Assembly (NCBI GenBank): GCA_026874595.1
Contig: CM049320.1
Coordinates: forward strand, 15,172,488 to 15,236,487
Direction of reading: 5' to 3'
Source of the DNA: Sipunculus nudus
Taxonomy: Eukaryota; Annelida; Sipuncula; Golfingiida; Sipunculidae
DNA: 64,000 nucleotides
Below are positions 1 through 64,000 of the stretch, piece by piece. The translations under genes and the position numbers were made by a program. Each line of letters starts with the position of its first letter. The first letter of the stretch is position 1. Under the pieces are notes generated by a model that was not told where the DNA came from, made no database searches, and was given only the letters and a program-made list of their open reading frames with translations.

Positions 1-165
1 CATGGAAGACAAAAACATGTCAGTGTGCCGAGTGATGCAACACCCCAGAAAGAAATCGACAAGCTCCAAAATTCGTATGACGTCACCTTGTTCTGTGACG
101 CACCGCCAGGGAATGAATCTGACGACAAAGTTTTCTCCGAACGTGTGAAGGTGCCGGCGGTGTGA
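1..165 (+). CDS. Probable last coding exon of a host gene (partial, product unknown)
   Basis: Frame 1 is open from the first base to a TGA at 163-165, giving 54 residues that are hydrophilic and acidic in the middle and end in VKVPAV. The stretch is clearly richer in G+C than the AT-rich DNA after it, and an AATAAA poly(A) signal follows about 95 bases past the stop, as expected of a terminal exon. The acceptor site would lie left of the window. Frame 2 is also open to about base 149, but its composition looks less protein-like. I do not recognise the family. A hydrophobic C-terminus of this kind can be a PDZ ligand, but that is only a guess. Confidence 0.45.
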   Translation, partial: HGRQKHVSVPSDATPQKEIDKLQNSYDVTLFCDAPPGNESDDKVFSERVKVPAV

Positions 166-259
166 GCTTTTAAAGTGATTTACTTAAGTTAGGCAGTTTG
201 TGAAAATAGAATGACTGACTGTAAACGAATGCTTGTGTTTAAAACATGCACGGCCGTTT

Positions 260-265
260 AATAAA
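260..265 (+). promoter_or_regulatory. Poly(A) signal AATAAA after the first exon
   Basis: A canonical AATAAA hexamer lies about 95 bases after the TGA at 163-165 and is followed by TG-rich sequence. It fits a short 3' UTR for the exon at the left edge. It is one motif in AT-rich DNA, so the support is positional. Confidence 0.45.
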
Positions 266-299
266 AGTATTATTACCAGGCTTGTGAAGTGTTGCGTTT

Positions 300-2290
300 G
301 TTTTTGGCAGCCTCCGCCCTCAGGCAAATACGAAGGCAATAAGGAACAAGCCGGTTGCTAGCATATAAATTTCTTGTAAGGGCCTGAATGGTATTTCCTT
401 TTAAAGATACATTGCTCAAATAGTTTAATTTGTTTTATTTCTTTATTTTATATAATGTCAATAAATAATGTATCCGATATTAATCAAAATTTTAAAATGT
501 ATATTAATTGGGTCATTTGATGTCACTTTACATTTTTATGGTTAACCGGGCATGGCCATTTGATTAACATCGCACTGCAAAATGTGGTATGAACAGCCTT
601 ATATACCGGTACTTAACATGTCAACAGTGTCACTTGAATCACGAAAACATGTTTTTAAATGGGTAATTCCAGAAATTAAGCATGGATGGTAAAAATATCT
701 ATGGATAAAATCCAAGCAACGCTGAATTATTAGCTCATCATCAACTTTGATCACGTGGTCTGGCTTTGAAATTGAAGGAATCAACGGAGAGAAGCATAAT
801 AACACGGCACAATGGTAATAGTCTTGGGAACTGTACAGTGAATAGTGCACAAAACAACTAATACCTGTCAAGGGAACACGACAACAGTTTCAGTACTGGT
901 GCTGATGTTGAATTATATCGGTAGATATTACAGAGGATTATGAGTGAGGAATTGTGTATTGTATGTGACAAATAAAGCCTGTCTCAATGCAGACTGCGCC
1001 GTGTACTCTGTGCTATAAAGGGATTATACAAGCACGGCATAGCACGATAAGCCGGGCAACTGTTATTGTACACATTATTGATGGCTGCAAGCAGTGTATC
1101 AAGTAACAAGAATGAAAAAAATATAGTTTACGGGAAATGACAAGACAATTCTACGTATATTTATCCTAATCCTCACGTACAAAAGTAGGGGAGAAGGGAG
1201 ATAGTAGGTATAGGTGTTTATGGTTTCTCAAGAGCGAATCCATGGGAAACAATTATGAGTTCTAGCTAAATGTGCTATAACAAAATGTAATATTTTGTAT
1301 ATCCTTACGGGTATTATATGATTGTTTGGGGGTTGCAGAGTGTATATATGTCGAACATATATTAAAGTATTACAATCTAAAAGGGGAAAATTAAATCCGT
1401 GCAAAGGCTTTAAATACCTGTTACCGAGAGGTCGGTAATCTCTGGTATCAGGAATGCTGGGACGTCTGATTCAACACAGTAATAAATCAATGAAAAGACA
1501 AGGGTATATGAAAAGATCTGTGAGCATTTATTTGTATGTCACGGGTCTGCGTATACTTCATAGAATTATACAGGATGGTTTATAGAGACTCGATTTGAAT
1601 TATGTTTCTTAAAACATCCAAGCCTTTTTCAGATTAAACTATATAAACACATCCTAGATACACGATTACAATGTCAAAGTACCGAACGCATGCTTATATT
1701 ATTGTTAAGAATTCTGTTATATTGTATTTGTCAAATGAGGAAACAAAACAGAGTCCTCATAAATAAAACCGTTATTATTTAAATTATTTTGCTCTTCTCA
1801 CGCTTTTACACTAATTTCCTTAACCTAAGCAAGATCAAAGATAGCGTTAATAAATGCCATGGAAATAATCTGAATCTTATATAATTAAGATAATTTATAT
1901 AATTAATAGGAAAACATACATCAAAATATTGAATCGACCCAGCTAGTAAAAAATGTATATAGGGTAACTACACCTGTAAGGTCTAATTAGGTTTATGTCG
2001 TGCTCGTGATTAATGCCTTAAAATAAAAACTGTTCTAAACAAGACGTGATTAAAATTAAAATTCTGCATAAAAACCCAAATAAACTGCGATTATTTGAAG
2101 TGAGTTATTATACCGTAATATTTATATATAGTTCGATAAGACCACATTAAGTTTATTACAATTACAGACTCATGTAGTGTACTTTATCCGCATGCTTACA
2201 GAATAGCGGAAACAGACGTACATTTCTCATACAATGCAGTCTCTGCTGTTTGAGTTGAGCAAGATTTTCCGGGTACCACCTCCATGACTA
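300..2290. other. Non-coding AT-rich stretch, nothing recognised
   Basis: I see no protein-like reading frame, transposon motif or RNA gene here. Frames longer than 60 codons are rare and of low complexity. It could be intergenic or intronic. Confidence 0.5.
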
Positions 2291-2294
2291 TTAC

Positions 2295-2515
2295 ATGAAC
2301 GGTTGTAAACAAACCAATCAGAGGGAGGTAGCGCATTGCGCATCCAACTCCGACTATAAACCCCTGACACCCCGCTGTCGTTGGTCTGGCTCTTTGCCCT
2401 GGTGTTCCGATCCCGAAAATCTAACCAAACAACGCAGAGGTATAATGAAGGAGATCTTGAACGCTGCTGTGAATAACCCCTGCGTGAGAAATGTGTACGT
2501 CAGGCTATGAAGTTT
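2295..2515 (+). promoter_or_regulatory. Promoter-like patch (CCAAT, TATA) with a short possible first exon
   Basis: A GC-richer island contains an ACCAATCAGA CCAAT box near 2312 and a CTATAAACC TATA-like box near 2353, about 40 bases apart in the usual order. An ATG at 2444 opens a 21-codon frame that ends at the TGA at 2508-2510. A donor-like GTGAG follows the TGC codon near 2482, so a spliced first exon is possible. The longer frame from 2295 starts upstream of the TATA box and is probably irrelevant. No downstream exon could be linked to it. Confidence 0.3.
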
Positions 2516-2736
2516 AGTTAATATTTTGTCGAAGAAAATTTAACTCACGACATTTTAATTAGATGAGTCAAAATTTCGATGGAAATGGGTATCTAATATA
2601 TATATATAAAAAGTCTGCGAGTCATGGGTCACTTGAAAACTGGTCATAAAAGGCGATAACTTAAAAGTACCCTTCATTATTTCGTTTACACACAAGCAGT
2701 TTTATATTATATCTTTGTAACCCCGTGATGAAACCA

Positions 2737-2738
<2 letters not shown>

Positions 2739-2789
<51 letters not shown>
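2739..2789. repeat. (AT)n microsatellite
   Basis: Uninterrupted AT dinucleotides, followed at about 2840-2915 by a purine-rich (GA)n stretch. Confidence 0.95.
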
Positions 2790-2791
<2 letters not shown>

Positions 2792-5097
2792 ATTGTGCAA
2801 ACACGTCAAGTGCTGGTAATAATAGGAGAGAAAGGATGATTAGAGAAAGAGAGAGCGTGACAGAAAATGTAAGAGAGAGAGAGAGGTGAGGGGGAGAGAG
2901 AGAGAGGCCAAGAGAACGAGGCAACAACGATATTAAGAGCAAAACTGGAATATAGCGCTACAAGGAATAGACATACCATTACTGAAAGACATTTGACAGA
3001 AACTAGAAGATGCTCTTAACATCAGGCACAGATACAAAATATACAACGGCGTAGGCGAATAAACCAATATATTTGTCCTATATCAATACAAGTTTAGCCT
3101 GATGACGAGAGAAACGATAAATAGTGTATACTGCGGCGAGTCCGGGGACGTTGGTAAATTGCCATTCAGTTTAGATCATTGATCTTATCTGAAGAAAACG
3201 ACAAAAACCAACGGCCAATTCTGTCGCCCGGACTGTGTTATTATTGTACGTTAGTAATCAGACATATATCACCCTGTCTCCGCTGTTTGGTTCAATCGTC
3301 CAGCGCCGATGATTTACCACGTGAAAAATACATCAGAAGTACTCAAGTTAGTATATTTTCTTAATAGTTTAAATATCCTTCTTTTTTCTTATTTATTAAC
3401 CTGTCTTGATTAATATGCATTTCTTTAAATATATCATTATTTAGCTAATAAAAAATGATGGTATGCATGCCATGTCCCGTTTATTAGATATTTATTTAAA
3501 ATGTATCAGCTTTCACTGGCCGCCTCCATCTCATATAATTGCTGCAGCTCACAAACTATTATTACTGTATTGCGATGTTTTCATTGGATCATATTTACAG
3601 TAAATGAGCGTGCATTCAATGTTATATAGTACATTATATTATATTATATTATATTATATTATATTATATTATTATATACATAATTTATTTTATCATTAAT
3701 ATCATTCTTCACATGTATAACATAATGAAACAAATAAAGTTAATGCAAATCAATTTTTTTTTATTTCAAACATGATTTACATGACAATATCACCCACTTA
3801 TATACATTAGGAAGTACTTACTTGTATTCAACATTGCTCAAAGAATCCTTCCCAAATTAAGGATTTTACTTTAATCCTGCAATCATTCTGAATCCATTTA
3901 TAACAGAAACTCTATTTTTCCTATAAAGCATTTTTAGGAGGGCCGGGTTTAACATAATTTCGAAAAAAATTGTTATTAGAAAACTGTATCGAATAGCCGT
4001 ATCGCGATTTTACTGATATGTCGATAATTTCGCGCAGCCCTATTATAAAGAGGTGAACTATAAATAAAAGTAAAGAAGCCACTGTGGTAGGTGTATGAAA
4101 ATATTTGGAGATGGTTCAAGGTACGAACAATCCTATCCAGGAACTGAAATGTGAAGGGGAAAAATTCCAATTCAATCTGAACAAGGGCCTGTCTAAAGCA
4201 AATGAATGAAAAAAAGGGCAAGTGCTCTGGTAAAACAGTAGCTTTCTTTGAAATAAAGATATAGCGGAAATGCCAGATTATTATATCTAAACTAAATAAA
4301 GATGTGCTGCTCATATTAAGTTTAGATATATATATTTATCTCTCCAAAGGTCAGAAACGTCCATTGTCCATCCCCCTGCATGAAAATAAGAGCATTTTCC
4401 ACATGTTTTGACAAATACTGGACATTTGAACACATAAAAATTGCAAAGTGTTTTATTCTTGTTCTAACTGGATGGTAATAGCAGGAGGGAAATGGTATAT
4501 TTCATTTTTTTCACTGAATAAAAAGAGTAAAAAAAGAGAGCTCCTAAACAGAAAGAATGGAAAGTAGTAATAAGCGTTATTTTCAGTTAATCCCAAAAAA
4601 CGAGTGACTATTAAAATGAGCGATTTGGCAGACCTGTTTTTAAGACTATCTGGTGCATTATTGTCACTTTGATTTCCCATAAAATGATATTATTAAAAGG
4701 GAGCAGATATTATCATCGGGGAATGTCCCTATAGCAAGTAATTAGTTCTGTTTCCACATATGCGTTTCAAAATGCGTATCCGTACCTATCCCTACATGTA
4801 CCGGATGGCAAAAACGCATTCGCAGCCGCACGCTTGACCTTACTGAATACCCAACAGACACAGCCTTTTAGGTCTAATAATCGGCAAAAATCGTCAAATT
4901 GACATTTTTATGACAAAGCATGACCTCATAGTTGCTCTTTATATCTATCGTGTAACAAAAGCACGTTCCTAGCGTTAAAGTGTATCAGTTGGAAAATAAA
5001 CAACATTTTAATCATATGGCAATCCCACGTGGTATGTATAAAGGAGCACGCATCAGCTCGGCGAGAACTAACAGAGTAATCAATTGCTTATTGTTTA
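2790..5097. other. Non-coding stretch with simple repeats
   Basis: It holds a (GA)n stretch near 2845-2915 and an (ATATT)n pentamer array near 3634-3672. The open frames are of low complexity and have no recognisable motif. Confidence 0.5.
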
Positions 5098-5101
5098 ACT
5101 A
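5098..5101. repeat. Target-site duplication ACTA, left copy (gypsy insertion)
   Basis: ACTA sits directly outside the terminal TGTTACAG of the full LTR and is repeated at 8654-8657 outside the truncated LTR. Four to six bases is the usual size for this class. Confidence 0.8.
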
Positions 5102-5874
5102 TGTTACAGAACCTAATATTAACATATCACGAATGCGTGATGAACACAAATTTTGTAATGGAGATAAAAAAGTCAGATTCTGTAACATTAGGCAGCGTGA
5201 AATGTCTAGGGGAATGAATAAAGAAGTCAGTTTTCTTTGTTAACAACTAACTATAATTTATTCCTAAAACCATCCTAACAATACAATACACTAAATCAAT
5301 ACAATTATACAGTGAAACAGCGGTATAGCAACAAGTCAATACAGTCACACAGAAAGATAATGGTACAATACCTGAATACCAACAGTGTCACCAAAATAAG
5401 TCCTTTGAATGTAAGCTCTCGGAGAATGACAGTCCAGTGGAAAGTTCTTGCAATAACACAGAAAGTACACTGAAGTCCTATGTATAAAATCCAGGAAAGT
5501 TCTTGAAATATCTATAATTGCCGCATTCGTCGGATAAGGTCTTAGAATCTGTAACGCTTCTGCCTCCGCTGGTATCTGCTCTGCTGTCTGCCCCCTGGTT
5601 CTAAAAAAACAGCCCTTTATATACCTTCACACCCTAAGCCGGGAACCTTTTACTTCTGGAACAGTCTACAAAGAACCCTACTCCACAGTAAACACGCGTT
5701 TCAGGATATCTCTAGAAAGACATAGCCGCGTGTCTCTACAGATACCAGGCTAATCACGTGACCCACGACCGAGCGTGAAAACCCAAGGCCCACATGACTA
5801 CGAGAGTTCAACCAGTACGGAATGTAACAACAATACGAGTTACGCCAGTGTCACATAATAGAGCACCTGTAACA
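5102..5874 (-). repeat. Full-length 3' LTR (773 bp) of the gypsy element
   Basis: On the minus strand it begins TGTTACAGGTGCTC and ends GGTTCTGTAACA, so the termini are inverted TGTTACAG/CTGTAACA. A TATATAAAGG promoter box lies at about 5612-5621 and an AATAAA-type signal near 5250. A solo copy of the same LTR lies at 36000-36786, and its first 60 bp recur at 8594-8653. Confidence 0.9.
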
Positions 5875-5886
5875 CTCCCCCTCCTG
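5875..5886 (-). other. Polypurine tract of the gypsy element
   Basis: CAGGAGGGGGAG abuts the 3' LTR on the minus strand, the position expected for the plus-strand DNA primer in reverse transcription. Confidence 0.8.
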
Positions 5887-6005
5887 TAAGAAAAAGAAAG
5901 TTTTCACGGAAAACTTTCTTTTTGCGGTCACAATCACTTACATTTTTACAACATCTCAAAATCATCTTATCTTTAACATTACATAAACATCTTGTTTACA
6001 AAATT

Positions 6006-6598
6006 TCATACACATCTCGATAAGCAATCAGCAAGTACATTTTCTTTCCCCCTAATGCGCATGATATTAAGATTGTAATCCTGCAAGAACAAACTCCATT
6101 TCAACAATCTTTGATTTCTACACCTCAACTTGTTCATGAACGTGAGGGGATTATGATCACTGAAGACAATGATAGGCCTGACTGATGAAGTAACATAAAC
6201 ATCAAAATGTTGCAACGCCAAAATTAAAGCCAAACATTCTTTTTCATAGTGGAGTAGTTTTTCTGGTTTGCATTAAACTTTCTTGAGAAATAACAAATTG
6301 GATGATCTATGCCATCATTGCCTTCTTGTAACAACACAGCACCAGCAGCAGTATCACTAGCATCTATGGCTAACTTAAAAGGTACAGAAAAGTCTGGAGC
6401 TGCTAAAACTGGTGACCTTTGCACAATGGCTTTCAAATTTTGAAATGCATTTTCACACTGAACATTCCATACAAAATTTTGTTTCTTCTTTAACAAATTA
6501 GTCAAAGGTTCAGCTACAGCAGCAAAATTTGGACAAAACTTCCTGTAGTATTCAACCATACCAAGAAAACGCATTATTTGCTTTTGTTTTCTGGTCTA
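6006..6598 (-). pseudogene. RNase H region of the gypsy pol (broken)
   Basis: The upstream frame (6574-6224) has the connector RFLGMVEYYRKFCPNF and the RNase H start with LAIDASDTAAGAVL, whose Asp is the first catalytic acid. The next frame (6233-6006) has VFSDHNPL with a further catalytic Asp, and ends in the typical ENVLADCLSR. The two frames are joined by a frameshift near 6224-6233, and a TAG at 6596-6598 separates them from the reverse transcriptase. The protein stops about 130 bp before the polypurine tract with no integrase after it, which supports the integrase-first order. Confidence 0.85.
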
Positions 6599-7206
6599 GG
6601 AAATGTCAGGTTTTACCTTACCCTGCCCTACAATATGACCCAAAAATGTCACCTGTGCATGAGAAAACTCAGATTTCACTAAGTTGACGGTCAGACGTGC
6701 TTCACCGAGTCTTTCGAAAAGATCGCGAAGAATTTGCAGATGTTTCTCCAAGGTGTCGCTGTACACGATAAGGTCACCAATATATGCGTCGCAGCCCTGA
6801 ATGTCCTTGAAAACCATATGGATGTGGCGCTGTAACGTGGCTGGCGAGTTCTTCATGCCAAACAGCATAACTTTATACTGGTACAGTCTTTGCGGCGTCA
6901 CAAATGCGGACACTACTTTCGCTCGTTCTGTCAGCGGAACTTGCCAGAATCCTTTAAGCAAGTCAAACTTTGAAACATACCTGGAGTTACCGACTCTATC
7001 AATACAATCATCGATCCTCGGAATTGGGAACGTGTCAGTCTTGGTGACAGAGTTCAGTTTTCGATAATCTGTGCACATACGGTAACTCTCATCAGGTTTT
7101 GGCACAAGATTACATGGTGAACTCTAGTTACTGTTACTAGGTTCAATAAAATCATTGTCCAGCAAATATTGAATCTCATCTTGTAAATACTTTTGCTTTT
7201 CTGGAT
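6596..7206 (-). pseudogene. Reverse transcriptase region of the gypsy pol (active-site Asp lost)
   Basis: The readable block 7105-6596 (169 residues) shows CTDYRKLN, the FDLLKGFWQVPL motif holding the first catalytic Asp, FGMKNSPATLQR, and the fourth motif as YIGDLIVYSD. In active relatives the fourth motif is Y-x-D-D, so the first Asp of the pair is Gly here. A further in-frame stop lies just upstream near 7124. With the other stops and frameshifts this makes the copy inactive. Directly upstream lies integrase-tail sequence rather than protease. Confidence 0.9.
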
Positions 7207-8593
7207 TCAGTCTATATGGATGTTGCTTGACTGCGCTTGCCTAACCAACATCGACGTCATGGCACAACATGTTAGTTGCGTTAAAATGTCACTAAACAAA
7301 TGTTCATAATTCAACAGCAGGTTCTTTAGGTCTTGTTTTTCTTGTGCCGTTAAATGTGACTGTTTGTCATCCAGGTTTTTAGGCACGTCTGAGTTTTTTA
7401 TTGGAACTGTACCACACTGAATATCTACATCACACTTAGTATCTGACGCCATACAATCAGTATCTACTTTAACTGGGTCCGTTTTTACACATTTAACAGC
7501 AGTAACATTTTGTACAACATCTGATGTGCTATTTCTGTAATAATATGGTTTCAACATGTTAACATGGCACAGTTGTTTCTTCTTACGTCTATCTGGTGTC
7601 AACAGTATGTAATTTAAATCACTGACTTTCTTGTCAACAATGTAAGGACCAAATTACCTAGCTTGCAGAGGTCTGCCAAGGATGGGAAGTAAGGCAAGGA
7701 CCTTTTCACCAGGCGCAAACGTCCTACTTACAGTGTGCTTGTCCTACTTTGTTTTCATTTTACTTTGTGCAGATTATAGATTTGACTATGCAATCTCACA
7801 AGCATTGTGTAGTGTAGTGCAAAGTCTGAGACACTGCAGTAAACTAAGAGAATCAGGATTTTCACACATGAGTTTTTCTTTAAGCAGTTTCAATGGTCCG
7901 CGAACGGAGTGTCCAAAAACTAGTTCAAAGGGACTGGAACCCAAGCTAAGACTCTTGAAAGGATTCTCTGACAGCAAACAGCAATAGGTGGATTCCTTCG
8001 TCCCAGTCTTTCAGTGTGTCATAGCAATAAGTTCTGATCATGTTTTTTGTGAAAACGCTCTGGTGAAAACGCTCGAGGGCGCCCTGACTTTCAGGATGAT
8101 ATGGCGAAGAGCTGTACTGTTTTATACCTAGCTCAAGCATAACTTGTTGGAATAAGCCAGGCATTAAATTAGACCCTTGGTCAGACTGGACGGATTTTGG
8201 TTATCCAAAAGTTGTATAAAACTTGGTCAGAGCTTTGACAACACTTTTGGCACCAATTTTGCGCAATGGTATTGCCTCAGGGAACCTGGTAGATGCGCAC
8301 ATAATTGTCAGCAAGTACTCATGTCCAGATTTTGTTTTGGGCTTTGGTCCAACCAAATCAACAATAATCCTACTGAATGGTTCCTCGAAGGCAGAAATAG
8401 GCCTAAGTGGGGCCTTAGGAGGATTCTGATTGGGCTTGCCTACCATCTGGCATGTATGGCATGATTTACAATATTGTACAACATTTTTCCTGAGGTTAGG
8501 CCAATCGAGGTGTGTTTTTACTTTCTGATAAGTGTTATTTATACCTGAATGGCCAGACAATGGCCTCATGTGCCATGCTAAGATCTTCACTGG
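7207..8593 (-). pseudogene. Integrase of the gypsy pol (broken into several frames)
   Basis: The frame 8611-8201 shows the His-His-Cys-Cys zinc-binding part (GHSGINNTYQK ... CKSCHTCQ) and the first catalytic Asp in IIVDLVGP. A TAA at 8198-8200 interrupts it. The frame below continues with the second Asp (SDQGSN) and the Glu block HPESQGALERFHQS. A frameshift near 7950-7977 leads into FELVFGHSVRGP, and the C-terminal part ends with TPDRRKKKQLCHVNMLKPY (about 7600-7540), the usual integrase tail. The text then runs on toward the start of reverse transcriptase. The first 18 bp of the 8611 frame lie in the LTR remnant. Confidence 0.88.
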
Positions 8594-8653
8594 GGAATGT
8601 AACAACAACACGAGTTACGCCCGTACGTGTCACATAATAGAGCACCTGTTACA
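8594..8653 (-). repeat. Truncated 5' LTR remnant (60 bp)
   Basis: This matches the first 60 bp of the LTR at 5815-5874, including the stretch around GTGACAC..GCGTAACTCGT and the TGTTACAG-type terminus, with a 4-bp difference in the middle. It then passes directly into integrase sequence, so the rest of the LTR and the 5' coding part were deleted. Confidence 0.85.
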
Positions 8654-8657
8654 ACTA

Positions 8658-9540
8658 TTTACTGTCGGTGCAAGGTACATCGTTGAATGAAAGGCGTGTT
8701 CAGACCGCTGTTCAGTCACTGGGGCTGTGCTCATCTTTATTACTGGCACTTGATAATTAACACTTATTACAATGCACGATTTTAGTTACGTAATTTGCGT
8801 TCGCATCAGTATATCAGCACAAGTAGACACGCAGCTTAAAACCTAGTTTGAAGTAATACAACGATATTATTTCAGGTGCTTCTCTTTATACAAAAAGATC
8901 ACTGTTGATTGCATAAAGTTGCATTAACCATATGCTGTAAAGTACCTGCATGGATTGAAAAATAAAATCCTTCAACTTTCTACGTCTATAAGTCCAACTC
9001 CTTATACTGTCTTACCTCATGTTATTCCCCCGTGTCCTGCCTTCTATTATCAGCACAGAAATCTGAAACTCCACAGATATAACATTATCCGATGAAAGAC
9101 AACAAAGCACGTGGCTTTTGTCTTCTTGTGTGGACCGTCTGGCATATAAACTAATTGTCATAACTCAATTAGTCAGTGTTTTATCGATGAAAACCTTTCC
9201 CAGACTCCAGTACTTTTTATTTATCTCTTCAGTGATAGGTTTACACTACAATGTATTTTGCTTTCACCTGCGCTTTCACCGGCGCTAGCGATGAGCGGAG
9301 TATATGTTAATTAGCACGTACCTTACCTTACTGAGGGTAATACAATACTGAATTGTTTCGTTTAGCCGATCGGCGGAATGATTTTGCGTGGTCCCCTGGC
9401 GGTCATGTTCCCCGAGTGATTCATGCATCCATGCGTGAAATTTGTAAATCCACTTAGTATATTTCGACTGGGGTTTTCTATAACGTTTGTTGATTCGTTC
9501 AAGTCATTTTAATAATTAAATATCTATATTTTATTTATTA
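8658..9540. other. Non-coding stretch, nothing recognised
   Basis: AT-rich sequence with no reading frame of note and no repeat that I could match elsewhere in the window. Confidence 0.5.
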
Positions 9541-9647
9541 AATTACTTGATGGATTTTTCGCGACCGTTTTTGTCGGTAGAATTAAGTGCCTAGATACTA
9601 GTTAATTCTACCGACAAAAACGGTCGCGAAAAATCCATCAAGTAATT
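9541..9647. repeat. Perfect 46-bp inverted repeat with a 15-nt loop
   Basis: The arms 9541-9586 and 9602-9647 are exact reverse complements, separated by 9587-9601. The core contains TCGCGACCGTTTTTGTCGG. The flanks are unrelated, so the symmetry ends sharply. A perfect palindrome of this length is recent or actively maintained. It may be a fold-back transposon remnant or a replication-made duplication. No coding role is visible. Confidence 0.95.
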
Positions 9648-9721
9648 GATCCCACCATGATCGTTGCGGCATATTAGTTATCATCGGAACTATTCTCCTG
9701 TGCAATCTACGGCTTCTACTC

Positions 9722-10340
9722 TTACACTATTTCAAAAGATTTCATATTTTTTGTGTTCATCAACTTTAATGCTGTATTCCATGCTTGTAGTGCATTTGGT
9801 ATGGCCTTGTTCCCTGATGTTTTCATCCAGGACTCGTTTTCATGGCGAGAGTTGTAACCATCTGTCAGCAAGTTTGTTATGCGAGTTATCCCGTGTTTTC
9901 GTGTAAGCGACTTCATGTTTTCTGGAGGAGTGCTGCTGCGACCACAGTTTGCCTCTTTGAAACGCGGATGTGTTGACCCTTGCATTTAAGGATATTTACA
10001 TATTTTATTTCTCTTCCCTCAGAAGGCTTTACATATTTGACAATTATTTATTAGCTTTTATTTGTATTAAAGTATGCGATATGTAACTTTGCAACCACGT
10101 TCATGGTCAGCACTGCCGGGGTTCCTTCTACACCTTAGTTTGTTCCTGCTTTTGGTTTGCATCCAATCTCGATTAAGAAAGTTAAGGTATCTCTTCTTAC
10201 ATCAGTACTATATCCCTACCTTTTGCTCTAAGTGGCTGTTTGATTTGCAAACACAAACTCCTCCTCAATTTTCTTACACAGACGATTTACAGCTTGCTAC
10301 TCTGCCTGAGTTGTTTTGTGTTATAGCCTTTTGAGGGTGT
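9722..10340 (-). pseudogene. Possible decayed coding sequence, unknown
   Basis: The minus frame 9985-9722 (87 residues, starting MQGSTHPRFKE) has a protein-like composition, and similar broken protein-like text continues upstream to about 10340 (pieces such as FLIEIGCKPKAGTN between stops). No family motif is recognised. It may be an old transposon or gene relic, or chance. A plus-strand frame over 10074-10331 is mostly hydrophobic shadow. Confidence 0.2.
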
Positions 10341-10870
10341 GGACTACCTATCTGCGTTCCGGTTAGGCCACAGACAGAGTAATGGGTCATCTGTGGTACC
10401 ATGTCACCCAGATGGGCTATATGCCCTTTTTTTCTCTTGGTTAAGTTAGCCTCTCCATTAATATCAAGTATATGCCCTTACTTCAGAGTGATCCTTACAT
10501 TCGAACAGCAGAGTACAATATGCGGTAATAAGCACACTATTTATTGTAACCAACTCGTACATTTTTGCTTAAAATGAACACTTCATGTATGGGAAATTCT
10601 TAGCAATTGTACATGGTTTATGTGCCGTGTGTCAATTTTTGTCTTTTTAAGCTTTCTTGATAATAGGCCGAGTCCTGATATTTCTACAACACTAATTTTA
10701 TTTCACTTCGGTGACAATCTGTCATTATATTTTCTGTCAACAATCGGATTGTGATTCCCTATGATTTTCTCAAAAAAGCAGTTAGTTCTAACTAGTGTAT
10801 TCAAAGCCTTTTATTGTGCTGAACACTACTACCTCCTGTATATTGTTATTGTGGTACTGAAGGACTCGGT

Positions 10871-11165
10871 TTGGAATTTATTTCCTTCGATACCCAATAG
10901 CCCTAATACCTTTTTCTTAATCCAGTACATTACAGTTCTTTAGTTGGAATTTATTTCCTTCGATACCCAATACCTTTAATACCTTTTTCTTAATCCAGTA
11001 CATTACAGTTCTTTAGTTGGAATTTATTTCCTTCGATACCCAATACCTTTATTACCTTTTTCTTAATCCAGTACATTACAGTTCTTTAGTTGGAAATTAT
11101 TTCCTCCGATACCCAATACCTTTAATACCTTTTTCTCGATCCAGTAAACTACAGTTCTTCAGTTG
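10871..11165 (+). repeat. Minisatellite: four 73-bp units
   Basis: Units start at 10871, 10944, 11017 and 11090, each beginning TTGGAATTTATTTCCTTCGA or a close variant and containing AATCCAGTACATTACAG. The first three are nearly identical. The fourth has several changes and decays at its end. Confidence 0.95.
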
Positions 11166-11218
11166 TATTTTCCTTATTGAATGTATATAGAGTTATCTTT
11201 ACAGATGATCTTTGTTGT

Positions 11219-11221
<3 letters not shown>

Positions 11222-11274
<53 letters not shown>
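11222..11274. repeat. (AT)n microsatellite
   Basis: Uninterrupted AT dinucleotides about 55 bases after the minisatellite. Confidence 0.95.
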
Positions 11275-11276
<2 letters not shown>

Positions 11277-11890
11277 TTTCAAGCTTCAAGCATGGATCCC
11301 AAACGCTAGTGTACAGAACACCATGGGATCAGAAATTATGCTGTACGTGATCTACCCAGGCAGAGGCCACATTTTTCAAGACTCAAGCATACGTCACTTA
11401 CCAACACCTTCACAGAACCAAGCATGATCTCCACATATGGACTAACGTTACAGTTTCCATGGATACTTTCAAACATTTACTACTCATTGTTTCCAATACT
11501 TAATTGTAATTTTACAAAGTACAAGCTTAGCAAGTGGATGATGTTAGTGCCAACGCCATCCTACATAGAAAACTTTTAGACATTTCACGTGCTGAATCGT
11601 CTTTGGTGGGGTGCTCATTTTATATATTCCGTTTGCCTTAAATATTGGATGCTGCATGTTGTTTCACATTTCCTCATACCTGGCATGCATTACAAGCAAA
11701 ATGATGTGGCCAATCTCATACTGTATTTGACTGGAGGGTTTGACCCATCCACCAGCCTGCTGTTGACGTCAGTCGGTTCAACCCTTCCAAATTTTTTTTT
11801 ATTCATGCATCTTTCATTTGACTGGAGCATGAAGTATCCTCCGTTCTTCAAACCAAGACAGTGCTTTCTTCCCAGTCTTTGCATTCGCCT

Positions 11891-11893
<3 letters not shown>

Positions 11894-11953
<60 letters not shown>
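11894..11953. repeat. (AT)n microsatellite
   Basis: Uninterrupted AT dinucleotides. The long plus-strand frame here (11589-12032) is a by-product of reading through this array and is not a gene. Confidence 0.95.
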
Positions 11954-11958
<5 letters not shown>

Positions 11959-13547
11959 TCAGTTATAATAATGCATTTCACATCCTGCCTTTGACTATGC
12001 ATGCTTTACAGTATATGCCTCCTCCAAAATGAGATTTATTTTTATTGCGGGTTATGTGTTGTTAATTTGCTTTAGCTAAATTTTTTCGTTTGTGTTCCAT
12101 TTTATACAACATGTCCATACACAATGCATGAGTGCTATGCCTCTGGAAAGATTGACATTTAATTTTGGCACTGCCAGTTAGTTTTGGGGTTATATTAATA
12201 AATGACATAAGTGACAGGCCTTCTTTTCCATCCTTGTTTTATCGAATGCATGGCTGTGTGATTGTATAATTGACCTTTCAGGGTCGAAGGACCATTCAAG
12301 TATTCATACAGCACCACTCATGTATTTGAGTTTCTCATGTATACCTGCTAGTGACCTAGTATATACAGAAGGTGGAGAGTTATCGGAACCTGATTAGTGT
12401 TCAATTTATCACACTTGATCAGTTTTTCACTGCGCATGAGCGCACATCGTCGTCAGGGTTCTACATGTGGGAATCAGTCTTTTCCATGGCGCCATGCAAC
12501 AGACCAGCACGTCGTACAAAAACACATTTTTTCCTACATCTGTCATCCTCGACCCTTCGTCTAATTGTGGTTGTATGCGGTTGTAACTTGGCTTCCTCTT
12601 GTTGTTGAATTGCTTCAGCTTTTTTGTGCTCCATTTTGCCCCTTATTTTCATATACAATACTTAGGCCTATGCTTTGGAATGATTGCAATTCAATTTTGG
12701 CACTGCCATATGGTTATTGGGTCATTTTAATAAATGACATAAGTTGCAGACCTTTTTTTCTATGTTTGTTTGATCTAATGCATGGGTGTGTGCTTTTATA
12801 AATATATATATAAATATAAATATGCACATGTATATATACTTATATATTCACATATATTAAACTTACAAAACAAAAAATGTGACTTACCCCTGAGCAACAG
12901 AAGCCATGGGTAAAGGTTAATTATAGGAACATGGTAAAGGGTATGGAAGGAGTAACCCTCCTCCGATATTCGGTAATTTTTTTTTGGATATGCGATTTAA
13001 AGTGGAAAATTTGAGACAGTTTAAAAAAATGAGGATTTTCTGTTTCTAGGAAACTGTTCTCTTAAATGTCTTTGCCTAATGCGGTCAAATAATAGATAGG
13101 TTTAATATTTAATATTTATATTTCTTCAAATTAAGGATATTATATTTTAATCGTTTTCAGCCTGTTTAGGTCAATGGCGAAAAGGCGCATGCTCGCTTAT
13201 AACTTGAATTATATAAGTTAAATTCAAATTGCTAATAAATAAAAAGAAGAAATCCCCCCCCAAAAAAATGAATAGAGAAATTGGGAAAATAAATAGATAT
13301 AACGAGTGATATTTCAGGTGGACGGTTGGGGATGGGGCCCGGGCGCCCCCATTGAATCCGCCACGGCTTAAAGCCCGTGAATGGAATGTTAAGTGGAGAA
13401 ATTTCTAAAGGTAAATAAGATAAATCCGACCACCTCAAGAGCTCAAATGCAAATGCAGCACCATAAAGAGAGTTAGGCGGCCGTGTTATATCACCGTTTT
13501 TAAAGGAATTGGCTTCCTTAGTTTGTACAGGGCCATTAAACAGAAAA

Positions 13548-13550
<3 letters not shown>
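11954..13550. other. Non-coding stretch with a weak internal duplication
   Basis: Two similar blocks lie near 12045-12260 and 12590-12790. Both run from TTGCTTTAG/TTGCTTCAG through a TTTTGGCACTGCCA core to AATAAATGACATAAG and then a GCATGG..GTGTG stretch. They look like a diverged tandem duplication of about 540 bp. No gene is recognised. Confidence 0.5.

Positions 13551-13607
<57 letters not shown>
13551..13607. repeat. (TA)n microsatellite
   Basis: Uninterrupted TA dinucleotides. Confidence 0.95.
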
Positions 13608-13608
<1 letters not shown>

Positions 13609-15860
13609 GTGATGGCTGGATCTAGTGGCAAGTAATATAAATGACACCCTTATGGAATTTGAGTCCGGCCGTCCGATGATACCATAAGCTAGTCATCAAT
13701 ACATTAATATTTTCTTGACATCACGTGGACCTGTTTTTGAAACTTTCACCTGATATTGAAAGTAGATGGACTACAAATGGACATATAAATGGGTTCTTAT
13801 AGCACTCCCCTGATTTATACATCAGTGTGCTAACCCACGGGTATCCCTGTAATATAAAACAGTTCCTTCACCGCTACTGAACATTCAGGTGCATGGTGCT
13901 GTCCAATGTTTTCGACTGTGCATATAATAACGGTCGTTGGCAGTGATCGGGTCCGGTGATCCAGCGTTGCTGTTTTTGATAAAGGAAACAAGGTACGGTT
14001 TATAGTAATTCCCGAAAAAGGATAAGGTGTATTGATGTTCTCATCTGCGATATAGCGAATACGACCTTTCTTTGTCAATATAACAGACCCGTACACTTAG
14101 TTTTGGCTGACGAGGACAGGTGTCGCTATTGTAGTGGAAAAATCCTTTGTTAATGCGGAATGTGCTTTAAACACGTTTTAACGTTTTGACAGTAAATCTG
14201 GCCACTTTTCTAAAGTAAATTTAAGAAATTGCTTCAATTTAATTTTGGTTGTATTTCATTTTACTTTTCTATCCTTTACATTCGAATGTTTGACTTGTAT
14301 CCGTAGATATCCGACATCTGCAATGATCAAGACAAAGTACATTAACGTATAGAAAAAAATTGTGTTATGTAGTCGCTAAGAATATTTTGTACCAGATTAA
14401 TATTAATACAAAAATGTATATAATTTCTATAGTAGCATTATTATCATTTTAAAGTCGAGCAAGCAAGTCTTAAAAAAATTTACCCTTCACTGATCTTACT
14501 TTAAACATACTCTTGCTCATACCAAGCCTTTCGTGACTGGTTGTCCAAACGGCCACGAAACATGATTTCCAGTGAGAAATCTTAGACAGGTCAGACATTA
14601 ACAAAAGAGCACCAATTAGGACTAGGTGTTAATCTACGACTAGAACGCTCTCCGATCATTACTTAATTCCCTCCGGTTTTTAGTAATCTTCCACTACACG
14701 TTCACGTTCTGGGAAGGCTAGACAAATACACCTTGAGAAAGTGTCTGACAAAACATAAGTAATTTCCCTTGATATATCAAATACGTAACCAACCTTGTGT
14801 TTTCTCAGTTAACCTCAGACGTAATAGCGTGACCACCAATAACAGTCTAAACCCCATTCTTCGTGACTTTATCCACCTAAGTCAGCTCGAGAATATGTCA
14901 TCATCCGAATACCCATGTTTTTTTCAGTTTGCCCGCCAGTCTGTTTGTATTTGTTATTGTGTGTTTTCTATCATTTAACATCTAGTCTCGTGTGATTATT
15001 ATTAAGTTGCTTCAAGAAGGGTATAAAGGATAGGAAATGATGAAAAATGTTTAACTGATCAGGGTACATAGATGAAGGATAGGTCATGTTTTCTATGCCT
15101 GTGCACCTGTCTGTCGAGAATCTACCACCGCTTCTGCTTCTGGAATGTTTAATTAATAATATATATACATATAAAGGTAAAAATGGCTTCCTTTGAATTT
15201 ACTTGCTCCATAAAATGATACTCCTCTAGATATCTTTATTCATCAACATTTGCAACTCTCATCAGATTCCCGTGTTAATAATGACAAACACATTATAGTT
15301 TTTTTTTATTATTTTAGGTTGTTTCATTTGACAGTCTACTTTATTGATATAAAGGCATATTCTATTCTATAGGACAAGGTTCAATATAAAATATAACAAT
15401 TTCATATTGTAACAATGATGAAACAAATTTTCCTTTGAAGCAAATAAGGTTAACACAATGTAACAAGATGGTATTACCAATAGTTTTAGGGTACTCAGTA
15501 TTTAATAATGTTGCCAAAAAGTAGCTTTCATATCAACCTAACGACAATATTTCGGGCGCATGTATATCCCTCTATATTCAATCTGACCTTTTCTATATTT
15601 CTTCGACGTAACCTCTTGCATTTTTTAATACTGGCTTAACTAAATATATGTACGTCTGCAGAATTCCATTCCGGTTTCGAACTTAGTGACACGGCAGTAT
15701 AATCACACGCTTCCTCTCATGTTATATCCTTGGGTGTGAAATCCTCTCCATAGCCTCGAAAGGCGCACTCGTTTATGATTGATAAAACGGCCGTTGGGCA
15801 TGTCCTTCCCATTAAGCATGCAGATCGCTCGTTCTGGGTGGGGGACGACCGTGTAAAATC
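13608..15860. other. Non-coding stretch, nothing recognised
   Basis: AT-rich. The short frames at 13830-14096 (-) and 14769-14978 (+) have no recognisable motif or repeat partner. Confidence 0.45.
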
Positions 15861-15960
15861 TCACCGCCTGGGCTGATCTTCAAACTCAAGATATTCTGGC
15901 TTGGAGTCCTGTGCTCTGTCCCTGAGCCGCAGAAGCCGGTCTAAATCCGAACTTGGGCAT
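15861..15960 (-). CDS. Candidate terminal exon, unknown product
   Basis: On the minus strand the frame reads CPSSDLDRLLRLRDRAQDS and on to a TGA at 15861-15863, ending in DQPRR. The composition is charged and protein-like and differs from the neighbouring AT-rich DNA. A possible acceptor (TTACCAG) lies just upstream near 15960, but its pyrimidine tract is weak. The longer frame upstream is ordinary AT-rich text and probably not coding. I do not recognise the protein. Confidence 0.25.
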
Positions 15961-16856
15961 TCTGGTAACCTGGTAAACCGGCAGTATTTAATGAAACAAT
16001 CATCCATTGGAGTCTTTATGTTACACTTAAGAAATACCAGACACATAATATATATAAATACATATACACTCATTTGCATATCCATGATCTGCTTTCCGTC
16101 GAAAATGATTAATAGCTGTTTAACTTCAAAATTACTAAATCAAAACAGTCGAGTGTTAAATCTTTTTTCCTATGGTTAAGATTAATGTAAATCTTTTTTA
16201 TTTCATGTTGGATTATGAGCAGCTGCACTATGAGCCGGGTGGTTATCTTTAAGACGTGAACAGGACTGAAGATTGTATAAATCTGCCATGCAGGTGAAGT
16301 AAACATTATAACTAAAGTCAACTGTTCATGTCAATTATTTACCATAGCGAGTCGGGTCCATACAAGATAATGTAGAGTCATGCAGGGTGAAATATAAGTT
16401 TGTGTTGGTACAATCAAGATTTGATGTGAACATTTGAACGTACTGTCCTTGTCACATTCGGACATTTTCGACAGAAAGCGAGAGCATTAATAAATGATTC
16501 ATTAAGTGGGGAAGGCCATCTGCTGTTGTAAGTTTGTGAGCATTTATCAGATAAACCTCTCATTGACTGCGGACGATGTGTGTTTAGCGGCCAGTAATCA
16601 GGAGAAGTTGAGAGCTGTAGACATCTCAAGGTGAAGAACTTGATTTGTACCCGACCCATAATCTCTATTTTACACCGGCATGGCAAGAAAATGAGCAGGC
16701 CATCAGTCGATTAAACGTCGTTACCACACGGTTCACGCATTGTAGGTTTTGTCCCTGATTTATTTGTTTTAATTTTAGCTCCTCTAACACAGGTGTCACG
16801 TCTTATCTCAGCCTATACATCATTGGGCTAATAGAAGCTGGATCAGACCACCTTAC

Positions 16857-16981
16857 TTTGTTGTTTATTAGAACAGGTTTATCATTTTGTAATCGTGGTA
16901 TGGACAGTTTTCCCCTACTCTGTCCTCTTTGTTGTTTATTAGAACAAGTTTATCCTTGTGTAATCGAATGGAGAGTTTTCT
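16857..16981 (+). repeat. Two-copy tandem duplication, period 71 bp
   Basis: TTTGTTGTTTATTAGAACA begins at 16857 and again at 16928. The similarity continues through GTGTAATCG to GAGAGTTTTC/GGACAGTTTTC. A (CT)n microsatellite follows at about 17030-17064. Confidence 0.75.
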
Positions 16982-17023
16982 TTTCACGCTGTTCTGCATT
17001 GAAATTGTCTTATACACAATATA

Positions 17024-17064
<41 letters not shown>

Positions 17065-17067
<3 letters not shown>

Positions 17068-19100
17068 TGAAGGTCGATTAAATAATTTAAATGTACAAAA
17101 CATCAAAATCTTGCACATTAAATGGATTTTTCTTTTTGGTTTTCCTTTTCCCTGGTAGTCTAAAATGTGCATAAGATCTGGTTATGTCTTTCTTTTTTTT
17201 CTACTAATAGATACACTTACTTGTCAGTTCAGAGCTTATAACATAATAAAAACATATAATGCCTGTATTATAAATTTGATTAACTTTTTCATCATTACAA
17301 ACATAACTTGCGTTATGAATTCAGTATACAGACTGGAGGGGGGAGGGCTTATAGGGCTTACTTCAACATTTCGACATTCCCCTTAGTTAAAGGAACAAAA
17401 CTGTCGCTACTTCACAGAGTGATTAATATTAGGGAAACATGCACCTAAACCATAAACTTACACAGATTTTGAATTTTTATTTAATAAAAGAAAATGCTTT
17501 ATCATTTTCTTTCTTTGGAGTCCCCCCGTTATTTAAATAACCCATAATGTCACAAAACAATGTTTAATTTTCTTATTTAAATCTTGGCAATTACCCGTCT
17601 TTATCTCCCCACGAAGCATAATCTACACAGTCCGTAGACCATATAACCCTTCATTTTCTTAAGGTTATTCAAATCGGAATTCGTTGGGATGACAGAAATC
17701 CTCTGTCAAGTCCAGAATGATTCAAATATTTCACTCTATCTGTCTACCATATTTTGCTGCTGCGTTTTATTCCGCTGACTGGCTTTTTATAAGATCGTCT
17801 GCCCATCCCAGACAGAAACGGACGTGACCACACAATTGTAAATTACGAGTTTTGCTGAGGTCAGCAAATCGCTTGGTTGTCCAACTTTCTGTCTTGCATG
17901 CTTTCTTTCATGTCACTGTCAGCAATAATAAATGTATCCAATGTTAACAAATGTATTACAAAACAATAATCATCATACATGTTAAATGATATCCTTTTTT
18001 ATATGTTAATGTACTTATACGTGCATCTTCTTTTACAAATGAACCGATGTTATATGGCTCTATCTACTCTAAGACAGCAAGGCTTATACTGTACAGCATC
18101 CTTATGTCAGTAACCTCAGATTTCCCGAAGTTATAAAGATTAGAGGAAATACAGTGGACATTAAACTATTAATAGACACCGTAGATAAAAGCAAAACCTG
18201 GTTATGACAGGGTTGGTCATTGTGTCATCGGCTAAAGCCTAAAAGTGGTATAGTAATTGGTAGTGGGGACCATTATTAATAATGTTAAATGTGCAAATAA
18301 TTTGCAAATATATATTGACAATACATTTCACATCCAGTCTGGTTCATCCATTAAGGCAAGAACTTCAATTGATTTAAAACACGAGAAAAAATAACCCTTC
18401 CGCTTATGGTCGTTTCTAATAAAAAGTACCCTAGCAGTTAGGAATTGTGGGGCGGCCGGGACCACTCTCAACTGCCAAACTCAAAGATCAAAATTTGTTA
18501 CGGTTCATCGAAACACCTTCCGTTTATATCGCATACGAGTATGATTACAAAACAATGACTTGTTCCATAAAGTACATACCACAAATATATTCCTGTTGAT
18601 GTAAATTGCCTTAAGAGAATTCTTATCCAATACATTTCATTTGATTATACATAACCTTGTTCCCTACCGATATACCTACGTCCCTAGTGTATTTAGAAGC
18701 CCCAGTGCATTGTGGGAAAAGGATTTCTAACCAGCAGAGTCGTAATCTAAAATTTGCCCTTTCACCTACCTTTTAAAAAGAATTTATGTGATTTCTGGCT
18801 TCTTCTGCGTTAATATTAATGATTCAAGGGTAATTTTGGCTGTTAAAAGTTTTTATAATACTTCCGTGAAGGATTTATGAACTATATTATCAACAACGTG
18901 ATTGTTAACACGGGTTTGTTGACAAACGGAAAAAAATATGTAATCTAAGGTAGTAATTTGCATAAATGTGGAGGCGGAAAGGTTACTTATTGCAATTAGG
19001 GTTTGCAAACCCCTGCCTTATCTGACTTCCACAATATATGCCTCTCTTAAATTGTTTTGATTTTTATCACGGGCCATAAACTATTTTGTTAAACGTATAT
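17065..19100. other. Non-coding stretch, nothing recognised
   Basis: AT-rich with no protein-like frame. No RNA gene or transposon signature was found by reading. Confidence 0.45.
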
Positions 19101-19104
19101 ATAT

Positions 19105-19215
19105 ATATAAACAAAACAAGCAGTCTGTGTGCGGTGATATCCACGCTTTCTGGCCTCCAAGGGATTACCTTAGTTTATATAGGTCAGATAGGTTATTGGA
19201 CCCCTTTAATCGATT
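19105..19215 (+). repeat. Dispersed repeat, copy 1 of 2
   Basis: AAACAAAACAAGCAGTCTGT..GGTGATATCCACG..TTTCTGGCC..CCAAGGGAT is found again, same strand, at 59577-59690 at roughly 80% identity by eye. The family is unknown. Confidence 0.7.
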
Positions 19216-19712
19216 CTACGCAGTGTGGAGAAAATCTTTGCCCACCCATCTTGCCATGCTGACATTATTTAAAAGCACCAAAAGCCGACCCACCTAATTA
19301 GGTGACCGGGTAAAACTGTCCGACCAGAAAATATTTCAACGGCCTTTCTGTGCCATCTGTCACTTATTTACGTGATTATGGTTTCTGTCTGACATTTTCA
19401 CCGCACTGAAAACTGGAACCTATATGGTGCAATGTCAGGGGATAGCTTACCTTTTTTGCATAGGCAGGGGTGGTGGTTGTGGTATTAAATGGCTGAGTTC
19501 TTGCCGTAAAAGATGATTCGAGGGCTTAGTGAGTATTTCATGTAATTTTCGCACCTTGTCATGTTTATGTGCGACGTATTTAAATTAATATCTCTCCAGG
19601 TTTGCTTAAGTTGCCCTTACGTATGAGCTTAACTTCCGTAAAAGCGATGTTTATAAATATCACCTGACGCCCTTTCACGTGATTTTACGTTTTACGGGAA
19701 ATCTCCCATCAC

Positions 19713-19907
19713 ATGCAGTTGACAGATTATAGTCAAACATTTACAGGAAATACTTTAATACAAAATATTATATTTATAGTTTTAGCCCCTTTTAATCTAA
19801 TTGTAAGACTTCACTATCATATCTTTCATTTCACGTTTAACTTTTATTCGCCAAGTTCAATACAACACAGTGAAAGTGTTACTAAGTCATTTATTTACCA
19901 GCTATAA
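19713..19907 (+). other. Open frame of 64 codons, not supported as a gene
   Basis: The frame is AT-rich and hydrophobic with no motif, and it abuts the SINE-like head that starts at about 19915. It is listed only to account for the interval. Confidence 0.1.
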
Positions 19908-19914
19908 ACTTGTT

Positions 19915-20165
19915 GGGCGTGGTGTAGTATTGATTAGATATCTAGACCTGTGGTTCCAAGGTTCGAGTCCCGTTTTGACGGTTCATTACAAGAAGGCCAC
20001 TGGTCAATGAATTAATCACAAATGTGCGTACCTGCACCCAAGAGTGGAATTAGCCATCGGTCCCAGGCAATGTGTAATGTAAGCAACCTGCTAGAACCTT
20101 TATAGCAGGCCTGTGTTTGTGTGCCAAATCAAATCTAAGAAGAGATCCAGAATGTATCGACCGGG
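19915..20165 (+). mobile_element. tRNA-derived SINE-like element
   Basis: The head has a perfect B box GGTTCGAGTCC at 19960-19970 and an A-box-like TGGTGTAGTAT about 40 bases upstream at 19920-19930, which is tRNA spacing for an internal RNA polymerase III promoter. The body continues through AAGAGTGGAATTAGCCATCGG and GTGTAATGTAAGCAACCTG to about 20165. No tail or target duplication was defined, so the right edge is approximate. Confidence 0.7.
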
Positions 20166-20836
20166 GAGTCGAAGAATGAATAATATAAAGGCAATTGCGA
20201 CTTATTTTTCACAGGTGTTATCAGACAACCAACAAATTAACTACTCCTTTTTATATAAAACTTCTGAACTTAAGGTACTGCTGGTATGTTAATGGCTAGT
20301 AAGGAACAAAAGAGCACAGAAAGTATTCTATGTAAATACAAGTGTGCTAGAACCTGAGATTCGTTGACATTCTACTGCACAAGGAAAAAACACACAGATT
20401 GGCTGACATTTGGATTATCTTGCACAGGCATGATGAAAATTTGCGACAAGATCCGCACTACTTTGTGGGACTCGGAATGATAACGTATGTTTACCCTGAG
20501 ATTATTAATTTTTTATTGTTTGTTGGACAGGCCATAAAATTAATGATTTTTTTTTATTTTCTTATCCATACAGATTAATTGAACTCTTTATTTCGGTGAT
20601 ATTTTTAAAGCCAAAACTATATGCTAAAATGTAATCCATGGGTCCTGTTCCTTGTATTAAAGCCTTCCTATTGCGTTCAGTAATTTGCATGCTTTCTCAC
20701 TAATTTCAATTCCCACAAAATTCACCAGAATTAATGTTATATTTTTTGTTAAACCAACATTATTTATCGGTTATAATTTCAGAAAATAAATACATTATAT
20801 ATTATATAAATATATATATATATATATATGCATTTG
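20166..20836. other. Non-coding stretch, nothing recognised
   Basis: AT-rich sequence without supported features, ending in a short interrupted (AT)n run at about 20805-20829. Confidence 0.45.
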
Positions 20837-20928
20837 TATGCTGAGGTATGTGATGAATCATAATCAGTGCCGCCGGTTTTGCCTCATCGACGAGAGTAAT
20901 TCAGATTCATCACATATCTTATAGCATA
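20837..20928. repeat. Imperfect inverted repeat (23/25-bp arms, 44-nt loop)
   Basis: The left arm 20837-20859 and right arm 20904-20928 pair over TATGTGATGAATC perfectly and over TATGCT at the outer ends, with one mismatch and a 2-nt gap between. It directly follows an (AT)n run. It could be a fold-back element or a hairpin in a transcript. Confidence 0.8.
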
Positions 20929-21923
20929 TCATTATCTTTTGCAAAACAGTTGCGCTCTGTGACCACGGAAGAAAGACTCATCCCGCAGATCATTTCTACT
21001 TTCCTTCTTGCTTACATGGTGAGCCATGTTATACTTGTCAGACGTGAATCAGCTAGAAGGCATTGTCATCGTTACATCCTCACAGTATCCCCAATTCATG
21101 CGCTAACCCTGATGTGCCATGGAAATATGAATTATTTAGAATATTGGCTGGCTTTGAACTTGTTTTTCTCAATCTTCGTATCAATCTCTGCTTGACAGGA
21201 AGTCCGCCTACCGAGCAAAATTACCCCAGGGTTTCCATCAGAGTTAGCAATAATAAGATTAAAAGTAGAAACGTCAATAAAATAATTCTGTTTTGTTCAC
21301 AGGGAAACTTTTCGTAACACCTACGTGACAAAATCTGCTTACATTTTCCCCTTTAGCATTTTCTTTAATCTGGTTATATTTTAAGCTGTGCATGACGTCA
21401 TTAAGGCAGACCTTTTCCGTATTAAAAAAGACACAGTTTTGAGTATTCCCGGAGAAAATGACCTTGCCAAGATTTCAGAGTCATCAGTAACATCATCCCT
21501 GACCTGAGCCACTTCATGTATTCATTATTTACTCGTGATGTTAGAATCCTAAGCTGAACATAATTTGTATCTTAACAAAAACACATGTAATTATTAGTTT
21601 ATATTAATGTTTTAATCCAAAACTGGACATAATTTGTACATATTATGCGTGATGCTTCTTTCGTAGGTAAAATCTAAATCAATTAATAACATTTCAAACA
21701 CATTTTTTAATTTAACAAGACCGATTCATGATAAGCGAGTAAAGTTAACGTCTTGAGTTACTTTCATTTTTATCTTACATGAGCACACTCATGTGTCACT
21801 TGCTCTTATTTGCTGCTTATAATAACTCAGTTAAAAAAAATTAATGTTTCATCTTTGTTCAAATGAATTGAAAACTGTTATATATATATAAATATATATA
21901 TATATAGATTTATGTATGTATAT

Positions 21924-22060
21924 TGTTACGAAGACAAATTTTTCAAGGGAAAATCCTGGGTCGATCGCGGTTTCGAACCCAGGTCGGTGGCGTCCCAACC
22001 GCTTTGCTAGAAAAGCATGCTTCACTAGCGAGACAGTTCGGTCCGCTTTTATGTCAAACG

Positions 22061-22062
<2 letters not shown>
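21924..22062 (-). mobile_element. Solo LTR of the miniature (TRIM-like) LTR element
   Basis: The reverse complement matches the LTRs at 42474-42906 through GACATAAAAGCGGACCGAAC, the CTAGCAAAGCGG A box, CACCGACCTGGGTTCGAA and the CTTCGTAACA end. About 14 bases between the A and B boxes are missing. The A box (22009-21999) and B box (21979-21969) start only 30 bases apart instead of 43. Interrupted (AT)n lies on the left and a long (AT)n array on the right, so it sits inside AT-repeat DNA. Confidence 0.85.

Positions 22063-22118
<56 letters not shown>
22063..22118. repeat. (AT)n microsatellite
   Basis: Uninterrupted AT dinucleotides touching the solo LTR. Confidence 0.95.
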
Positions 22119-22120
<2 letters not shown>

Positions 22121-22802
22121 ACAAGTTAATAAAACATCATAAACCGTGTTTGGTAATCCTACAGCTCTACAATGGCTTATATTATATTTCTATGAAAGGT
22201 ACAATTTTATAGGTTAATAAGGCATAAAAAGTATGAAATGACATATTACGTTTTTGTTATGTACTTTCACTGAAGGAAACCCATATGGCAGTAACAACTA
22301 ATTTCCCCCATTAGCATTATCAGCCCCTTATAATAGCTAACCTTTATGATTCTTACTCCTTTCACATTCAACAATCAGTAATATGCCAAGACAATTTCAT
22401 AAAATCTTTGACGTTCACCTTAATGACCTGAGACACAGCTGTCGAGTTTGCTCAGTTTGTTTTGCGGGAACTAATTCATCAGAATTAGACAGCGTTTTTT
22501 GATAGTTTTGAACGTCAACTTTAAAACGTAACAAGATGTCAGTCTTTTGTTCTCAATCCGAACAATAAATTACCACAAAACACCCCGCACTAAGCCTCGG
22601 ACAAAGTGCGTTTCACGTCTAGCGTTTTAATACGTAATTAATTACTTTTGCTTTTAATGTTCATTTCCTCATAGGAATTAAAAGGACAAGGCCTTCTTAT
22701 GAAATTCTAATTGTCACCTCACTTTTTATGTTGTTCCAAAGCTTCAAAAGGTCCTTTTGAACAATAGATGAAACACTTACCCCGTTATGTCAACTAAAGA
22801 AG

Positions 22803-22955
22803 GGAAAGTAGTGGCTTGGGCGTTTGACTTCCGAGCTTAAGGTCCCCGGTTCAAAACCCGCCAGTGCCTTAATGGAAAAAAAGGTGAAATTTCGTTATAG
22901 AACCTATCTCAGAGAGTTGCTCTTGTGTCTTAACGACAGGTTATGACTTCTAAAT
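22803..22955 (+). mobile_element. tRNA-derived SINE-like element (second family)
   Basis: A B box GGTTCAAAACC at 22848-22858 follows an A-box-like AGTGGCTTGGGCG near 22810 at about tRNA spacing. The body continues with AAAAAAGGTGAAATTTCG. It is unlike the SINE head at 19915, so a separate family or a decayed tRNA-related sequence. The right end is uncertain. Confidence 0.55.
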
Positions 22956-23379
22956 TATTCCTTACCCCGTGCATATAAAACGTGAAATCCAGAAGGCTTA
23001 ATAACAATATATCATTCTTTTCGCATGAATACCATCACCATCATTGCCACCAACAGGCCATGAATCTAGCCTTATAAACAAAAGAATGTTGGTGCTCGGG
23101 TTCTATATTAGAGGAAGAAAGTCAGAGACCCCTGCAATTTAAGATCCCTTCGCAACGTTCAAGATGAAAGTTACTGTAATGTTTAAATGCCTGAAGATAA
23201 AGAGATATGAAATTCAGAGGAGGTTAATAGATAAATAACTTTGATCTACAAATTTTGATCCATGGAACGCCAAAGTCTGCTAGCTTAATGCACGTGCTGT
23301 TTGTCTGATTGTCTCTGCCCTGAGGCTATGTGATCATTCCCATTCGTGTGATTCTGTGTGTGTGTGTGTGTGTGTATTC

Positions 23380-23540
23380 ACAATAACCTCATGCAATGTT
23401 CGGGGCATTTCGAGAATGGGACAGTATATTATGTTGTTGATTCAACATCTTCTCAGAATTCTGGAGCGTCAGGAAGGAATATTCACAAATGTGCGGTCAC
23501 TTATGCACGAATAAACCTGGGAATATGGGCCAAGATATAA
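23380..23540 (+). repeat. Dispersed repeat, copy 1 of 2 (partner inverted at 39560-39758)
   Basis: Shares GGAATATTCACAAATxTxCxGTCA..TGCACGAATxAACC..GGAATATGGGCC with the reverse complement of 39560-39758. The translated frames also resemble each other (RNIHK..V..AR.N.GIWA), so the unit may derive from coding sequence. The family is unknown. Confidence 0.7.
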
Positions 23541-24094
23541 GTGAATTCACATCAGTTCTAGCTCATGCGTCGTGCATTGTGACATCTGTTCCGGTGACGG
23601 TCAAGCGCCCTTCACCTTCGGAGTAACCATGTCCAGTGTGTTCCCTGAGCGTTCGTGAAACGTGTGGTCTTAGCTCTTAGCTGAGTGGTTGTATAGATGG
23701 CGGAGGCATTTATCCATTGTGATTCATATTTCTAGTCCTACGTATGTTTTAGTAAGGATATGTAAAGAGGAGAACGGATTTGGCCAGGGTGTACTGATGT
23801 TCATTTATTATGTTTGTACACACTTTATATGTGTAATATTCTGCCGTAGGAACATATGTTCCGACAAAAGAACAGCTGCCTCTCCAGGGACTAGACGGTG
23901 GTCTACTCAACTTCGTCATTCCTGAAACCTTATAAATAAGTCCCTTATCCAAGTTTTATATTCAAGGGAACAACAAGAAAATAATGATATTTATTGGCTA
24001 GCAAAAGCTTTATTTGATCTATATCACTAGTTTTGCTGAAAGAAATAAAAGCCAAATATTCGGGATGAAAATCACACGAGAAAACATGTAAGGC

Positions 24095-24400
24095 CCAAAA
24101 AAGGCTCTTTTTTCTATTTATTATTTTTCTATTTTTTATTTTTATTATTTTGTATGCTTCGATAAAAATGACAAATGATAAGGGAAAAGCATGATATAAC
24201 AGATTTAGTTTGCTTAAAAAGTAAAAGCACAACATAAAAAAGGAAATTTCATCAAAATTGTATGATTTTATCTTCTTGAAAGAAATGTCCGAGCGGCTGG
24301 AGCTCAAAATGGTAAGTATCTGTTGAAAAACAAAATAAATTTTTTTTTTTATGCGTGGGGTTAAAATTGAAGCGGGCGGTGCCTGGGAAACATACCTTTT
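24095..24400 (+). repeat. Dispersed repeat of about 300 bp, copy 1 of 2 (partner inverted at 48800-49090)
   Basis: Matching blocks include ATTTTGTATG, AGGGAAAAGCATGATA, ATCTTCTTGAAAG and GGGCGGTGCCTG in the same order and spacing. This copy carries an extra stretch (GTCCGAGCGGCTGGAGC) near 24288. No coding capacity; class unknown. Confidence 0.7.
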
Positions 24401-25809
24401 ATTTATTTATCAATTTTTTTGCCTAACTGTATTAACTTGATGATTATTCATTGACATTCACTCAGGGAAGAAAAGTAAAAAAAATAAACCTCTCAAGTGC
24501 TTCAAAAGATAACGCATATATACCTGCCTACCCAACGCAAGATATTGAGCGGGTGATTTCATGAAGACCATTCTACCTACAAAATGTCGGTAAATTGTGT
24601 TGTCAGGTGCACAAGCATGTTCTGAACGACAGGCAGAGAGTTTTATTACAAGTGACAGACACAAACGTATTGGAAGACAGGCATGTTCAGCTATCGTGTA
24701 AACAGAAAAACAAACAAAGTTGAGACAAATGGAAGATGACATAAAAAAAAACTCCCAAAACGAGAATACTTCAGAAACGTATTTATATATAGCATTCATT
24801 ATTCCAACAGAAAAGTTTATATTGCAGTACAGGCCAGGGATCAGCTGCCATAAATCATCCTGGAACAAGAATGGACATAACCTAACGTTACTTGAAGTGA
24901 TACTTTAACATACAGTCTGCTGCCCTACCCAAGTATTTGTGCAAACCCTATAAATGCCTCGTGCACTAGGGGATGCACATAAAAGATATGCAAAACAGAC
25001 AAACAGATAAATGGGATACATAAACTTCGTCTAGTTTCGTTCACTCTTGTAGTAACCCCGGTTTTTTGTACGAACATGTTTTCTAACATCAGCTAATGGC
25101 TAAACTATTTTGCCTTTGAAGTACTGAAACAGTGGTTGTTTTAATCTAACCAAAACCCATTAAGAGTTCAGAGTCTAATTAACCTGTTATTTAGATAATT
25201 CATTCCCTGTCTGCTTGTTTTTGACAGATGACAAAAGTAATTACTCGTAGGTCCTCCGTATTAATCAGGAACTGTATCTCCCTTCATCTACTTGGTTGAC
25301 AAGAACTGACTCTGTTTATTTTGAGGATCAAATTCGCAATGTTCGCTCTTTTTCTTGTGACTGCAGTATCCATGCATGTCGAGTAATTCACACAACCCAT
25401 TTTGCGTTGGATTTGCTGTAATAATGTGTTATCTATCAACGGAACCCTAAAAGACAATCCATCAATTAAATCCACCGAGACATGGAACCTCTGCCACTAC
25501 TCCTTATCTAAAGCGTACACTGGTCTTTTAATTATTACAAAACCTCATGCGTTATACTATCTGCAAATGCTGACAGTAATTACTTACCATTTTTTCAAAG
25601 AATATCTTATTATGGGTAATTATGGTACGAACACTGTAGGCCAAGGGAATCCTGACTAGCCAAGTTGCTTTCGCCTTCGATTGACTGATCTACATTTTCC
25701 CATATAAACAAGACAAAAAATTATAATAATGATAATTATGATCATAAATATTATTATATTTATATTATTATAATCACAATTTTTATTTCTCTTAATGATG
25801 ATGATGATG

Positions 25810-25810
<1 letters not shown>

Positions 25811-25891
<81 letters not shown>

Positions 25892-25910
25892 TAATAATAA
25901 TAAATAATAT

Positions 25911-25942
<32 letters not shown>

Positions 25943-25982
25943 AAAAAATAATAAAATAGTTATAATAATAATAATAATAATA

Positions 25983-26074
<92 letters not shown>

Positions 26075-26075
26075 C
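25811..26075. repeat. Compound (TAA)n then (TTA)n trinucleotide array
   Basis: About 170 bases of TAA/AAT-type repeats switch near 25981 to about 95 bases of TTA/ATT-type repeats. The second block is the complement of the first, so the array can fold into a long hairpin. A (GA)n stretch follows at about 26120-26165. The polyisoleucine, polyasparagine and polyleucine frames here are artefacts of the repeat. Confidence 0.95.
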
Positions 26076-26165
26076 ATTATAATCTTTTTCACGGACGGAG
26101 AGAGACAGACTGACAGAAGGAGAAGAAAAAGAAGACAGAGAGAGAGAGAGAGGGAGAGAGAGAAC

Positions 26166-27640
26166 GAAAAAAAGAAAGAACGAAAAAAGGACAGGAAGAG
26201 CGGAAGGGATATAGATAAACGCCAAGAGAAATCATATGATAATTAAGTTCGAATGAAATCCATATAGGTGTTTCGTATTAGAAAAAGCATTCTTAGTAGG
26301 GTCTTTTTTTTAATTATGGTTGCACATACTTTGGAAGTACGTTCGATTTACGAATCACGTCGGAGCCTCTGTCTGGGGTTTAGTCAATGACATTGTAATT
26401 GCCGCTAAACATCCATACCGTGGGGTTGCCAAATAGCGACACTAAAATCTTCCCGACTTAGTCATTCTATAATATCCTGCATTGCATAGAATTATTTTGC
26501 AATTACAAAGTACCGAGTGTTTTTTTAACAAACTCGTTAAGAATCCCAACAGAAGTGGCAAATAAATGACATAGTACACCATGTAGTAAACCTGATTACA
26601 TCATATATGTGTTTGAAACGATGTGGTAATGTGATAATTTAAATCAGCCTCCATAACCTTACTTACCCTTAAATGAAGGCAAATAATGAGTTATTGGATG
26701 ACAGACTTGCCATTAAATTATTGCAGATGGTCGATTTTGTGGGATCTTATAATATGATATATCCTCTAAATAAATACAAATGTGATATGAGAAATATATT
26801 CCAGAAATGTCAAAAGGTTCATGGCTTGCGCTTGATTAAAGTTTCGTTTCCTTGTGGATGGACACAAGCGTTTGGTTTCAGAGGATCATAATGGAGGAAT
26901 ACCATCTGCGCATGCGCAGCTGCTCACAGTGTTAATGACCTGACTACGGTGTCAGATGTCTTCCTTCTAAGAGGGCATTCAACCAAAGGTGTTAAGGAGA
27001 TGAATTCTATTGTCAAAATGAAGAGTTAATGTATAGCGTTCTGAAAAATACTGATGGAATAGATGTTATTTGTTGCGAGAATTGTTTCGCAAGAAATAAT
27101 GAAAAGTTCGTGTAGTGTTTCAGCGGGCTATATGAAGATATACTTATGGATTTATCTATTCAAGGAGTAAGGTGGGATGTCTTGTTTGTTTGAAATACTT
27201 CTTATATAGTATTTTTGAAAAATTCCCTGACGTGATGGGCGACAAAGTAACAAAAAAAAAGGAAAATATACATGAGAACATTTTCTTATAGCCACCCTGA
27301 TATTGAAAAAACACAAGAGTTAAAAAAGTAACACATGCCTGCATTTTAAGCAATTTGAAGAACTGATGCGACAACATTTATATTATTAGTTGAAATAAAA
27401 GGTATATCAGTTTTTTTATTATTTCTTTTCGGTTCACGCATAGCCACAACATATTCAAATGTCTGTTTTATACAAAACATTCATTGTTTTTTAATCTGCA
27501 GAATATAATATATAATAATGTTGGGAATTAGAAAAGCATATGATTGCTCCTTTAACCATCAGCTTCAAATATGTTATATATACACACATTTGTGAATGTT
27601 TATGTAAAAATTTAAAACAAACCCTATGCGTGATGTTATA
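26166..27640. other. Non-coding stretch, nothing recognised
   Basis: AT-rich with only short frames. No repeat partner was noted in the window. Confidence 0.4.
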
Positions 27641-27644
27641 TATC

Positions 27645-27654
27645 TATCTATATA

Positions 27655-27698
<44 letters not shown>
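27645..27698. repeat. (AT)n microsatellite, interrupted
   Basis: AT dinucleotides broken by one TACATA. A poly(C) run lies at about 27917-27932. Confidence 0.9.
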
Positions 27699-28519
27699 AA
27701 CTTTTATTACCTGTGTGAAACATTTAAAATATACCACAATTAAGTATAATAATTTAATAAATAGGTATTTTTTTCCAGTATATGTTAATTCTAAACCAGT
27801 TTGATATAATAATTCATAGTTAAATCAGAAACAGAACCGAGGTCTTTAATTCTAATTATTAACATATTTCATTTCAAATATATAAATATTATTCCATAAA
27901 TATATTTTATATTTTACCCCCCCCCCCCCCCTTTGCTTGAAAGTGGTCTAAATAAATCTCCCTCCCCCCATGATTAACGTTCCTGCAGATGTATTACAAA
28001 TAGCTTGAGGAAGTCACGCTCTTGCACAGCATATTTCACTGACCTCCGTTCACAAGAAGTCTATACAGACCCAGAACCTCTAATAGGTAATAGTCCTTTT
28101 GTCAAAAATACTGAATTGTAATCTAAACAGGCCACCGGTCCACGCAAGGTAACTTCTTCCGTGTTATTCCTGAGGCCAAGACCAACCACATATCCTCGGA
28201 GGCTACAACATGTAGTGCTAATTTCCCCAATCATGTATTGCCCGGTGTAAAGGGTCCAGCCTACTCCCGTATCAGGCTATACCCCGGTAATTTGAAATCG
28301 ATTTAATATTAACTCGATGGGTTGCCTTAACCAGATGTCAGGTTCCTCCCTTAAAACGCTAATTCCGATATCTGACGTCTATCAACTAATGATAACCCCT
28401 GAAACCTTTAATAGTAAGCAAGAAATATCAGATCTTACCGCAGACAAGTTGTACATTTGGTTAAAATCAACGTATTCATAACATGTGAGGCCAGCCAAAT
28501 TAATTCAAACAAGGACATT

Positions 28520-28941
28520 TGTTACATGTATCTGTTTATTATGCGCCTTGCGTTCGATTCGTGTAAACAGTTAGGCTCAAGCCCTGGGCGTTGCTATGGG
28601 AACCCAGGCTTGTAGAGACAGCGCTCGTTGTAGTCTAGAATTTTCAGGTCTGTTCAAGCGTAGTTATTGTAGTTTAGAGGGTTCCAGAATGGAAGGTTTT
28701 GGGCTTCGGGTGAAAAAAACTATAAACCAGGGCTGTGTTTAGAGCCGGCAGAGAGAAAAATACCAGCGGACACGGAAGAGTGTGACTCTCTCGTCAGTTT
28801 TGGGACCTTTTCGATAATTGCAGAACTTACACATATTCTATGGACTTTTTTACAGACTTTCGGAATCTAATTCTTTTTTATCCCTGTGAATTATTAAGCT
28901 CGTCACGACTACGTGATTTGTTGTTTTTAGGTTCCGTAACA
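28520..28941 (+). repeat. Solo LTR, gypsy-related (422 bp, internally deleted)
   Basis: It starts TGTTACATGTATCTG and ends GGTTCCGTAACA, sharing the termini of the LTR at 36000-36786. Inside, ACTATAAACCAGGGCTGTG and AATACCAGCGGACAC align with the LTR at 34627. The U3 and promoter part is present, but much of the 3' half (the part around AATAAATTATAG in the longer LTRs) is absent. No clear target duplication was found. Confidence 0.8.
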
Positions 28942-29468
28942 TAAACAGTCAAACAAGGCGGCATATCAGACAAACCAGACGCGGACACCCAACATTAAAC
29001 ATCGGCATGTATTTTGTTGACCAACAGCTGGTTGATAAATAATCTCATACATCCGTCACAGAGGGTTGATATATAGAACTTATCTTATTAGGAATTTCTT
29101 ATAGTTCATTTATGTTCAGAGAGTAAGCCAGAAATAAAAAAAATAGCTGGCCGTAATGTTCACATTCCTTCGTCCTCGCTAATGAAACTTAAATGGAAGT
29201 GTGAAAGCTAGTCTAATTATCTACATAAAGTGTAATAGAAGTCTAAAAATTTTAATGATATTCATACTATCAAATCAAGGTAATTAAGAGACAGTTATAT
29301 CACAGAGAAAATTCAATGTTTATAAATCAGGGAAAAAACAAGATACAATAATGACGTCAACACATAGCTATAAGTTTACCGAATAACCAGTAAATTTAGA
29401 ATTAAAAATACTTTGGTCAATCTAAGTCAAGAAAAGTAAGTGCATAAGTGTTAAGGTTTTAATTATTC

Positions 29469-29480
<12 letters not shown>
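28942..29480. other. Non-coding stretch, nothing recognised
   Basis: AT-rich sequence without a supported feature. Confidence 0.4.
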
Positions 29481-29515
<35 letters not shown>

Positions 29516-29590
29516 CTATTAGTATTATTATAATTGTTATTATTATTTTGATCATCATCATGACATCATCATCATCATCTTATTATTATT
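29481..29590. repeat. Compound (AAT)n/(ATT)n/(ATC)n array
   Basis: AAT repeats are followed by ATT repeats and then ATC repeats, with the same polarity switch seen at 25811-26075. Confidence 0.9.
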
Positions 29591-29624
29591 GTAATTAAGT
29601 ATTTTTTCATTTCCATCTGATTGT

Positions 29625-29800
29625 CGAAATGTCATTTTTCAGAGGTAAGACAAAAAGTGACGTTCTTCTGTTGGGAAAAAATAATAATTAATAAATTCAC
29701 GGTTGCTTTACCTGTATTAATGCAGCAGTTATTAATAACGAGGCTGATTTTTTATTCGGAAAGTTTGCTTCTCCTTTTGTGGACTCGGCTTGAAACGACC
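29625..29800 (+). repeat. Dispersed repeat, copy 1 of 2 (partner 55390-55545, same strand)
   Basis: AAGACAAAAAGTGACGTTCTTCTGTTGGG, GCAGCAGTTATTA and ACGAGGCT all recur in order at 55.4 kb. The family is unknown. Confidence 0.7.
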
Positions 29801-32800
29801 TGACTGTCATGTTGTGCCCTGGTCGTTAGAGTGTTAGATGGGGGGGGGGGGGTAGGTCCTACGGAGTGAACCCTAACTAGGGTCTCAAATAAAAAAGGGC
29901 GGAATATGGCAAGAACCTCAGCGATTTGCCCTCCGCGACAGGTTATATGATTTCTTGTTTTTCGTAAGCCTCGTGTATTTTAAATCACAATTAAGGGGCC
30001 TTTTTCAATAAGTTTATTTGAGTTCGGTAGGTGACTTAAGCCCAGAGTCATTTGTATGTTACTATGGTTACAATTATGACGTCACAATTGTTACAATGGT
30101 ATTTTGGCCTGCTACTGGGTTTATTCCAGTAAAAGTTTATTGCAACAGCAAGGCTTAATAATAACATAAAATTCTCACCTAGGGCAATTAGAATCTAACT
30201 CATGTGAGTACAGTGGCATTTTTGCGATCGTCAACGGAGGTCACTCCGCTACCAGTGTAAGTAAGGACCGGTCAACATCTCCAAGTCCATTGGCCAAGGC
30301 CTTGTATAACCCCCTTCTCAAAAGGTTTAATATCGTTCTAGAACGGCTTATATACGCCTTATATATATTGATGTCACTGCAGGCGCTTGCCGTCTCCTAA
30401 CCAATCATCTAAAAGAACTATGCGGTTTGTCTTTAACTGTATGAATACTTAAACGGACACGCCTCCAAAGATCAAACCCTGAGAAAATAGGCAGGTGCGT
30501 TGCTTTTGATGTCTACGATAAACAATGTCTAAACATGAATCGCTTCATACGAAATCAAAATGTACTGTAATTAACATCAAATGAGACACCTCTGATTTCT
30601 AAACAAAGTTCTCACGCTTACATCTCAACCTAATACTCAATAATAATGTATAATACATAAAAAAATCATCTGGTTATACATTTTTCTTAAATAGGCAATA
30701 ATATAACTAATTTCCAGTACTCTGGTCACCAAGTGATGACGGCCGTTTGCTGTTAAATGAAATCGAAATAAAAAAAAAACAATTAATCGAGGAGGTTATT
30801 TTTTTTCTATTTCCTTTCTTTTTCAATGGACCTTTTAGAACGACAGGAATGTTCTTCACAGCGGGAGAGGAAAGTATATATACAATTATTTATTTTACAT
30901 AGATTAATAAACTAGTTATCATAACTAATGAAGTCCCCATGCCTCCAATGTTAGCATTCCGTCCTCGTGTTCTTCCGTAATCTATTGATAACGTGAGCAA
31001 CATCCATACAAAATTTCGTTATGTGTAAAAATATTTACATATGACATATTTTATTGATTTTTTAAATTTTTTTTTTTATATTTTCATTTGATATTTTAGC
31101 TCTTGACACAGGGGTACCTTATTTTCTGGCAAATTATCTGGAAAATAGCGGTTTGAAAGGAAAAGGAAATCACAGAGTAAGCTGTCATAAATGGCTCGTA
31201 TATCTAAATAAAGATAAAATTAATAAAAAAAAAGATGAATAATCTTTTCACTTTATTCGAACATATATATTGATGTTTCTGTAATAAACTGAGGTTAACA
31301 TGAATAGTGAGATAATGCTAACAATACATATACTGTAGTTGGCTTTTATTTTCAAATTTGTGATATTCACGAAATAAGAATTATCTAAAAAATAAAACAT
31401 TCGTAATTAAGAGGTCCCTTTGTCGAAGGCAAAGTTAAAAAAAAGGTTTAAATTATGATCGTGTATGTTTAAATATTAATATTTAAAAATAATATCAGAT
31501 CTCTACAATATGATCTGATAATAATGAACGATATTTTGTTAATAAAAACCTGTGCACATAATATTTGATATTATAAATTAACAAAGTAATGGTTATTCAC
31601 TGTGAATAAGTCTTTTATATTGTGACATCCCATAAATAAAACCTTCGTGAAAAAAACTGAAAAAGTGAAAATCACGAAAATTTAACCCCGCGAATATGAA
31701 GCCAGTCACAGTACATCCTTCACGTAAAGTCTGGCGGGATGCACAGCTTTATTAAAAATTAAATAAAATTCTTTATAAGCTTTATACTCTGATGGGTTTA
31801 TATTCCAACAAAACAATGATAAGGAGCATTTGGCAGAAATGACCTTGATAAAATGATGTAAATATGAAAACTTGATATATTGCTTTTAGCTGAGAGCCAG
31901 CTGCTACTGGGAGCGCCCCCATGTGGCGTTTCTAAGAGTTTCTTCAGCAACAGCCACTGCATGGTTTTCAGATTGGAAAGCTGATGTATGCATAGCCGTA
32001 GCTGGTAAAATGAGATAACTGTCAGCAAAATAACCCCGGGATATTTTTTAAACATTTTCCATTCAACAGCATCTCCCCCTTAAAGATGTCGACCTTTCAA
32101 TTTTAATAAGAATTATGTTCCTTTTCATAATTTGTATGGTTCTTGTGAATGGAATTAAGCAGGCCTGACCGGTCTCGTATAATTTGATAATTGACAGGCG
32201 ATACTTCGGCTAGAATTTAAGCAGTTAAATTCAAATTCAATTGTAGATCTGCTCTGATTTGAATTGGTAAATCTCTAATGTTCCAGTCGGAAATAATGGA
32301 ACATTTTGTCAAGTGAAGACTTCCTAACAACACGAGGATAACTGATTAAAATGTTAGGAAGTTTATCGAAAGATAAATTTCAATTTAACCCGTAAACACC
32401 AATTAAATAGTAAGAGGCATAAGGTAATTACACCATTACGTCTAATTCCTGCATACCCTGCATCCTACATCATGACAACGTGTATCCCTTATTGTGTCAT
32501 CTTTATCCTATGTCGTATCATCCTGCATCCTACATTTTATCATCCTATTTTCCTTACCATATCAATCTAATCCTATATCCTTTTATTCTGCGTCCTATAT
32601 CTTGTGAGATATATGGTAAAAGTTTTGAAAATAAGTTTTGTCCATCTTTTGTTTTACAAAAGACCAACTATAATATCAAGTTTTATATTTCTAAACTGTT
32701 TTTGACCTGTTAACGGACGGACGGACGGACGGACAGACAGAGGATCGGACGGACGGACAAAGATTTGATTGCCTAAGCTCAGATGACCTATGGTAAGCTG

Positions 32801-33540
32801 ATTTTGCACTCTAGAGGACAAAAGAAAGTCTTTCCGAACATTTTAACCTAGAAATTAATGTAGAAATAAACTTCCCATATCGGGAAAGCACCAAGTTGTG
32901 TCTGGTTTATCTTCATGTAAAGTGGTACATTTGGTGACTCGACAATTAGGGAAAATTCATTTCTGGGAATATGTAAACGTCGTAAATATCTAATAAGAAT
33001 AAAATCAATTTAGATCGAGGTTGTGGTTTTATTTTCAGATTCTGTTAAAGGAGTGTTTGTGAATGTTATTTGCTCTGGGCTAATTTGAATTTGATTATGA
33101 GAAACAGATTGGGATAGAGACCGAACCTGAATTAAAGTCAGTTTACCAAATAAAAAAGATAAAGGGAATTATTTCAGTAAGGCATCCTCTTGGTAAGTTT
33201 TATTGATTTTATTATTGTAACGTAAAGTAAGTTAAATCTTAACTACACCAAAGTGATTCTACTTGTTTTTGACAGAAAATCAATAGGATTATATTAGTTT
33301 AGTGTTTCGTGTCGGATCTAAGAATATTTCCTTTTACGTTAATCTAATCTTCATTGAGAACAAGTTTATAATTTCATAACTGGGAAAATAAGTATAAATA
33401 TCATTTGGGTATGTTGAAAAGAACGGCCAATTTTCCTGATTCTGAATGTATTTCGCCGGTTAGGTGGTGACGTGAAATGACGCGCGAGGGTTTTCTTTGG
33501 ACTAGTCTGGTGTAAATTGATGGAGCAGGCCGTGTCCGTC
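29801..33540. other. Mostly non-coding stretch with an ACGG repeat
   Basis: A poly(G) run lies at about 29838-29852. A tetranucleotide (ACGG)n stretch at 32712-32758 is followed by CTAAGCTCAGATGACCTATGG-like text. Such ACGG tracts are known from bivalve pearl-type and Helitron-like repeats, but the element ends were not defined here. No supported gene. Confidence 0.4.
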
Positions 33541-33997
33541 TAAGAGGTTTACCAAGAAGAAGATGAAAAAAGAATATTAAACCTTACCAGCATTATCATT
33601 CTTTGGCAGCTCGGTTTACTGTCACCAGATAACACCGGAGAGAATTTCTTTCCATGGAGAAAGGTTTGATGCCGAAGAGTTAATTCGATCGCTACAGACA
33701 GAAAAGAACTCAGTAGTTTATCTAGGTCGACCACATGTTTTCGGGGCGGATCCGGAAATATTGACAAAGTGGGTATATGTGTGGCCAATCTCGGTCATGT
33801 GAATGATCAAGAAAAATGATCGTCGACCGCCATGTGGGGATATTAAATCATTTATCTGTAGAATAAACAGTAAGTGAATGTTTATTTGAGAAAAACGTTC
33901 TTCACACTGATATGTACACGGAAAGCTATCTTGTCTGTAAATTGCAAAAATTGTAAGAAAAAAAAACAATTCAATGTATCTTTTTCACTACGACATT

Positions 33998-34147
33998 TCA
34001 CAGTCCGGTAACTTTTCACGTTCCCGCGTTCATGTTGATTATCCGGCGGAGGCGCAGGATGACGTGATGACCTGCTGCAGCAACCAGACATGTCAGGGGA
34101 TGATATATGTGCTAATCCATCCTTTTCAGCTGCGGCGACAGGTGTAA
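33998..34147 (+). pseudogene. Coding-like unit, copy 1 (partner inverted at 48240-48390)
   Basis: The plus frame ending at the TAA at 34145-34147 reads DYPAEAQDDVMTCCSNQTC and on to QLRRQV. The minus strand at 48.2-48.4 kb encodes DYPTEALDDVMTCCSNKTC, then QLRRH. Cysteine positions and the acidic and basic ends are kept while the DNA differs by roughly a quarter, so both may derive from one exon. The opposite frames also keep similarity (CCSRSSRHPAPP), so the true frame is not certain. The family is not recognised. Confidence 0.35.
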
Positions 34148-34538
34148 CCAATGAGTTATTGATTACAGAAAAACAAGAAAAAAAAAACGTTGTATACCTT
34201 GATCCGTGATCATCTCATCTAGGACTTGATAAGACTAAAAAGGTCGTGACTGCTCAATGAATGAAAAACATTGGGCCATTTGAGAAAATTCAGACATTTA
34301 ACCCAAATAGATATTTTCTATTTTAATCTTAAATTTAGACTTTGTTCCTTCAGATTGAAATTTATATTGTATTTTTTTTTTCATGAATGAGGTGTGTTAT
34401 TTTCTGACGCTTTTGCTGTGTAGTGAAAACTTCGGAAAATGTAAAGTTGTTACTATGAATTTGAATAGTTGTAAAATTAATATTTTTTTTTTCACTTCGC
34501 AGACTGAACATATTTTATTGCCCATAATTAAATAATTG

Positions 34539-34539
<1 letters not shown>

Positions 34540-34597
<58 letters not shown>
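34540..34597. repeat. (AT)n microsatellite
   Basis: Uninterrupted AT dinucleotides 29 bp before a gypsy-related LTR. Confidence 0.95.
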
Positions 34598-34598
<1 letters not shown>

Positions 34599-34626
34599 CA
34601 GGTGTCTGTATTGTTGTGCGCAGGAG

Positions 34627-35316
34627 TGTTACAAGTGTTTTGATTCGTGTAGCGCAGGCATAGGTTGTTGCTATTGGAACCTCTCTTGTTGGGCGCTGGC
34701 CCGCGTGTGGGGTCAGAATCGAAGAGACACAGCGTTCCTTTTTGTTCTATATGTTTCAGGTCTGTTCATGTGCGGGTGTATTGTTCTTTTGGAATTTTCC
34801 ATTTCTAGATTTTTCCGATGAGGAGCTATAAATTAGGGGCTGTGATTAGAGGCGGCAGAAAGTAAAATACCAGCGAGCACATAAAGTGTTACTTTCTCAT
34901 CAGTTTTGTGACCCTATTCCGATAATTGCAGTGGTGTCAGATATTCAACGGATATTATACAGATTTTATACGGACTGTCTCCAGTTTTCCTTTATTTACG
35001 TGGATTATGTATGTTACAGGACTTTTGTTGAGCTGTGACAGTGGTTATATCTAGAAATCAAAGCCTAGGATCCGGACACTCTGGTACTGTACATTTTTAT
35101 TGTTATACTGTGTAATTGTATTGATTTAGTGTATTTTAATGTTAGGATTGCTCTAGGATCAAATTATAATGATTTGTTAACAAAAAGTAACTGACTTCTT
35201 TATTCATTCCCCTAGACATTTCACGCTGCCTAGAGTTCCAGAATCTGATTTTTTTATCTCTGTAACAAAATTTGTGCTGATGACGATTACGTGATCTGTT
35301 GCTATTAGGCGCCATG

Positions 35317-35319
<3 letters not shown>
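34627..35319 (+). repeat. Diverged gypsy-related solo LTR
   Basis: It starts TGTTACAAGTGTTTTGATTCG, carries a TATA-like GCTATAAATTAGGGGC, and shares the 3' block (CTTCTTTATTCATTCCCC, GACATTTCACGCTGCCTAG) with the LTRs at 5102-5874 and 36000-36786. The expected GGTTCCGTAACA end is replaced by GGCGCCATGATA running into an AT array. (AT)n arrays flank it on both sides (34540-34597, 35321-35378). Confidence 0.85.

Positions 35320-35320
<1 letters not shown>

Positions 35321-35378
<58 letters not shown>
35321..35378. repeat. (TA)n microsatellite
   Basis: Uninterrupted TA dinucleotides at the right end of the LTR. Confidence 0.95.
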
Positions 35379-35380
<2 letters not shown>

Positions 35381-35602
35381 TATCATATCATTTCATGTCA
35401 TAGGCCTCATTTTATGCTGACCGGTGAATGTTTATTATCATTGTGGGAAGTTACAAAATTCACCTTTAAAATTAATACATGATTAGTGGTCATGCAACAG
35501 AACACAAAACTATGCTTCTAAATTTCAAGGAGTTCTCAATTGTAACCAATGTTTCTTTTTTTTATTATTATGTTTCCGAGTCTTCTGAAATACCTGTGTA
35601 CA

Positions 35603-35930
35603 CTCTATATCCCCTTGTGTTAAAAATAACACAAACTTGTGTTCCTCAAACACAAGTGCTTGTGTCTTATATGAACAACGTCAATTGTTGTTAAAACATC
35701 ACAAGAAATTGTGTCAAACCCAGTTCGACACAAGATTGGGTTAAATAAAATACAAGTCTCTTGTTTTAAATGTAACATATTATTGTGTTAAATTAACCTG
35801 TGTTATAAGTAACACAATCTTGTGTTAAATTAACACAATATACTTTTGTTAAACGTAACACATCCTTGTGTTATATTTAACACAAGTAACTTGTGTTGTT
35901 TTGACAAAAGGTTTACTTTAATGTAGGACA
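35603..35930 (+). repeat. Cluster of TTGTGTTA / TAACACAA palindromes, left member
   Basis: About a dozen TTGTGTT or AACACAA motifs in both orientations lie in some 330 bp, often as facing pairs. The cluster opens with TACACTCTATATCCCC and then TTGTGTTA. This is repeated in reverse complement, with two mismatches, at the right end of the cluster at 38628-38780 (TACACTGTAAATCCCC). They look like inverted ends of one element or two copies of a palindromic MITE. The flanking TA fits a TA target duplication. Confidence 0.7.
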
Positions 35931-35999
35931 CAATTGGTATCTACCATATATAACCATATACCATGTGCATCAGCATCATACATCAGAAAATAAAACATG

Positions 36000-36786
36000 T
36001 GTTATAGGTGCTCCTCTTATTGTGTGACACGGGCGTAACTCGTGTTGTTGTTGCACTTTATGTTTAATCCGTACTGGTTGAACTCTCGTTGTCATGCTGG
36101 CTGAGGGTTTTCACGCCTGGCCGAGGTCACGTGATGACCCTGGTATGTAGAGATACACACGGCTATGTTCTTCTCGATAATTTCTGAAACGCGTGTTTAC
36201 TGTGTTGTGTAGGATCCTGAAGACTGTTCGAGGAGTGGAAAATTCTCGGCTTGAGGTGGGAAGGTAAATAAAGGGGCTGTGTTTTAGAAGGGCAGAGAGC
36301 AGAGCAGATTCCAGCGGTCGCAGAAGCGTGTGTCAGTTTCTAGGACCTTATCCGACGAATGCGGCAATTATTGATTTTTTAAGACTTTCTCCTGGATTTA
36401 ATGCATTTGGACTTCAGTTAACTTTCTGGATTGTTACAAGAGCTTTACACTGGACTGTAATTCTCCGAGAGTATACATTTAAAGAACTTATCGTTGTCAC
36501 GGTGTTGGTAACCAGCTACCGTGCACATTATGTTCTGTGTGATTGTATTGATTTGTTGTGATACCGCTGTTTTACTGTATAATTGTGTTGATTTCGTGTA
36601 TTGTAATGTCAGGGTTGTTTTAGGAATAAATTATAGTTAATTGTTAACAAAAAACACTGACTTCTTTATTCATTCCCCCAGACATTTCACGCTGCCTAGT
36701 GTCACAGAATCTGATTTTTTTTATCTCCGTTACAGAATTTGTGTTCATCACGCATACGTGATCTGTTTATATTAGGTTCCGTAACA
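36000..36786 (+). repeat. Solo LTR of the gypsy family (787 bp) with 4-bp target duplication
   Basis: It starts TGTTATAGGTGCTC and ends GGTTCCGTAACA. It aligns along its length with the reverse complement of the LTR at 5102-5874 (GTAACTCG, TCCGTACTGGTTGAACTCTCG, GTGATCTG and others). CATG flanks it on both sides (35996-35999, 36787-36790). It lies between the two palindrome clusters, so it is nested in whatever they bound. It was left by recombination between two LTRs of a full element. Confidence 0.9.
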
Positions 36787-36966
36787 CATGTTGTTATCAA
36801 ATGAGTTTATTGTATTAAGAATTAAGTACAACACAAATGTTACAGACCTTGATTTCATGAAACAAATACCAATAGAGACATTTTGGAATTTGGGATTACC
36901 GTTTATGAAATATATAGTGACACACTGAACGAATCTGAGTGTTGACAAAGAATAATTAAGTGTATC

Positions 36967-36973
<7 letters not shown>

Positions 36974-37012
<39 letters not shown>
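36974..37012. repeat. (TA)n microsatellite
   Basis: Uninterrupted TA dinucleotides. Confidence 0.95.
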
Positions 37013-37015
<3 letters not shown>

Positions 37016-37404
37016 AAGACATAAGGTCACGTAATTGTCTACAGGTGCATGTGTTAATATTTCTTGTTGCTGATATGTTGAGTAAACAAAATAAAATCAG
37101 TGGCTGAATGGTAACTTTTAAAGTTATAGCATGGAAAAAAACAGTTACATTTTCGCATTTTAGGATTTGTTTGCAGATGAAAATGTAATTGAAAGTACTA
37201 CTTGTTGGTCTAATGCAAATTATGCTGCTATTTATCAGTGTCTAAGTAACCATTAAATCTGCAGTACAAAGAAATTATGGATCTCATTAAATGGATAAAT
37301 ATATCAACATGCTTTGCACCAGAAACTATGTATTTATCAATAAGAAATAGGTATGAATGTCCACCCTGAACTTAATGGATCGAAGAGAAATTTCACAATG
37401 TCAG
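37013..37404. other. Non-coding stretch, nothing recognised
   Basis: AT-rich sequence with no protein-like frame. Confidence 0.4.
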
Positions 37405-37573
37405 TTACATCATTAAATAACTTGTTTCCTTTTGTTTACAGTTCTTGGTTTGTATGTTTTTGTCTGCACACTCTGTAACCTTCATCCTATCCATGATGAT
37501 GCTGACATTTTCAGACTTGTGAATATCACCTTCATACTCGATGCACACTTCAGTCTCCTCTGCATCCCACCTC
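37405..37573 (-). CDS. Candidate exon, unknown product
   Basis: The minus strand reads RRWDAEETEVCIEYEGDIH, then KSENVSIIMDRMKVTECADK, with ordinary soluble-protein composition, to a TAA at 37405-37407. An acceptor-like GGTTTAG lies directly upstream at 37580-37574. A donor-like GTAAAC near 37442 could end it earlier. It lies inside the interval bounded by the TTGTGTTA clusters, so it may be a gene of that element or a host exon. No family is recognised. Confidence 0.35.
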
Positions 37574-38627
37574 CTAAACCATAAACGAATGAAAGGGAAT
37601 TTCTATATTAACATGTTTTGTTTTCATGATTATTCTTAATAATAATAATAATAATAATAATAAAAAGTCTTTATATGTATGTATAATGAAGTATCAGTTA
37701 GAGAATTACAGTGACAGATACTATGTGTAAATGATTTTAGAGGGCGTTTAGATAACAATATTAATTAGCAAATATATAACAATGAGAAAAAAATGATCTG
37801 TTAATCAATATGTACTGTTATGCGTATCATCATTCAGATGTCTTTTTTCTGTTGATCATATATCACGTCTAAATTAAGAAATGCTAGGTTAAACTCATTG
37901 ATGTCTGCCTATATATAGTTATTAGAAAGGTATATTATAGTCTTTATACCTGATGACTTACCTTCCTAAATATAGTGTCAGTTTTTTTACCAAGAAGATG
38001 CTATGTTCCTAGCATATCGAACGGCACAAGCTCTGTAAAAAATCTGCTAATTATAATTCGAAGTACTAGTAATGGTTTCGGGGAACATTGAACTAATTTT
38101 ATACGTATAAAATATACGTCTAGTGCATAATATACATCTTATGTGCCATCTGGGCAATATTGAGAAGATATCGGCAAGTAAGACTAAATTATGTTGCTCA
38201 ATTAGAAATATTTTTACAATTTAGAAGAAAAACCTTTTAAACTCATGCAATGGTATCCACAATGACATATAATATAATCACAAATTCAGAAGAACAATGC
38301 TTGATTTCAGCTTGCAAAACAGATTTGTTATCCTTTCTGAAGCAGGGCTGTGACAGTAAACATCGCGTGGCTGGACAGCACAGTGGGTGGTAATCCAGAC
38401 AAAGAAAGTTTGCGCGCTTCATTGGCGACCCGTGTGCTAAGGTCAAATTAGCCCCTCCGACTAACTCCGCTCGTCCAGTGCGATAGTCGAGTTTGTCATT
38501 CCTACCTCTAATGGCGAACAACTTAGTCGACCGTGATTTGACTAACCGCTTGTTGAAATTGTTTCAATGTTATAATATTGATACGGATTAATCGGGTAAG
38601 GCCCGAACGGGTATATTGTGACCACGC
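37574..38627. other. Mostly non-coding; one uncertain frame
   Basis: A short (AAT)n lies at 37638-37663. At 38240-38520 both strands hold protein-like frames (92 codons on minus), and the DNA is GC-richer than its surroundings. No motif is recognised and splice context is unclear. Confidence 0.35.
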
Positions 38628-38780
38628 AATTAACACAAGGCTTTGTGTTTAAAGAACACAATGCCTTGTGTCATGCACTCAATGACCTATAAGTTTGTGT
38701 TAACACAAAACAAGCTTGTGTTATATGTCTTTAACACAAGATCTTGTGTTATCCTGTAACACAAGGGGATTTACAGTGTA
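38628..38780 (-). repeat. Cluster of TTGTGTTA / TAACACAA palindromes, right member
   Basis: It contains perfect palindromes TTTGTGTTAACACAAA and TAACACAAGATCTTGTGTTA and ends GGGGATTTACAGTGTA, the inverse of the start of the left cluster. A poly(G) tract lies just beyond at about 38817-38849. Confidence 0.75.
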
Positions 38781-38816
38781 GAAGGCCTCGAGTTGATGGG
38801 TAACTAGGGCCGATCC

Positions 38817-38850
38817 GGGGGGGGGGGGGGGGGGAGGGGGGGTGGGGGTG
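38817..38850. repeat. Poly(G) tract
   Basis: An almost pure G run with a few A or T interruptions. It can form G-quadruplex-type structures. Confidence 0.9.
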
Positions 38851-39559
38851 GTTCATGGGGTTTGCTCCCTCCCTCCCTTGAGTTTAATACCAAAATCTGC
38901 AGGCAGTCCCCTCCCCGACCAGAGGACCTTTTATTAGGTTTTCTTATTAGTTTTCCTAAAAATATGGACCTACACCTTTCTAAAATCCTGGATCCGAATC
39001 TGGCTAACTGTGAATGGACCTTATAACAACCAGAAAATTGCAGTTTCAACCAGAATGTATTCTTTCAACCAGAAATATTCGCTTTCAACCAGAAAAAAAA
39101 CACGTTTAAAGTGGACGAGTATTTTATTAAGGCAGGGCTGTCTACCACTATATTCGCACTGCGTCCGACACCCTAATGTGGAATTTTGTACAATAACTTA
39201 TGAAAACACAAATGTCAAGAAATTGCTTCTCAAGGAAAGGCTAAAAAAGAAAATATAAGAAAATTTCCTGACTAACACGTTGTTGTTGGGGTTTGACACG
39301 TAAACGCGCCATATATATGAATCTAAGTCGATTTAAGCTAATGGTTTGTTCCTTCCGTTTGAAACAAACCCTTCCACAAAATTTCATAACAGCTGCTCAT
39401 AACTTCTTGAAAACAAACGTGCTCAAGGAAAACGAGCCATCGGTGGCAGGAAATATGACCTCTCATTGGGCTTTAAACAATTTACATATGTGTGTAAGGG
39501 GTTCTTGTGGCAGAAACAAACAAGAATTCTAAGGAATAGAAGCTTCCGCCTTGTGGGCG
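38851..39559. other. Non-coding stretch with an AACCAGAA motif
   Basis: TTTCAACCAGAA recurs about four times near 39028-39095. Otherwise nothing is recognised. Confidence 0.4.
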
Positions 39560-39758
39560 TTTACGTATTCGGCCCATATTCCGTGGTTCATTCGTGCACA
39601 AATGACTGAATATTTGTGAATATTCCTTGAAGACATACCTGAATCCGGACCATGTGCTGCATTCACACCAAAATATAATTGATTCTTCTTCACATTCCCG
39701 CAATACCTGGAAAATGTCATGCGATCCCGTTCCTGATTGCATGAGTTATATTGTGAAC
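39560..39758 (-). repeat. Dispersed repeat, copy 2 of 2 (partner 23380-23540)
   Basis: The reverse complement aligns with 23.4 kb. The minus frame RNIHKYSVICARMNHGIWAE parallels RNIHKCAVTYARINLGIWAK of the other copy. The family is unknown. Confidence 0.7.
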
Positions 39759-40399
39759 AAACACACTCAAACACACACAAGCAGTACACACACAAACGGG
39801 AAGGAACCGATACCCTCCTCGTGGAGAGAATAACCCCTTCCTCTTCAACACGATTTTCCTCTCTTATTTTCTCAATGGCAAAATCGGTTCGGCAGCTGCT
39901 TAATTAACGGGGTACATGACAGTTCTTATTATTAAAATCTGTCAGAGAACCCTTACTATATCCTGTCCTCAGGTGCGGAACTTTCATAACTTGAAAAACA
40001 AATAAAGTCCTTATACATATTTTATAAAAGCCATGTTTAATCACTAGATGATATAGTTATCTGTTTCACACAATATAGTGAAATATCTAGGTTTTATAAT
40101 AAAAGTAGAGAAGAAATGAGCCGTTATTCATAGTCGTGTCCGTGAAACAGAAATCATGGGAGCACATTTATTATTAGCCGTGACAACCCGACTCACTAGG
40201 CAATCGGATAATTGGGCTAATAAGCCTACTTGAGTCGTGATCCAAGTAGTATCGAGGACTGTTTCGCAGTGGGCTTGCATCAGGTTGCATTCATATTGTG
40301 CTAAACGGCCCATAATCTCAATATTATGCTAAGAATTGGGAATCAACACAATAATCAACATGTTAGCTCACAAACAAAACTGAAACACCGTCTCCATGG

Positions 40400-41160
40400 A
40401 CACGGGTCATTTCCTGTATCGCCTGCAAGCTGCCTGCGTCCTGTAACCCTACGCTCCATTAGCAGCGGCTACGCTACGCTCAACTTCGCTGTACTACCCC
40501 CTGCATTAAGACCGCGGTTGCCGTCAGTTTTGGCCACCAGACGGTGTCGTCTCTATGGAATTTCCCCTGCGTTATATTTAACAAAACACATTGCTGGTAT
40601 CACCAGCACAAACGGATGTCCTCGAGGTACCAGTCACTTTACACTGCTGTGGAAAGCGCTTTGTATCACAGACTTTTTTCACCCCCATTGTGATACACAC
40701 GATGCAATCGTCAGCTTTCAACACAGTCTGTATACTGACTTGCCTGAGGTCAGTTATCTCCCACTGTCTGTAGATATCCTGCATTGCGTGCCGCACGAGC
40801 TTGCCCCGCATAGCTATGTTTGTTTACACGCGCGCTAAGCCAATCATATTTCTTCTACCAGTTCTGCAGATTAGTTTAAACGCAGAGCCAATCAGATTTT
40901 ACTTTATCCAGCGCAAACTGACTGGTTGTTGCCAAACCTGAAAAATTCTGCTATTTCTCACAGCGTGTGAATGGAAGGTCACTCGGCCGGGAGGTCACGC
41001 GCTGTGTTCAGAGCGTACCTGTAACCCGTGCGAGCCATGCTTGTGTTCATGCGGTCATAAATTCAACAAACATGCCGAGGGGTTTACCAATGTGCTTGGT
41101 TAAAACGGAACTTTTCTCGCTCATGTTTAGTGTTATTAGAAAGCACACAAAATGCTAACG
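40400..41160. promoter_or_regulatory. GC-richer region with two CCAAT boxes, possible promoter and first exon
   Basis: This part is markedly richer in C+G and CpG than the rest. GCCAATCA appears at 40839-40846 and AGCCAATCAGA near 40886-40896. Frames are open on both strands: 170 codons plus (40326-40838), 77 codons minus (40811-40578) and 63 codons plus (40967-41158). None has a recognised motif. The minus 77-codon frame (MRGKLVRHAMQDIYRQWEI start) lies just downstream of both boxes in its own direction and is the neatest first-exon candidate. Confidence 0.3.
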
Positions 41161-42469
41161 AGTGGTCTGGTTTATGTTGATTGACAGTGTACCTGTACGC
41201 CATGAGTCGTTGTCAGAAATGACAAAAATATTTGCATCTTTATAAAGCCTTATAATGCGTTCCTCAGACTTAGATGGAGCGACACTCTGGCGCCAGTAAT
41301 CTAGTCGTAATGCCAGAGGGTCGATATGACGCTTATTTTCTTATTTGACTGGTACGGGGACGCAACAGCATGCCGCACTTCCACGGGAAGTAGCGTTACA
41401 TGTCTGAAGTATATTTCATCTTATATGAAAGATTAATAGGAAATTCAGTGGAATCAGCAGTGATGTAGCTAAGACCACTCCATCCGATTCCGACTGCAAG
41501 CCCGACACAAGGCCACTCGAGGCGCTGTCTAAGTCCGAGTCCTTGAGGTTCGAGTCCAAGTCATCTGGAACCCGTGTCCAAGTCCAAGTAAATTACAAAA
41601 AAAAAAAAAAAAAGAAATTTAAAAATGGAAATTTCAGATCATCACGTGTACTGTTAAGTTCACTAGCGCTGTTACTGTAATGTCTAATTACATCAAAAGC
41701 ATCCGATGCTGAAAAAATTATAGTGAATATAGTGATAATATTTTTCAATATTCTACATGTTAGCAGTTAACGCAGGTACATTAGTGGTTTTCTATTGGAC
41801 TACTTTATTTTCGAGGGCCTTAGACAAAACTAAAGGAGACGTCAAAACAGCGTCTGGCGTAAATTCATTCAACTTAGCCGTGAAGCTTTTTTGGTAAGTA
41901 CTTTGGTGAAGCCTTTATCTAATTCACAAGATCTACCGATCGAAAATACATTCAGTAATTACAGCTTGTTTTGAAACGTCCAGGCACCAGGATTGCCCAA
42001 TAGTTACGGAAAGCATGAAACTGCTCAGTTAATTATAGTCTGCATATGGCAAGTCCGAGTTCCTAAAAAGTGGACTTAAGTGGCAGGTAACAGCATCACC
42101 AACTGCTGTCACGGATTCATTTTATGTTTTAATTTTAACATAATGCAATGTAAAAGCCACTCTCTTTTCAATAACAACATTTTTTTGTAATCATTTGTAT
42201 AATCTATTTTATTATTAAATGCTCCATATGCATCTATCAATTATCTTAATAGATGTTCTATTTCTGTTTAATTTGTTTTATGGCAAAGTAAATGGATTTG
42301 AAATAAATTGTTTTTTTTATGTCATTGAAGGCAATATGGAATTGTGGCTTAGGGGGCTTTTTTTACAAGAATTCTGTAAGTATAAGAAATAATTCACATA
42401 CAGTTTAACACTTACACGTGGTCATTCACTTATCCGGTAGTACTTACAGAGCAATCAAGATTTGGTTTA
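41161..42469. other. Non-coding stretch, nothing firm
   Basis: A GAGTCC/AAGTCC-rich patch ends in a poly(A) run at about 41480-41613. It contains a lone B-box-like GGTTCGAGTCC near 41548, without an A box. Confidence 0.4.
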
Positions 42470-42473
42470 GAAT

Positions 42474-42630
42474 TGTTACGGAGTGACATAAAAGCGGACC
42501 GAACTGTCTCGCTAGTGAAGCTTGCTTTTCTAGCAAAGCGGTTGGGACGCCGGGCTAGGGCGCCACCGACCTGGGTTCGAAACCGGGATCGGCCAAGGAT
42601 TTTTCCCCTCAACAATTTGCCTTCGTAACA
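42474..42630 (+). repeat. 5' LTR of the TRIM-like element
   Basis: Contains an A box TAGCAAAGCGG at 42531-42541 and a B box GGTTCGAAACC at 42574-42584, 43 bases start to start as in a tRNA gene, with T-runs near 42600 that could stop RNA polymerase III. Terminal TGTTACG/CGTAACA are inverted repeats. Confidence 0.85.
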
Positions 42631-42633
42631 AAA

Positions 42634-42645
42634 TGGGGGCTCGTC
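42634..42645 (+). other. Primer-binding-site-like segment
   Basis: TGGGGGCTCGTC starts 4 bases after the 5' LTR. This is the start of the tRNA-Pro-type primer site used by several retroelements; after 12 bases the match ends. Confidence 0.65.
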
Positions 42646-42669
42646 TAACGTAAAGGGTTAAATTTGTGG

Positions 42670-42705
42670 CCCAGGGAGTAAGCTCACCAAATTGTGACTC
42701 CTGGG
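42670..42705 (+). other. Stem-loop in the internal region of the TRIM-like element
   Basis: CCCAGGGAGT (42670-42679) pairs with ACTCCTGGG (42697-42705) with one bulged G and a 17-nt loop. Its place between primer site and purine tract would suit an RNA packaging or dimer signal, which is inference. Confidence 0.5.
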
Positions 42706-42739
42706 AAAATTAGTCTTGTTCTGATAGCAGAACGCTCCT

Positions 42740-42748
42740 AAGAGGGGG
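42740..42748 (+). other. Polypurine tract of the TRIM-like element
   Basis: AAGAGGGGG lies two bases before the TGTTACGG start of the 3' LTR. Confidence 0.7.
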
Positions 42749-42750
42749 TG

Positions 42751-42906
42751 TGTTACGGGGTGACATAAAAGCGGACCGAACTGTCTCGCAAGTGAAGCTT
42801 GCTTCGCTAGCGAAGCGGTTGATATGCCGGACTTGTGCGCCACCGACCTGGGTTCGACTCCCGAATCGGCCCAGGATTTTCCCCTCATTTTTTTGTCTTC
42901 GTAACA
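42751..42906 (+). repeat. 3' LTR of the TRIM-like element
   Basis: A box TAGCGAAGCGG at 42808-42818 and B box GGTTCGACTCC at 42851-42861, again 43 bases apart. Both fit the eukaryotic consensus better than those in the 5' LTR. A perfect GCTTCGCTAGCGAAGC palindrome overlaps the A box. A T7 run near 42888-42894 could act as a terminator. Confidence 0.85.
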
Positions 42907-42910
42907 GAAT

Positions 42911-45470
42911 ATATTGCGAGAAAGTAATTAAGGACTAACTGGAAAATGTCAAGAGAAGCAAATCCCCCTGCCAAATATACGAAAGTGGGAAATGATTTCT
43001 CTGACCATTATAATAGCATAAATAAATTGACAAAATTACCAAATGAAGGAATAAAAAAAAATGACAATGTTAATCGAGAATGCACAGAAAACCAATCTGG
43101 TGAAGAGTTTTATAGGACAAAAAAATCCCTGGTTGAATAGAGACGGGTACTAATAACCGTCCTGATGTATTGAATTACATATGAAACTTGCACATTCGTT
43201 TAAAATATATATAACTGTTTTAAGTTTTACTACAAGGTTAAAAATATATGATGACTTATAGGATGTACCTGTCATAAATATTAGAAGTAGATCCAAGTAA
43301 TAATTTTTCAAATATCGCATTGTACGGAAATAATATACGGACGGACGGGCGGAGGATGGAGATGATCGCTATATGCCCTGCTCCGCTGAAGGGAGGAATA
43401 ATAACGTATACCCAGGTTATTGAAACTTGTTGAGCAATTTTGAGCTATCTGTCTGCACGAAACATGATTCCATAGATTGAGGTTACTAATATTTTTGCGA
43501 CTGAAAAGGAACTGTTTGAAAACCCTCGATGTTTTCACGATGAATGCAAAATATATCCGTGATCAGCTTTGATTGGAATATGATCATAGTCGTTGTCGGT
43601 GGCTGTTATTTGCTTGTCTCAAAATATGGTTAAAGAAATAAATAGCGTCACATGTTTTATGACATTGTAAGAGATATCTAGATGCTACCAACATGCATAG
43701 CAAATAATCAGGCAACCCATACAATTACTTACGAAAACTGACATTTTTACTGAATTTTATGTTTGGTTAAAGTATTTCAAAGTTTATAACTTCGCATGAT
43801 GATAGGGATATGAGTGAATATAGAAGATTATTTTGCATGGATGATCCAATGAAAATATATCCTTGAAGAGTTACAAATGTTTTCAGTTTGTTGATACCTG
43901 GTAATAACCTTGTATTAAAGGGAAGAAAAAACACCACTGTCGCCAGCAAAATAGATAAACAAATTTCTAAAGATACGAGTTGGGTTTACAGACATTTCAT
44001 GCGAAATAGTGATTTAGTATAAAATCCTGTAAATTTTGTCTCGGATTAAGTTTATAAAATGCGGAAATGATTTAGATAACCGTAATTGACATAATCTCTT
44101 TGTAATTACGATCTGGATTTTGAAGAGTTTTTTTAAAAAGAAAATTAATGTGTAAATTCACTACAGACCCAACGATGCTAAACATATATATTCGTACTTT
44201 TTAAATATTCTAATACGGCATATGTTTATTTTATGGCTTTAAGTATCATAACAATGTATTTATTAAATAAAAAAGAATATTATATAATTGAAAAATTATT
44301 TATTTTTGTAAAATATATTTCTCTTAACTATTCTATGTATGATATGTCTCTTAGCAAACAGTAGAAATATATCCATTAATTAAAGTACAAGCAGATGCTC
44401 GTCCAGATAACGGTTTTATACATTTCATTTTATTACTGCCTTCGTAACAGTGACATTAATATTGAAGATGTATTTGAATTTGATGTCTCATTTCGGACGA
44501 CAGATAAGACAATAAAGCAATACTTCGATAAGAAATAGGTTAATGGTGGCAGATTCGCCTCAGGGGTGCAGCAAATTGAAGACAACGTATTTTAAATGAA
44601 CTATCAAATTCCTGTCCCAGCTCTGTCAATTAGTGATAAGCCTGGTTGTTATTTCGGGATCGGGAGCCCGGCCTTTTGGCGCTTACATGCCAAATTCTTT
44701 ACAGATCTAACAAATCTAGCAGACGATTCCGAAGGGAATCGGCCGGGAGCAATACCGCACCAAATATGTCCAAGGAATAAAAAAGCAACTTTGACGATTC
44801 TGCAGACATCACGAAACTCAATAGATCACGTGATATAGCATTCTTGGCATACACTCTTCAGCCTTCCACAAATAAACCTTGTTCAAATTGAAAATCGGTT
44901 CATCTCAACGAATTCAAGAAGAAATGTTTTTAGCATGAAGATGAAGAAAAATTCCTGAACAAAATGATATGTAACTAATATTATTACGTTGTTTGTGTTT
45001 ATAATATCGCGCAGTTGTAAGCGTCGGGGAGGCGTCCGACGAACGATTGTCGATTGCAAACCTCTTCTTATAAAAGCAAGAGTGTTACTTCATATTTGTT
45101 TTGTTTAATGATGTATGGTGTTTCCAAATATCGAGGCGTTATGTGCAGGTCCTAAGCGGGGGGGGGGGGGGGGGGAAGGTCAGCCGGTACATCATGCCCA
45201 ATAATATGTTTGAAAATGTAGAAGTCTCATTAAGGTTTCATATTAGCTTTCATAAATGCTGCAGTGGACCCGGGTCGATCAGGAATGTCAGATTAGGCAC
45301 AAAAAAACTCCTCGAAAAAGCGGATTTTATATGATGTATTTATTCATGAGTGACCCGAGGGGCCTGAAAGGCTCCAGACTGCACAGAAATTTCCGATATG
45401 ACCTTATAAAATGTTTGGAAAGCATCATGTATTGTTAAATGTATTCAAAATTGTATCCAACAGGGCACAG
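42911..45470. other. Mostly non-coding stretch; ACGG-type repeat at 43336-43420
   Basis: ACGGACGGACGGGCGG is followed by GATCGCTATATGCCCTGC..CTCCGC, a pattern common in bivalve dispersed repeats. The frame at 44596-44838 (80 codons, +) is GC-richer than its surroundings but unrecognised. A poly(G) run lies at about 45159-45175. Confidence 0.4.
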
Positions 45471-45479
45471 GAAAACATA

Positions 45480-45960
45480 TTAAGTCTTTGCAAAGAATGG
45501 ATTGTTGTGGGGCCGTACAATCCTCTTCCGCGCCCCAGAGGTTTAAATGTGCGGGATTTGTGGCGGCATTTATAATTAGTTCAGATCTGTTGTTGAGACC
45601 ATTGTTCTTGCTGGTTGCTATAATTATTTTTCCTCAAGTTACAGGTTACACAGTCCGCTTTTTCGTTTATGTGTTTGATATTTTCGTAACATCCCATCGA
45701 ATCGTGTAGTCTTTCCCTTTTTCTTTCAGTTTCCAGATATGTTTTGAGAGTTCTGTTTCATATTTTGTTTTTTTCAATGTTGAATAATTTGATGTGGTTC
45801 CTCTTTGAATGCTCCTCCCGGCAGTCGGCCAAAGTAATGTTTTTTCTTTGTGTTGTCGTATGCCACGGTGGCTTTGTACACTATTGTCTTAATCAGACAG
45901 TTTCCGCGGAGAGGGCAGTTTCCTTTTTGTCTACAGTTACATGTTTTTTTCTTATGTTTT
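45480..45960 (-). pseudogene. GIY-YIG-type endonuclease end of the Penelope-like element (degenerate)
   Basis: The frame from about 45930 reads NCPLRGNCLIKTIVYKATV and then HYFGRLPGGAF, resembling the VY..Y.G motif region. A frameshift leads to ETELSKHIWKLKEKGKDYTI, and a later part has NNRSELI. The second motif is clearly altered. The assignment rests on the order and spacing of short blocks, so it is moderate. Confidence 0.55.
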
Positions 45961-46524
45961 ATTTTGTTTTACGAATTTCTAATGATTTTGTTGTTGTGAT
46001 ATTTATGATGGCATGCACGTTTCTCATGCAGCTTATAGCTCACTTTCAAATTATTTTTGTTGAATATTTTATGTAGGGTATGTCCGTCAGCGAAGTGTTT
46101 TGCAATCAGTTTTAAGAATTTTCCGCCTACTGTTGTTTTAACGTTGGTACTAAAAGGTGGGTTAGACCATGTTATTTTTCTGTTGCTGCAGTTTCTTGTC
46201 TTGTTTTTCTCTGGCGTTGTTTTTGTGTACTTTATACTGTGGTTGCATGCAACTGCAGTTCTCAAACGCTTGGTTGTAGGCTGGTGAGGCCTTCCTGAAC
46301 ACCTCTTTGCTAGATGACAATGTTGAGATTCGTTTTGCAATAGCATCCGGTATATGTTTAGTGATCAGTGGGTACGTGGTTTGAGCGGAAGTTTACGTAC
46401 ATCCGCAAGTCAACATATGTTTCATACGTTTCTTGTTCTGGGTTCAGGGGGACATCAAGGTAGTTTACTACTATTAGGTTTGTTTCCCCTAGTATTTTTA
46501 GGCCAAGGTCTTGGAATACCTAAA

Positions 46525-46842
46525 TCAGGTCCTTCTTGTTTGATCGGTTATGCTGCCTGATGCTCTCCTGAGTGTAGCAAGTCCGTCGTCTCTGTAAAGG
46601 CCAATGCTGTGTATATTTAGTTTTTCTTTTATCTTAGAGAGTGCGTATGGTCCCACAAGATCACAAACCTCGACGCCACCATAAGCTCCCATTGAGACAT
46701 CGAATTTCTGTTTGGCTCCTATTTTTATCCACGGTCTGTTTTTGTTGTCGAATAACTGTGTCCTCCTGACGTTCATGACGATTTTGTACTCTATTTCTTT
46801 TATCGGTGTAATTTTTTTTGCCAAGTCTAAACAAGCTGACAA
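46525..46842 (-). pseudogene. Reverse transcriptase palm of the Penelope-like element
   Basis: This is the longest intact piece (105 codons). It carries FDVSMGAYGGVEVCDLVG and YRDDG, whose Asp pair is the polymerase active site, so this part of the catalytic centre survives. Upstream (fingers) and downstream (thumb) parts lie in other frames. Confidence 0.75.
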
Positions 46843-47764
46843 AAATTCTTGTGTAGACAGGGATAAAAGTCCACTATGTCAGAAACTAAGAAAGATAGTT
46901 CCTTTTTCTCGGTTGTTTTTTAAACCAATCTGCGACCTGTGCAGTGCTAGTCCACTGGTTAGTTTTTGTTTTTGCTTTTATTTCCGTGTCTAGCATTTTT
47001 TTTTTTTTTTTTTTTTTGCTTACTCTGTCTATTTCTGATTTCATTTGGTTTATCAATCTGGCTTTTGGTTTGTTTTTGAAGTTTTCTCTGGGGCTTTTTA
47101 GTGTTATGAAAGCGTGTTTTCTCTCTGTGCTGTCTATTCCTTCCCTGATGTTTAGTTTTCTCGTTTATCAAGTCGAATTCCTATTATTTCCTCGGTTACA
47201 GAACCGAATGGTTCAATTTTCTTTCCTCTGGACTAATAGCACTTTATTCGCCTGCAGTGTACTGACAGTGTTATTTAAGTCTGATTGATAATTACACCTA
47301 GGGCATCAACCAAAATTACTTATTTCCTTATTAAGGTTTTCCAGATGTATAATATCAGGTTCTGCGGCGATTTCTGTTTGAGTGCAGGATATCATTAAAG
47401 ATGACCCCCCATCCCCGGAGAACTTATAAAAAAATCGTACTCTTCATTCGGCGTACCTGGATCTGGTCCATAGATAGCAATCAAACATCCCGTGATGCAG
47501 CTGGTGGAGGTATCTCCAATTGTCCTCTATGATCAAGGGTATATCAAGGGGAGTTACATTGTATTCTACTCAGACAATGTTTACATTGGAAGATCTTCTG
47601 ACAGGCCCTAAGAGAGTGACACTTACATGACACAGGCAGAAAACTACAAGCAAGACGAGAGAGACTTGTAGACAACAGCCGGAGAGAGAGAGAAAGAGAG
47701 AGAGAGAGACAAACAGAAATAAAAAAAAAACGCAGACAGGAACGAAGAGACGGAGAGAGGGTGA

Positions 47765-47766
<2 letters not shown>

Positions 47767-47837
<71 letters not shown>
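47767..47837. repeat. (AT)n microsatellite in a purine-rich domain
   Basis: The longest AT array of the window, flanked by GA/GACA-rich sequence from about 47680 to 48015. Confidence 0.95.
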
Positions 47838-47840
<3 letters not shown>

Positions 47841-48239
47841 GGAGCGACAGACAGATATAGATAGCCAGGCAGTGAGAAAGAGATAGAGAATGAAGGGGAA
47901 AGAAGGACAAAAAAACAGCTAGACAGAAGGACAGAGAGGAAAAAAGAGGGAGAAAGAGCCAGACAGACAGACGGAGACATAGAGGGATATAGATAGACCG
48001 AGAGACGAAGATATGTATATATATATATATATAATTATATATAATTAGAAAACACCAAACGGCATATGTTAATACTTGTTTAACTGCTGTGAACAGCTTC
48101 CAGTTCTCAAAGTTTTCTGTGATGTTTTTAGAGGTTAAAACTATTTTGCTCTCATAGAGACTGTGATGAAATAATTGCAGAAAAACGGGTATATACTTTT
48201 TGGGGTTTTTCGGAAGTTGTCGATAGCTCAATGAATCAT

Positions 48240-48390
48240 GTCTCCGCAGCTGAACAAGCTGGGTCAGCACAGGCATCATCCTCTGACAAGTCTTGTTGCT
48301 GCAGCAGGTCATCACGTCATCCAGCGCCTCCGTCGGATAATCAGAAGGAGCGTGGGGACGTGAATCTTCAGCTGAGGAGAACGCTGACCC
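48240..48390 (-). pseudogene. Coding-like unit, copy 2 (partner inverted at 33998-34147)
   Basis: The minus frame (MLSHRDLSGSAFSSAED start at 48414) contains DYPTEALDDVMTCCSNKTC and QLRRHDSL, parallel to the unit at 34 kb on the other strand. The frame stays open to 47644 only because it runs through simple repeats. Product unknown. Confidence 0.35.
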
Positions 48391-48799
48391 TGACAGGTCG
48401 CGATGGGACAACATCTTTAAATGCTGGAAAATAACAATATAGTAGTAGTTTTTAATGAACTCATTTCATTTTAAAGCTTATACATAAGTAGTACCAAAGG
48501 AAACACGCATTTGCTGTTCATTCTAAAAGCTTGATACGAAGGTTTGGTTCCGCAACTCCAGCGACATCTGCTGGTGACGAGTGATACTTTGTTTTCGGGT
48601 CACTTATATACCAATATAGACCTTATCAGTATCTTTTCCTTAAAGGTAAGACGTCTGTCTTGGTATCTAACAATGTCTAACAAAACCTGCAGGAGTAGAC
48701 AATAGTTCACAATAGACCACTAGTACGATCAGTGCGCTTATTACTTTGTATCATTATGCAGTACAACCATGATACTTTTCCATAATGAAAACAAAGAAG

Positions 48800-49090
48800 T
48801 ATGGTTGTCAGGCACCGCCCACGTCAATTTTATCCCCCCGCATCAAACATTTAAATTTTTATTTTCATCTTTCAAGAAGATTAAATAATATAATTTTGAT
48901 AAGATTTCCTTAATTATGTAGTACTTTTACCTATTTTGCCAAAAAAAATAATGTTATTATCATGCTTTTCCCTGATCATATGACATTTTTTTTTTCGAAA
49001 CATACAAAATAGGTAGAAAAAAAATAATCGCCTGCCCCACTGATTTAAAAAAAAAAATGACTGAGAAACACACCTTTTTTTGGCCTTACC
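48800..49090 (-). repeat. Dispersed repeat of about 300 bp, copy 2 of 2 (partner 24095-24400)
   Basis: The reverse complement carries the same ordered blocks (GGGCGGTGCCTGACA, ATCTTCTTGAAAG, AGGGAAAAGCATGATA, ATTTTGTATG). No coding capacity. Confidence 0.7.
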
Positions 49091-49689
49091 AGTATCAATG
49101 AGATAGTGCTAAGTATAATGGTTAAATTCCCTGAAATTACTGCTCTTGATCAAATGAAATTCTTTTTGCTCCTTCAATACAGATGTACTTAAACCCCTAC
49201 TTGCCATATTATCGCTCAGCATCCATTTTTTTTGGTCAAACGAAATTTACAGCTAAAGGGATTTCGGTGAGATCTGATAAGGGTATTTTTAACAGGCTAG
49301 CCCGTCAACATAGTGGAAACATTTGTTATTTACCGGCCATGAGGGCAACATGTTCCTCGGCTCTTGCACTGTGACGCAAAAAGCCGGTTCCAGTTTACTT
49401 ACCGGGATATTATTTAAGCCGAGAACGTATATATCAATTCACTTGAGTACTATAGGTTCACACGTGATTAGATCCACGATGAAATCAACAGGCTTGCCTA
49501 GTCATAAAAATCAATGTTACATATATAGTCTTCATATATTTGATTGCAAACGTCCGTGGTCATATAATAAATCTGTTTCAACATTATTTTAGTGTTGGCC
49601 TGTGGCATAGACGAATATTTGACGAATATTTTTAAGCCAATTTGCATTTATTTAAATATGGCACTTTTTTAATACGGTGGATATATTTT
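49091..49689. other. Non-coding stretch, nothing recognised
   Basis: AT-rich with two overlapping unrecognised frames. Confidence 0.4.
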
Positions 49690-49858
49690 TATCTTTTTTT
49701 ATGGATGGTGGCGTTTGATAGTCTGTAATGCTGGGATAACCTGCGGACCTCGAAAAAAGCACCAACCATGGACGGACCACTACACACAACTCTCTCAGCA
49801 ACGCCGGGGATCGAACCCGGGTCGATAGTTCAGTCATCTAATGTATTGCCGGATGTGT
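49690..49858 (-). mobile_element. tRNA-derived SINE-like element
   Basis: On the minus strand a B box GGTTCGATCC (49818-49808) sits in ACCCGGGTTCGATCCCCGG, a good T-arm-like stem. An A-box-like CGGCAATACATTAGATGA lies about 40 bases upstream. The body continues AGAGAGTTGTGTGTAGTGG. The ends were not defined. Confidence 0.6.
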
Positions 49859-50076
49859 AATATTTATGTTGTAATTACATAATTAACTCATCTGCTCAGT
49901 GGTCTAATAACAGCATCTTATAACACTTTAACAGTTTCGTGTAGTAGCTTGATGTAATAAGATTACAGTATAGGTTGAATACCTGAATTATAGGTCTGAG
50001 TTCCTGAAGACCCTATCCGCCCTCCAAACTAAATATATTTGTACTTCCTGTAAGCGTGCGGCTAAATACATTGGCA

Positions 50077-50181
50077 TTAACGCTCCTATTTAACAAAGAA
50101 AACATGGAAAGCGATATGGGCCACAACATGATCCTTTAATTTTCAACCCAACATACAATTGGGCCAAATAATAAAGGCCCA
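50077..50181 (-). repeat. B2 terminal repeat (105 bp)
   Basis: Repeats 50519-50623 with one difference (CCACAACATG here, CCACAATATG there). It ends the element at TTAACGCTCC. A unique 146-bp stretch separates it from A2. Confidence 0.9.
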
Positions 50182-50327
50182 TCACATCGTTGCACGAGGT
50201 AACATAAATACAGGAAACAAGCAACACATAGCAAAACAACGCAAATAAGTACACCGAAATACGTTGAAGTAATCCGACCAGAAGAAAAACAGACACATAT
50301 CGAAATAAATGGACAGTGGGTGGGCGG

Positions 50328-50518
50328 GACACCGACAAAACACAACGTGCAACTGACTGGCTGGGGTGTGAACAGTGATTACTGAAGCGTGAGTTCCCCG
50401 GCCCCGTGTATAACTAAGCGGGTTTAAGGGGGACGGCTCCACCTGAATAGATACGGGTTGCCAGGTCTGCAAGATTCAACTTTAAGCGTTAACAATAATT
50501 AACTTCTTTAATTTACAT
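50328..50518 (-). repeat. A2 repeat (191 bp)
   Basis: By eye identical to A1 at 54434-54624. It is joined directly to B1 at 50518/50519, as in circular-intermediate models for this class. Confidence 0.93.
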
Positions 50519-50623
50519 TTAACGCTCCTATTTAACAAAGAAAACATGGAAAGCGATATGGGCCACAATATGATCCTTTAATTTTCAACCCAACATACAA
50601 TTGGGCCAAATAATAAAGGCCCA
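50519..50623 (-). repeat. B1 repeat (105 bp)
   Basis: Direct repeat of B2, located between the recombinase gene and A2. Confidence 0.9.
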
Positions 50624-50675
50624 CAGTTGGCCGCTTGAATGAGCGCCAACTTTATGGCCCAATTTAATTAAAGGG

Positions 50676-51710
50676 CTATTTGAAGAAATTCAAATAGCAA
50701 CCTCTGAACGGTGCCGAGCTTAACCTGCGTTGTAAAGCCATCCGTCTCGCAAAACCAGTTACAACACTGACAGGAGCTTGTATATATCGTTCATATGCAT
50801 TACTCGACCATCTGCCTAGCAGCTTGATCTCCCAATCCTGCATACCTGCCGCTGCTGCATCGGTGGCACCACCTCTACGGAAAGAGTGACCACTATATTG
50901 GTCAATTTGAAATCCGGCTAATGCTAATAGCAGCCGAACATGGTTAACAAAAAGAGACTTTGTAAGAATGCATGTATTCTCGAGTTTAAACAATGGTTCA
51001 TCCTTGTTCGCACCATATAGTGAACCTCGTTGATTCATGTACTGCCGCATAGAACACACGGCACAGATGCTTGTCTGAGAGCAGCCGATGTTGATTACGT
51101 AGCGACATCTAGCTTTGTCAGTTTTTGACCCCTTCAATTTTAGAGTCAGATAACACATGCCCTGCTCATTCTGAAGCAAATGTACATCGCCAACTGTTAA
51201 ATGGTTAGCCCTATCAAACGAGGACTGCGATGGGACACAAAATTCCGCCGCTCTCAGACATGCAAAATAAGCCAGTGTCATGGCTGTCCAAAACAAATAC
51301 GAATCATATGACACCCCTATCTTTTCTCTTAGCTGAAGCAGCATAGAATAAGTTATGGGGAGTTTCTGCTTTGGCGGCCCCGAATCATATTTAAGACCTG
51401 CCAATGCCCGCTTTAGGCGGAATTTGCCTACGAGCGGGTCGCCATATGCTTCTTCGATATGCAAAGATCTCACTGCTGAAAGATAAACTAATATGCTAGA
51501 ATGTTTGAGACTCCTACGGTGCAGGTATGTTACAAACATCAATAATATATCCTCATTAGCTGGTAACGGTTTAAAGTCATATTAATCACAAAACTTAATG
51601 TACTGTCTCTGTGCTGAAGTATATGTTTTTCTGCTGTTTACCCTGAGACCATTCTTGACAAGCTGACAGGCTTCTGCGTACAGAGCACCCGTGACATCTG
51701 AAATACACAT
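50676..51710 (-). pseudogene. Tyrosine recombinase of the Ngaro-type element (one in-frame stop)
   Basis: From the ATG at 51710 the frame reads MCISDVTGALYAEACQ and reaches a TAA at 51584-51582, then continues open to 50676. The open part (51542-50676, 288 residues) holds the catalytic set of tyrosine recombinases: Arg97 in CLRAAEF, Lys near GSKTDK, His219 and Arg222 in GHSFRRGG, Trp245 in LGRWSS, and the likely nucleophile Tyr253 in ERYIQ. The enzyme would insert the circular DNA copy. The single stop is the only visible defect. An acceptor-like GTGTATTTCAG precedes the codons, so expression by splicing is possible but unproven. There are 19 nt between the RT stop and this ATG. Confidence 0.88.
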
Positions 51711-51729
51711 TATACATTAAATTAAAACT

Positions 51730-53481
51730 TCAAATCAGCTGATGTACTGGTAAAGGTAATGGCTTAGTCATTTGTGTGTCAGCTGATGGATGAACCAGCC
51801 GAAAACGCCTCAGGTCACCTCTGGACAACGCATCCGCGACTTCATTCTTGGCACCTGGCACATGTATCGCCGAACACTCAAAACCGTATGTTGCACATGT
51901 AAAGAATAATGCACGCATTAGTTTCATTATTGCACAGTCTCGTGAGGATCCTTTCTGCAGTACGTGCACCACTGCTTGGTTGTCACAGTGAAACAGGACA
52001 CGTTTTGTTGTCAACAGCTTACCCCATGTTGCCGCAGCTTTTGCAATAGCAAAGAGTTCCCTGTATGCAATTGAATGTTTGGAGTGTTCATCAAGTCTGT
52101 CGAATTCCTCATACAACCATGCATTACAAAACACTGCACCATACCCGTAATCTGAGGCGTCCGTCCACAAGTGCAAGCAATCGTTACCTGTCCACTGTTC
52201 TTCATAGAACAAACTTTTCCTGTTCCATCCTGGTAGGTAGCTTAGCCACCACATGATGTCGCTTTTTGCAGCTTTGTTCAGTTTTACACGGTGATGCAGA
52301 AACCGTAACTTTCTTGACGCTTCTATTAAACGACGAGTGAATATTTTACCCGGTTTCACTACACGTGCTACAAATGTTAACTTGCCGATCAGAGACAAAA
52401 GATTCCTCTTTGTTAAGCTTCTAACATGCAACCATTTACGTAACTCTGTTATCGTGTCTTCTACACGTTCGGAAGACATTGACAACTCCATTCTATTGGA
52501 GTCTATTATTATCCCTAGATATTCGAGCCGTGTAGTTGGTTTTACTACCTTTTCTGGTTGCACAGCAAAACCGAGCTTGTAACAGCATTCTAGCATGGTC
52601 TCTAGATTTATATCACACAGAGGGGTTAACGGAGGGCCGCATGTGAAATAATCATCTAGGTAATGTTCAACCTCAGAGACTCCGTATTTTTTCATAATGA
52701 ATTCCAGCCCATCTGCATAATCATTAAACAGTTTCGGGGAACTTCTAAGACCAAATGGTAACACCAAATCCACATAATATTCACGCACTAAATTACCCGA
52801 AGAATCATGCTTTTCCCACGTAGATCCTAATAGTTCCCAGTCATCCGGGTGCACTACTATATGTTTGAAGGCATCCCTTAAGTCTAACTTCGCCATGAGG
52901 GTGCCTTGACCATAGCGCTTCACAACGGAAGTTATATCGTCGATTGTTATGTACCGAAGCGAATGTTCGTCAGAAGGAATAAAGTCATTTACGGACTGGC
53001 CCGGGGGCCATGATAGATCGTGGATGATCCGATATTTTCCTGTAGAGCGCTTTTTAGGGAATGCGCCCATCGGCGACGCGACAAAGTTTACAAAAGGAGG
53101 ACTATAAAATGGACCAGCTTTGCGACCTAAACGCACATCCTTGTCAATGGCTGTTTGTACGGCGGCGTTATATTTATTAGCTGACGGCCAATTATGGCTG
53201 TGTCTTGGAGTTCGATGACCTTTGTAACCAATACGAACACCGGTATTGATACCCTGGACGAGTTTATTTGCTAAGGATCTATCCGGATGACTGGACAGCC
53301 CTACCTGCCATTCTTTAGCATTCAAGGGTGACACTGTTCTAATTACAGTGTTGGCATTTGTATAACGGCTCATGACCTCTGCACTGTCTACAGACGTGGG
53401 CTCGTTTACATGACTGGACGCGACATCGACCGGACTGGTAGTTATTACATCCCTCACGCTGCTCGTGGTACCAGCGGTCAA
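51730..53481 (-). CDS. Reverse transcriptase-RNase H of the Ngaro-type element
   Basis: 583 codons without interruption. The reverse transcriptase part spans roughly residues 100-340: Asp200 in AKLDLRDAF, LPFGLRSSPKLFN, and the active-site YLDD at 274-277. RNase H spans roughly 435-555 with Asp441 (WTDAS), Glu475 (YRELF), Asp500 (HCDNQ) and Asp550 (NEVADALSRG), so all expected acids are present. The N-terminal 50 residues are Ser/Thr-rich and overlap gag by 143 nt in another frame, so start or frameshift use is uncertain. No methyltransferase or hydrolase domain follows. It would copy the element RNA in the cytoplasm or at the nucleus. Confidence 0.93.
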   Translation of the reverse strand: MTAGTTSSVRDVITTSPVDVASSHVNEPTSVDSAEVMSRYTNANTVIRTVSPLNAKEWQVGLSSHPDRSLANKLVQGINTGVRIGYKGHRTPRHSHNWPSANKYNAAVQTAIDKDVRLGRKAGPFYSPPFVNFVASPMGAFPKKRSTGKYRIIHDLSWPPGQSVNDFIPSDEHSLRYITIDDITSVVKRYGQGTLMAKLDLRDAFKHIVVHPDDWELLGSTWEKHDSSGNLVREYYVDLVLPFGLRSSPKLFNDYADGLEFIMKKYGVSEVEHYLDDYFTCGPPLTPLCDINLETMLECCYKLGFAVQPEKVVKPTTRLEYLGIIIDSNRMELSMSSERVEDTITELRKWLHVRSLTKRNLLSLIGKLTFVARVVKPGKIFTRRLIEASRKLRFLHHRVKLNKAAKSDIMWWLSYLPGWNRKSLFYEEQWTGNDCLHLWTDASDYGYGAVFCNAWLYEEFDRLDEHSKHSIAYRELFAIAKAAATWGKLLTTKRVLFHCDNQAVVHVLQKGSSRDCAIMKLMRALFFTCATYGFECSAIHVPGAKNEVADALSRGDLRRFRLVHPSADTQMTKPLPLPVHQLI

Positions 53482-54397
53482 ATCTATAAGATTGGTGGAA
53501 CTTTGTTTGGATTTGGTTTTCAGTCTCCTCCATCTTGGCTTGTTGCGAGCGAAAGGGGCATTTTTGGACTACGTGATCAAACGATTTACATCTGAAACAC
53601 TGAGACGTATTACGTTTCACCGCTGTTGCATCCAAAATTGTGACGTACATGTTAGAATCAATTTCATCAAAAGCGAATGGATGGAGGCTACCAGCAATCT
53701 GACTGCGGAAACGGACATCGTAAGCCATAACGGCAGACCACAAATATTTTCTGTCACATTCATGAATGAAGGTTCTGTATTTTGCGAAACTATTATATTT
53801 ATCTGGATACTTCTGCAGTACTACCATCTCGTATCGAGACCACGCTTGGAGCCATATGGAAAAATTATCTAATGTTCTACGTGACTTCTTTTGTCGAAAT
53901 TCTAAATTATCACTGACAAACACAGCCTCGGCTTCTCTGTTAACTGGTTCTGAAGCAATATATAGAAAGTCAGGCAAATGAACAAACTCACCATTCTGTG
54001 CAGCCTGGACATTCTTTTCAGGGATGACCGCCCCGAGCACGTGAACGTTTCCGCGCGAAACTGGTGTTACAGCTGGCTTGCGTGGAGGTTGTCCTTCTGA
54101 ATTCGTGTGTTGCACAGAAATTTCGTTTTCTGAGTTTTGTACTCCCAGAACACATTTAGCTAAATTGTCATGTGAAGCTTTCAAGCTTTCTATACCAAAA
54201 TTCAACTGTTGCATCAAAGAAACTAAAGCTTCCAGAATTTGGTTCGTTGACGGCTCTGTTTCTTTTATATCTTGTCCCATATCGTCCGGGTTTTTTTCGA
54301 TTTCGAACTGCCGAGGACATTCCTTGCCTGTAGGGCCGTCGTGACCTTTGCAAGGAAATTTACAGGTTGTGCAAGTCCTTACTTTATCCGAACTCAT
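53339..54397 (-). CDS. Gag-like protein of the Ngaro-type element
   Basis: 352 residues from the ATG at 54397. The N-terminus has a Cys-rich start (CTTCKFPCKGHDGPTGKEC, residues 9-27) typical of this retroelement order. Then come a predicted helical stretch (about 51-85) and a central capsid-like domain (about 160-250, WLQAWSRYE). A CX2CX4HX4C zinc knuckle covers 267-280, and a second Cys/His cluster lies at 317-351, of which the first part is CCCH-like. It probably binds the element RNA and forms particles. It ends inside the RT frame. Confidence 0.88.
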   Translation of the reverse strand: MSSDKVRTCTTCKFPCKGHDGPTGKECPRQFEIEKNPDDMGQDIKETEPSTNQILEALVSLMQQLNFGIESLKASHDNLAKCVLGVQNSENEISVQHTNSEGQPPRKPAVTPVSRGNVHVLGAVIPEKNVQAAQNGEFVHLPDFLYIASEPVNREAEAVFVSDNLEFRQKKSRRTLDNFSIWLQAWSRYEMVVLQKYPDKYNSFAKYRTFIHECDRKYLWSAVMAYDVRFRSQIAGSLHPFAFDEIDSNMYVTILDATAVKRNTSQCFRCKSFDHVVQKCPFRSQQAKMEETENQIQTKFHQSYRFDRWYHEQREGCNNYQSGRCRVQSCKRAHVCRQCRGHEPLYKCQHCN

Positions 54398-54433
54398 GGT
54401 GCGATGACTTAACTAACGATTACATGTACGTGC

Positions 54434-54624
54434 GACACCGACAAAACACAACGTGCAACTGACTGGCTGGGGTGTGAACAGTGATTACTGAAGCGTGAGT
54501 TCCCCGGCCCCGTGTATAACTAAGCGGGTTTAAGGGGGACGGCTCCACCTGAATAGATACGGGTTGCCAGGTCTGCAAGATTCAACTTTAAGCGTTAACA
54601 ATAATTAACTTCTTTAATTTACAT
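54434..54624 (-). repeat. A1 terminal repeat (191 bp)
   Basis: 5' end of the element on the minus strand, starting ATGTAAATTAAAGAAG and lying 37 bp upstream of the gag start. It must contain or adjoin the promoter. No clear TATA box beyond AT-rich text was seen. Confidence 0.9.
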
Positions 54625-55389
54625 ATAAAACATTCATATATAACAATAATGCAATCACTATTTAAACTGAATTATAATATTTGTATTGCTAACAACCAAA
54701 CATGGTCAGAAATACTCAAGACATGCCAAGAGAGTCGAGGAACTTTTTTAATCGTCTTGTTGTTCTCTCTATTGCCGTGGTTGCATATTTTCTCCCTCCC
54801 AGACACCATTTCTGGCCATGTCCCTTAGCCTATATAAAACCTCTAGAGAAAGGATCAAAACCGTATATCAACTCCAACCTAGTCCGTTTTTTTAATATAC
54901 AACGATTAATTATGAAATATACCACAAACATTTGTTGTCTGTCAGATTTTCAAATGCAAGTAGAAGAGGTGTCACGTGATGTGTTACGTATACATCACCA
55001 ATTTGTATATTGGGAACAAATGGCATGTAATCTGCACGGTTCCATAATGCCCTTTAGCTTTCAACACTTTACATCATTGTATTATGGCCAAAATAAGAAT
55101 ACATTGTTAGATGTGAGGAGTGAATAATATCTCAATATACCCTAATAATCTTGCTCTGTTAATGAATATTTTACGACAAACCGCCTATGTCCTATTTACT
55201 GAAATACATTATGTCTTTCCACGTCCATGTTTTAAGATAGCGACAGCTTGTCACCCCAAACGTCGATTTTAGATGAATTGAAGAACGATGGGGTGACAGT
55301 ACAAGCTATTGGGTTCGCATCAATTCTAGTATGTGCAGATGTGCACGCCATTTCTGACACTACTTTTTTAATTTTCATCTACTTCTCGA
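54625..55389. other. Non-coding flank of the Ngaro-type element
   Basis: AT-rich. The plus frame 54702-55127 (141 codons) has no recognised motif, though it is longer than average for this DNA. Its composition is mixed and no splice context was seen. Confidence 0.35.
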
Positions 55390-55545
55390 ACTGTCATTTT
55401 CCTTAGTTAAGACAAAAAGTGACGTTATTCTGTTGGGGAAAATAATAATTATTACACCTACGGTTGACTTACGTGTATTCGTGCAGCAGTTGTTATTACC
55501 GAGGCTAGTTTTACTCGAAAACTCGTCTACACGGCTTCAGCGGGA
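55390..55545 (+). repeat. Dispersed repeat, copy 2 of 2 (partner 29625-29800)
   Basis: Same ordered blocks and strand as the copy at 29.6 kb, e.g. AGACAAAAAGTGACGTT and GCAGCAGTTGTTA. Confidence 0.7.
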
Positions 55546-55618
55546 AAATTATAACTTCCGGTAGGGGATTCCCAAACGGCTATATGTGTAAAACTCGGAA
55601 GTCCGAAGTCGGAAGCAA

Positions 55619-55655
55619 GATCATTGCTTTATTTTTTTTAAATAAAGCAATGATC
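55619..55655. repeat. Perfect 16-bp hairpin with T5 loop
   Basis: GATCATTGCTTTATTT (55619-55634) pairs exactly with AAATAAAGCAATGATC (55640-55655). It may be part of the end structure of the putative transposon. Confidence 0.85.
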
Positions 55656-56321
55656 GAAGCATAATTTAAAATGCTACTGCATCAATGGAAAGTACCATTT
55701 AATTTTTATTGATAGAATAAGGTCTATTCTATAATTATGTAAAAAATCAAAGTTATCCATCCGAAGTTATAGGCTATTTTTTCTCGGAAATGCTCGGTCA
55801 TAGTCCAAATATGTTAAACTCGGAAGCCATTAATGGCCAATGCACTGGTCATCATATCGTCAGCAAACGTGTCAAGCATTTTCAATTTCTTCAATATGAC
55901 ATATTTTTCATAAACTCAATCTGTTTTGTAACATTCATGATGCTGTTTTTTTATAATATATTATATTGATATTTTATTTCATTTTGTAAAACAAAATTAT
56001 ATTTACTCTTCAATATTTTACGCTGTTACTGTATTTTATGATGGTGGAAACATGAAAAAAATAAAGGTATTGATAATATTTTATTCACGTTACAAATGTG
56101 CCCCTATAAATATTACCCTGATGATATCATACAGACATAAACAGAAAATTTGACATAAACTCGACACGTACAGTAAATGTTTTTACAAGGTTGTTTTGAA
56201 TAAAATATTTTATTTTTCATGTACAAATTAAGAAACCTTTCCCTCTCTTATCTATAATGTTATACTTTTTATGCCAATTTATATTTTACATTTCATGGTC
56301 AGGTTGCACACATTGATTTAT

Positions 56322-56365
<44 letters not shown>
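56322..56365. repeat. (AT)n microsatellite, interrupted
   Basis: AT dinucleotides with one TGTA interruption. Confidence 0.9.
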
Positions 56366-56366
<1 letters not shown>

Positions 56367-56761
56367 AATCACAGTGTGATATTTTCCCCTATATGTTCCT
56401 GCTGTAATTGGGACTAGTTTCAATTCATGTTTTGAAATTTTGCCAAAATAGCAAAATATACATGATGCTATACAATAATTTGTTCGATAATGATTTCATA
56501 AGATGTATCCTGCAAATTTAAAAAGAAAACACAATATTTAACGATACCTTGACAGAAAGAAATACACAATGCATGTGTAAATAGATGTGATGCCGATTGT
56601 AACATTTTATGATAATGTGAAAACAATAGTTTCTGTTTTTGCAGAACGATTCAATATTTAATCGATATTTTTTACGCTGTTAGGTACAATATTCATCATA
56701 ATTAATGTTCTGAAAATTTTGCAAAACCGCAAGGCACACACCGCAAGGCACAAACAGTAAT

Positions 56762-56764
<3 letters not shown>

Positions 56765-56811
<47 letters not shown>
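56765..56811. repeat. (AT)n microsatellite
   Basis: Uninterrupted AT dinucleotides. Confidence 0.95.
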
Positions 56812-56813
<2 letters not shown>

Positions 56814-59576
56814 AAAATACGTCAATTGAAAAAATAAACAACAACTCAATAAAACATTAAACAAAACATTTGGCATTCAAGAAAAGTTCAGTAAATGTTT
56901 AAAAATAAATTGTTAAAGAGCAAATGTTATAGATATAAAAAAAATCTGTTTAATAATAGAAACTGATACCAGCAACTAATAAGTCCGGAGGGAAGGAGGT
57001 CCGAAAGCGCACGGTACTATACTGTATCGAGAATTCCGACTATAGTCCGGTGATTACAAGGCCTAGGAAAAAGCATCCTATCTGTTAAGTTTGTTTCTGA
57101 GGATATAAATATAAAAATCAAATAAAAATAGTGAGTATACACAGAATATTCAGATGGATTATATAAAGTTAAAAAATTACTATGTAGCAAAAGTAGAATA
57201 GGAATAATTAATATTTGTAATTGAAATATTTAGTTTAGCGGGAAATATCTAACTTTATTTATCAAAACGGTTTGGTTCCATTATTGCATGGTGTCATCAT
57301 TTTTATGTGGAATTTCAAGGTATGAATCTTAGATAAGCAACAGGTTCAATAAAAATGCTCATATCACGTAGCATCTTTAAGACACCAGGTCGCCTCTTGA
57401 CAGAATTTTACTTAAAGCCCTAAATGTCTTACGTGTCGATAAAGATTCTATATGGTTATTTATCAAAGATTTTACATTCAAAGATCTTTTCTGTACACAA
57501 AATTTGAATGTTTCATCGAGATCGTTGTAATCGTACAGTAATCCGAAGTTGAAGGGAGCACATTTTGTTTAGAAGCCCTTATCATGCACATATTATAACG
57601 TTCGAGAGTGAAATAAGTTGCAAATATACTTTAAAATATTATTAAATATCCATTTATTTGAAGTTGAAATGTTATGTTGAAACATCAGGAGTGAAATTAT
57701 TAGAATAAAAATATCAAGATTGAAAATGTTTGAAAAAAAGTGTTAAAAACTTGAAAAAGAGTTAATTTTAGTTAAAAAAAAATTATTATTTGCTTAAATA
57801 TTCAAATCGATCAGATTTTATAATAACACATGTAATAGTATGTTGTCTGGACTGTTGTATCCCTTTTCTAAGATATATTCGAACATTTTTTTTAAATATT
57901 GTAGATCTCTAACATGTTAAAAGACATTTCGTTTAAGTTTTGTGTTGTACATGTATGTTTATTCCAGCGATGTCCTACTGGGATATATTGAATTTTCATA
58001 TTTGTTCAACGTATGGAAAATATATTACTGTTTTTATATTGAATGACATCGTAATTGATAACTGTAATTTTAATGCCATATTAGGGTTTATTATACCATG
58101 TTTATTATTCAGTGGTGCATCCATAGGGGGCGCAATCCCGTTCAGAGGTAATATATCTCATTTTATCGAGTTCTTTGCCCATTTATTCGTAATAAATTTT
58201 CATTTCTTTTTCAGATTACCTTTTTATTCCCTAGCAATTTCATTATTATATTTATTACTTTCCAGTTTATAAGTTGGCGATATTAATGAACAACTCTGTG
58301 ATTTACTCCACTTAGAGAATATCCAAAAATATACTGGTATATTGAGAGATGGAGTCTTTCCGTTATCACATGTCACTTTTCTCGGTCATAACACGGCTCC
58401 TCGGCTGATACTCAGACTTACGCACTGTGCTCTGCTGTCCGAGCCAGTGCGCTCACAGATCACAAAAGTCAGTAAAATGCAAAGATTGTCATAAGACTTA
58501 AACATATCAATTATTTAATCAACGAGTACTACATTTAAAAGGTGACATTTTGCAAGTTATAAAAGTATAGACGCGCATTTCATCATTGACATTAACAAGT
58601 TATTGAATATTTGGATTTTCCAGTTTATACCGTTTATTTATAAAATTATAAATATTAAAGCCCAACAACCTAAAGGTTGAATACATTAGTCAAAAACATG
58701 TAGGAGAATAGTTGCCGAACAGAAAATCCTCATTATCTTTTGTTTAAGGTGCCTCAAAATGTCCTCTTTACATTGTATATTTTAAAAATTAAAATCATCC
58801 TCTCTCATGCCCTGCCCATGTAAGTATAAATATTTTTAACAAAAACATGGCTCTAGATTTTTATTAATATATTTCATGGGGTGAACTATATTATGTGAAA
58901 ATACACCCACACATATGTATACATTTATATTAAATTTACAAAACAAAAAATTAAGAACAGATTTCCGATTATGTATCATACAAGCAGAATCATGCATAAG
59001 CAATTTAATTATATGCATGCAACTATAATTATAATGAAACTGCATTTGGGCTGTGGCTCTTAACTGACTACAAGTTAACCAGTGCGTCTCTGTGACTTCC
59101 GAGTTACACACATTTGAATCACATCCCAGCACTTCCGAGTGACTTCCGAGATGGTTTCCGAGCACAAAATCGTCCATTACATTCAGATCAAAGAATGGAT
59201 AACTATAATTGTTCACAGAATGATAGTTATTCCATTGGAAAAAAGCAAAACGGTATTGAAGCGTTAGCATTTTGCATTTGCTTTAAACTGCATTATTTAT
59301 AAAACAATTCCTTGGTTTCCGGCTTTCGGCTTCCGACTTCCAAGTTTACATACACGACCATGTCATGACCCTTCAGTTTCGAACGAGAAGTACCGCTTCA
59401 CGTGAATCGGTGCCACATTGCTGCAGTTTTGCAGCGCTGACATATATAGTAAACAATACAAGCACAGATAAATGGAGTCCGTACGTGCTCTGACTTAACC
59501 GACTTGCCGCCAGATGCCTATGTTGATTTTGTTTTGAATAATTTGGCGGGTTCCTACATATAATAAACACGTTGTA

Positions 59577-59690
59577 TAAACAAAACAAGCAGCCTGTGTG
59601 TGGTGATATCCACGTTTTCTGGCCAATTTTTATAAACGCTCCAAGGGATAACCTTTAGTTTTTAAAGGTCAGATGGGTTACTGGGCCCCT
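59577..59690 (+). repeat. Dispersed repeat, copy 2 of 2 (partner 19105-19215)
   Basis: Same blocks in the same order as at 19.1 kb, with about 17 extra bases after TTTCTGGCC. Confidence 0.7.
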
Positions 59691-60780
59691 TTGAGGCCTT
59701 TTCTACGAAGTTTAACAGTCTGGTCATATTCATTATAAAGACGCTTTAAAAGTACCATTTTTTCTTGTGAAAACCGCCGTTAATTGTCGTACGTATAACA
59801 GGTATATGATAACATTAATTAGGAGAATAATCTATTACCAGTAGCGAAGGCTAATTGGCAGATTCTGTTTCATTTGCAAATAGTTGTTCCTCTGTGGTTA
59901 TATCTAATTTCATTTCTTAGACAAAAAATAAAAATGATTGAAGCTGAAAATACTCGGAGATATTTTGCTAACAAAATCATGATATATGTTTTACACTGAG
60001 ATGGAGCCCGGGTTAATATGACTGTTTGAAGTCGATATATAGTCAGATGTATTATATGAATAAAACCATTGTACCCAAATAACAAGGTATTAATTTAAAA
60101 ACATATATGTTTACGCAGGCCAGTGTAATAAACTTTTTCAATTACTTTTTAACTAACTAATAATGTCTTTAATGTATCGTTCTTTAGGATATATATCAAT
60201 GTATTAAAATGTCTAAAGTAATATATTCAGCTCCATATTTCAGGCATTCATGGTTCGTCAGGCTGTCTGTGGAAAATAGGTCATTCATGTAGGCCAACAA
60301 GATAAAGTAAGCAAATTACCAAACGATGTGACCAAACAGCATGATCAAGCTGTCGTGTCGTAAATGCCCCCGAAATTAGATATAATCGATTTACCTGGCT
60401 GTCAAATAAATACAACTTTTATTCTGAAAATTCTGGCTTGGAGACATCAACATTATTCTCTTTATCAATGCCTGTTGTTTTCAGCTCTGTTACGGCCCCC
60501 ACCATAATCCCTAATGTAATAATTATAACGACAAGGGCCGTTACACTGCTGTATAATATTATAGCCCATCATTGTTTTTATAATACCCTCAGACCCACCA
60601 ACAGATGAACAAGATCATTTTTAACTTTTCATCGACTCTCTCGGCTTAACATCATTTTTTCTGATTATGCGTGGTTTATAACAAGACTAATTATATAATT
60701 CAGTATTATTAGTGATTGTATTATTGTTATATATAAATAGAACATAGTCAATGTATTCAACCGCCTTATGACGGAACAGG

Positions 60781-60781
<1 letters not shown>
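59691..60781. other. Non-coding stretch, nothing recognised
   Basis: AT-rich with no protein-like frame or repeat partner noted. Confidence 0.4.

Positions 60782-60782
<1 letters not shown>

Positions 60783-60841
<59 letters not shown>
60783..60841. repeat. (AT)n microsatellite
   Basis: Uninterrupted AT dinucleotides. Confidence 0.95.
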
Positions 60842-60843
<2 letters not shown>

Positions 60844-61519
60844 TCTAGTCAGGGGGTAGGGTTTTCATTCACCCACATATATATTTTTCGGACCTTTATT
60901 ATATTATTCAGTGTCTGTTAAACTAATGTCGATGTTTAAATTGCGTAAAAGTTTCCTATGGGGCTCCTCTGCCGGCCATCTCTGATTTTGGATGTACATT
61001 ATAATCATCATTATGGGGAAATGTTTCCTTACATGTTTTAATTAATTGAAATGTCAAGTAATTAATTAAAATTATTTAATTATTAAATTAAGGGGAAACC
61101 TAAAATCAGTCAAACGTTCGAACTTTGGTCTATCGTAGGGGAAAAATATGTTACATGACATGACGGAGTCTCGGTTGGACAAATGCCACCTGCGAAAAGT
61201 GACAAAACCCACTACTGTTAGCTTTTTCATCGTGTAAAATATGACAAGTTTCAATCAAAGCGTTGCGAACATGCTCAATTCATATTTTGTACAAAACACA
61301 ACTTTTAGTTAGAGTGAAAAAGCGTTGGACTAACGGAATACTAACAATAAGACCTGAAAAAGAGCCATTTTTAAGAAAGCCAAAGCACATGGTAACCTGT
61401 GTAAAATCATCAGTAAAAGAAAAACATTTATATTTTTTAAATACAAATTTTAAAAGGGGTCTGATGAATACGAGAAATTTGAAATATAACCTTTGAAGCA
61501 GCTTCGGAACAGTTTTGGT

Positions 61520-61523
<4 letters not shown>

Positions 61524-61555
<32 letters not shown>
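61524..61555. repeat. (AT)n microsatellite
   Basis: Uninterrupted AT dinucleotides. Confidence 0.9.
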
Positions 61556-61561
<6 letters not shown>

Positions 61562-62334
61562 AATATATCAAACCATATTTGTATAGCATTCTTTTCACCC
61601 AAATAGGATTCAAAAGTGCTTTACAATGTACAATTTTATATAAAAATAAACATAAAAAATTGTTAGCTGTTTATCAAAATACAACTAGTCTTTATGTAAC
61701 TGTCATGTGATAGTTACAGATCTCAACCAATCCCCTTAGTATATCCGGAAACGTAGACTAACTGAAAAGTGCTGAGTCATCTATGTCATATGGTTCCACG
61801 TGAGTGAGTACCTACAGTAACTAGGGAAACTGATATGATGGTATTTTTTCATCCATGTGTCTGTATACCGTATAGATAAAGAGAAAATCCACTTTGAAAA
61901 TGTGTGACTTTGATAACTAGGTCAAGATCAATGAAACTTGGTCGAATTAATATTGTCATAGTTAGGTTAAATCCTAAGTATCATTTAAATTGGATGAATA
62001 AAAGTGACAGAATAACAATAATAATTAGAAGAAGAATGACCAAAGCAATTTAAATATCCCACCAATCCATATGACTAAACCTAATACAGTATATATGCGA
62101 CAAAAGAAATGAAATCGCAGCGACATGCAGGCACAGGTCAAAACAGCGGCTGACCAACTACAAATCCCCTGGATCAAGTATAAGGAGCCCCGACAAGATC
62201 ACTCAGTGTTCCTGACGAGTGGGGGCCCGTAGGGGCCCTTACGAAACAGTAAATGTGTTTAAGTCCTGAAATATATGTATTACAGCTCCTTGTATTAGTT
62301 GAGCACTTTAAAACCCCATGGTTTTGTAACAATC

Positions 62335-62338
<4 letters not shown>

Positions 62339-62381
<43 letters not shown>
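62339..62381. repeat. (TA)n microsatellite
   Basis: Uninterrupted TA dinucleotides. A poly(C) run follows at about 62446-62459. Confidence 0.95.
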
Positions 62382-62385
<4 letters not shown>

Positions 62386-62984
62386 TTCACAATTTTAAGA
62401 ACTTAAGTTTCCATAATAACCATCACCCTCCAGCCCAGTATAAGCCCCCCCCCCCCCCCGTTCCCGAATTTATGGATCCGCCACTGCATTAACACAGGAA
62501 CCTGTTAGATGTAATAGATTTAACGATTAGACTCTTGTGACTTAGACCAAAATGACGTAGATCAAAACCATATTAGACAATTTTGAGACCCTTGCAGGGG
62601 CTTATTTTAAATAAAAAAATGACACGGAGGAATTAAAATTAATTACACAACGATTAGATAAACATATATGATGTATGTATGTTTAAACAATATGTTTAAA
62701 AACAATCAAGTTGATAAGGGAGTTTTTAAACTCTGAAACGCACCTATGTAAATATGTAATATTCAGAGCAACTTAATAATATGTAAATTATTCAAGCAGA
62801 AATGTAAAATTTAGGGATTCTCTTTCAGAACGAGTATAATTTGATTGCCAAATGTAAGGGTAGATCTTCAGCAGACGTGTTTTATTTTCCGTGATGGAAG
62901 CCATTTTAAAGTCTGCGCACTGTCAAATAATGCGACTTTCAAAACTAGAACGAGATTCTTCTTCTAATGCAAAAAGAGATATGT

Positions 62985-63560
62985 CTTAATTCCCTCCGTA
63001 TGGGCCTCTCAAACCAAACTTGAGGGAAAAAATACTGAATACTTCAAAAGCCTTAGCATTCATAAATATTTTTTTTATCCGGCTGATTTGACCTTGAAGA
63101 TTAGGGTCAAGGTCACCGGTTTCCGAACACTTTTGAGAATTTTTAAGAAACATTTCACATATCAAAAGTTTTGCGTTCACAAATAATTTCGATTCCGGCT
63201 GATTTGGCCTTGAATTTTCAAGAAACACTTCACTTATCAAAAGTTTTAGCGTTCACAAATAATTTCGATTCCGGCTAATTTGGCCTTGAGACTCCTGGAC
63301 AAAGTCATCAGTGTTCGAACTCTTCAAAGATCTTGTTTGAAACAATAAGAGTTTCAAATTTGATGAGAAAACATGTGATACTTCAAAAGTTATGGGGTTA
63401 AAAATAATTTTTATTTAGGCCTATTTGACCTTGATGATGAAGGTCAAGGTCAACAGTTTTAAAACAAGTCCGAGGTTTAGATTTCAAATTTCATTAAAAA
63501 TGGGTCGTTAAAAAGTTATCGCGTTCGCAACTTTTCAAGGATACACGACTTACCCTTTCA
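62985..63560 (+). repeat. Degenerate tandem repeat with TGACCTTGA / AGGTCAAGGTCA motifs
   Basis: About four to five diverged units of roughly 80-140 bp. Each combines TTTGACCTTGA or TTTGGCCTTGA, CTTCAAAAG or ATCAAAAG, and GCGTTCACAAATAATTTCGATTC. Two units retain AGGTCAAGGTCA direct half-sites. Class not assigned. Confidence 0.75.
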
Positions 63561-63813
63561 AATTATCTTGAGGTTCAAGATCGTGCTATAAAATCTAGCA
63601 TGATGAAAAACAAGCCAATTTACTTAAAAGCCTTTACAAAGCAAATTTGATCCTTTTTAATACAAGTCTTAGGTTCCGCATGGGAAGGTTTGCGAATTTT
63701 CATTATAAAGAGACTATCCAACATATCATTTTAAAGCTTCCTAAGGAATTAAAATCAGATAAAATAGAGCTGTAAAACTATACATCAATGTTTACTTTAT
63801 GTTCGTGTAGCGC

Positions 63814-63907
63814 CCTATGCCTGCGCTACACGAATCAGAATGTCAACGCCAAACCCTGCGCATAACAAATCAGATGCACGCAATAAGTTAAACAAATACA
63901 TGTAACA
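63814..63907 (-). repeat. Truncated gypsy-related LTR fragment
   Basis: On the minus strand it begins TGTTACATGTATTTGTTTA, like the LTR at 28520, and ends in a 24-nt exact match (63837-63814) to 34641-34664. It breaks off into a 12-bp inverted copy of its own sequence (63802-63813 against 63823-63834). Confidence 0.6.
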
Positions 63908-64000
63908 CGTGGTTAACATTAAAATAAGGCTACGACCAATGAATTTACACATAAGAATACATGTGAACTCATAACATAAATTGAAAATCCTTTAATATAC

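Follow-up and report, generated by a model that had tools for sequence, protein, structure and literature searches.

The question raised by a short element in a 64,000-nucleotide stretch of Sipunculus nudus DNA (the window, to whose positions all unmarked coordinates refer) is how an RNA made by RNA polymerase III (Pol III) would enter the life cycle of LTR retrotransposons, and by which autonomous element a TRIM of the group known as TRIMp3 is moved. The element, at 42474–42906, is a 433-bp miniature LTR retrotransposon composed of two direct repeats and a 120-bp inside (42631–42750, plus strand, without TTTT). Self-alignment delimits a 157-bp 5′ LTR (LTR5, 42474–42630, plus strand) and a 156-bp 3′ LTR (LTR3, 42751–42906, plus strand), which are identical at 135 of 157 alignment columns (9 transitions, 12 transversions and 1 indel; BLAST E = 1.9e-48), and both of which start with TGTTACG and end with CGTAACA, giving inverted termini. 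Directly outside them stands the 4-bp target site duplication GAAT (42470–42473 and 42907–42910). The inside opens with AAA-TGGGGGCTCGTC, a primer binding site (PBS) of tRNA-Pro type (42634–42645, plus strand) that begins 3 nt past LTR5 behind the AAA spacer, and closes with AAGAGGGGGTG, the polypurine tract AAGAGGGGG plus TG abutting LTR3 (42740–42750, plus strand). The 12 nt of TGGGGGCTCGTC are the first letters of the proline-tRNA primer site in a probe as printed in PMC4587795, and with up to two mismatches they recur at only two other sites on both strands of the 64 kb. No ORF of at least 150 aa overlaps the element, and among the listed stop-to-stop frames over it only two, of 80 and 89 aa, reach 75 aa; with two LTRs, a length under about 1 kb and no coding capacity for mobilisation, it is a TRIM. 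Repeats, duplication, primer-site-like segment, purine tract and inside are all as an earlier note on this sequence had described them.

That note had also reported an A box and a B box 43 bases apart in each LTR, followed by T-runs, and both observations hold, the 43 being counted from start to start (LTR positions 58 and 101) with a gap of 31 nt. The A boxes, TAGCAAAGCGGT in LTR5 (42531–42542, plus strand) and TAGCGAAGCGGT in LTR3 (42808–42819, plus strand), each have one mismatch to TRGCNNARYNGG; the B box, compared with GGTTCGANTCC, has one mismatch in LTR5 (GGTTCGAAACC, 42574–42584, plus strand) and none in LTR3 (GGTTCGACTCC, 42851–42861, plus strand). Within the window, motif matching finds such a pair (at most one mismatch per box, gap 20–80) only in these two LTRs; simulated 64-kb sequences (60 runs) held 0.017 such pairs on average. 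Behind the B box, candidate Pol III terminators lie at LTR position 127 in both LTRs, as T5 in LTR5 (42600–42604, plus strand), a weak one that would need read-through, and as T4 in LTR3 (42877–42880, plus strand), where a T7 follows at position 138 (42888–42894) in that LTR only, the two covering 42877–42894. A further T4 occupies LTR positions 53–56 of LTR5, inside the leader that a Pol III transcript would have. We considered the T4-free stretch between the two terminators as a sign of Pol III selection and rejected it, because 55% of shuffled sequences of the same composition show it as well.

ARAGORN called no tRNA in the 64-kb window and Rfam gave no tRNA or 5S match over the TRIM, and we conclude from this that only the promoter part of the LTR is tRNA-like. 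The tRNA shape for which the earlier note had suggested folding the LTR did not appear: relative to shuffled sequences the complete LTRs are more stably folded (z −2.3 and −3.2), and the tRNA-like part is not outstanding (z −0.6 and −1.3) and forms no cloverleaf. Self-priming by the tRNA-like unit was discarded as well, its complementarity to the PBS reaching at best 6 and 7 of 12 letters against a shuffled mean of 7.4.

The earlier note had seen here an animal counterpart of the plant element Cassandra and knew of no described family like it. The first half of this stands, in that the element is a TRIM with a tRNA-like Pol III promoter motif; the second is outdated, because TRIMs with tRNA-derived sequence in their LTRs have been defined and named as Helenus, of the TRIMp3 group (Kojima, 2024; PMC10886601). 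In the portion of that paper available to us, Helenus is recorded from bivalves, fish, wasps, a brachiopod, nemerteans, a ctenophore, fungi and Selaginella, the lengths are 311–1263 bp, the animal members have 4-bp duplications, a proline primer is given among them for bivalves only and there for some members, capture of a SINE is Kojima's proposal for the origin of the kind, and Pol III transcription is put forward without experimental validation. The S. nudus element is like Helenus in being a short LTR element with A and B boxes in both LTRs, a PBS and a purine tract and a length within the stated range, like animal Helenus in its 4-bp duplications, like some bivalve Helenus in its tRNA-Pro primer, and like zebrafish LTR-11_DR in its tandem arrays (PMC10886601, as available). 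The box pair lies at tRNA-like spacing in both window LTRs and exactly 43 nt apart in 30 of 43 genome LTRs (see below), PBS and purine tract lie between the LTRs, the duplications are of 4 bp, and the LTR unit has no complementarity to the PBS. Compared by description rather than with a named consensus, no structural difference from Helenus as portrayed in the accessible text was found, and the TRIM at 42474–42906 is by the structural features tested, on that same descriptive comparison, a Helenus, a kind known since 2024; set against Helenus in the same way, it is new at the family level unless the Helenus consensus set says otherwise. In the literature searched, one meeting report mentions the kind; no further primary paper devoted to TRIMs whose LTRs are tRNA-like and no report of Helenus Pol III transcription was found there.

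Two other known systems invite comparison, each as described in the part of its source available to us. Cassandra of plants (PMC7215508) is likewise a TRIM with the promoter of a small-RNA gene in its LTR, and likewise has tandem LTR-inside arrays and LTR read-through, but its boxes are those of 5S rRNA, whereas those of the S. nudus element are of tRNA type, with no Rfam 5S match. The biv-TRIM of bivalves (PMC6934838) resembles it as an animal TRIM with a short inside, arrays and solo LTRs; it differs in having terminal direct repeats (TDRs) of 202–218 bp and an inside of 77–80 bp, against 157 and 120 here, in having no clear PBS, and in a conserved segment, TGATCCCAAAGGAC, that by reading is absent from the inside of the TRIM described here.

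Is the pair of repeats in the window really a pair of LTRs? The earlier note had named two SINE insertions side by side as the alternative, and had asked for further copies with the same boundaries, duplications and matching pairs. A whole-unit search of the 1.43-Gb assembly (153 contigs), in which the best 40 of 2911 first-look candidates were scored, gave 54 rows, from which 30 loci were taken; two of these were removed, L016 because it belongs to the array of L008 and L023 because it is a segmental copy of L017, and 28 remained (probably 27 distinct insertions, the six flanking letters on each side of L024 being the same as those of L017). For a second sample the ranking used the inside alone: the best 40 of 815 first-look candidates were scored, 30 loci were taken and 24 kept. 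Here L034, L045, L050 and L059 were set aside because their 40 bases to the left are those of another locus (for L059, probably wrongly, since its twin L043 is on a different chromosome and L059 itself ends in an (AT)n tract), and at L047 and L051 no TRIM LTR was called immediately upstream.

The copies sampled have the same build as that in the window, the 28 whole-unit loci comprising 22 two-LTR units and 6 arrays with three or four LTRs. At 19 of the 28 the outer 4-bp duplications match exactly, at 24 of 28 at least three of the four letters agree, and the control for duplications at either inner LTR edge gave 0/28 each; in the inside-ranked sample 9 of 24 are exact (window copy included, and 4 loci with one LTR found). 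The PBS was exact in 22 of the 36 insides of the whole-unit sample, with one mismatch in 13 and two in 1, and had at most one mismatch in 24 of 25 inside-ranked insides; the commonest purine-tract end was found in 27/36, and by the looser requirement of five or more G among the final 12 letters, 34/36 and 23/25 insides have a G-rich end. For two adjacent SINEs one could point to the A/B-box promoter in the LTR, as in a SINE head, and to a single LTR copy in the window at 21924–22056. The duplications, however, flank the LTR pair and not single units (19/28 against 0 and 0 of 28), the criterion of a tRNA-derived SINE being a single unit with duplications of its own; the same inside recurs between the LTRs, its PBS with at most two mismatches in all 36 insides of the first sample; and the solo copy has no tail and ends at the LTR end. 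The outer duplications, together with the closer likeness of LTR partners described next, therefore put both the two-SINE and the chance reading out for the sampled copies. For these, two SINEs are refuted, and we regard that reading of the window pair as having almost no chance of being right; the LTR reading survived the check that the earlier note had set for it, and the sampled genome copies fit products of LTR retrotransposition. As a separate observation, tandem TRIM arrays with three or four LTRs sharing insides occur at L008, L009, L010, L015, L018, L026 and L044.

Matching LTR pairs, too, were recovered. In 17 inside-ranked loci with at least two LTRs and an inner edge that begins with GG (window copy excluded), LTR partners differ by 0.114 and 5′–3′ pairs between loci by 0.135, with 0 of 5000 permutations as low. 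This signal is real but modest, because the 5′ LTRs of different loci, which differ by 0.112 (3′ LTRs by 0.158), are as alike as partners are; it would fit a burst of insertions of similar age. An apparent side difference between 5′ and 3′ LTRs at sites 108–147 in the whole-unit sample (site 141, p = 7e-6) is a ranking artefact, because the query LTRs differ at most such sites and the effect is absent from the inside-ranked sample. The idea that the two LTRs are inherited apart was accordingly dropped: the order effect is gone in the 17 inside-ranked loci, where at site 139 the combination A5′/T3′ occurs 0 times, T5′/A3′ 4 times, and 10 loci are concordant for A or T.

The single copy at 21924–22056 (minus strand) is a solo LTR of the family that has decayed, losing 13 columns between the boxes; it sits in an (AT)n tract and terminates at the LTR end without a tail. 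LTR5 differs from it at 12 of 139 positions and from its own partner LTR3 at 21 of 156; it is closer to the solo LTR (13 vs 3 unique changes, 6 undecided, p = 0.02), and the two LTRs of the window copy are of different sub-types, with gene conversion after insertion as a possible cause. A 13-nt LTR-end match at 44437–44449 was rejected as a further copy, having by eye no surrounding LTR, and the direct repeat pair at 12141/12673 (12057–12269/12600–12801, imperfect, 76% over 213 bp) was rejected as LTRs, as it is without LTR signs. Among the other repeats of the window are short palindromic repeats of the type CTTGTGTTA...TAACACAAG at 35580–35900 and, at 50077–54646 on the minus strand, a tyrosine-recombinase retroelement, which we take to be DIRS/Ngaro-like. 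All on the minus strand, the latter has an ORF without Pfam match (53342–54412), an RT-RNase H ORF found by Pfam (51733–53568) and an ORF with weak Cre-like matches (50679–51581, best E 0.26), as well as split direct repeats (50328–50538/54434–54646 and 50077–50181/50519–50623).

A TRIM without genes needs the proteins of another element, and a candidate mover family is represented in the window itself. A deleted Gypsy-type element occupies 5102–8653 on the minus strand, with a TAGT duplication; along that strand come an LTR start (8653–8594), two integrase pieces recognised by Pfam and sequence comparison (8614–7949 and 7653–7210), RT (7123–6599), RNase H (6595–6009), a purine tract and the LTR (5874–5102). 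The order is integrase, RT, RNase H, and the C-terminus of the integrase shares one open frame with a stretch that by eye resembles the start of RT; at the genomic locus L061 this stretch stands directly before RT, with integrase upstream of RT. The window copy has its primer site deleted and lacks the SCAN part of gag. The family is also represented by a solo LTR of 787 bp at 36000–36786 (plus strand), flanked by a CATG duplication. The 20-nt purine-tract/LTR junction of the TRIM agrees with that of the window Gypsy at 17 of 20 positions, the next best site on both strands of the 64 kb reaching 13/20; with TGTTAC taken as given, the chance of such a match is 0.9–2.8%.

Integrase upstream of RT is described as a mark of Gmr1 (PMC6238403, PMC8220671) and the SCAN domain as homologous to Gmr1-like gag (PMC4592553), in the parts of these papers at hand. 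Having both integrase upstream of RT and, in the copy described below, a SCAN-type gag, the candidate mover is like a Gmr1-like Gypsy by gene order and gag type. It agrees with the TRIM in the kind of its LTR termini and in the junction of purine tract and LTR, has an AAA spacer before a proline-type primer site as the TRIM does, and likewise makes duplications of 4 bp; the Gmr1-like Gypsy genes are absent from the TRIM, which shares with the mover only ends and priming signals. In the accessible text of Kojima (2024; PMC10886601), Gypsy movers of animal Helenus are inferred from primer-site likeness and long LTR likeness between Helenus and its mover is not to be expected; a Gypsy with SCAN gag and integrase first does not figure there as a Helenus mover, nor does Gmr1.

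Further linking the two families, one inside-ranked locus, L047 (G000:C16; positions as in that locus), is a Gypsy/TRIM chimera. A Gypsy LTR (702–1500), aligned over 787 of 787 query positions at 79.5% identity, is joined without an intervening base to a TRIM inside (1501–1619, 92.5%), which is followed by one TRIM LTR (1620–1763, 84% to LTR3) and then by AAA and a longer proline-type primer site. We read the TTGGTGCTCGTCCGGGAT that follows AAA as the Gypsy's own primer site, of proline type. Downstream come a gag frame with a SCAN domain (L047:2527–2859, PF02023, E = 4.8e-13), integrase (79–91% amino-acid identity to the window Gypsy), a 4.2-kb interruption, RT (87%) and RNase H (83–85%). The 3′ end has the purine tract GGAGGGGGAG and then an LTR 87.7% identical to the 5′ LTR over 668 of 799 positions, the LTR end being unaligned. 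Both junctions contain TTCGTAACAAAAT, a stretch common to Gypsy and TRIM, together with a similar primer site. Gypsy-LTR pieces were seen in seven rows (six places) among 60 loci, and only in L047 is one joined to a TRIM inside. This is not a plain nested insertion, for which two TRIM LTRs would be expected.

The order Gypsy LTR, TRIM inside, TRIM LTR, Gypsy inside, Gypsy LTR would instead fit intermolecular plus-strand transfers at a common primer site. That a Pol III-type TRIM (TRIMp3) is mobilised by the Gmr1-like Gypsy, and that the chimera is a fossil of two such transfers between co-packaged cDNAs, seems to us somewhat more probable than the contrary. The chimera may also have arisen on the chromosome and without co-packaging, if a Gypsy copy recombined with a TRIM copy or circle at the short stretch common to their LTR ends and primer sites. 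This is an appreciable though lesser possibility: TTCGTAACAAAAT and a similar primer site are indeed present at both junctions, and the TRIM arrays with three or four LTRs in 6/28 loci make recombination plausible, but the homology available amounts to 13 exact letters plus the similar primer site, with both breakpoints falling inside it, and plus-strand transfer at the primer site would predict exactly both junctions.

In the TRIM copies L051 and L052, pieces of the LTR and of the inside are broken or repeated, and in L052 an antisense Gypsy-LTR piece starts 20 bp past a TRIM LTR. At L005/L035 a Gypsy-LTR piece (positions 1–190, 68.6%) lies one base from the TRIM 5′ end, and represents either a nested insertion or a second contact point.

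Starting from the observed anatomy, family, duplications and shared signals, and from the chimera joined at LTR-end/primer-site junctions, we suggest, with a probability of roughly 0.85 for the explanation as a whole, that the element is a non-autonomous Helenus (TRIMp3) LTR retrotransposon served by the proteins of a Gmr1-like Gypsy, for which we infer Pol III use, co-packaging and strand transfer. TFIIIC would bind the A and B boxes of the 5′ LTR, and Pol III, by published rules on box spacing, start site (18–20 nt upstream of the A box) and terminators (PMC4937561, PMC5356446, as far as available), would start near LTR position 38–40. Four Ts are enough as a terminator in humans and more are needed in yeasts, and read-through is common in human cells, according to the available text of PMC5356446. 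A full-length RNA needs read-through, because the 5′ LTR bears the same kind of T-run; the T4–T5 run there should stop some Pol III, and the remainder would pass it and the inside and stop at the T-run of the 3′ LTR. The resulting RNA would have an R of roughly LTR 39–130 at both ends. Its minus strand would be primed by tRNA-Pro at the primer site and its plus strand by the purine tract, with proteins supplied by the Gmr1-like Gypsy of the same genome; co-packaging of TRIM and Gypsy RNAs, with strand transfer between them, would yield the chimera.

Pol III transcription of the TRIM is deduced from motifs, and the genome copies bear on it in both directions. The B box has at most one mismatch in 58/64 LTRs of the whole-unit sample and 37/43 of the inside-ranked sample; the A box is never exact in the former, with one mismatch in 42/64 and two in 22/64. 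In the inside-ranked sample, T4 is missing downstream of the B box in 8/43 LTRs and stands close behind it in only 23/41. The element might also be an ordinary TRIM, transcribed by RNA polymerase II from CATAAAAG, a TATA-like motif at LTR positions 14–21 (42487–42494 in LTR5 and 42764–42771 in LTR3, plus strand), the tRNA-like boxes being relics without present role. The motif belongs to the longest block that all three LTR copies in the window share unchanged (positions 11–39, run length p = 0.075) and is exact in 49/64 (whole-unit) and 33/43 (inside-ranked) genome LTRs; the box columns are no more conserved than the rest of the LTR in the whole-unit sample (0.060 vs 0.072 differing, p = 0.63); and T4 occurs at the leader site of the inferred Pol III transcript in 28/64 and 17/43 LTRs of the two samples. 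Against this, neither window LTR has an exact AATAAA, and the one-mismatch hexamer lies upstream of any start that the motif could direct, so that no terminal repeat R would result. The A–B spacing, moreover, is kept at exactly 43 in 30 of the 34 inside-ranked LTRs in which both boxes were found (43 examined), and a TATA-like motif some 20 bp ahead of the expected start would also suit Pol III. We therefore consider transcription by RNA polymerase II with relic boxes unlikely, and retain the Helenus life cycle set out above.

What is new here is a direct physical link between a TRIMp3 element and its probable mover, where the accessible text of Kojima (2024; PMC10886601) offers primer-site likeness for animal Helenus. 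The candidate mover is described to the level of gene order and gag type, and the chimera is a physical record of contact between Gypsy and TRIM, bearing on how a Pol III-made RNA would enter the cycle of LTR retrotransposons and on the identity of the autonomous element by which the TRIM is moved. With its many copies, the family also suits the study of the terminator question, namely how Pol III would pass the T-run of the first LTR and yet stop in the second, when the two are identical at birth.
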